This document shows positions 1 to 31,385 of a stretch of 31,385 nt of DNA, piece by piece. The stretch spans positions 1 through 31,385 of IMG/VR virus record IMGVR_UViG_3300035034_000238; one strand, written 5' to 3'. The notes beneath the pieces are model-generated. The model did not search any database. It was given only the letters and a program-made list of their open reading frames with translations, and was not told the DNA's origin. The first letter of the stretch is position 1; each line of letters opens with the position of its first letter. This DNA comes from a virus. The position numbers were made by a program, and so were the translations under genes.

Positions 1-2
1 AA

Positions 3-152
3 ACACTTTCTGATCAAGACACAACTTTATTAGGTGGAGAAGAGCTGCTTGATTATGCGCTTTGGTTAGAGCAAGAGTTGCTCGATTATATGCTTTGGTT
101 AGAGGAAGAGTTGCTTGATCATGCGCTTTGGAGCGACTATCGAGGAATATAA
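3..152 (+). CDS. C-terminal end of a protein with 11-residue tandem repeats (partial, 5' end outside the window)
   Basis: The frame is open from the left edge and ends at TAA 150-152, giving 49 residues. The visible part holds three copies of an 11-residue repeat with consensus ELLDYxLWLEx, encoded by 33-bp units at 42-74, 75-107 and 108-140. The third copy has diverged at its end (SDY) and is followed by RGI and the stop. Leucines and aromatic residues recur on one face and acidic residues on the other, so the repeats probably form an amphipathic helical tail used for oligomerisation or binding; that role is inferred. The start and main domain are outside the window and the family is not recognised. 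Confidence 0.55.
   Translation, partial: TLSDQDTTLLGGEELLDYALWLEQELLDYMLWLEEELLDHALWSDYRGI
42..140 (+). repeat. 33-bp tandem repeat, three units, in coding frame
   Basis: Three adjacent 33-bp units start at 42, 75 and 108. Each opens with GAG CTG/TTG CTT/CTC GAT and contains CTT TGG. The period is a multiple of three, so the frame is kept and each unit encodes one 11-residue peptide repeat. Differences fall mainly at third codon positions and at a few residues (Tyr/His, Ala/Met), which indicates selection on the peptide. Confidence 0.8.
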
Positions 153-248
153 AGAGAGCTGGATCCTTTAAACGCTTAAACTCAATTAATAGAACTGAAC
201 CTTTTTCTTTTCTTTTTTGAGCGAGGGTAAAATATTAAAAATTAAAAG

Positions 249-368
249 GTGACTAAAAACATAATATGCAACGAAAATTGTAATGAAACATTTACCAATA
301 TAGACGATAAAGATATGATATACCTAACACCTGAATACTTTATGCCTATGTATAGGGAACTAACGTAA
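249..368 (+). CDS. Possible small protein, GTG start, 39 aa
   Basis: A frame begins with GTG at 249 behind an A-rich leader (AATATTAAAAATTAAAAG), the type of leader seen before most genes here, and ends at TAA 366-368. The product starts MTKNIICNENCNETF, has two cysteines three residues apart (C7, C11) and is acidic in the middle. It fills what would otherwise be an empty gap between the repeat protein and the 412-864 gene. No family is recognised. The short length and non-ATG start make it tentative; the upstream stretch 153-248 shows only a pyrimidine-rich tract (about 209-229). Confidence 0.35.
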   Translation: MTKNIICNENCNETFTNIDDKDMIYLTPEYFMPMYRELT

Positions 369-396
369 ACATTGCAATGTGGATTATAGATAAAAT

Positions 397-405
397 AAAG
401 GAGGA
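397..405 (+). promoter_or_regulatory. Strong Shine-Dalgarno site for the 412-864 gene
   Basis: AAAGGAGGA lies with its GGAGG core (400-404) seven bases before ATG 412, an ideal spacing. Most other genes in the window start behind A/T-rich leaders with no such site, so this stands out and fixes the start. Confidence 0.75.
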
Positions 406-411
406 CACGAT

Positions 412-864
412 ATGAAAAAAGAAGTAAAACTGGAAGTAGGTAAGAGCTACAGAAATAGAATGGGTACGGTCGTTAAGATTGTGAGTAAAAATGAAGGTCC
501 CTTAGATCATTACCCCTACGTCAGCGATAAAGGAGAGTATTTTAAAAGCAATGGTAATAACTTTATTTATGAAAATCTGGAAGACCTAATAGAAGAAGTT
601 GTCTCTGAGCCCATACGTGCAATAAACAAAGATGAAACTTGGCTGAACACTCACTACGAGGTAGTGGCTGCTATGGAACAAGCATTATCAGAAGGCCATA
701 AGAAACTTACAGCGTATTATAACGATGGCGGTACGATTGCTAAATGGAACTTAGCTAAGGGGATAACCAGCAAGTTCGAGGACTTCTACGCAGGTATTCT
801 ATGGAATGGGGAGTTTTTGGAAGCTATTAATGAATTCGTTCAAGAAGAATTGAGTGAACTATAA
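412..864 (+). CDS. Unknown phage protein, 150 aa
   Basis: The ATG at 412 is fixed by a consensus Shine-Dalgarno site seven bases upstream. The N-terminal part (residues 6-26, GKSYRNRMGTVVKIVSK) looks like a small beta-rich, KOW- or SH3-like segment. The rest is predicted helical and acidic, ending QEELSEL. There is no signal peptide, membrane segment or catalytic motif. It lies directly upstream of the giant polymerase gene with a 51-bp gap. No function can be assigned; a small host-takeover or regulatory protein would suit its strong initiation signal, but that is inference. Confidence 0.75.
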   Translation: MKKEVKLEVGKSYRNRMGTVVKIVSKNEGPLDHYPYVSDKGEYFKSNGNNFIYENLEDLIEEVVSEPIRAINKDETWLNTHYEVVAAMEQALSEGHKKLTAYYNDGGTIAKWNLAKGITSKFEDFYAGILWNGEFLEAINEFVQEELSEL

Positions 865-915
865 CTTACTTAGTTTAAAAATCATTAACTTTGAGCTAAA
901 CTTAAAATATTCATT

Positions 916-3900
916 ATGAAGTGTAAGATAACAGTTACTGGCTCAGACGCCCAAAGATTTAAAAATCTTAGTGATAAGTTCGGAGGCAGAGCCGCGCTGG
1001 AAACTCTATTAGAGAATGATGGCACAAACACTATTGACGGATTTATATCTGATGTAGAGGAAGGAAATAGGATTAACGCTTTATCATATTTTACACTAAA
1101 TAATCTAATTGCATCAGAAGGTCTTTCATCTTTGGATCTTAGGTCTAAATTTATAGAGTCAGACAAGTTTAATAACGCTATGAGAGCAGCGAGAGAAAAT
1201 CTTGTGGCTATTATGGAAAATAACCTAAGTGAGGAAGAAGTATCAGAAGATAACAGACGTATTGCTTCCAGGGCTTTTGTTGCATACATCAATTTTGGTA
1301 AGCTTATGCCTAAGATACAAGCTAGATTTGAAGCCTTTGGTCTAACTGTAAATGAACTTAACCAGAATTTTGAGGAGATTATAAGAAATGAGGGTGAGAT
1401 TTCTAATAACAAACAACACATTTATAGCCAATCTTTTATGGAAAGAAGTCCTCTTGATTCCACACCACCATCTGTAAAGTTGTTTTTGGCCACGAGGGCT
1501 AAGCAACAATTAAATGCCGACGGTACACCAATACCTATTCTTGATGATATAGGTATGCAAGTACCTGTAGATTTTGATGCTTTGTATTCAAGAATTAGTA
1601 AAGGTTTAACTGATCTGCACTCTTATGAAGAGATGATCACCAAGTTAAAGGAAATGTCAAAGAATGATGCTGAAATAAGGTCTGTACTTGATACTATGAT
1701 TGATGGAGATCTTGATAAGCACGGTATAGAGTTTAAAGGAGTTAAAACTAAACCATTTCAGAATGCATTCTTTAGTTCTATGGCTAACACACACTATGAC
1801 TTTATGACTTTAGCAATAGATAAAGACTATGGATCTGAGATAGAAGGCTCAAAGAAAGTATCTATGTTAAGGACTAATAAAAGATCCCTGGATAGAGCTC
1901 TTAGAAATGAATGGGCAGCTAATTCAATGAAAGTTTCCAAATTACCTCTTGCTACACGTCAAGGTCTCTGGGATACACATGTACATAAAGTATTTGACTC
2001 TTCTCAAAGTGCAACTACTCCTGCAGAAAAACGTAAAATGAAGTCAGACTTTAGCCTTAAATTAGATAACGTTAATGCTAAGAGTGTGTTAGTAGACGTT
2101 TCAAATATGCTTGCTTTATTAGGTATAAATGTAAGTCCTCAGGCAGTTGATATTCTAAGAACTACTTTAAACAATAAGAAGCCAGGTGAGTTTAAAGCAT
2201 TTGTACAGTCACGATTGTATAATTTAGGTAAAGCATACTATAATGAAAATAGAAATATATTTGAAGACGAAAGTGGAACTATAACTATTCTTGCTACAGC
2301 ACAAGCATCTTTATCTAGTGAATTAGGTGTACAAGCTTTTATGAACGGAGAGAATAATATTATTTATCCTATTAATAGGCCAACATTTGCTAAAGAGTGG
2401 TTTAATAACATGAAGAATAAGACAGATGTACTTACAAGACTGTCTTTAGATCCATTCTATAGCGGATTTAAAATTGTACAGGATTTTAACCAAGCTGAGC
2501 ACGGCATGGAGATGATATCATTTGATACTATTACAGATAATTCATCAGGAGTAGCCACTAGTTATTCAAGTTTGGATCCTGTGTCATCAATGGCCTCTAG
2601 GTTTAATTTCTTCTTGAATTACGATGCTAAAGGTAGAGTCGGAGCACACACAAACAAATTTGGGTGGTTCCTAGTCCCTACACCAGCAGATAGATCAGGT
2701 ACTCAAGTACTTAAGATGAAACTTATTGGAGATGGATCCTTAATAAACAAGTATTCTGTATTTAGTGAAGCTGCTGGGTATAAAGATTGGGCTGTAAACT
2801 CTGCCAAAGCTGAGTTTGAAAGAATAAAGTTGGTTTTTCAGGAGTATAACTCAACAGAAAATAAAAAAGAGCTTGTTAAAAACTATCATTACACTGAAGA
2901 AGAAGGAGTTGAAGGAACAAAATTAGGTAATGGAGGATATTTCCAGAACTTTACTGAGTTAAACAAATTCTTAGTAGTAAAGGATGGTATATTACAAAAT
3001 ATTAATTTTGAAAGTCCTGTAATTCTACAAGCTCTTGAACAATCACTTAATGATCAAATAGCTGCTGATATACGTCATTTAGGGGAGATTGGTTTCTTAA
3101 ATACCGTTGAGGGACAAGCTGTAGTTAAGGAACAATCGCTTACAGGAAATAACAACAATAGTGATATTTCAATTACTACACCAGAACAATCTAAAATCAC
3201 TAGTATAAGATCTACAGAGCATGCTAATAACTTGCTATCCAATGGAGGTGTAGTCACTGAAAATAATCTATACAAGTTTTTAATAAACTCTTATGTAGCT
3301 AATCAGGAATTATCTGCATTGTTTCATGGTGATCTTGCAAATTTCACTGCAAAGGAAACTACTATAGCAGATTATAAAGGAGACCCAACCACAGTCCAAC
3401 TCGCTAGTTATAATAATGCTAATAAAAGATCAGGTCTTGCTTACACTCCTGGGAAAAAGGGTAGGGTAGGACTTGGAGGAATGAATGCTACATTTAATGT
3501 GTCATTTGTGGCGGATGTAAGGTCTGTATTAGGAGGAGATATTTACAATGATGTATTGAATTCTCTTTCAGAAGACCATAGATATGGCAGGAAACAAGCA
3601 GAGAAATATGGTAAAACCAATTCCACTGATGGTCAGGGATTAGCATCATTATATAGGTATGCAGATATCCTTAACGGTCAAGGGCTTCTTACTCCTTCTA
3701 TGTTAGAGACACTAATTGAGTTAGAAAAACAACCTGAGAACATAAACTGGTCCAAGGTAACTGAAAAATTGGTAGCTGTAAAAGGATTTTATCATGCTGT
3801 AGAGTTTGATCCTCATTTTGGTAGGGTAATGACAAAGAATTTAAAATACTCATTACTTCCAGTGTTTCCTGCAATGATGAAAGGAAACACAGCATTACAA

Positions 3901-6900
3901 GATCTTTATAATAAGATGATAGCCTCTAAAGCAGATGAGTTAGTATTTGAAAGTGGTATCAAAATGGGTGCGTATAACCTTAATCAAGTATCTGACCCTA
4001 CGTTTTCTATTGTTGCTCTTAACAACGAGAACTATCGTATTCCTCAAGAAGTTCCTTATAAGGACAAGGTAGAAGAGAATTATGGTAGTCAAATTCGTAA
4101 GTTAATAGAGGGTAATTTAGTGGATGATGCAGACTACAATGGGAGATCTGGAGAAAGTCTAAGATCTATTTACAATCAAGCTCAAAGCTTGAAGATTGAG
4201 AATTCATTTAAAGATATGCTTAGAACACTTGCTACTGATGGTAAAATTGATATCGAGAAAGTAGCCAAGAGAATCTTAAGAGATCTTGCCAAAAACCAAT
4301 ACAAGAGTGATTCAGAGTTTATTAACAAAGCTTTAGAAATAATTACAACTGAAACAGGAGCAAAGGATACTCGTATTCCTATGTCATTTCCTGCAATTAA
4401 GTATAAAGCTGAATCGGCTATGAATACTATGGTCAAAAAAGCTGTTCATAGATTGTCTCTCCCTGGTTTCGTAGGAGTAGTTTATTCTTCCTATGGGATG
4501 GATGAGAAGCAAATAGGTTTTGATAAATCACTTAAGTTTGTGCGTAAAGGTCCAGACGGTAGAACACTGCCAGCTCAAGTAAAAATGAGCCCCCAGTATT
4601 TCCTCGGAATCCTTAGAAATAAGATAAAAGACATTACAGGTGAGATAGCAGCTATAAATAATGATGTTTCTGTTAGGAAAATGCAAACAGAGATTGCTAG
4701 CATTAGATCAGTTATACAGGAAATGGAGAGAGGTGAATTTGATATTAAAAGACTTCCAGCTAAATTAAGACAGGCAGTCATATATAGGATTCCTACTCAG
4801 GGTAAAAACTCTATGTTACCTGTAGAAATTGTTGCATTTACACCTGAGGCATTTTCTACATCTATCACCTTGCCCTCTGCTATTGTTACACAATCAGGTA
4901 TGGACTTTGATATTGATAAGGTGTATGTAGAATCAAGACATTTCACTTACAGTAATGGGGAATTCTCTGTTGCTCAAAGTAATTTAAGTACAGCAGAGGG
5001 AATTGATAACACCATTATAGATGCTCACTATGATGTTCTTACATCACCTCAACATTTCAGTGAGTTGGTGACACCCAATAACTCTGACACATTAGAGGAT
5101 TTATCTAAAGAAATCTCAGGTATTTATGATGTTAACACTGAAGGAAGAAAATGGAGCTCAGTATCAACTCAGGATAGTTTTAGGGACAGAAGTCAATCAG
5201 CAGAAGTTACTTTAGGAGTGTCCTCCAATGCTAATACAGCACATGCTATATATCAAAGCTTAGAAGTTACAGTAAAAAATAGACTAGAAACTTCAAATAA
5301 TGTTGATCTAAGAAGAAGCACAGAACAAAATGAAGCTAAGAGTAGAGAATCTTCCTATGGACCTAAGATTGATTATGGAAGATCGTGGAGTGAGTTACGT
5401 AGTAAGAAAGTATATACTACAGCAAAAGATGGCACTCTGTTAGTAAATACTATGAGAACGAGTAATAGAGAAGGAGGAGCACATGCACATTTTGGAAACC
5501 CATTTACAGAGAATATTCTTGCTGCTAGTAGAAATAGTTCTCTTATAAAATCTGACTCAGTTTCAGAAGCTATTGATAGATATGAGAAGTGGATAAAAGG
5601 GGAACCTATTACTGGTTTAACTACAGAACAGGAAGCAACATTACAGGGCCATGAAAATCAGAAAAAATGGATAGTGAAGGAGATATCCAATAAAAAAATG
5701 ACAGCTGCTGTACTTATGTATGACTCATCATTAGCTGGAAGAGGACTTGGCACACATGCAGATGTCCTTCAAAAGGTCATTGCTGAGAATAGTGGCATTA
5801 ATAATATGACTAACTCTTCTGGAGCAGAAGCTACAAATGTAGTAAATGTTTACTCTTCAGACAGTGAAGCGTCTAGTCTATCTAATTTTGCACCTCGTCC
5901 ATTTATGTTAGGGGATTTCGTTACATACCCAACTGTAGAACATGCGTTTCAAATGCAGAAAATAGAAGACTCCAGAGGAGTATATTCTGAAGATCAAAAA
6001 TATATTCTTAGAGAAAGAATGTTAAAAATGACTGCTGCAGAGGCTAAAGTGGCCGGAGCAAAAGTAAAAGGATTAGACTTAAATTATTGGGATAAGAACT
6101 CATCAGAGTTACTTAAAATTATTATGAGAGCTTCATTTGATGCTAATCCTAGCGCTGTTACCAGACTGCTTGAAACTGGAGATGCAGCTATCTCCCATAA
6201 AGACAGTAGTGGTAAAGAGCAGGATAAAGGGCAATTCTCAAGACTTCTTATGGAATTAAGAGAAGAGTATGGCGGTACTGGTGTAGTGCAGCCTGGTATA
6301 ACTACACCTACGTTTACACAGGGCGGAGCAACACAGATTAAAAAAGATACAAAACCAGTTGCTACTGATAAAAAGGGTGTTCTTGTCAATGGAGAAAGAG
6401 TTAGAACTTTAGGAGAGATTTATACAAACTCTGATAAAAAGAGAAAGATTTCTGATGATCATATTGAGACTCAGACTGCGGCTGTGGATAACCCCACACT
6501 GCTTGGATCATTAAACATTAACCCAGCTACAGGAGCAGCTTATTTCTTTATGATTGAGAGTGGTGCCGGATTGAACTATGCAGTTAAATTGATAAATACC
6601 CCTATTATAAGGGAATTAATTAGAAGAACCAGAATCAATGAAACTTCAATGGGTAAAGAAGGAGCATTCTCAAATGCTATGAGTGATTTAGCTAAGGAGA
6701 GAGGGTTTGATATTGAAAAAGAATTTAACACAGATTCTGATGTTAAGGAAAATGTACTTGATAGAGTTCTTGGTCATGCCAGAGAAGGTAAAATGCAAAC
6801 AATGCATGATCTGAATATTTTAAAAGCGTACATGACTTTCAGACATTACGGAAATGAATTAAATACTTTTCAGAAAGCGTTAAGAGCAGACGTTATTGGA

Positions 6901-8097
6901 ACAAGACAGACACAAGCGGCTAACATCATTGCTACGCAAGATATAGCCAAGGTGAAAGGAACATACTCAAGTGAGAATATCCCTGAATCTGAAATTGGGT
7001 TTCAAGTACAAGCGTTTACTTTTAATAAGTCAAAGTATGATAGTCACTCATTAAAAACATTTGAGGAGTATGGATTACATAAAGCTATAGATATAGTAGG
7101 TACTTATGTTGCAGATTCATCCAAAACGTTTAGGGATGTTCTTAGCCAACTAAGAAAAGATTTCGGTGGTCAAATGACTGACAGAGATGCAAGGATAATA
7201 GTCAATGACTTTTATACCTACATATTTGCCAACAAAAGAGCACATATGCAGAAACTAAGTGTTATTGCTAAAAACTCTCCTGAAACTGTAGTGCAAATGA
7301 TGATGGGTGATAATTCTGTAGGAAAACAGGTATTAGAAGCTAAATTGATTGAAACACAAATGGCTAGGGAGGATGTATCTTTCATACCTAATCAGCTTCT
7401 ATCATACTTGTCAGTTACACCAGACAATGGAAGAACAGGCTATGACACAGTGTCATTTAACAATTCTATATCAAGAGCTTTGTCCACTGACCAGAAGACA
7501 ATGTTTGCGAATGAATTTGAGAGTTTATTATACTATGATAAATCCTCTAATACAGACACAAACTCGTTCTTTAGAAACCTGGGTGTTCAATTATTTGCAT
7601 TAAATTTCTTTACAGAGGGATTTTCAAGAGGTATCAACTCATACAGTGAGTTTATACCTATTACAATGTATGAAGATTTTCGCGAGACAGGCGGAGAGAG
7701 TCTTGTAGAGTACTTTAGAGATATATGGCCAGACTTTAAGAACACTGCCAATTTCACTACTGAACATTTCAAGAAAATGGTATTAGCCAACAGAGCGCAC
7801 GAACTTACGAGTTTAAAAGACCTAAGAAAGATGTCTAAAAGTAATATTACTAAGTATTTGGCACAAAATGCAAATGTGAATGTATTTCTCATGAAATTAG
7901 GTGATACTGAAGTAATAGGGAAACGTCTTGATGAAGAGGGTAATTATACTGGAATTATTAAGCTTTTAGGAACCAAAGGATGGAGAGTAGATTATCAGGC
8001 CGACGGTGCTGTAAGTCAGGTTTTATCCGCTAATAAGGTCCTTATACAGGAAAAAGCACGAAAAAATGTCCAGGAATCGAGAAATAGTAAGTGCTAA
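916..8097 (+). CDS. Giant single-chain DNA-dependent RNA polymerase-like protein with inserted DUF4326-like and NADAR domains
   Basis: The 2393-residue protein carries DFDID at 1330-1334 within SGMDFDIDKVY. This form of the double-psi beta-barrel metal-binding loop is described for single-chain polymerases of crAss-like phages and is related to NADFDGD of cellular RNA polymerases. RIPTQG (1291-1296), GVSSNANTAHAI (from 1434) and the VDNPTLLGSLNIN segment (from 1857) look like further family segments. Between the last two sit a DUF4326-like stretch (about 1499-1625: HFGNPF, YEKWIKG, GTHADVL) and a NADAR/YbiA-like domain (about 1643-1786: LSNFAPRPF, YPTVEHAFQ with E1675, TGDAAISH). In the phage family such polymerases can be packaged in virions and injected to transcribe early genes; whether this one is packaged cannot be seen. 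The frame is unbroken. The start follows an A/T-rich leader. Confidence 0.8.
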   Translation: MKCKITVTGSDAQRFKNLSDKFGGRAALETLLENDGTNTIDGFISDVEEGNRINALSYFTLNNLIASEGLSSLDLRSKFIESDKFNNAMRAARENLVAIMENNLSEEEVSEDNRRIASRAFVAYINFGKLMPKIQARFEAFGLTVNELNQNFEEIIRNEGEISNNKQHIYSQSFMERSPLDSTPPSVKLFLATRAKQQLNADGTPIPILDDIGMQVPVDFDALYSRISKGLTDLHSYEEMITKLKEMSKNDAEIRSVLDTMIDGDLDKHGIEFKGVKTKPFQNAFFSSMANTHYDFMTLAIDKDYGSEIEGSKKVSMLRTNKRSLDRALRNEWAANSMKVSKLPLATRQGLWDTHVHKVFDSSQSATTPAEKRKMKSDFSLKLDNVNAKSVLVDVSNMLALLGINVSPQAVDILRTTLNNKKPGEFKAFVQSRLYNLGKAYYNENRNIFEDESGTITILATAQASLSSELGVQAFMNGENNIIYPINRPTFAKEWFNNMKNKTDVLTRLSLDPFYSGFKIVQDFNQAEHGMEMISFDTITDNSSGVATSYSSLDPVSSMASRFNFFLNYDAKGRVGAHTNKFGWFLVPTPADRSGTQVLKMKLIGDGSLINKYSVFSEAAGYKDWAVNSAKAEFERIKLVFQEYNSTENKKELVKNYHYTEEEGVEGTKLGNGGYFQNFTELNKFLVVKDGILQNINFESPVILQALEQSLNDQIAADIRHLGEIGFLNTVEGQAVVKEQSLTGNNNNSDISITTPEQSKITSIRSTEHANNLLSNGGVVTENNLYKFLINSYVANQELSALFHGDLANFTAKETTIADYKGDPTTVQLASYNNANKRSGLAYTPGKKGRVGLGGMNATFNVSFVADVRSVLGGDIYNDVLNSLSEDHRYGRKQAEKYGKTNSTDGQGLASLYRYADILNGQGLLTPSMLETLIELEKQPENINWSKVTEKLVAVKGFYHAVEFDPHFGRVMTKNLKYSLLPVFPAMMKGNTALQDLYNKMIASKADELVFESGIKMGAYNLNQVSDPTFSIVALNNENYRIPQEVPYKDKVEENYGSQIRKLIEGNLVDDADYNGRSGESLRSIYNQAQSLKIENSFKDMLRTLATDGKIDIEKVAKRILRDLAKNQYKSDSEFINKALEIITTETGAKDTRIPMSFPAIKYKAESAMNTMVKKAVHRLSLPGFVGVVYSSYGMDEKQIGFDKSLKFVRKGPDGRTLPAQVKMSPQYFLGILRNKIKDITGEIAAINNDVSVRKMQTEIASIRSVIQEMERGEFDIKRLPAKLRQAVIYRIPTQGKNSMLPVEIVAFTPEAFSTSITLPSAIVTQSGMDFDIDKVYVESRHFTYSNGEFSVAQSNLSTAEGIDNTIIDAHYDVLTSPQHFSELVTPNNSDTLEDLSKEISGIYDVNTEGRKWSSVSTQDSFRDRSQSAEVTLGVSSNANTAHAIYQSLEVTVKNRLETSNNVDLRRSTEQNEAKSRESSYGPKIDYGRSWSELRSKKVYTTAKDGTLLVNTMRTSNREGGAHAHFGNPFTENILAASRNSSLIKSDSVSEAIDRYEKWIKGEPITGLTTEQEATLQGHENQKKWIVKEISNKKMTAAVLMYDSSLAGRGLGTHADVLQKVIAENSGINNMTNSSGAEATNVVNVYSSDSEASSLSNFAPRPFMLGDFVTYPTVEHAFQMQKIEDSRGVYSEDQKYILRERMLKMTAAEAKVAGAKVKGLDLNYWDKNSSELLKIIMRASFDANPSAVTRLLETGDAAISHKDSSGKEQDKGQFSRLLMELREEYGGTGVVQPGITTPTFTQGGATQIKKDTKPVATDKKGVLVNGERVRTLGEIYTNSDKKRKISDDHIETQTAAVDNPTLLGSLNINPATGAAYFFMIESGAGLNYAVKLINTPIIRELIRRTRINETSMGKEGAFSNAMSDLAKERGFDIEKEFNTDSDVKENVLDRVLGHAREGKMQTMHDLNILKAYMTFRHYGNELNTFQKALRADVIGTRQTQAANIIATQDIAKVKGTYSSENIPESEIGFQVQAFTFNKSKYDSHSLKTFEEYGLHKAIDIVGTYVADSSKTFRDVLSQLRKDFGGQMTDRDARIIVNDFYTYIFANKRAHMQKLSVIAKNSPETVVQMMMGDNSVGKQVLEAKLIETQMAREDVSFIPNQLLSYLSVTPDNGRTGYDTVSFNNSISRALSTDQKTMFANEFESLLYYDKSSNTDTNSFFRNLGVQLFALNFFTEGFSRGINSYSEFIPITMYEDFRETGGESLVEYFRDIWPDFKNTANFTTEHFKKMVLANRAHELTSLKDLRKMSKSNITKYLAQNANVNVFLMKLGDTEVIGKRLDEEGNYTGIIKLLGTKGWRVDYQADGAVSQVLSANKVLIQEKARKNVQESRNSKC

Positions 8098-8131
8098 ACA
8101 AATTATTAAAGACATGAAAAAAGTAAATTAA
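8066..8131 (+). CDS. Possible tiny basic peptide overlapping the polymerase gene's end, 21 aa
   Basis: An ATG in frame +1 to the polymerase opens 32 bp before the polymerase stop and runs to TAA 8129-8131, three bases before the next ATG. The product begins MSRNREIVSAKQII and is rich in Lys and Arg. The tight spacing would suit translational coupling or reinitiation. It is too short to recognise and may be chance; alternatively a +1 frameshift would give the polymerase this tail. Confidence 0.25.
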   Translation: MSRNREIVSAKQIIKDMKKVN

Positions 8132-8134
8132 ATT

Positions 8135-8572
8135 ATGCTAATACTTACACCTAGTTTTAGGGAAGTATTAGACTTGTTAGGAAAGAATAAATCTTTTATA
8201 GTTACAGGATCATTAGCATTAAAACTTTTAGGGTCGTTAGATAGAATTCCAGGAGATCTGGATTTGATCTCTAACGATCCTTCTGTTTTAAAGATATTAT
8301 CTGATGCATGTAATTTAGACATGACAGATGCATTGGAGATTCCTAGACAGAGTAAATTTGAATTCAATAATGGATTTTCTGTAGATGTATTCAGATACAA
8401 AGATCCATCAATAATTCCTGTTGAGACGGTAACCGTTGAGGGCTACACTTTTAAGGTAACTATACCTGAGTTCGTTTTTAAACGAAAGCTAGAGAACCTC
8501 AGAGGGCCTATTCAAAAGAAAACTGTTAAAGATCTTATTGACTATTTTGATGATATATTATTAACTAAATAA
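8135..8572 (+). CDS. Nucleotidyltransferase-fold protein (MNT/AbiEii-like)
   Basis: This 145-residue protein has the core signature of the minimal nucleotidyltransferase fold. GSLAL lies at 25-29, the first two metal-binding aspartates are D41 and D43 in GDLDLI, and the third is D84 in SVDVF on a following strand. The C-terminal part (VFKRKLENLRG and a helical end) resembles the KxK-containing helices of AbiEii- and MNT-type enzymes. These families transfer a nucleotide to RNA, protein or small molecules, and several are toxins or antitoxins. The substrate cannot be read from the sequence. It is the first gene after the polymerase, 37 bp downstream, and no partner toxin or antitoxin is recognised next to it. 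Confidence 0.7.
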   Translation: MLILTPSFREVLDLLGKNKSFIVTGSLALKLLGSLDRIPGDLDLISNDPSVLKILSDACNLDMTDALEIPRQSKFEFNNGFSVDVFRYKDPSIIPVETVTVEGYTFKVTIPEFVFKRKLENLRGPIQKKTVKDLIDYFDDILLTK

Positions 8573-8583
8573 AATTACACGGC

Positions 8584-8895
8584 ATGGAAGAAAAAGAAAT
8601 TAAGAACAAGCCATATCCTTTTGACGAGGCGGCTTTAGCGTACTCAAAGCTTACCGATAAGGAAGCTAAAGTACAGGTAGACAAAGTAAAAACCAAAATT
8701 AAAGAAATTAAAACTACGGCCGATATAGGGAAAGATCCTAGACTGATGTTTGAACTTCGAGAATTGTATTCTACCTTAGCTTGGTACAGGATGAACAAAA
8801 ACCGATCTAAATTCTTTCGTCTTAGTACTTTAGGCCCGTCTATGAGGAGAGCTAAAAGACACCCAGATGTTAGAAGTACAGCACGTAGAAAATAG
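8584..8895 (+). CDS. Unknown basic protein, 103 aa
   Basis: The N-terminal two thirds are helical and charged (repeated KVQVDKVKTKIKEIK-type runs), compatible with a short coiled coil. The C-terminus is strongly basic (MRRAKRHPDVRSTARRK), which suggests binding to nucleic acid. It ends in TAG and overlaps the next gene by 29 bp. The family is not recognised; its position before the DNA polymerase block suggests a DNA-metabolism accessory, by context only. Confidence 0.6.
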   Translation: MEEKEIKNKPYPFDEAALAYSKLTDKEAKVQVDKVKTKIKEIKTTADIGKDPRLMFELRELYSTLAWYRMNKNRSKFFRLSTLGPSMRRAKRHPDVRSTARRK

Positions 8896-9343
8896 AGTGG
8901 ACAGGAACGGAAAGAGGTATAAATATATCACTCTGTACTGTAAACCTCGTATGAGTAGAATATTACAAGCAGGTAAATGGAAAGAACTACTTGTTCCATC
9001 AATGACATGTGGCTATATATCTTATAAAGTAAACTATGCACCCAGTCAGTCAAATGACCCACAGTATTCTCTAAATGAAGGAGATACTGTGGAGGGGGCT
9101 ATTGTAAATTTGAAAGTAGAGCCATATGAAATAAACGGAAGAATTTTACATTCTTGTAAAGTGCCTGTATTCTGTTCAAATGAGGATCCTATAGAATTTG
9201 AAGTGCAAACAGCGTATGCTTACGAAAGAGCAGGAAAGGTTTTACTTAAAGGACAATTACAATTTGGGGACTTCACTCCCCTTAAGAAAATAAGTGAAGA
9301 AATATTTATACCAAGAAATTGCTTGGTAGTATCAAATGTATAA
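8867..9343 (+). CDS. Unknown beta-rich protein, 158 aa
   Basis: The sequence alternates short hydrophobic strands with turns (KYITLYCKP, CGYISYKVNY, VEGAIVNLKVEPYEI, KVLLKGQLQFGDF), a pattern compatible with an OB-like or other small beta-barrel fold. No cysteine motif or catalytic signature is visible. The gene overlaps the preceding one by 29 bp and is followed 18 bp later by the 265-residue gene, so the three are probably co-translated. A nucleic-acid-binding role would fit the context but is not shown. Confidence 0.65.
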   Translation: MLEVQHVENRVDRNGKRYKYITLYCKPRMSRILQAGKWKELLVPSMTCGYISYKVNYAPSQSNDPQYSLNEGDTVEGAIVNLKVEPYEINGRILHSCKVPVFCSNEDPIEFEVQTAYAYERAGKVLLKGQLQFGDFTPLKKISEEIFIPRNCLVVSNV

Positions 9344-9361
9344 CTAATAAATAATTAAATT

Positions 9362-10159
9362 ATGAGTATCAATTTTGATTTCTTAAAAACTGTAGAGTTA
9401 TCTACACCAGACGTAAAAGAAGTACAATCTCGTGTTTCTTCAATCAAAAATCCTGAGGGATTAGCTATTCGAGTATTTGGCAATGGTAAGGTTTATCCTT
9501 CAGCTGAACTTGTAGCAAAGTATAACTTAGAATATCAACCAAAAGGTAGTGATAATGCTACAAATGGTCTTGATGTATTTAATTCTAAGGATTGGAACAT
9601 GTTTCCAAGCAATGCCCCTCAACATGTAGTATTTATTGCCATTGTTCCAAAGTCTTCCCCTAAGATAGACCTATTTGGTCAAGTAGGATATAATGATGAC
9701 AACACTCCTAAGAGTACCGTAATGGAGCAAGGTGGTGGATCTTTTGGCAAAGAGTTTAAAGAGATGGTAGAATCTGTTTATGGAATTGAGATCGGTGTTC
9801 GGGAATACCGTGATTTTAAAGTAAGCGATGATATTATAATGAAGTCTGAGACTGGTATTTACTTCATGCCTAAAACTGTCACAAGAGGAGCCCATAAAGG
9901 TGAAATTTCTGTAGTACGTCGTGAAAACGTATCAGTAATTCCTTTAGTTCCTATGGACTCTGAGTTCGGAGAACCTGACTCAGAAGTAGAAGAAGTTTCT
10001 CAAGGGTCTGGTGCCTCGACTAACCCTGAGGTATCTGAATCTCAAAGAGAGTTGTTTCCTCCTGAGAATGATGAAACATCGGGAGATTTTTGGGAGGTTC
10101 CTTCTGAGGATGAACTGCCGGTAGGTTCTGGGGAGTGTCCTGAAGCTGAAATAGACTAG
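9362..10159 (+). CDS. Conserved-looking phage protein with acidic C-terminal tail, 265 aa
   Basis: The folded part covers about residues 1-200, with segments RVFGNGKVYPSAELV, GLDVFNSKDWNMFP and GGGSFGKEF. From about residue 200 the chain becomes a low-complexity acidic tail rich in Glu, Ser and Pro, ending ECPEAEID. Such tails occur in single-stranded DNA-binding proteins, where they recruit partners, and the gene ends one base before the DNA polymerase start. I have a weak memory of similar proteins in crAss-like phages without a firm function. ssDNA binding or polymerase accessory is therefore a hypothesis. Start: ATG at 9362 after an AATAATTAAATT leader. Confidence 0.7.
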   Translation: MSINFDFLKTVELSTPDVKEVQSRVSSIKNPEGLAIRVFGNGKVYPSAELVAKYNLEYQPKGSDNATNGLDVFNSKDWNMFPSNAPQHVVFIAIVPKSSPKIDLFGQVGYNDDNTPKSTVMEQGGGSFGKEFKEMVESVYGIEIGVREYRDFKVSDDIIMKSETGIYFMPKTVTRGAHKGEISVVRRENVSVIPLVPMDSEFGEPDSEVEEVSQGSGASTNPEVSESQRELFPPENDETSGDFWEVPSEDELPVGSGECPEAEID

Positions 10160-10160
10160 T

Positions 10161-12473
10161 ATGGCCAAACTGAACTACATTGGTAGGTCAGATTATTTAT
10201 TCAAGTATTCCTGTAATTCTTCTGCGGAAGAGTTACAGGCTTGGTTAGATGATCAGTCCGTACTACAATTAGATACTGAAACCAACGTGGTGGACTCCAT
10301 TATAGCTAGAAAGCTTATGGTGGTCCAACTCGCTGACGAAGAGGGCGAGAATATCTTTGTTGTCCAATGGAGTTTCTTGACTGAAGACCAGAAGTTAGGA
10401 ATCTTACAATCTTTAAATGATAAAACCAAGTTAAAGATATGTCACAACGTGTCCTTTGAATATCAAGTAATGATAAAAGAAGGAATAGTGATGGACAATG
10501 TGTGGGATACCATGATAATGGAGCAGACACTATATGCAGGGAATGATGAAGATATGAGATATTATTCTTTAGCTAATGTACTATTTAGACGAGTTAGAGT
10601 TGACATTTCAAAAGAAGAACAGACTCAATTTGGTGATGACATCATCACAGACAGTAAGTTAGAGTACGCTGCCACGGATGTTTTGTATTTAGGACATGTC
10701 CGTAAACAGCAAATTGCTGAGATGAAAGAGGAGGATCTTATCCAACTTGGAAATGGAGAGTTTAATGAAAATGAGGCTTCTCTTGTATTTGCTGATATTG
10801 AATATGTGGGCATGGGATTCGATAAAGAAAGATGGTTAGCTAATATAGAAAAAGCCAAACCTATTATTAATAAAGCTACCCATGAATTAGAAGCTATTTT
10901 ACTACAAGAGCCCTACCATAGTGAGTGTCGTGCACTTATTATAAATGCTAAGTTAGTAAATGCAGAAGGTAAAGAACGTTTTGTTAAACTTCCTGCTGTG
11001 GTGGATAAAGATACTTTCACCATAAATTGGGGCTCCTCTCCTCAGTCCCAAGTAGTATTAAACTATGTCTATGGAGATATAGATAAGTGCTCAGTGCTTG
11101 AGTTAAAGAAATACCTTAAGTCAAATGATCCTAATGCACCTAAGCTTAATGATAAGGGGAAGCCTATAGGTGTTACTTCTAAACAATTCACAGATTATGT
11201 AGAGTCAATGGTAACAGATAAATTTTTGTTCTTAAAGTTATACATCAATAAAAAGTTTGAGCTCCTTGAAAGAGGACTTTTATCTAACTTTAGAGATAAA
11301 CTTATAGAAGATAAGTATCTTATACCTAAGAACACACTCACTGTAAATTGGAACTCAGATGATGCTAAGCTTGAGATCTTTAGGTGGTTTAACCCCAAAA
11401 TTGAGGATGCAAGAGCTGAAACTGTAGAGGACAATATCCACATGCCTTTCTTTCAATCATACAAAAGCTACAATGAAGCACATTCATTGATATCTAAGTA
11501 TGGTCTAAAGTTTATTGAGAAAAATGTGGACTCTGACGGCAGAGTAAGAACAAGATTTAATACTGTTCTATCTACTGGAAGGGTCTCCAGCAGTGGACCA
11601 AATATGCAGCAAATTCCGGCTAATGCTCTACCTAAAGATCGTACCAATGATTATCGTCATTGTTTTAACCCTGGAATTCCAGGATGGGTAGTAGTAAGTG
11701 GTGACTATGCGTCACAGGAGTTAGCTGTTATAGCAACTTTGTCTCAAGACCCAGTGTTCTTAGACGCCCTACTAACGGAGAAAGACCTTCACTCTGTATG
11801 TGCTGAATTAGTTTATGGCCAAAAGTGGAAAGATTCAACTGAAGAGGGATGTGCATTTTATGCCTTAAACTCTAATGGAGATCCTCAGAAGAAAAAGTGT
11901 AAGTGTTTTGCTCATTATAAATTAAGAGATGATGTTAAAGCAATTAACTTTGGATTAGCTTATGGTATGAGTGCTAAAGGCTTAAGTGGTAAGTTAAAAA
12001 TCACTTTGATAGAGGCAGAGTCACTTATCAAAGCATATTTCTTGTCATTTCCTTCTATTCAAGGAACCCTGAACGCCTTTGGTAATTATGGTCTTATGAA
12101 TGGATTCATTAGAACTCCAGCCCCTATGAGGCGTAAGAGGTATTTTCCTTATTGGAAAGGTGAAGAGACACCAAAAGGTTTGGCAGGAAAGATATCAAGA
12201 GCGTCAATGAATGCTCCAGTACAAGGCTTCTCTGCGGATATGATTAAAATTGCTCTGATACTAATGCGTAGATATATAAATAACAATAACTTACGGGATG
12301 TTGTTAAATTATTTATGCAGGTACATGACCAGATTGATGCTATAACTACAAAAGATGTAAGTGAGCGTTGGTCTGTCATACATAAACAGATAATGGAGCA
12401 AGCAGCAGAAATATGTCTTAAGAATACCTTGTTAAAGTCAGAGGTTAAAATATCGGACAAATGGGAGAAATAA
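10161..12473 (+). CDS. Family A DNA polymerase with 3'-5' proofreading domain
   Basis: The 770-residue replicative polymerase has an N-terminal DnaQ-like exonuclease (DTE at 38-40, with a later HNVSFEYQ segment). The C-terminal Pol I-type domain shows motif A (GDYASQELA, D515), motif B (RDDVKAINFGLAYG, K593) and motif C (QVHDQID, D723). Motif C has Gln724 where most family A enzymes have Glu (HDE). Between motifs A and B lies a cysteine-bearing insert (GCAFYAL followed by KKKCKCFAHYK) that may bind zinc or stabilise a loop. There is no 5' nuclease domain, and a separate flap nuclease is encoded at 23838. The gene begins one base after its neighbour's stop and overlaps the helicase by 13 bp, so it belongs to a coupled replication operon. 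Confidence 0.95.
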   Translation: MAKLNYIGRSDYLFKYSCNSSAEELQAWLDDQSVLQLDTETNVVDSIIARKLMVVQLADEEGENIFVVQWSFLTEDQKLGILQSLNDKTKLKICHNVSFEYQVMIKEGIVMDNVWDTMIMEQTLYAGNDEDMRYYSLANVLFRRVRVDISKEEQTQFGDDIITDSKLEYAATDVLYLGHVRKQQIAEMKEEDLIQLGNGEFNENEASLVFADIEYVGMGFDKERWLANIEKAKPIINKATHELEAILLQEPYHSECRALIINAKLVNAEGKERFVKLPAVVDKDTFTINWGSSPQSQVVLNYVYGDIDKCSVLELKKYLKSNDPNAPKLNDKGKPIGVTSKQFTDYVESMVTDKFLFLKLYINKKFELLERGLLSNFRDKLIEDKYLIPKNTLTVNWNSDDAKLEIFRWFNPKIEDARAETVEDNIHMPFFQSYKSYNEAHSLISKYGLKFIEKNVDSDGRVRTRFNTVLSTGRVSSSGPNMQQIPANALPKDRTNDYRHCFNPGIPGWVVVSGDYASQELAVIATLSQDPVFLDALLTEKDLHSVCAELVYGQKWKDSTEEGCAFYALNSNGDPQKKKCKCFAHYKLRDDVKAINFGLAYGMSAKGLSGKLKITLIEAESLIKAYFLSFPSIQGTLNAFGNYGLMNGFIRTPAPMRRKRYFPYWKGEETPKGLAGKISRASMNAPVQGFSADMIKIALILMRRYINNNNLRDVVKLFMQVHDQIDAITTKDVSERWSVIHKQIMEQAAEICLKNTLLKSEVKISDKWEK

Positions 12474-13741
12474 AATCGAATAGAGACATCATGCAGGAAG
12501 AGTTTGCTGACCAGTGGCTGGACAGTGACCGTAAAGGCTCATTGATTCTAGGCACTGGGTTTGGTAAATCGAAAGTGACTATGCTTATCCTTGTGGGACT
12601 GTTTGAAAGAGGTGAATTAACAAAGGAATCCAAGATTTTAATACTAACAGACAGTGAACACCTGAGAGATATTAACTGGAAGGAAGACTTTGAAAAATGG
12701 GGATACTCATGGATATGGGAACTAATAGTAGCAGAGTGTTATCAAACTACTTACAAGTGGTCTGATACCTCCTGGGATTTTGTAATCGCAGATGAAATAG
12801 ATTTCTCAATGACTGAAGAGTACAGCAAGTTCTACTTGAACAATAAACTTAAGATGATCTTAGGGTTAACTGGGTTTGTTGATGACAGTAAACTTACATT
12901 ACTTGACAGCATTGCTCCTATAGTATCCTCGTACACCACTCAAAAGGCTCAAGAGGATGGAATATTGAACAGTACTCAGATAGTGTTTGTGCAATTTGAT
13001 TTATCAAGAAATCCCACAGACATTAAAGTAGAGTATGTAGGTAAAGATGGTAAGACAAAATCGTTTCATCAATCAGAGAACGAGGCATATGCTTATCAAG
13101 ATAACCTATGTAACGTTTTGTGGGGTAAAATTGTAAAGTTGGAATCTGACCCTGACGTTATGTTTGAAATCAACAAAGAAAAAGTTCAGGAGTTAAAGTC
13201 CCTGAGATACAGACAATCCAGAGCAGTTATGGATAGGAAAGCTATACTCTTAAATGGTATTGCATCTGTAACTATAACCCGTAAAGTTATACACGAGGTG
13301 TTAAAGAATCCTAATAATAAGGTTTTAACATTTAGTATGTACACTGCACAATCAGACCTCATAAATGAATGTACTTTTCACAATAAAAACAAGAAAGGTA
13401 ACACTACATTAGAGGACTTAAATGAGGGTAGAATCAGGTCTGCAGGTGTTTGTAAGGCAATTAACAGAGGAAAGAACTTAGTAGGAGTTAACAACATGAT
13501 AATGGAATCATATGATGGTTCTGCTACAGCATTTCATCAAAGACATGGAAGAGGAATGAGGTTAAAACCAGATCAAAAGATGTATCTTTACATTCTACTT
13601 CCATATTTTCACAAGAAGATTCAGAGTCCTGAAAACAAAAACCAAAAGGCTGAAATCAGGATGCCAACTCAAGCAAAAACTTGGGCAGAGTCTATGATGA
13701 AAGATTATGAAATTATCAATCCTATTAGAATCAAATTATAA
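12461..13741 (+). CDS. Superfamily 2 DNA/RNA helicase
   Basis: The 426-residue protein has the SF2 motifs in order: Walker A GTGFGKSK (31-38), Walker B DEID (111-114), GLTGF as motif III, and QRHGRGMR (360-367) as motif VI with its arginine finger. Its size and the DExD/GRGMR spelling resemble small phage helicases of the UvsW/SNF2-like group that act on forks, R-loops or recombination intermediates. It overlaps the polymerase gene by 13 bp. Which substrate it unwinds cannot be told from the sequence. Confidence 0.88.
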   Translation: MGEIKSNRDIMQEEFADQWLDSDRKGSLILGTGFGKSKVTMLILVGLFERGELTKESKILILTDSEHLRDINWKEDFEKWGYSWIWELIVAECYQTTYKWSDTSWDFVIADEIDFSMTEEYSKFYLNNKLKMILGLTGFVDDSKLTLLDSIAPIVSSYTTQKAQEDGILNSTQIVFVQFDLSRNPTDIKVEYVGKDGKTKSFHQSENEAYAYQDNLCNVLWGKIVKLESDPDVMFEINKEKVQELKSLRYRQSRAVMDRKAILLNGIASVTITRKVIHEVLKNPNNKVLTFSMYTAQSDLINECTFHNKNKKGNTTLEDLNEGRIRSAGVCKAINRGKNLVGVNNMIMESYDGSATAFHQRHGRGMRLKPDQKMYLYILLPYFHKKIQSPENKNQKAEIRMPTQAKTWAESMMKDYEIINPIRIKL

Positions 13742-13744
13742 GAA

Positions 13745-13749
13745 AGGAG
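13745..13749 (+). promoter_or_regulatory. Shine-Dalgarno site that decides the start at 13756
   Basis: AGGAG in AGAAAGGAGATGAAC lies directly against ATG 13750 but six bases before in-frame ATG 13756. Only the second spacing is usable, so 13756 is the better start. Confidence 0.6.
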
Positions 13750-13755
13750 ATGAAC

Positions 13756-14214
13756 ATGACAGCAGAGAAACTGATTGTTGAACTAATAAGTAAAAACTAT
13801 GTAGTAAAACTTGGTGAGGATAACTATGTCATAACAAATCTAATGGGTAGGGACAATGAGGAAGAAGAGAAGGTAAAGGAGGTAGTTCTTCCTTCTCCTG
13901 CTGTTCTTCTTAGAAATTTTATTAGGGATTGTAATATTCCTTTCAGAGCTAAAACTTCCACTGGAGGGTTTTATGAGTTAGCATCAGAATCTGAGTACGC
14001 AAAAAGGGCGTTATACGCCATGTTGTCTTCACATGAGTACAAATATGAAGATATAGTGGCAGCTACCAATGCATACTACACTAATGTAAACATGGCAAGG
14101 GTTACTCTTACAAATTATTTTAAAAATGGCACTATACGAAGAGTTATGGAGGAATATACTAAACACTCCGACTCTTTGTCGTTGAGGCCAAAAACTAATA
14201 AAGTATCATTATGA
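13756..14214 (+). CDS. Unknown protein upstream of the DnaB-like helicase, 152 aa (possible helicase loader)
   Basis: The start at 13756 is preferred over the in-frame ATG at 13750 because the AGGAG site would overlap the latter. The first 50 residues are small strands followed by an acidic run (DNEEEEKVKE). The rest is helical (SPAVLLRNFIRDC, YAKRALYAML, TNYFKNGTIRRVMEEY). The stop overlaps the next ATG (ATGA at 14211-14214), so it is translationally coupled to the replicative helicase. Helicase loaders and assembly factors are often encoded at this place in phage operons, so that is the leading guess, resting on context only. Confidence 0.7.
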   Translation: MTAEKLIVELISKNYVVKLGEDNYVITNLMGRDNEEEEKVKEVVLPSPAVLLRNFIRDCNIPFRAKTSTGGFYELASESEYAKRALYAMLSSHEYKYEDIVAATNAYYTNVNMARVTLTNYFKNGTIRRVMEEYTKHSDSLSLRPKTNKVSL

Positions 14215-15443
14215 GCACATTTGAGAGAGAAGTTCTTAGGAATGTCAGAGATGCTATGGATGGTAAGGTTATGCAGATCCCTCTACACTTAGATAGAGTA
14301 GGGGAAATATTTGCTATTAGAAAGAATGTGTATACTTTAATTGGCGGAGGTACTGGATCTGGGAAAACAAGTTTCTTGGATGATACCTTTGTGTTAAAAC
14401 CATACGAGCTATGGAGAAAGTGGAAAGATAACACTGATCTTACATTCAAAGTTCTGTACAGATCAATGGAAAGGAAGAAAAGTCTTAAACTTACTAAGTG
14501 GGCATGCTGGAAACTGTTCCAAGACTCAGGTATTCTGCTGGACGCAGAGACCCTGCTTGGGTATAGAAAGAGCAAAATCACTGAGGAGACTTGGAAGCTA
14601 CTTGTAGGTGCCAGAGACTGGGCAGATGAGATGTTAGATTATGTAGACATTAGGGATGGTAGAACCACACCAGATGATTATAGTAATTGGGTGCATGAGT
14701 ATGCAGTTGATAATGGAGTCTTGTTTCAAGCCGACATGTATGGAATTAAAAGTTCAAAGTATTCAACCTACATCCATACATTTTCAGAGAGAGATTGGAT
14801 TACATTAAAGAATGGGGAGGAGTGCATAGCTGTGAGAATTACTCATGGTGATGAGACTTTTGTTCTTAAACAAGGTGAAAAGTACTATGTACCAACTAGA
14901 CCAAAGGAAATAACTATGGTCATAGGAGATCACTTAGGAAAACATTCAAGTCAAAAAGGTTTAACAACTAAGAAACAGATCATAGACGCAGTATCAGAGC
15001 GTAATGCAGACTTCAGAGATATTTATGGATATTCTCCGATAGCCGTATCACAATTTAACAGGGCTATTGGGGATGTACAGAGAATGAAGTTTTCAGATGG
15101 GGATTTATCTCCTCAAATTGAAGACTTTAAAGATACTGGAAACACTGTTGAGGATGCTGATCTAGTTTTGGCACTATTTAACCCTTACAGATACAAGTCT
15201 TATGATGATCATGGAATGTATAAAGGATACAATATTAGAGATGAAATGGTTAATCCACTTGGATACAATAGATATAGACTATTGTCTATCTTAAAAAATT
15301 CATATGGAATTGATGATGTTGATTTCGGAATGTTATTTAGAGGAGAAGTTAATGATTTTAAAACACTCCCTAAGGCAAATGATGATAACACAATGACCAG
15401 AGAACTTCAACAAGTGTATCGAGAAATTCAAATAGGTAAATAA
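14211..15443 (+). CDS. DnaB-like replicative helicase (RecA-fold, SF4)
   Basis: The 410-residue protein has a Walker A loop GGTGSGKT at 46-53, a Walker B-like strand ITMVIGDHLG ending at D240, and AVSQFNR with Q281 as the sensor-like strand. A C-terminal segment (YNRYRLLSILKNSYG) matches the place of the arginine finger/DNA-binding element of DnaB-type enzymes. It lacks the long N-terminal collar domain of bacterial DnaB and consists of the motor domain with a short lead. This hexameric motor unwinds the fork ahead of the polymerase, together with the primase at 17000. It overlaps its upstream neighbour by 4 bp. Confidence 0.85.
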   Translation: MSTFEREVLRNVRDAMDGKVMQIPLHLDRVGEIFAIRKNVYTLIGGGTGSGKTSFLDDTFVLKPYELWRKWKDNTDLTFKVLYRSMERKKSLKLTKWACWKLFQDSGILLDAETLLGYRKSKITEETWKLLVGARDWADEMLDYVDIRDGRTTPDDYSNWVHEYAVDNGVLFQADMYGIKSSKYSTYIHTFSERDWITLKNGEECIAVRITHGDETFVLKQGEKYYVPTRPKEITMVIGDHLGKHSSQKGLTTKKQIIDAVSERNADFRDIYGYSPIAVSQFNRAIGDVQRMKFSDGDLSPQIEDFKDTGNTVEDADLVLALFNPYRYKSYDDHGMYKGYNIRDEMVNPLGYNRYRLLSILKNSYGIDDVDFGMLFRGEVNDFKTLPKANDDNTMTRELQQVYREIQIGK

Positions 15444-15459
15444 TTAAAAAACAATTTTA

Positions 15460-16152
15460 ATGGCAAAAGCAATTTTAGTGCAGGGATTATCCGGCACTGG
15501 CAAATCTACTTCGTGGCGTAATATGCCATCTGAGGAGTCGATGATAATATCTCCTAATGGTAAACAATTACCATGGGGAGGAAGTTCAGGACAGTATAAA
15601 CCTGTGAATTCAACTACTGGTAAGGGTAATGTTATAGTAACTAACAAGTTATTAGAGGTACCTAAATGGCTACAATGGATCAATAAAGCAAAGCATGTTA
15701 AGTATGTGTTAATAGATGACTACACTCACTTCTTTAATGCCAGAATAATGTCTCCAGACTTTCTGGCACAGAATAACGGTAATGCTGCATTTCAGAAATG
15801 GAACGTGTTTGGAGCAGATGTATTTAACTCAGTATTCGGAGAACTTCCAAATTTGAGGGATGACTTAGTCATTGTAATTAGTCACCATGTATCTCTTAAT
15901 GAGATGGGTAAATACACATTCAAATCTTCAGGTAAACTGTTGGAGAATACTATTGATCCTGTATCTTATTTTACCTATGTATTTCATTCTCGCATTATCA
16001 AAACAGATGCAGGAATGGCATATAAGTTTCAAACCAATGACGATACAACATACGAATGTAAGACACCTATGGGGTCGTTTCCAGATTTTCTTGTAGACAA
16101 TGATCTATATCCAATCATAAAACGCATCAACGAGTACGATCAAGGACTTTAA
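15460..16152 (+). CDS. Sak4-like RecA-fold ATPase (AAA_24 type)
   Basis: The 230-residue P-loop protein has Walker A GLSGTGKST at 9-17 and Walker B YVLIDDYTHF with D86-D87. VIVISHH follows as the sensor strand. This short RecA-like architecture matches phage Sak4/AAA_24 ATPases, which promote single-strand annealing and recombination together with a phage ssDNA-binding protein. The next gene, 25 bp downstream, is the probable partner. Leader: TAATTAAAAAACAATTTTA before the ATG, with no Shine-Dalgarno site. Confidence 0.8.
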   Translation: MAKAILVQGLSGTGKSTSWRNMPSEESMIISPNGKQLPWGGSSGQYKPVNSTTGKGNVIVTNKLLEVPKWLQWINKAKHVKYVLIDDYTHFFNARIMSPDFLAQNNGNAAFQKWNVFGADVFNSVFGELPNLRDDLVIVISHHVSLNEMGKYTFKSSGKLLENTIDPVSYFTYVFHSRIIKTDAGMAYKFQTNDDTTYECKTPMGSFPDFLVDNDLYPIIKRINEYDQGL

Positions 16153-16177
16153 TTAATCAATTTTAAAATTTATTTAT

Positions 16178-16987
16178 ATGGCAACTTATTTAGGAGTAGG
16201 CATTCATGAGAATGTAGTATTAGGAAAAAGTACAGGAATTAATGATAAAGGCTCTTTAGTTATAGAGCTGGAAACTATAGTAGATGATACTAAATTGTTT
16301 GCAGCGTTTGACGATGGGGCAAGTGTAGAACAATCAGCACAGTCTGTTATTATGTGGCCAGTAAACATGACTACATGGGATGGTAAGCCCAAGTCTGCTA
16401 CCCAGATTGGGCAGGACCTCAATAACTATAAGAACACTCTTGTAGATATACTAGAGGTGTTTATGACTACAGATTTAGCTAAGGAAGCTATTAATGCAAG
16501 TGTTATGTTTGCTGGTTTAGGTGTTACACCTGAGAATCAAGCCACTCTACCAACTCGTTTGTTGAATGAGGACTTTGTCAAAGGTGTGTACAAAAACATC
16601 AGTTATGCATTTATCACTGCGGCTAAGCCTTTCATGGGAGAAACTGAGTTTCGTGTCAAGCTTCGTAGAACAAGCAAATCTAATCACTTTGCTTCCATAC
16701 CAAAAAAAGGTAAGTTCAAAGAGTCTTGGATTGAGCCTATGACTGTTCCTTTGGCTGCTGCTAGCATCAAATGGAGCACGTATGAGATCAAAGAAGGTCT
16801 TAACCACGGAGTTAAAGTAGAAGCAGACACATCCTCGGAATCTGCCAATGCTAAGGTTGGAGCTATGTTTGACTTACCTCCAGCCCCAACTCAAGAAGGA
16901 ACAGTAGAATCAGCTCCAGCAGCTAATACTAATCCATTCAATCAATCACCTGTTACTCCTGAGCAAGCATTCCCACCAAAACCATAA
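16178..16987 (+). CDS. Probable single-stranded DNA-binding/recombination partner protein, 269 aa
   Basis: Residues 1-220 form a compact domain with a basic segment (EFRVKLRRTSKSNHFASIPKKGKFKE is the region around 160-185). It ends in a disordered Pro/Ala/Asn-rich tail (about 225-269, with NPFNQSP and QAFPPKP). A core domain followed by a flexible tail, and adjacency to the Sak4-like ATPase, are typical of phage SSB-type proteins. I do not see a diagnostic OB-fold motif, so the assignment is by architecture and context. It sits between the ATPase and primase genes in the same operon. Confidence 0.6.
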   Translation: MATYLGVGIHENVVLGKSTGINDKGSLVIELETIVDDTKLFAAFDDGASVEQSAQSVIMWPVNMTTWDGKPKSATQIGQDLNNYKNTLVDILEVFMTTDLAKEAINASVMFAGLGVTPENQATLPTRLLNEDFVKGVYKNISYAFITAAKPFMGETEFRVKLRRTSKSNHFASIPKKGKFKESWIEPMTVPLAAASIKWSTYEIKEGLNHGVKVEADTSSESANAKVGAMFDLPPAPTQEGTVESAPAANTNPFNQSPVTPEQAFPPKP

Positions 16988-16999
16988 TACTGATAAGAT

Positions 17000-18031
17000 A
17001 TGACGGATATACTTGAAAAATTTGTTGGTAGTACAGAGCTTACGATTCAAAACGTAAGAGATCTGGTAGATGACTATTCACTTATATCTCATTATCTTGG
17101 ACAGGAATTAGAGCTACACACAAAGTATAGCTCACCCCTGAGAGAGGGGGATGAGAACCCCTCTTTCTCCATATTTTTTGGATACGGAGGCAAAGATACA
17201 AGTAAATTATTTTTTAAAGATCAAGCTGGAATAGGTCAAGGAGATGTATATCATTTCCTATTGCTCTATCTAAATGCCGTATCATATCAGGAGCTTCTTG
17301 AGCAGATAAATTATGACCTACAACTGGGTCTAAACTGCAACGAAGTGAATAAGAATCTTAAGCCTACTATAATTAAAAAAATTCCAGTTGTACGAGAGAG
17401 ACCAGTGTTAAAAACTGTGTCGCAGCCGTATACAAAGAGATTTTTAGATTACTGGATAGGCAAATATGAAATTAGTGTTCCTTCGCTAAAGTTCTATGAT
17501 GTAAGAGATGTCAGAGATATTCATTACATCTATTCTGAGAAGACTAGCATAGTAGTTCCAAGGACTCTCGCTATTGGGTATCCTATAGGAGCGTATAGTA
17601 AAATCTATATGCCTTTTGAAACCAAAGAGAATAAGTTTAGAAATAACTATCCTTATAACTATGTTGAAGGTCATATTCAAATTGATTGGACAAGGAATGA
17701 TTTACTTGTCATTTCTAAATCGTCTAAAGAAAATATTTTCTTTAGAAATCATTGGGATATTCAAGCTGTTTCAGGAAAAAGTGAATCAACGTATATACCA
17801 GAGCATATCATGCATCAATACCTCAAGCACTTCCGCAGAGTAGTGCTATGGCTTGATCCAGATGAAGCAGGTGTACGTTCTATGGCTAATTATAAGAACT
17901 TGTATCCTGATTTAGAAGTAATTATCTTTGTAAATGGAATAATTGAAAAAGATCCTACAGATATATTTGAAGTACATAGGAAGAAATACACCTCTGACTT
18001 AGTATCTCACATGCTGAAAGTATCTTTGTAA
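17000..18031 (+). CDS. DnaG-like DNA primase with a cysteine-free zinc-finger remnant
   Basis: The 343-residue protein follows DnaG order. Residues 44-60 (SPLREGDENPSFSIF) match the end of the DnaG zinc-binding domain (CPFHxEKTPSF-like), but the metal-binding Cys/His residues are gone. A Toprim domain follows with DPDEAG at 286-291. The first Toprim motif reads LLVISKSSKENIFF (about 236-249), where cellular enzymes have a catalytic Glu-Gly; Lys/Ser occupy that place, with E244 nearby. It would lay down RNA primers for the polymerase at 10161 with the helicase at 14211. The altered metal-binding residues suggest a divergent active site. Confidence 0.85.
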   Translation: MTDILEKFVGSTELTIQNVRDLVDDYSLISHYLGQELELHTKYSSPLREGDENPSFSIFFGYGGKDTSKLFFKDQAGIGQGDVYHFLLLYLNAVSYQELLEQINYDLQLGLNCNEVNKNLKPTIIKKIPVVRERPVLKTVSQPYTKRFLDYWIGKYEISVPSLKFYDVRDVRDIHYIYSEKTSIVVPRTLAIGYPIGAYSKIYMPFETKENKFRNNYPYNYVEGHIQIDWTRNDLLVISKSSKENIFFRNHWDIQAVSGKSESTYIPEHIMHQYLKHFRRVVLWLDPDEAGVRSMANYKNLYPDLEVIIFVNGIIEKDPTDIFEVHRKKYTSDLVSHMLKVSL

Positions 18032-18058
18032 AAACAGTTTTTAACTAAATTAATAACT

Positions 18059-19150
18059 ATGAAGTATGGTATATTTTATCTTCTGTTCTTTGTTTTTTCT
18101 ATCACTGCATTAAGTAATCCTAAAATGGATGCTTACTACGATAAACTCTATGCAGAAGAACAACTGGAAACTTTAAACACACAGAATAAAGAGTTCAAAG
18201 AAGCTTTGGGACATAGAGAATCAAGCATGCGTCCTGAGATCATAAACGGCATTGGAGCCATGGGTATTTGGCAGTTTATGCCTTACACCTTAAAAGACCT
18301 AGGCTTAGGTCACATAACACCTAATAAGTTTAGGCTACAGCCAGATATCTTTCCTGTCGAACTTCAGGAGTATGCATTGGATTTAAAAATAGAGAGAGAC
18401 TTGAAATTACTAACACATCAATGGTGGAGATTAGATAACAGTGTTAATTACATTGATAAGTATGTAGGTAAAGAGTTTTATGGAGTGAAGATATCACTCG
18501 CAGGTATTATAGCTGCATCGCACATCGCAGGAGCAGGAGGAGTGATAAAGTTTTTTGATTCCGCAGGATTTTATAATCCTCAAGATGTAAACAACACATC
18601 ACTACTACATTATCTGAGAGAGTTTTCTGAATATGGGTACCATCACAGAAATATAGTAAAATTAAAAAATGAAATTAAATGGTTGGAGAATTATCTAAAT
18701 TTATCGGAAGGTATAACCCTTTCATCAAAAGAATCAAAGTTGTCTTTAAGGGTGCTCAGTTCGAAAGACATGGTAACTGTATTGACATTAAACAACCGAG
18801 TAACTATACACCTAAGAGAGGTAAAGACATTGTTGGCATACCCCTTGGATTTAAAGCACAGTTACCCAAGTATTACAGAGGGGTTCTATCACTCAGGAGT
18901 TCTTCTCCATTTAGGTATTACATTAGTATGCCCAATGGCCATGGAGAGATTGAGTGGGATTACGCAGAAGAGTGGAGGGGAATTGTGGAGTTACACGAGA
19001 GAACGCCCACAATTAAGAAAGGATATCGAGTATTTCAATTCCATATTGAGCCCTTATGGGATGCTCCATGGTACGTTAAAATTACCGACATCTTTTCAGT
19101 ATTTAGGATTGAAGAGGTTGAGAAATTACTCACAACTCGGGGTGGGGTAG
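18059..19150 (+). CDS. Secreted lytic transglycosylase (SLT-like); frame runs on over the dUTPase gene
   Basis: The first 19 residues form a signal peptide or anchor (MKYGIFYLLFFVFSITALS). The catalytic part has GHRESSMRPEI with E54 as the likely acid/base, then GIGAMGIWQFMPYT (64-77), the classic SLT/Goose-lysozyme-like pattern, and HIAGAGG later. It would cleave peptidoglycan in the periplasm, for entry or release. The recognisable protein ends near residue 205 (base about 18,670). After that the frame stays open for some 150 more residues with off-frame composition, overlapping the dUTPase frame at 18679. A one-base change in the A6 run at 18664-18669 would end the protein within ten codons (TGA 18670-18672 or TAA 18696-18698 in the other frames). 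The true end is therefore uncertain. Confidence 0.8.
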   Translation: MKYGIFYLLFFVFSITALSNPKMDAYYDKLYAEEQLETLNTQNKEFKEALGHRESSMRPEIINGIGAMGIWQFMPYTLKDLGLGHITPNKFRLQPDIFPVELQEYALDLKIERDLKLLTHQWWRLDNSVNYIDKYVGKEFYGVKISLAGIIAASHIAGAGGVIKFFDSAGFYNPQDVNNTSLLHYLREFSEYGYHHRNIVKLKNEIKWLENYLNLSEGITLSSKESKLSLRVLSSKDMVTVLTLNNRVTIHLREVKTLLAYPLDLKHSYPSITEGFYHSGVLLHLGITLVCPMAMERLSGITQKSGGELWSYTRERPQLRKDIEYFNSILSPYGMLHGTLKLPTSFQYLGLKRLRNYSQLGVG

Positions 19151-19167
19151 GACACACAGGAAATTAG
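18679..19167 (+). CDS. dut: dUTPase (deoxyuridine 5'-triphosphate nucleotidohydrolase)
   Basis: The 162-residue protein shows the trimeric dUTPase motifs in order. IPLGFKAQLP leads to RSS at 73-75 (motif II). NGHGEIEWDYAEEWRG at 86-101 is motif III, with Asp94 and Tyr95 at the uracil-binding turn. KKGYRVFQF at 113-121 is motif IV, and the C-terminal TRGGVGHTGN (153-162) is the P-loop-like motif V. Motif I is divergent (CIDIK). It hydrolyses dUTP to dUMP, which feeds ThyX at 30063 and keeps uracil out of DNA. The frame is closed upstream by TGA 18670-18672, so ATG 18679, behind an A-rich leader, is the natural start. It lies wholly within the open transglycosylase frame except for its last 17 bases. 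Confidence 0.88.
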   Translation: MVGELSKFIGRYNPFIKRIKVVFKGAQFERHGNCIDIKQPSNYTPKRGKDIVGIPLGFKAQLPKYYRGVLSLRSSSPFRYYISMPNGHGEIEWDYAEEWRGIVELHERTPTIKKGYRVFQFHIEPLWDAPWYVKITDIFSVFRIEEVEKLLTTRGGVGHTGN

Positions 19168-19190
19168 TATTAACCAATAAAAAAGATTAT

Positions 19191-19364
19191 ATGAATTTAA
19201 CTGAAATCGTAATTGAACTCGTAGAGGTTATCTCCAGTTAAGTGGAAGCCTTTAATCTTGAAACTGAGAAAGCGCTTAACGGCAATAAAGCTGCTGCTGA
19301 GAGAGCACGGAAGATCAGTCTTAACCTTCTTAAGAAGCTTAGAGCTGAGAGTATGAGTGTATAA
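19191..19364 (+). pseudogene. Histone H1-like (Hc1-type) protein gene interrupted by an in-frame TAA
   Basis: From ATG 19191 the frame reads MNLTEIVIELVEVISS, then TAA at 19239-19241, then GTG and 39 further codons to TAA 19362-19364. The second part contains NGNKAAAERARKISLNLLKKL, close to the NGNKAAGxRARKxSLELxKLLKEFR signature of the small H1-like DNA-binding proteins of Bacteroidetes. Joined, the two parts make a product of normal size (about 56-57 residues). Either a nonsense mutation broke the gene, or it is read through, or translation reinitiates at the GTG directly after the stop and gives a 40-residue basic peptide. The function would be DNA compaction or binding. Confidence 0.6.
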
Positions 19365-19387
19365 AAACATTTTAAGTATTAAGAATT

Positions 19388-22075
19388 ATGGCACTATTAG
19401 ATACAACAACAATGTCAGGAACTGGTATTGTTAAGGAACTGGAAGAGTCAGCTTTAGGGCTGGTTCTCCAGAACCTTCAACAAGATCAATACCAATATCC
19501 TGAGAAATCTTTCATAAGAGAGATTGCCTCAAACGCAGTAGATGCTATTGAGGAGAAGAAGATGGCACGAAGTATATTGAAAGGAGAATCTATAATCTCA
19601 GATCATTATAGTGATATAGATTCAGAACTTACTAAAGATTCAAAGTTTAACCCAGATTATTACAATTTGGGTTTTTTGTCTCCACTCGACGAGATAACTA
19701 TCACGTACATAAATAAAGATAGGAGCGTCAGTAATAGGGACAGGATAATTATAGAAGATACAGGTGTAGGACTGGGCCATAATCGGCTTAAAGGATTCTT
19801 TCGCCCGGCATTTTCAACTAAAAGACTTAATCGTAATGCTTTAGGTAAATGGGGAATTGGAAGTAAATCTGGATTAGCTACAGGTGTTGAATCCTATCAG
19901 ATTACATCTCGTCATAACGGGAGAGAATTCCATTTTGATATTTATAACGATAGGTTCTATTCAACTGTACCCAAGTTTGACGACGAGGGTAATGCTACTG
20001 CTTTTGAAACATGGAAAGTTAAAATGTACACTGAGGATGGTGGTGTAGAAGACCAAGAGATACATATACATTACTTTGACACGGTTAAACCTAATGGTTT
20101 AATTGTACTTATGGATGTTAAAAACCCTCTTAGAAACAAAGCAAAGTACATTGACGCAGTAAAATCTCAATTAACTTATTTTAATTATGTAAGATTATTT
20201 GAGGAGTATGAAGCTGACAGCGATAGGAATTCAGAAACATTCTTTAAAACACGTATTTTATACGAGGACGAGTTTCTAGCTATACCTGAAGACAATTACC
20301 ATTCTGTCCCTCACTTAATTCTTAACGGAGTTAACTATGGAAAGATAGACTTTGGAGAAGCAGAGATGGACGAAAAGATTGGTAATGTGGGCATTAAGGG
20401 AGATCCTAGTGGTATTGATGTTAATCAGTCTCGGGAGCTAATTAGATACACAGCAAAATCACGAGAGTCCTTGAAAAAGTACTTAGAGAATGCTGTTATT
20501 GTGGCCCAAGACTATATCAATGTTAACATGGAAGCGTACCAATCTGACTTCCTAAAATGGATTCTGGCCTGTCGAGACATTAAGGCCAAAAACTCTAGGG
20601 ACAATGTATTCAGTAGGCTCTCTGGTTTAGCTGACCTCGACAAAGTAGAGTTCACATTCGCAGACACGGGTATAAAATTTTCGCAGTCAAACTTCAAGAA
20701 GATATTTGCAGGCTTTAGAGTTACTCGGGTGCAAGTATCTAAGTCTAAAGGTGCCTTTAAGACAACCACTACAGACATAGGATCATGGGAGTCATTCTCT
20801 CCTAGTACTGTGTACTATAGGAGCTCATCTGATTTTAGATACTCTTCTATTCTAATGGGGTATATATCAGAACAACAGGAATACAAACCGGATCTGGCGG
20901 ATCAAAATGAAATCTCTCATGTGTATCTTATAACTCCAATTAAGGACTATAGTACCCTTGAGATTAAGGAGGTTTCAACAGCCACAGAAGTAAAGAAACT
21001 CTTACTTGAGTCCTCTGTAGGTATTTTAGAAGATGTAGTTGTTCCTCAGGAATATATTGATGAAGTAGCAGAGAGTCAACGGAATCTTGATAAGGAAATA
21101 GCCAAAGAAAAAGAATACTCAGCAATGTCTGAAAAAGAAATCAGAGACAGAGACGGATGTGTATTATATCATGACTTTAAAGTAGCTGATTTTGGTAACT
21201 ACAGAAATAGTCCTCGAGTAATCAAAGATTTCAGAATTTCACGGACACGTAGGGAAATTTCCATTGAGGATATGAAGAATACATTCTCTAAGCAAACAAC
21301 CATTTATGGTACGTTAGAGGATATTCCATTGCTGAAAACTCTTCTCCATTGGATAGATAAATACGAACGTACAGAATCCCCCTCTGTGTTCGCACTCTCA
21401 TCTAAAAGATTGCAGATTATAGTAGTATCTAAAAATATAGTAAAGTATTTAGACAAACATGCCACCCACGTCAAACGTGCTTTGCAAGATGTGCAAGGTA
21501 GAAAACTATCGGTAATGAGCGCAGTAAGAAAGTATAACACAGCAAGTCAATTTAGACATGTTATAAAATCATTTGACTTCCAATTTCTTCATTTATTTGA
21601 AGAGATAGATAAGGAAGCATTTGATACATACAATATGCTTATTGATTACACACAAAGCAATGGCTTTAATAAGCCTGCCATTACAAAGGTCCCAGGAGTA
21701 GAGAGTATAGAAGAGTACATGGATAAGATCAGAGATTTTCAACTATTCTTAATAGACAACTCGGATCCAAAAGTGGTGTCAGAAAAATCTAAAGAATTGT
21801 TTAATAATCCTGACTTAAACTCTTGTGATTCTGTTGATATTGAGGTATATTCGAAGTTCAAAGCGTTAGAAAATTACGTAGAAGGCATGAAGAAAATGTT
21901 TATGTCTACATCCCAACTAATAGACAGATGGTCTGGAATAGATATTTCTTTTGATGCAGAATCATTTAGAGAGTATATCGTATTGAAAGGTATTCCAAAC
22001 TTTATTGAGTTTGAAAAGTCATGGGATATTGAGTTAAAGGTAGATGAGTACAAGAAAAATCGACAGCAAGACTAA
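19388..22075 (+). CDS. GHKL/HSP90-like ATPase, rIIA-like protein
   Basis: The 895-residue protein has the Bergerat ATP-binding fold. The N box is FIREIASNAVDA (E45, N49), the G1 box EDTGVGLG (123-130, D124), and the G2 box GKWGIGSKSG (153-162). The remaining 700 residues are mixed helical regions without other recognised domains. Size, architecture and the gene that follows (rIIB-like) identify it as a relative of the T4 rIIA protein, which with rIIB protects infection against exclusion systems such as RexAB; the biochemical action is not settled. A link to DNA topology (GyrB/MutL fold) is less likely given the partner. Leader: TTTTAAGTATTAAGAATT before the ATG. Confidence 0.75.
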   Translation: MALLDTTTMSGTGIVKELEESALGLVLQNLQQDQYQYPEKSFIREIASNAVDAIEEKKMARSILKGESIISDHYSDIDSELTKDSKFNPDYYNLGFLSPLDEITITYINKDRSVSNRDRIIIEDTGVGLGHNRLKGFFRPAFSTKRLNRNALGKWGIGSKSGLATGVESYQITSRHNGREFHFDIYNDRFYSTVPKFDDEGNATAFETWKVKMYTEDGGVEDQEIHIHYFDTVKPNGLIVLMDVKNPLRNKAKYIDAVKSQLTYFNYVRLFEEYEADSDRNSETFFKTRILYEDEFLAIPEDNYHSVPHLILNGVNYGKIDFGEAEMDEKIGNVGIKGDPSGIDVNQSRELIRYTAKSRESLKKYLENAVIVAQDYINVNMEAYQSDFLKWILACRDIKAKNSRDNVFSRLSGLADLDKVEFTFADTGIKFSQSNFKKIFAGFRVTRVQVSKSKGAFKTTTTDIGSWESFSPSTVYYRSSSDFRYSSILMGYISEQQEYKPDLADQNEISHVYLITPIKDYSTLEIKEVSTATEVKKLLLESSVGILEDVVVPQEYIDEVAESQRNLDKEIAKEKEYSAMSEKEIRDRDGCVLYHDFKVADFGNYRNSPRVIKDFRISRTRREISIEDMKNTFSKQTTIYGTLEDIPLLKTLLHWIDKYERTESPSVFALSSKRLQIIVVSKNIVKYLDKHATHVKRALQDVQGRKLSVMSAVRKYNTASQFRHVIKSFDFQFLHLFEEIDKEAFDTYNMLIDYTQSNGFNKPAITKVPGVESIEEYMDKIRDFQLFLIDNSDPKVVSEKSKELFNNPDLNSCDSVDIEVYSKFKALENYVEGMKKMFMSTSQLIDRWSGIDISFDAESFREYIVLKGIPNFIEFEKSWDIELKVDEYKKNRQQD

Positions 22076-22100
22076 CATTCACATTTTAAATTTTACAATT

Positions 22101-23321
22101 ATGATTACAGTAAACACAGACAAAGAGACTTTCATCAGTGGAAGTTACAACGGTAAGAATTTTAGAATTCCTTTCACCGCAGAGACATTTACCGTCTTAA
22201 AGGACCTTGAATTAAGAGCCAACGACACTAATGACTTTAAAGAGTACATGGAGATTATTGAGAAGTTCAGCGAGTCTATTAAGTATGACTACAAGTCAGA
22301 TGTAGCCAATGTTGTAGATAACATTGTGTATGTACTTGCCACAGACTCTTATCACATCTCAGTTGATGGACAAGTTTTAAAATCTGTAAAGATTCCTGAT
22401 GTTATCATGGATCTTATTCTCGATAATGTGGAGCGTGACATTGAGTCTACTCCTATTATCAAAGCATGTATGAGATTTCTTCTCAATCCAAAACCTACTC
22501 AAGAAAGGTTTAACATGTTTGCTAACTATATTACGCAGACATTCACAGATAGTGCTGAAGTTGAGCGTCTAATGGAAGAGGAAGGTCTTGATATTAAAGT
22601 GGCTGAAGAGATAGCTACCTACTCTGATCTTCAGATAACCACTGAAGGATATCTACGTACCTCCAAGGTAGTAGATGAGATCACTGAGAAATGGTCCATT
22701 AAACACAGTGAAGATGGTAAGCCTATTCTCGATGAGTTTGATAATCCTATCAAAGAGAAGGTACCTCGATATGCCACTGCGTACGAAATCAATGAGGAAA
22801 CTGGTGAGGTTACTAAGGTCACTGAGTACCCAGAATATCTGGAAGATCGTAGATTTGAGCCCGCTATTTATACTCATGGGGATAATTTCTTCTCTGGAGG
22901 AGTTCTTGGGTACAAATATGAAATTGGTAAGTTAGCAGATCTTCCCTCGTGGAATTTTGTTGACATGAATGATGGCAACAAACATCAGAAAGGTTTACAT
23001 ACAGGAGGTCTTAGCTACATTAAAGGTTATTACAGAGAAGGACGCAATGAGATCTTAGATGTATTCGTATGTCCGTCTCAGATTGCTAAATTCACAGACG
23101 AAGGTCTTGGAGAAATGACCTGCAAAGGGTTCTATATTTACGGGGCTTCTCGTATGAAAGGAAACCTTCGTAGTATCTACCACACCAGTTCCTATACTAC
23201 TCTTCTTAAAGGAGAACTTGAGGAACAGTTGGTGGAGATTGCAGCTGCTCTTGATGTTGAATTACAAGAAAAAATAGATGAAAGTGCAGTTAGGTACTCG
23301 TTGATTGACTCAGTGAAGTAA
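22101..23321 (+). CDS. rIIB-like protein
   Basis: The frame opens at 22044, but those 19 codons overlap the preceding gene. ATG 22101 follows a typical leader (CATTTTAAATTTTACAATT), so I start there, giving 406 residues. The C-terminal domain has the rIIB pattern. A GDNFFSGG segment is followed by KGLHTGGLSYI (GLH at 298-300) and then by ILDVFVCPSQIAKF, which matches the rIIB order of GLHV, the strand with VNP-DVV and the CRYY end. The N-terminal part is helical and acidic. With the rIIA-like ATPase immediately upstream it forms a conserved pair. The gene ends 20 bp before an intrinsic terminator. Confidence 0.7.
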   Translation: MITVNTDKETFISGSYNGKNFRIPFTAETFTVLKDLELRANDTNDFKEYMEIIEKFSESIKYDYKSDVANVVDNIVYVLATDSYHISVDGQVLKSVKIPDVIMDLILDNVERDIESTPIIKACMRFLLNPKPTQERFNMFANYITQTFTDSAEVERLMEEEGLDIKVAEEIATYSDLQITTEGYLRTSKVVDEITEKWSIKHSEDGKPILDEFDNPIKEKVPRYATAYEINEETGEVTKVTEYPEYLEDRRFEPAIYTHGDNFFSGGVLGYKYEIGKLADLPSWNFVDMNDGNKHQKGLHTGGLSYIKGYYREGRNEILDVFVCPSQIAKFTDEGLGEMTCKGFYIYGASRMKGNLRSIYHTSSYTTLLKGELEEQLVEIAAALDVELQEKIDESAVRYSLIDSVK

Positions 23322-23340
23322 AATATAAGTTTATATGTTG

Positions 23341-23374
23341 AAGGGAAGAGCTTAGGTTCTTCCCTTTTTTTTTT
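23341..23374 (+). terminator. Rho-independent terminator after the rIIA/rIIB genes
   Basis: AAGGGAAGA (23341-23349) pairs perfectly with TCTTCCCTT (23358-23366) around an eight-base loop, and a run of ten T follows (23365-23374). It lies 20 bp after the rIIB-like stop and ends the first operon; the nuclease gene starts 18 bp later. Confidence 0.9.
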
Positions 23375-23391
23375 ATTTTATTTTAAATAAT

Positions 23392-23841
23392 ATGGGAAGT
23401 TCAAGAAATAGAGTGGCTGGCCATAACTGGGAGAGAGTTTGTGCCCAGAAGTGGAGAAGTATGGGATATTTAGGAGTGTTAACATCTCGAGAGTGTAGTA
23501 GATTACGAGATTCTCAAAAAGTTGATTTATCTAATGCAGATGAGGATGTAGATGGGAGACTCCCGTACAATATACAATGTAAGACATTGTCATCCTCAGC
23601 ACCATACTCAAAGCTATTGAAAGAATTAGAAGAAAATAATAAGGGCCCTCAAATAAATGTCGTAGTTCATAAGATGACTAAGAAATCTGGGGTTAAGTTT
23701 ATGACTGTCGGTGAGTATGCAATTCTAAATCTGACTGACTTCTACCGTATGGCAGAAAAGATTTTACATTATGAAACAGCTCTTACTGAGTCCGGTGCTA
23801 GTAACGATTTTATGAATGATACAATAAACAAGAAACTATGA
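23392..23841 (+). CDS. PD-(D/E)XK nuclease (Holliday junction resolvase-like)
   Basis: The 149-residue protein starts with a basic helix (SSRNRVAGHNWERVCAQKW) holding E14. A strand-turn segment follows with D45 in KVDL and the catalytic triplet Q62-C63-K64 in PYNIQCKT. The D-(x)n-Q-x-K arrangement is a variant of PD-(D/E)XK with Gln for Glu. Size and layout are like phage and archaeal resolvases, so it probably cuts branched recombination or replication DNA before packaging. Its stop overlaps the next start by 4 bp (ATGA), coupling it to the flap nuclease. Confidence 0.75.
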   Translation: MGSSRNRVAGHNWERVCAQKWRSMGYLGVLTSRECSRLRDSQKVDLSNADEDVDGRLPYNIQCKTLSSSAPYSKLLKELEENNKGPQINVVVHKMTKKSGVKFMTVGEYAILNLTDFYRMAEKILHYETALTESGASNDFMNDTINKKL

Positions 23842-24722
23842 AAATAAACTTGTTGGATGCTGATAGCATTATACACATAGTAGCATATCATTATGCTGCT
23901 CCCCAATCCTTTAAAGACCTACTGGTAGATGATTCACCAGAGGAACAAGAAAAAATACTTATGGAGTTCTACAATAATAGTTCTCCAGTACCAGTGATAG
24001 AACATGTAGACTCTTTCTTGAGAAGCATATTTGCTGCTACAGGATCTACACATTACCATGGGTTTCTTGGACATAGGGCTGGATCTGGTACATTTAGACA
24101 TGCGCTCGGAGTCACTAAACCATACAAAGGAAATAGGAAGTTCTCACCTCATTGGACTAAGTTTTGGAAACCCATAATCATAGAGCATATGGTTACTAAA
24201 TGGGGATTTATAGAACTATCTAATATAGAGGCTGATGATGCCTGTGCAATATTTGCTGCCCATTATCGTAAGTTAGGTATTCAGTATATAGTCTCATCTC
24301 CAGATAAAGACCTACGTCAAATTGAAGGAGATCATTATGATTACAAAAAGTTGGAATCTGAGCATATCAATCGTAAAGAAAGCTTAATTAATTTGTACTC
24401 CCAGGTCTTGATAGGTGACTCAACAGACAATATAGGGGGTTGTCCCAAGGTTGGTACTAAATCACCTTTGTTAAATAACCTTAAAGACTTTGAGACTAGG
24501 GAAGAAATGTATTCCTTTGTGCAGAAAGTGTATAAGGATAAAAATGCTTCAGATATATTAGAAGAGCAGATATCTTTAGTGTATATGTTGGAAGAGCCTG
24601 ATGGTATTGATATCATAAAGTTTCCATTACCAATACCTTACTCAAAAGAAGGAGAAGCTCCAATAGAAATAACTCAGGAAGACAAGATTATTCTCCCACC
24701 AGTTCAATCATTTAAACAATAA
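23838..24722 (+). CDS. 5'-3' exonuclease / flap endonuclease (FEN/PIN-like)
   Basis: The 294-residue protein has the metal-binding acidic residues of the family in order: D7 and D9 (LLDADS), E131-A-D133-D134 (IEADDACA), D156 and D158 (SSPDKDLRQ), and D194/D197 in IGDSTDNIGG. PKVGTK follows as the helix-hairpin-helix DNA-binding loop. KPYKGNRK (about 95-102) provides the basic arch residues. It removes RNA primers and 5' flaps and supplies the 5' nuclease missing from the phage polymerase; the ligase at 28213 then seals the nick. It overlaps the upstream nuclease gene by 4 bp. Confidence 0.9.
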   Translation: MKINLLDADSIIHIVAYHYAAPQSFKDLLVDDSPEEQEKILMEFYNNSSPVPVIEHVDSFLRSIFAATGSTHYHGFLGHRAGSGTFRHALGVTKPYKGNRKFSPHWTKFWKPIIIEHMVTKWGFIELSNIEADDACAIFAAHYRKLGIQYIVSSPDKDLRQIEGDHYDYKKLESEHINRKESLINLYSQVLIGDSTDNIGGCPKVGTKSPLLNNLKDFETREEMYSFVQKVYKDKNASDILEEQISLVYMLEEPDGIDIIKFPLPIPYSKEGEAPIEITQEDKIILPPVQSFKQ

Positions 24723-24725
24723 ACT

Positions 24726-25232
24726 ATGGATGATTTAGATTATGGTAACACACATAACATTGTCACCTACTATATCTTACCTCTCCTAAAATTTAATTAC
24801 AAAACATTTGGTCATTACTATATGACAACCGAGTTATTCCCAAGCCTGGACGGCATTAAATTAAAGCTTATGTCTGGTTGCAGAGAGGAGTTTTGGAAGC
24901 ATGATAATTACGAAGTGGATTACTCTGTAGAAAATGAAACTCATGCAATATTTAGTATACCTAGGGAGTTTAAGGATGATGTTGTTCTAATCAGTCAAGG
25001 AAAGTATTCCAAGATTAGTGATAGAGCAAAGTTAATGATTAAAAACCACTCTGGGTTAATGTATAAATCAAAGATTGATAATGTTATAGTTTCAGATAAA
25101 TTATTAATGGTGTTGGATAAAGATCCTATCCTTAAACAGTGGATTGAAAAAGAAGCTAAGGTTAGGGTAGGCAAAGAAGTAGAACTATATTATTTACCAG
25201 AAACAGAAAATATATATGTTAGAGATGAATGA
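24726..25232 (+). CDS. Unknown protein, 168 aa
   Basis: A mixed alpha/beta soluble protein with no signal peptide or membrane segment. The most conserved-looking stretch is YYMTTELFPSLDGIKLKLMSG, followed by a beta-rich middle and a basic helical C-terminal part (WIEKEAKVRVGKEVELYYLP). It starts three bases after the exonuclease stop and overlaps the next gene by 17 bp, so it belongs to the same translational unit. No family is recognised; a replication accessory is possible by context. Confidence 0.65.
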   Translation: MDDLDYGNTHNIVTYYILPLLKFNYKTFGHYYMTTELFPSLDGIKLKLMSGCREEFWKHDNYEVDYSVENETHAIFSIPREFKDDVVLISQGKYSKISDRAKLMIKNHSGLMYKSKIDNVIVSDKLLMVLDKDPILKQWIEKEAKVRVGKEVELYYLPETENIYVRDE

Positions 25233-25515
25233 ACTTGAAAAAATGGCATTTAAAATATATGCCGAGTTAGTTGTAAACAAAGAATTTATACCTGAGATAA
25301 TTGATGAGGACGTAGTCCTAAGTGATGTAGGAGATTATGTACAAGGACTTTCAGGACATTACAATTTTAAGGATTTTAATCATATGTTTGGTCTGGATAA
25401 AACACCGAAGCCAAAAACCTATATGGTAATCACAACTTTTAGGCAAAGGCTTGTAAGATCTGCGTTCGATATGGCCAGAGATTTTCTAATTTATAGTGTC
25501 AAATACAATAAATAA
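25216..25515 (+). CDS. Unknown protein, 99 aa
   Basis: The gene starts inside the preceding one (17-bp overlap) at an ATG behind AGAAAATATAT; a second in-frame ATG at 25225 is an alternative. The N-terminal half is acidic (EIIDEDVVLSDVGDY) and the C-terminal half basic and helical (TTFRQRLVRSAFDMARDF). It ends two bases before the ribonucleotide reductase start. The family is not recognised and nothing links it directly to the reductase beyond position. Confidence 0.6.
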   Translation: MLEMNELEKMAFKIYAELVVNKEFIPEIIDEDVVLSDVGDYVQGLSGHYNFKDFNHMFGLDKTPKPKTYMVITTFRQRLVRSAFDMARDFLIYSVKYNK

Positions 25516-25517
25516 AT

Positions 25518-28001
25518 ATGAATAAATTCACAAGAGAAGAAGTAATTGCTTCAGCTCTTGTGTATTTTAAAGGAGATTCCCTTGCGGCTAACGTATGGGC
25601 GGATAAGTATGCACTGAAGGATTCAGAGGGCAATATTTATGAGAAGACTCCTTTAGATATGCACAAGAGAATGGCTAGAGAGGTGGCCAGAATTGAAGAC
25701 AAGTACAAAAACCCTCTAAGCTATGGGGAGATACTGGAAGTCTTTGTAGGCTTTAAGTATCTGGTACCCCAAGGGTCACCCATGGCAGGAATAGGAAACC
25801 CATTTGTTAAAACATCTCTGTCCAACTGTTATGTTATCCCTCCAACACATGACTCTTATGGAGGCATCATGATGACAGATCAGCAACAGGTGCAGTTAAT
25901 GAAGAGACGTGGAGGAGTAGGACATGATCTAGGAACAATCAGACCTATTGGTTCAATCGCTAACGGATCTCGTTTGAAGGGAAACACTGGGATGCCTTTA
26001 TTTATGGAGCGCTTTAGTAACTCAACTCGGGAAGTAGCACAAGACAATAGAAGAGGAGCTCTCATGCTATCTTGTCCTATAAGACACCCTGACGCAGAAG
26101 TATTCATAGATAAGAAGATGGACACTAAGCAAGTAACTGGTGCTAATGTATCTGTTAAGGTGGATGACGAGTTTATGGAATCTCTTACTAAAGATGGGAA
26201 ATACACACAGAGGTTTCCTGTTGATGGTAATAATCCTAAAATTACCAAGGAGATAGATTCTAGGACTCTATGGAATAAGATAATTTATAACGCATGGAAA
26301 TCCGCTGAGCCAGGTGTTCTATTCTGGGATACTATACTTAGAGAAAGTCCAACACAAGGCTATGGTAAGTCGTGGAAGGAAAGTAGTACGAATCCCTGCG
26401 GAGAAATCCCTTTGAACCCATACGACAGCTGCAGATTGTTGGCCATAAACTTGTACTCATATGTGGATAATCCATTTACTGAGTTTGCTGTATTCAACAC
26501 AGAAAAGTTCTCTAATCATGTTCGTAAGGCACAAAGAATTATGGACGACATTATTGATCTTGAAGTTGAAAGACTTGATGCTATAATTGATAAGATTAAA
26601 CGAGATCCTGAGCCTTATGGTGTTAAAGAAGTAGAGTTAGATCTATGGATTAACATTAGAAAGAAAGCTATTGAAGGTCGTAGAACCGGACTCGGTATAA
26701 CGGCGGAGGGTGATATGATTGCAGCTTTAGGTTACACATATGGAACTCCTGATGCTACAGAAGTTGCTGTTTCTGTACATAAATTGATGGCGGTTGAGGC
26801 GTACAAGTCTTCTATTGATATGGCTGAGGAGAGAGGGCCATTCAATATTTATTATTTGGCAAGAGAGACGGGGGGTTTCATAGATAGAATTTTTGAGGCT
26901 ATGCCCTATGAGTATAAACAAAAGTGGAGAGATCATGGAAGAAGGAACATCGCGATGTTAACAATCGCTCCCACAGGAACAACTAGCCTCATGACACAAA
27001 CATCATCTGGAATTGAGCCTGTATTTATGCCGGCTTACAAGAGGCGTAGGAAGACAGAGAATGCTGACCTATGTGTATTCAAGGATGAAATAGGGGATAT
27101 GTGGGAAGAGTATCATGTGTTCCATCCTAAGTTTAAAGAGTGGTACAACATAAATAATATGGATACTACTGGCCTTGACGTTAAGGAACTTGAAAACTGT
27201 ACCGATGCTGAAATCACTGAGTTGATTAAATTATCTCCTTATTACAACGCTACATCTGATGATGTAGACTATATAGAGAAAGTATATATGCAAGGAGCTA
27301 TTCAGAAATGGGTAGATCATTCTATCAGTGTTACAGTGAATGTTCCAAAGGATACAACTGTAGATACAGTAGCAGAAATTTATATGACTGCATGGAAACA
27401 AGGATGTAAAGGTGTTACTATTTATAGAGATGGAAGCAGAGCCGGTGTTCTTGTTAAACATACAGATGACCACAATACTGAAATCATATATATAGATGCA
27501 CCAAAGAGGCCAGAAACTCTTGAGGTGGATATGTATAATTTCAGAGCTCTAGGTCAAGATTGGACGGGTATCGTTGGACTTCTAAAGGGAAAGCCATATG
27601 AAATCTTCGCCATGCCCCAATTTGGGTCAAAGGAATTCAGTAAATCAATTACAAAAGGTACTTTAACACGTAAAGGTAAACAGAGATACAAATTGTCTGG
27701 TGTGTACAAGAGCCAAGAGTATATCATAGATAACATTATACAGTTTATGAGTGCTGATGAACAGTACCAAACCAGAGACCTCTCAGGGAGTTTAAGGCAT
27801 GGACGTCATCCTAAACATATAGTTTCTGATATAGATAAGTCTTCGTATGTAAGTTCTTTTAGAAGGGCTATTAGTAGAATTCTTAAGAGCTATCTCACTA
27901 ACGAGGATGTGTCAGACAAATGTCCAAGCTGCTCGGAAGCCTTAGTATTTGAATCTGGATGTAAAACCTGCAACCATTGTGGTTGGAGTGCCTGTAGTTA
28001 A
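25518..28001 (+). CDS. nrdJ: Class II (adenosylcobalamin-dependent) ribonucleotide reductase
   Basis: The 827-residue protein has the ten-strand barrel signatures of class II reductases. C104 in LSNCYV and C305 in YDSCRLLAINL form the redox pair. C294 in NPCGE (with E296) is the thiyl-radical cysteine; the eleven-residue spacing C294-C305 matches the class II pattern. PTGTTSLM and GCKGVTIYRDGSR follow as substrate and barrel elements. The C-terminus carries a zinc-ribbon-like tail (CPSC, CKTC, CGWSAC) that probably shuttles reducing equivalents. It makes deoxyribonucleotides using coenzyme B12 and needs no oxygen and no NrdB subunit, none of which is encoded here. The phage must take cobalamin from its host. 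It starts two bases after its neighbour. Confidence 0.93.
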   Translation: MNKFTREEVIASALVYFKGDSLAANVWADKYALKDSEGNIYEKTPLDMHKRMAREVARIEDKYKNPLSYGEILEVFVGFKYLVPQGSPMAGIGNPFVKTSLSNCYVIPPTHDSYGGIMMTDQQQVQLMKRRGGVGHDLGTIRPIGSIANGSRLKGNTGMPLFMERFSNSTREVAQDNRRGALMLSCPIRHPDAEVFIDKKMDTKQVTGANVSVKVDDEFMESLTKDGKYTQRFPVDGNNPKITKEIDSRTLWNKIIYNAWKSAEPGVLFWDTILRESPTQGYGKSWKESSTNPCGEIPLNPYDSCRLLAINLYSYVDNPFTEFAVFNTEKFSNHVRKAQRIMDDIIDLEVERLDAIIDKIKRDPEPYGVKEVELDLWINIRKKAIEGRRTGLGITAEGDMIAALGYTYGTPDATEVAVSVHKLMAVEAYKSSIDMAEERGPFNIYYLARETGGFIDRIFEAMPYEYKQKWRDHGRRNIAMLTIAPTGTTSLMTQTSSGIEPVFMPAYKRRRKTENADLCVFKDEIGDMWEEYHVFHPKFKEWYNINNMDTTGLDVKELENCTDAEITELIKLSPYYNATSDDVDYIEKVYMQGAIQKWVDHSISVTVNVPKDTTVDTVAEIYMTAWKQGCKGVTIYRDGSRAGVLVKHTDDHNTEIIYIDAPKRPETLEVDMYNFRALGQDWTGIVGLLKGKPYEIFAMPQFGSKEFSKSITKGTLTRKGKQRYKLSGVYKSQEYIIDNIIQFMSADEQYQTRDLSGSLRHGRHPKHIVSDIDKSSYVSSFRRAISRILKSYLTNEDVSDKCPSCSEALVFESGCKTCNHCGWSACS

Positions 28002-28010
28002 ACTACAACT

Positions 28011-28232
28011 ATGAGTAAAGACAATAAAATGACAACGGAGAGTCTTGATCCCTACTTATGGGATATCCAAGACTCTCTTCTTGTTGAAGCCGCAGAGAAC
28101 TTACATTATGTCCACTGGAGTGAGATAGCAGAAATGAGTACTAAGGCAAACTTTCAGTACACGAAGGATAAGTTACACAGTATTATGATTAGTAAATTTA
28201 GACAAGAAGAATATGCAAACGACTCTTTATAA
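28011..28232 (+). CDS. Unknown small acidic protein, 73 aa, containing an inverted repeat
   Basis: A short soluble, helical, acidic product (MSKDNKMTTESLDPYLWDI at the start) without a recognised family. Codons 10-22 contain a strong inverted repeat (28038-28077), which may mean that the RNA structure matters as much as the peptide. It starts nine bases after the reductase stop and overlaps the ligase gene by 20 bp, so it is probably translated to keep the ribosome coupled to the ligase. Confidence 0.6.
   Translation: MSKDNKMTTESLDPYLWDIQDSLLVEAAENLHYVHWSEIAEMSTKANFQYTKDKLHSIMISKFRQEEYANDSL
28038..28077 (+). repeat. Inverted repeat able to form a 15-bp hairpin
   Basis: GAGAGTCTTG (28038-28047) is the exact reverse complement of CAAGACTCTC (28068-28077). 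Inside, ATCCC (28048-28052) pairs with GGGAT (28060-28064) around a seven-base loop, leaving a three-base ATC bulge on the 3' side. No T run follows, so it is not an intrinsic terminator. It could be an RNase III processing site or an attenuator between the reductase and ligase genes. Confidence 0.8.
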
Positions 28233-29391
28233 AGATTTTAAACCCAATTTAATCCCAAACTCAAAAGTATCTAGCCCTATAGATTTGAGAGAAATTCTTG
28301 GAGATAAAATTGATGACTACGTACTTTCCTTAAAGAAGGACGGGTGTCGTATTGAAGTAGTAGGAGGGAAGCTACTCTCCAGAGCCTTAAAGCCCATAAC
28401 AAGCACCTGGATACAAAAAAGATTTTTTGACTTAACACAGAAATGTCTTAAGTACGGTATTATTTTGGAAGGGGAATTTTATTCTCATGGAATGAAATTC
28501 AATGAGATTAATAGATTTTTCAAAACAGAAGATGTAACAGATACAAAACACTTACGTGAGATGGAAGCTGATACCCATAAATATAATCTTACAGGTACTA
28601 TCAAACATCCTATATGGGTAGTAGTGAAAGATGCCGATAAACTGTTAGAGGTAAGAAAAACTCATAGCTCTAAGTTCGAGCAGGATTGGCCAGGTCGTAC
28701 TCCAGAGTGGATGAGTACATATCACGAATCCTTACAACTATGGCCATTTGATTGCATAATAGAGTTAAATGTAAGTGCACCATTTAGGGAGAGGATGAAA
28801 TGGTTATTTAGCCAAATCCACGACAAGGATGGACTCTTACATGAGTTTAAGGACATCGTTAATACTAATGGGTGGTTTAACCTATGTAATGAACAAGACT
28901 TTTCTGAGATATACACATATGGGGATTTAGAGAAATTGTACGAAGAGTCTCTTGATCTAAATTGGGAAGGGTTAGTCATCACACATCACAAGAGAACGTA
29001 CAAATATGGTAGGTCAACTGCCAGAGAGGCTACTATCTTTAAGATGAAAGAAGATAAGTTAGAGTATGATGGTCAGGTGTTAGATATCGTTGAAGGGACA
29101 ATAGCGAGAAGTGGGGCCCCTAGGTCCACAAATGAACTAGGGAGATCAGTAACTTCCAAATTAGCTCATGATAGAGAACCCTCTGGAATTGCATCTGGAA
29201 TCCTATCTGAATTCGAGGGACACAAAATCACAGTATCCTTTGATGGATATGATCATGATGAACTTAGAGAACTATTAGCCAACAAAGACAAGTATGTAGG
29301 ACAGTGGTTCAAGTACACTGGCATGAAACCAGTTAAGAATGTGCCACGTCATGCCCATATGACTAGAAACAGTTGGAGAGATAGTAAATAA
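28213..29391 (+). CDS. ATP-dependent DNA ligase
   Basis: The 392-residue protein carries the nucleotidyltransferase motifs of ATP ligases. Motif I is KKDGCR with K41 as the adenylated lysine, motif III is ILEGEF (E86), motif IIIa lies around WPFDCII, motif IV is WEGLVI (E252), and motif V is FKMKEDK (K277, K279). A C-terminal OB-fold-like region follows (VSFDGYDHDELREL to the end). It seals nicks after the flap nuclease acts. The start overlaps the preceding small gene by 20 bp. Confidence 0.9.
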   Translation: MQTTLYKDFKPNLIPNSKVSSPIDLREILGDKIDDYVLSLKKDGCRIEVVGGKLLSRALKPITSTWIQKRFFDLTQKCLKYGIILEGEFYSHGMKFNEINRFFKTEDVTDTKHLREMEADTHKYNLTGTIKHPIWVVVKDADKLLEVRKTHSSKFEQDWPGRTPEWMSTYHESLQLWPFDCIIELNVSAPFRERMKWLFSQIHDKDGLLHEFKDIVNTNGWFNLCNEQDFSEIYTYGDLEKLYEESLDLNWEGLVITHHKRTYKYGRSTAREATIFKMKEDKLEYDGQVLDIVEGTIARSGAPRSTNELGRSVTSKLAHDREPSGIASGILSEFEGHKITVSFDGYDHDELRELLANKDKYVGQWFKYTGMKPVKNVPRHAHMTRNSWRDSK

Positions 29392-29396
29392 TATCA

Positions 29397-29455
29397 AGAG
29401 GGTTAGCTTATATGGGCCAAAGCCTTGGAAGCCAGTTGGAATCTGGCACCCTCTA
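29397..29455 (+). ncRNA. tRNA-like element without an anticodon arm
   Basis: The 59-nt stretch folds as a cloverleaf missing one arm. The acceptor stem AGAGGGT (29397-29403) pairs perfectly with ACCCTCT (29448-29454), with A as discriminator. T8 and A9 follow. The D arm has stem GCTT/AAGC (29406-29409, 29420-29423) and loop ATATGGGCCA, keeping A14, G18-G19 and A21. The T arm is GCCAG, loop TTGGAAT, CTGGC (29431-29447), with G53, T54, T55, A58 and C61 in place. Only CTTGGAA separates D and T arms, where about 22 nt with the anticodon stem-loop should be. C56 is replaced by G, so the usual G19-C56 contact is lost. No CCA is encoded. It fills the ligase-dNMP kinase gap. Confidence 0.6.
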
Positions 29456-29475
29456 ATAATTTAAAGAGTGATTAT

Positions 29476-30078
29476 ATGATGAAACTTAATGTTTACATCG
29501 GAGTCATGGGTTCTGGCAAAGACTATGAAGCTGATAAATGTGATGAAAAAATATCATTTGGTGATGCTGTCAGAAGAGATGTATGGAAAATCCTTAAATG
29601 GAAGCCAAAAACTCAAGAAGAATATGAGATGTTTAAGGAAACTAAGTGGAAACTCCCTGGAGATAGGATTCATTATTTTACAGGTAGAAGGATACTTCAA
29701 GACTATGGTACTGATATCAGAAGGACTGAAGATAAAGACCATTGGGTTAAGCAACTGATTACTAAGATAGATGCTGTGAACAACACTAATCTAACATTAG
29801 AAGTACATGAGCGTAAATATCTGACAGTAGGAATACCTGATTGTAGATTTCCAAATGAGGTTTCTGGCATCATAAATTTATGGGAGAAGTTAGCTACTAC
29901 TCCCAAAAGATTTGAATTAGAATTTATCCATTGTGATTATAAATCTAATAGGTACAATGCTGAGGATCCTCATGAGTCTGAGTCTATGGCTCAAGAGTTT
30001 GCAGGAAAAGTATATAAGACGGGAGAATTTTTTATGAAAATACTCAAATTACATTACACACAATGGGAACAAAAATAA
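29476..30078 (+). CDS. Deoxynucleoside monophosphate kinase (T4 gp1-like)
   Basis: The frame extends back to TTG 29425, but that would run through the tRNA-like element; ATG 29476 (or 29479) behind TTTAAAGAGTGATTAT is the better start, giving 200 residues. A Walker A loop lies at 9-15 (GVMGSGK, then D16), as in T4 gp1. GRRILQDYGTDIRRTEDKDHW and VGIPDCRFPNEV match the family's substrate-binding and lid segments. It converts dNMPs to dNDPs, including the dTMP made by ThyX encoded next, with which it overlaps by 16 bp. Confidence 0.85.
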   Translation: MMKLNVYIGVMGSGKDYEADKCDEKISFGDAVRRDVWKILKWKPKTQEEYEMFKETKWKLPGDRIHYFTGRRILQDYGTDIRRTEDKDHWVKQLITKIDAVNNTNLTLEVHERKYLTVGIPDCRFPNEVSGIINLWEKLATTPKRFELEFIHCDYKSNRYNAEDPHESESMAQEFAGKVYKTGEFFMKILKLHYTQWEQK

Positions 30079-31100
30079 ACGCTAAGATAATAGCAGACAG
30101 TTTAAGTCCGTCAGGTAGTAGAATCACTACGTACCTATTAACTTACCCTAGATTTATTCATGGGGAATTAATGACTCATAGAATGTTTAGTAGAAACTCA
30201 GCATCAAGTAGAGCTATACCTTTTAAAAAGATGGTTAAGATGGCTAAAGAAGATCCTTTTATACCTATTGCTTGGCAAAAAGATCATAAAGGGATGCAGG
30301 GAACTGAATATTTAGAAATAAAACCTAATGTATTTGGACCTGTCAATGGTTGGCTAGAAGCCAGAGATAAGGCAGTAGAATTAGCTAATTACTTAAATGA
30401 ATTAGGTGTAACTAAACAACTTTGTAATAGATTATTAGAACCTTTTATGTGGCATACAGTTATAATTACAGCAACTGAATTTGAAAATTTCTTTGCATTA
30501 AGATGTCCTGCTTATTATGATGGAAAAGTAAATCATAGAAGTATTAAAGATTATCTTAAAGCTAATGATTCTGATATAGAGAAATACCCAGAAAGTTATT
30601 GGAAAAGTATTAATCAATCTCAAGCAGAAATTCATATACAAGCATTAGCAGAATCTATGTGGAATGCTATGAATGAATCTATTTCTAAAAAATTAAAACC
30701 TGGGGAGTGGCATATACCTTTTGGGGAATATATTGATGAGAATCCTAAAGTAGAGACAGAGCTGGAACTACTCTCTAATAAAATTCACTTTACATCTATT
30801 GCAGATAGTGCAGATATGGAAATGCTTAAAGTCAAAATAGCTACAGCGATGTGTGCTAAACTATCATATAACAATCATGGTAGTATTGTGAATTTTTCAA
30901 AAGATCTTGATTTACATGACATGTTATTAAGAAATAAACACATGAGTCCTTTTGAACATTGTGCCAGAGTTATGTCTGATGTAGAATACTCTTTGTGTTA
31001 TTATAAAGGGTCTTTAACAGATAAAAATTCTGATAAAAGTAATAGTGGATGGTGTAGAAATTTTAAAGGATTTATACAATACAGGGATTTAGTAGAATAA
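30063..31100 (+). CDS. thyX: Flavin-dependent thymidylate synthase ThyX
   Basis: The 345-residue protein has the ThyX motif in the form THRMFSRNSASSR (38-50; consensus RHRxxSxNxxSxR, with Thr for the first Arg), which binds FAD and dUMP. FMWHTVIITATEFENFFALRC and the later MSPFEH segment are also typical. It is longer than cellular ThyX (about 220-250 residues), with extra sequence at 160-260. It methylates dUMP to dTMP using methylenetetrahydrofolate and reduced FAD. The substrate comes from the dUTPase at 18679 and the product goes to the kinase upstream. It is the last gene before a strong terminator. Confidence 0.92.
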   Translation: MGTKINAKIIADSLSPSGSRITTYLLTYPRFIHGELMTHRMFSRNSASSRAIPFKKMVKMAKEDPFIPIAWQKDHKGMQGTEYLEIKPNVFGPVNGWLEARDKAVELANYLNELGVTKQLCNRLLEPFMWHTVIITATEFENFFALRCPAYYDGKVNHRSIKDYLKANDSDIEKYPESYWKSINQSQAEIHIQALAESMWNAMNESISKKLKPGEWHIPFGEYIDENPKVETELELLSNKIHFTSIADSADMEMLKVKIATAMCAKLSYNNHGSIVNFSKDLDLHDMLLRNKHMSPFEHCARVMSDVEYSLCYYKGSLTDKNSDKSNSGWCRNFKGFIQYRDLVE

Positions 31101-31101
31101 C

Positions 31102-31138
31102 AAAAGCCTATCCTTAACGGGATAGGCTTTTTTTTTTT
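31102..31138 (+). terminator. Rho-independent terminator after thyX
   Basis: AAAAGCCTATCC (31102-31113) pairs with GGATAGGCTTTT (31120-31131) in a perfect 12-bp stem with loop TTAACG. The T run continues to 31138. It begins two bases after the thyX stop. The A run at its left side gives a shorter T tract for the opposite strand, so it may also stop the convergent gene entering from the right. Confidence 0.92.
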
Positions 31139-31167
31139 ATTTTTCTGTAAATTTAGATGCCTTCTTA

Positions 31168-31385
31168 TTACTCCTTAGCCTCTGAGAAGTAAGTACTTGT
31201 AAAGTAAGTGAAGACAACCGTGCCGGTGACCAGTAATAAGTCCTTCCAAATAACGATTCCATCCACGACTATTTGAGTTATTGCGTCAGGGATAGCGACC
31301 GACAAGGCAACTAAGATAGCACTGGCCACGTCACGCCAGTCGAAAACCCCATCGATTGATACGGAAGGGAACCACCAGTTTTTTG
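31168..31385 (-). CDS. C-terminal part of a membrane protein, possibly holin-like (partial, start outside the window)
   Basis: On the minus strand an open frame comes in from the right edge and ends at TAA (31168-31170) followed by a second TAA. The 71 visible residues include two hydrophobic stretches, around VASAILVALSVAIPDAI and LLLVTGTVVFTYF, separated by a short polar piece (DGIVIWKD), and end YFSEAKE. Two closely spaced membrane segments with a charged tail fit small phage holins, but other membrane proteins are possible. The base composition of this stretch is visibly richer in G and C than the left-hand genes. It is convergent with thyX. Confidence 0.6.
   Translation of the reverse strand, partial: KNWWFPSVSIDGVFDWRDVASAILVALSVAIPDAITQIVVDGIVIWKDLLLVTGTVVFTYFTSTYFSEAKE

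Follow-up and report, generated by a model that had tools for sequence, protein, structure and literature searches.

We analyzed a viral record of 31,385 nt (IMG/VR record IMGVR_UViG_3300035034_000238, positions 1 to 31,385; hereafter the window) and confirm that it contains a tRNA-shaped RNA that has no anticodon arm. The same type of RNA recurs in dozens of unrelated phages, and its shape is preserved by matched mutations. We tentatively propose that phages of many lineages encode an undescribed class of small RNAs, each a tRNA minus exactly its anticodon arm, that would act in trans as stand-alone decoys, probably against host factors or defenses whose tRNA binding does not depend on the anticodon. 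We rate this proposal as a whole well short of an even chance.

The original prediction described a 7-bp acceptor stem, a 4-bp D stem and a 5-bp T stem, all perfectly paired and in tRNA order, together with the invariant tRNA bases and only seven bases between the D and T arms. All of this is borne out by the sequence. Between 29397 and 29454, three stems of 7, 4 and 5 bp are Watson-Crick paired throughout and follow tRNA order. T8, A14, GG, A21, the G53-C61 pair, T54, T55 and A58 are all present, and the linker at 29424-29430 is 7 nt long. In full, 29397-29454 reads AGAGGGT-TA-GCTT-ATATGGGCCA-AAGC-CTTGGAA-GCCAG-TTGGAAT-CTGGC-ACCCTCT, with the following parts:

29397..29454, + strand: anticodon-armless tRNA-like RNA, whole element, 58 nt (from the descriptor and from a covariance model built without the window sequence)
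29397..29403, + strand: acceptor stem 5' strand AGAGGGT, 7/7 Watson-Crick with 29448-29454
29404..29405, + strand: U8 A9 (from sequence)
29406..29423, + strand: D arm, stem GCTT/AAGC (29406-29409/29420-29423), loop ATATGGGCCA, with A14 U15 ... G18 C19 C20 A21 (from sequence)
29424..29430, + strand: linker CTTGGAA, 7 nt, in place of the anticodon arm, its final base A48 complementary to U15 (from the linker-length and 15:48 tables)
29431..29447, + strand: T arm, stem GCCAG/CTGGC (29431-29435/29443-29447), loop TTGGAAT = U54 U55 G56 G57 A58 A59 U60 (from sequence)
29448..29455, + strand: acceptor stem 3' strand ACCCTCT (29448-29454) plus discriminator A73 (59th base, 29455) (from sequence)

RNase P is predicted to generate the 5' end of the element at 29397. 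CCA is not encoded, and the acceptor pair 3:70 is A3:U70.

A strict three-stem descriptor matches the window once and had no match in 60 first-order Markov shuffles of the same length. When relaxed, it gave no further match in 2.7 Mb of phage loci fetched through the window proteins. For the covariance model R2, we used 44 elements of other phages and left out the window sequence. On the window, R2 scores 29397-29454 at 38.9 bits (E = 2.7e-12), and the next best place at 7.4 bits. The earlier argument against a random hairpin therefore holds, as judged by the shuffles and by this search with an armless covariance model, which had been suggested as a check. The element does come from a single contig. 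However, given its E value and the independent members in dozens of other assemblies, it is extremely improbable that it is a chance trio of hairpins or a mis-assembled full-length tRNA. ARAGORN found no tRNA and no tmRNA in the window. Rfam gave no RF00005 and no tmRNA match there, and the element was unmatched up to E = 10.

The T loop of the window element has G56 instead of C56, and it is the sole G56 member among the matches listed. C56 is common in the class and was not required for membership, being fixed in the second of our IMG/VR scans and free in the first. The change of C56 to G had been counted against a fully tRNA-like fold. G56 is real, but the argument is weakened by a matching C19. 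Because G56 would compensate, this one sequence allows a reading of the 10-nt D loop AUAUGGGCCA as A14-U15-AUGG-G18-C19-C20-A21, which would restore the 18:55 and 19:56 (C19-G56) pairs. An alternative contact between the loops is antiparallel CCAA/UUGG pairing. The minimum fold predicted for the window element is -20.6 kcal/mol versus -17.8 kcal/mol for the tRNA-like fold, and in the former a GGGC/GCCU hairpin displaces the D stem. The tRNA-like fold lies within 2.5 kcal/mol of the minimum in 48 of the 65 class members (among the matches listed), with the window element at 2.8.

The element occupies an 84-nt gap, 5 nt past the ligase stop codon and 21 nt ahead of the kinase ATG, on the same strand as these genes:

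28213..29391, + strand: ATP-dependent DNA ligase (Pfam DNA_ligase_A_M, E = 1.3e-8; 37-38% identity to Cellulophaga phage ligases)
29476..30078, + strand: deoxynucleoside monophosphate kinase (dNMP kinase; PHROG 139, E = 3.2e-17)
30063..31100, + strand: ThyX-type thymidylate synthase, next gene in the same-strand block (PHROG 85, E = 1.1e-64; 46% to a Cellulophaga phage protein)

No terminator-like hairpin is reported after the armless tRNA, so it appears to be transcribed within the gene block. The window ThyX matches Cellulophaga and Flavobacterium phages at 45-46%. Together with the Cellulophaga-type ligase and a giant protein that is weakly crAss-like, this indicates that the window phage is a distant relative of Bacteroidota phages. 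Residues 1649-1761 of the giant protein (916-8097, 2393 aa) form a NADAR domain, and the protein is weakly similar to crAss-like phage proteins, one of them annotated as a putative RNA polymerase. We also observed in the window an 895-aa protein (19388-22075) with no tblastn match in 50,697 phage records (E 1e-5) and a 35% relative in IMG/VR locus L191, a tandem repeat at 40-131 (33-bp unit AAGAGTTGCTTGATTATGCGCTTTGGTTAGAGC, 2.8 copies) and, directly after thyX, a strong hairpin that resembles an intrinsic terminator and has a long T tail (31102-31131).

A syntenic homologue of the window element was not found. IMG/VR searches with the kinase, the ligase, RNR and ThyX returned no locus with the order ligase-element-kinase, and an exact-sequence search for the element gave no match. 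In the ligase relatives L082, L083 and Cellulophaga phage phi13:1, neither the kinase nor the element lies beside the ligase. Comparison of the gap among related phages, another proposed check, thus had a mixed outcome: a few ligase relatives (37-40% identical) were available, but they lack both the element and the adjoining kinase, so the exact window gap has no homologue to compare.

IMG/VR was scanned for a D arm followed at a short distance by a T arm, the acceptor stem being left unspecified. The first scan pattern yielded 25 matches and the second at least 120 rows. Besides the window, at least 64 distinct elements combine a paired T stem with an acceptor stem whose spacing is exactly that of tRNA, with no more than one mismatch. 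The 65 class members that result when the window is included come from metagenomic collections and are a lower bound, not a prevalence figure. An acceptor stem is present in 63 of the 104 distinct D/T-arm matches listed, compared to 1.9 expected when the 3' halves are dealt anew. Among the matches listed, the linker is 8-9 nt long in 49 of 65 members (class range 7-12 nt; about 22 in canonical tRNA), and class linkers often resemble CTTGGGTC. We take a linker of this type to correspond to base 26 plus the variable loop, in which case the lost piece would be exactly the anticodon arm.

Among the matches listed, acceptor and discriminator sequences are diverse across the class. The flanking proteins are diverse as well (terminase, portal, head protein, polymerase, endolysin, HNH and others), with no common neighbor gene or preferred gene pair among them. 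R2 scores the armless element highest in nine phage records, and four other short R2 matches that we examined contained no second clear copy. A megablast query of 34 elements, joined together with their short flanks, matched no isolate phage, a negative at that sensitivity. The DNA around one class element likewise had no isolate match, and no annotated isolate example was found. The same scan of GTDB bacterial genomes gave 57 matches, of which 20 pass a loose pairing test. These were kept out of the argument: about seven include masked Ns, two have the same sequence as phage contigs, and several lie near cellular tRNAs and have a terminal CCA.

Across 52 sequences, standard pairs occupy 98.8% of pair cells versus 66.3% when shuffled, and double-changed cells number 271 versus 69; the stem part of this covariation is partly selected by the filter, whereas the 15:48 count and the count of 63 versus 1.9 are not. 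Neither scan pattern constrained positions 15 and 48. Among the matches listed, they are complementary in 65 of 65 members (G-C in 55, A-U in 9, U-A in 1), the only U-A case being the window element (U15-A48). An association this strong was reached in 0 of 100,000 permutations. In contrast, only 11 of 41 D/T matches that lack the acceptor stem are complementary at 15:48 (among the matches listed). Since 15:48 is the Levitt pair, which holds the tRNA core together, the class RNAs probably adopt the L shape minus its anticodon limb.

In three loci (L254, L258 and L382), the ORF upstream of the element is small, basic and rich in Cys, ends in PCNGDC and is homologous among them. An IMG/VR search that used only the alignment of this protein returned nine loci in six lineages, with relatives at 39-47% identity. 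All nine have an armless element 4-10 nt past the stop codon, scoring 44-73 bits with R2. Three lineages (L434, L435 and L436/437/438) had been missed by the RNA scans and were recovered by the protein search. In L435, the D stem differs too and is compensated (GCAT/GTGC). Over the six lineages, both sides changed in nine pairs versus 3.7 when shuffled, and in 15 cells versus 4.9. Compensatory change, which the original prediction had named as a check, is thus found for the class at this syntenic site but not at the site of the window element itself. The PCNGDC protein (L432-L440, ORF at ~3001-3246) matched no Pfam or PHROG family among those scanned, and it is a possible RNA-binding partner.

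These data also bear on the earlier suggestion of a decayed phage tRNA, in which the anticodon arm has been deleted and the stems have not yet been lost. The core is clearly tRNA-derived, the window is without a syntenic homologue, and canonical tRNAs lie nearby in some phages of the class. We nevertheless regard decay as unlikely. Compensation is class-wide, the linker is narrow in length, 15:48 is complementary in every member among the matches listed, and one place has been kept in six lineages. In the window itself, the changes at 15:48 and, on the C19 reading, at 19:56 are matched, and there is no canonical tRNA.

The explanation we favor for the window element, to which we give somewhat less than an even chance, is a trans-acting decoy for proteins that bind tRNA independently of the anticodon. 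It would be a phage-encoded tRNA mimic of 58 nt, unable to decode because it lacks the anticodon arm. The mimic would keep the core, that is, the stacked acceptor and T arms, the elbow formed by the D and T loops, and the 15:48 Levitt pair. Host RNase P and the 3' tRNA-maturation enzymes would excise it from the transcript of the ligase-kinase block. The freed RNA may then act as a decoy or competitive inhibitor of proteins that grip the tRNA elbow and acceptor end and leave the anticodon unread. Candidate targets are tRNA-targeting host defenses or toxins, or enzymes that process or modify tRNA.

Diverse acceptors, rare CCA, a lower same-strand share and the record of R2 top matches favor a stand-alone, trans-acting mimic recognized by its shape. 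CCA is encoded in 5 of 65 class members (among the matches listed). Canonical tRNAs from the same loci encode it in about 52 of 103 cases (Fisher p = 2e-9), although a few loci dominate this set and sampling is uneven. Neighbors are on the strand of the element in 40 of 57 and 35 of 49 cases (~70%), compared to 73 of 79 and 63 of 69 for canonical tRNAs (92%); this comparison is approximate, as it uses simple ORF calls on few, unevenly sampled loci. Seven class elements among the matches listed are antisense to both neighbors. Against a decoy, the predicted minimum fold of the window element breaks the D stem, and this G56 member lacks a syntenic homologue.

The main rival to a decoy is a processing site that works in cis; both had been among the functional options first suggested. 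As a substrate of RNase P and RNase Z, the element would cut the message between ligase and dNMP kinase, or cap or stabilize the upstream 3' end, and the freed RNA would be idle. We consider this doubtful, although it explains the position in the window as well as a decoy does. A stop codon close upstream on the same strand suits cis processing equally, both in the window (5 nt after the stop, 21 nt before the start) and in the PCNGDC family (4-10 nt past the stop in every locus). Diverse acceptor sequences fit this reading too, and substrates of RNase P and RNase Z do not require an anticodon arm. A precedent is tmRNA, which has no anticodon and is processed by RNase P (PMC3985003). However, cis processing does not sit well with the strand data, in which only ~70% of neighbors are on the same strand and some elements are antisense to both, or with the lack of a favored gene pair across the class. 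A full tRNA fold with a conserved 15:48 pair also exceeds what RNase P needs.

A further alternative to a decoy is a charged tRNA mimic, which would have CCA added and an amino acid attached on the basis of acceptor identity elements alone, and would serve non-ribosomal delivery or trap EF-Tu. That a tRNA without an anticodon can be alanylated is known from tmRNA (PMC3985003), and some class members combine G3:U70 with A73 (G-U at 3:70 in 7 of 65, among the matches listed). We find charging improbable, since acceptor and discriminator sequences are too diverse for a shared aminoacylation identity to be likely. In addition, the window has A3:U70, and CCA is seldom encoded even where the canonical tRNAs of a locus encode it. 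An alanine identity at G3:U70 for the class was considered and rejected: G-U pairs are no commoner there than at 1:72 (7 versus 7, among the matches listed).

Pieces of tRNA are often found at the attachment sites (attP) of temperate phages, so the element could be an attP derived from a host tRNA gene. This is highly improbable, as the family tables shown for 128 flanking proteins include one integrase, and the element is a complete 58-nt core, no mere tRNA 3' end. The window has replication genes, and the neighbors of the element are the ligase and the kinase, with no adjacent integrase.

Among known RNAs, canonical tRNA (Rfam RF00005) shares with the class the acceptor, D and T stems, U8, A14, the G18-U55 elbow and the 15:48 Levitt pair. 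The class differs in having no anticodon arm and in rarely encoding CCA. RF00005 reports the armless element in 11 of 15 other loci scanned, at 39-52 bits versus a gathering score of 29; unlike many class members, the window element does not reach that score. tmRNA has no D stem and carries a tag ORF, pseudoknots and G3:U70. It resembles the element (RF00023 and kin) in having a tRNA core without an anticodon, but the window element has a 4-bp D stem, no room for an insert or tag, and A3:U70. mascRNA, menRNA and viral tRNA-like structures are non-decoding tRNA-like folds matured by tRNA enzymes, and mascRNA keeps a small anticodon-like arm. They are eukaryotic or plant-virus RNAs with topologies unlike that of the window element. 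Truncated mitochondrial tRNAs also miss a whole arm, but it is usually D or T that is lost and the anticodon arm that stays, opposite to the phage element.

The bacterial Y RNA YrlA also has a tRNA-like domain, which an anticodon nuclease does not cut and which has been suggested as a competitive inhibitor of that nuclease (PMC7790460). YrlA differs in having a Ro-binding Y-RNA module and an rsr/rtcBA operon, whereas the window element is a 58-nt core only and the window has no such genes. The 84-nt gap contains no Ro-binding module and gave no Rfam match.

We found no published description of the armless phage class in the open-licence literature; an account elsewhere is possible, and there is a reasonable chance that no description of the class exists. 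ARAGORN reported none of the class elements checked, and software has probably already met class elements via the Rfam tRNA model. Annotation software therefore either misses armless genes or labels them as plain tRNA. Translation has no use for a tRNA that lacks an anticodon. An armless tRNA that is maintained and recurrent therefore implies another viral use of the tRNA shape. This suggests that viruses use tRNA look-alikes for a purpose other than protein synthesis, such as decoying tRNA-targeting defenses or toxins, taking over tRNA enzymes or cleaving messages. The compact 58-nt core is simple to express, mutate and pull down, which puts the question within reach of direct tests.

Other elements were met alongside the class. 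A second recurrent phage element has D and T arms joined by AACTGGCGAC or a close sequence and little or no acceptor stem (L327, L328, L344, L351, L365, L384, L388, L389, L390 and L406). It is embedded in a longer conserved stretch ending in CCATACGAAAGTATGAGGTGTGTAGGGTGTCAAGCG (a CATAC-GAAA-GTATG hairpin) and appears to belong to a larger tRNA-derived RNA. In MAGs of Bacillota, Izemoplasmatales and Bacillales (L287, L288, L303, L304 and L315), a cellular armless element ends a tRNA cluster; it is conserved between species, for example as GTCATGATAGCTTAATTGGTAAAGCATTCAGGATATAGGTTCGAATCCTATTATTGAC, and has only 4-5 acceptor pairs. On Bacteroidota chromosomes (Chitinophagaceae, Spirosoma and Larkinella), a D arm and a T arm recur with a linker of the AACAG... 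type and an unpaired acceptor (L280, L281, L290, L298, L311, L313, L316, L319-L321 and L326), followed in several cases by TATCAACTC.
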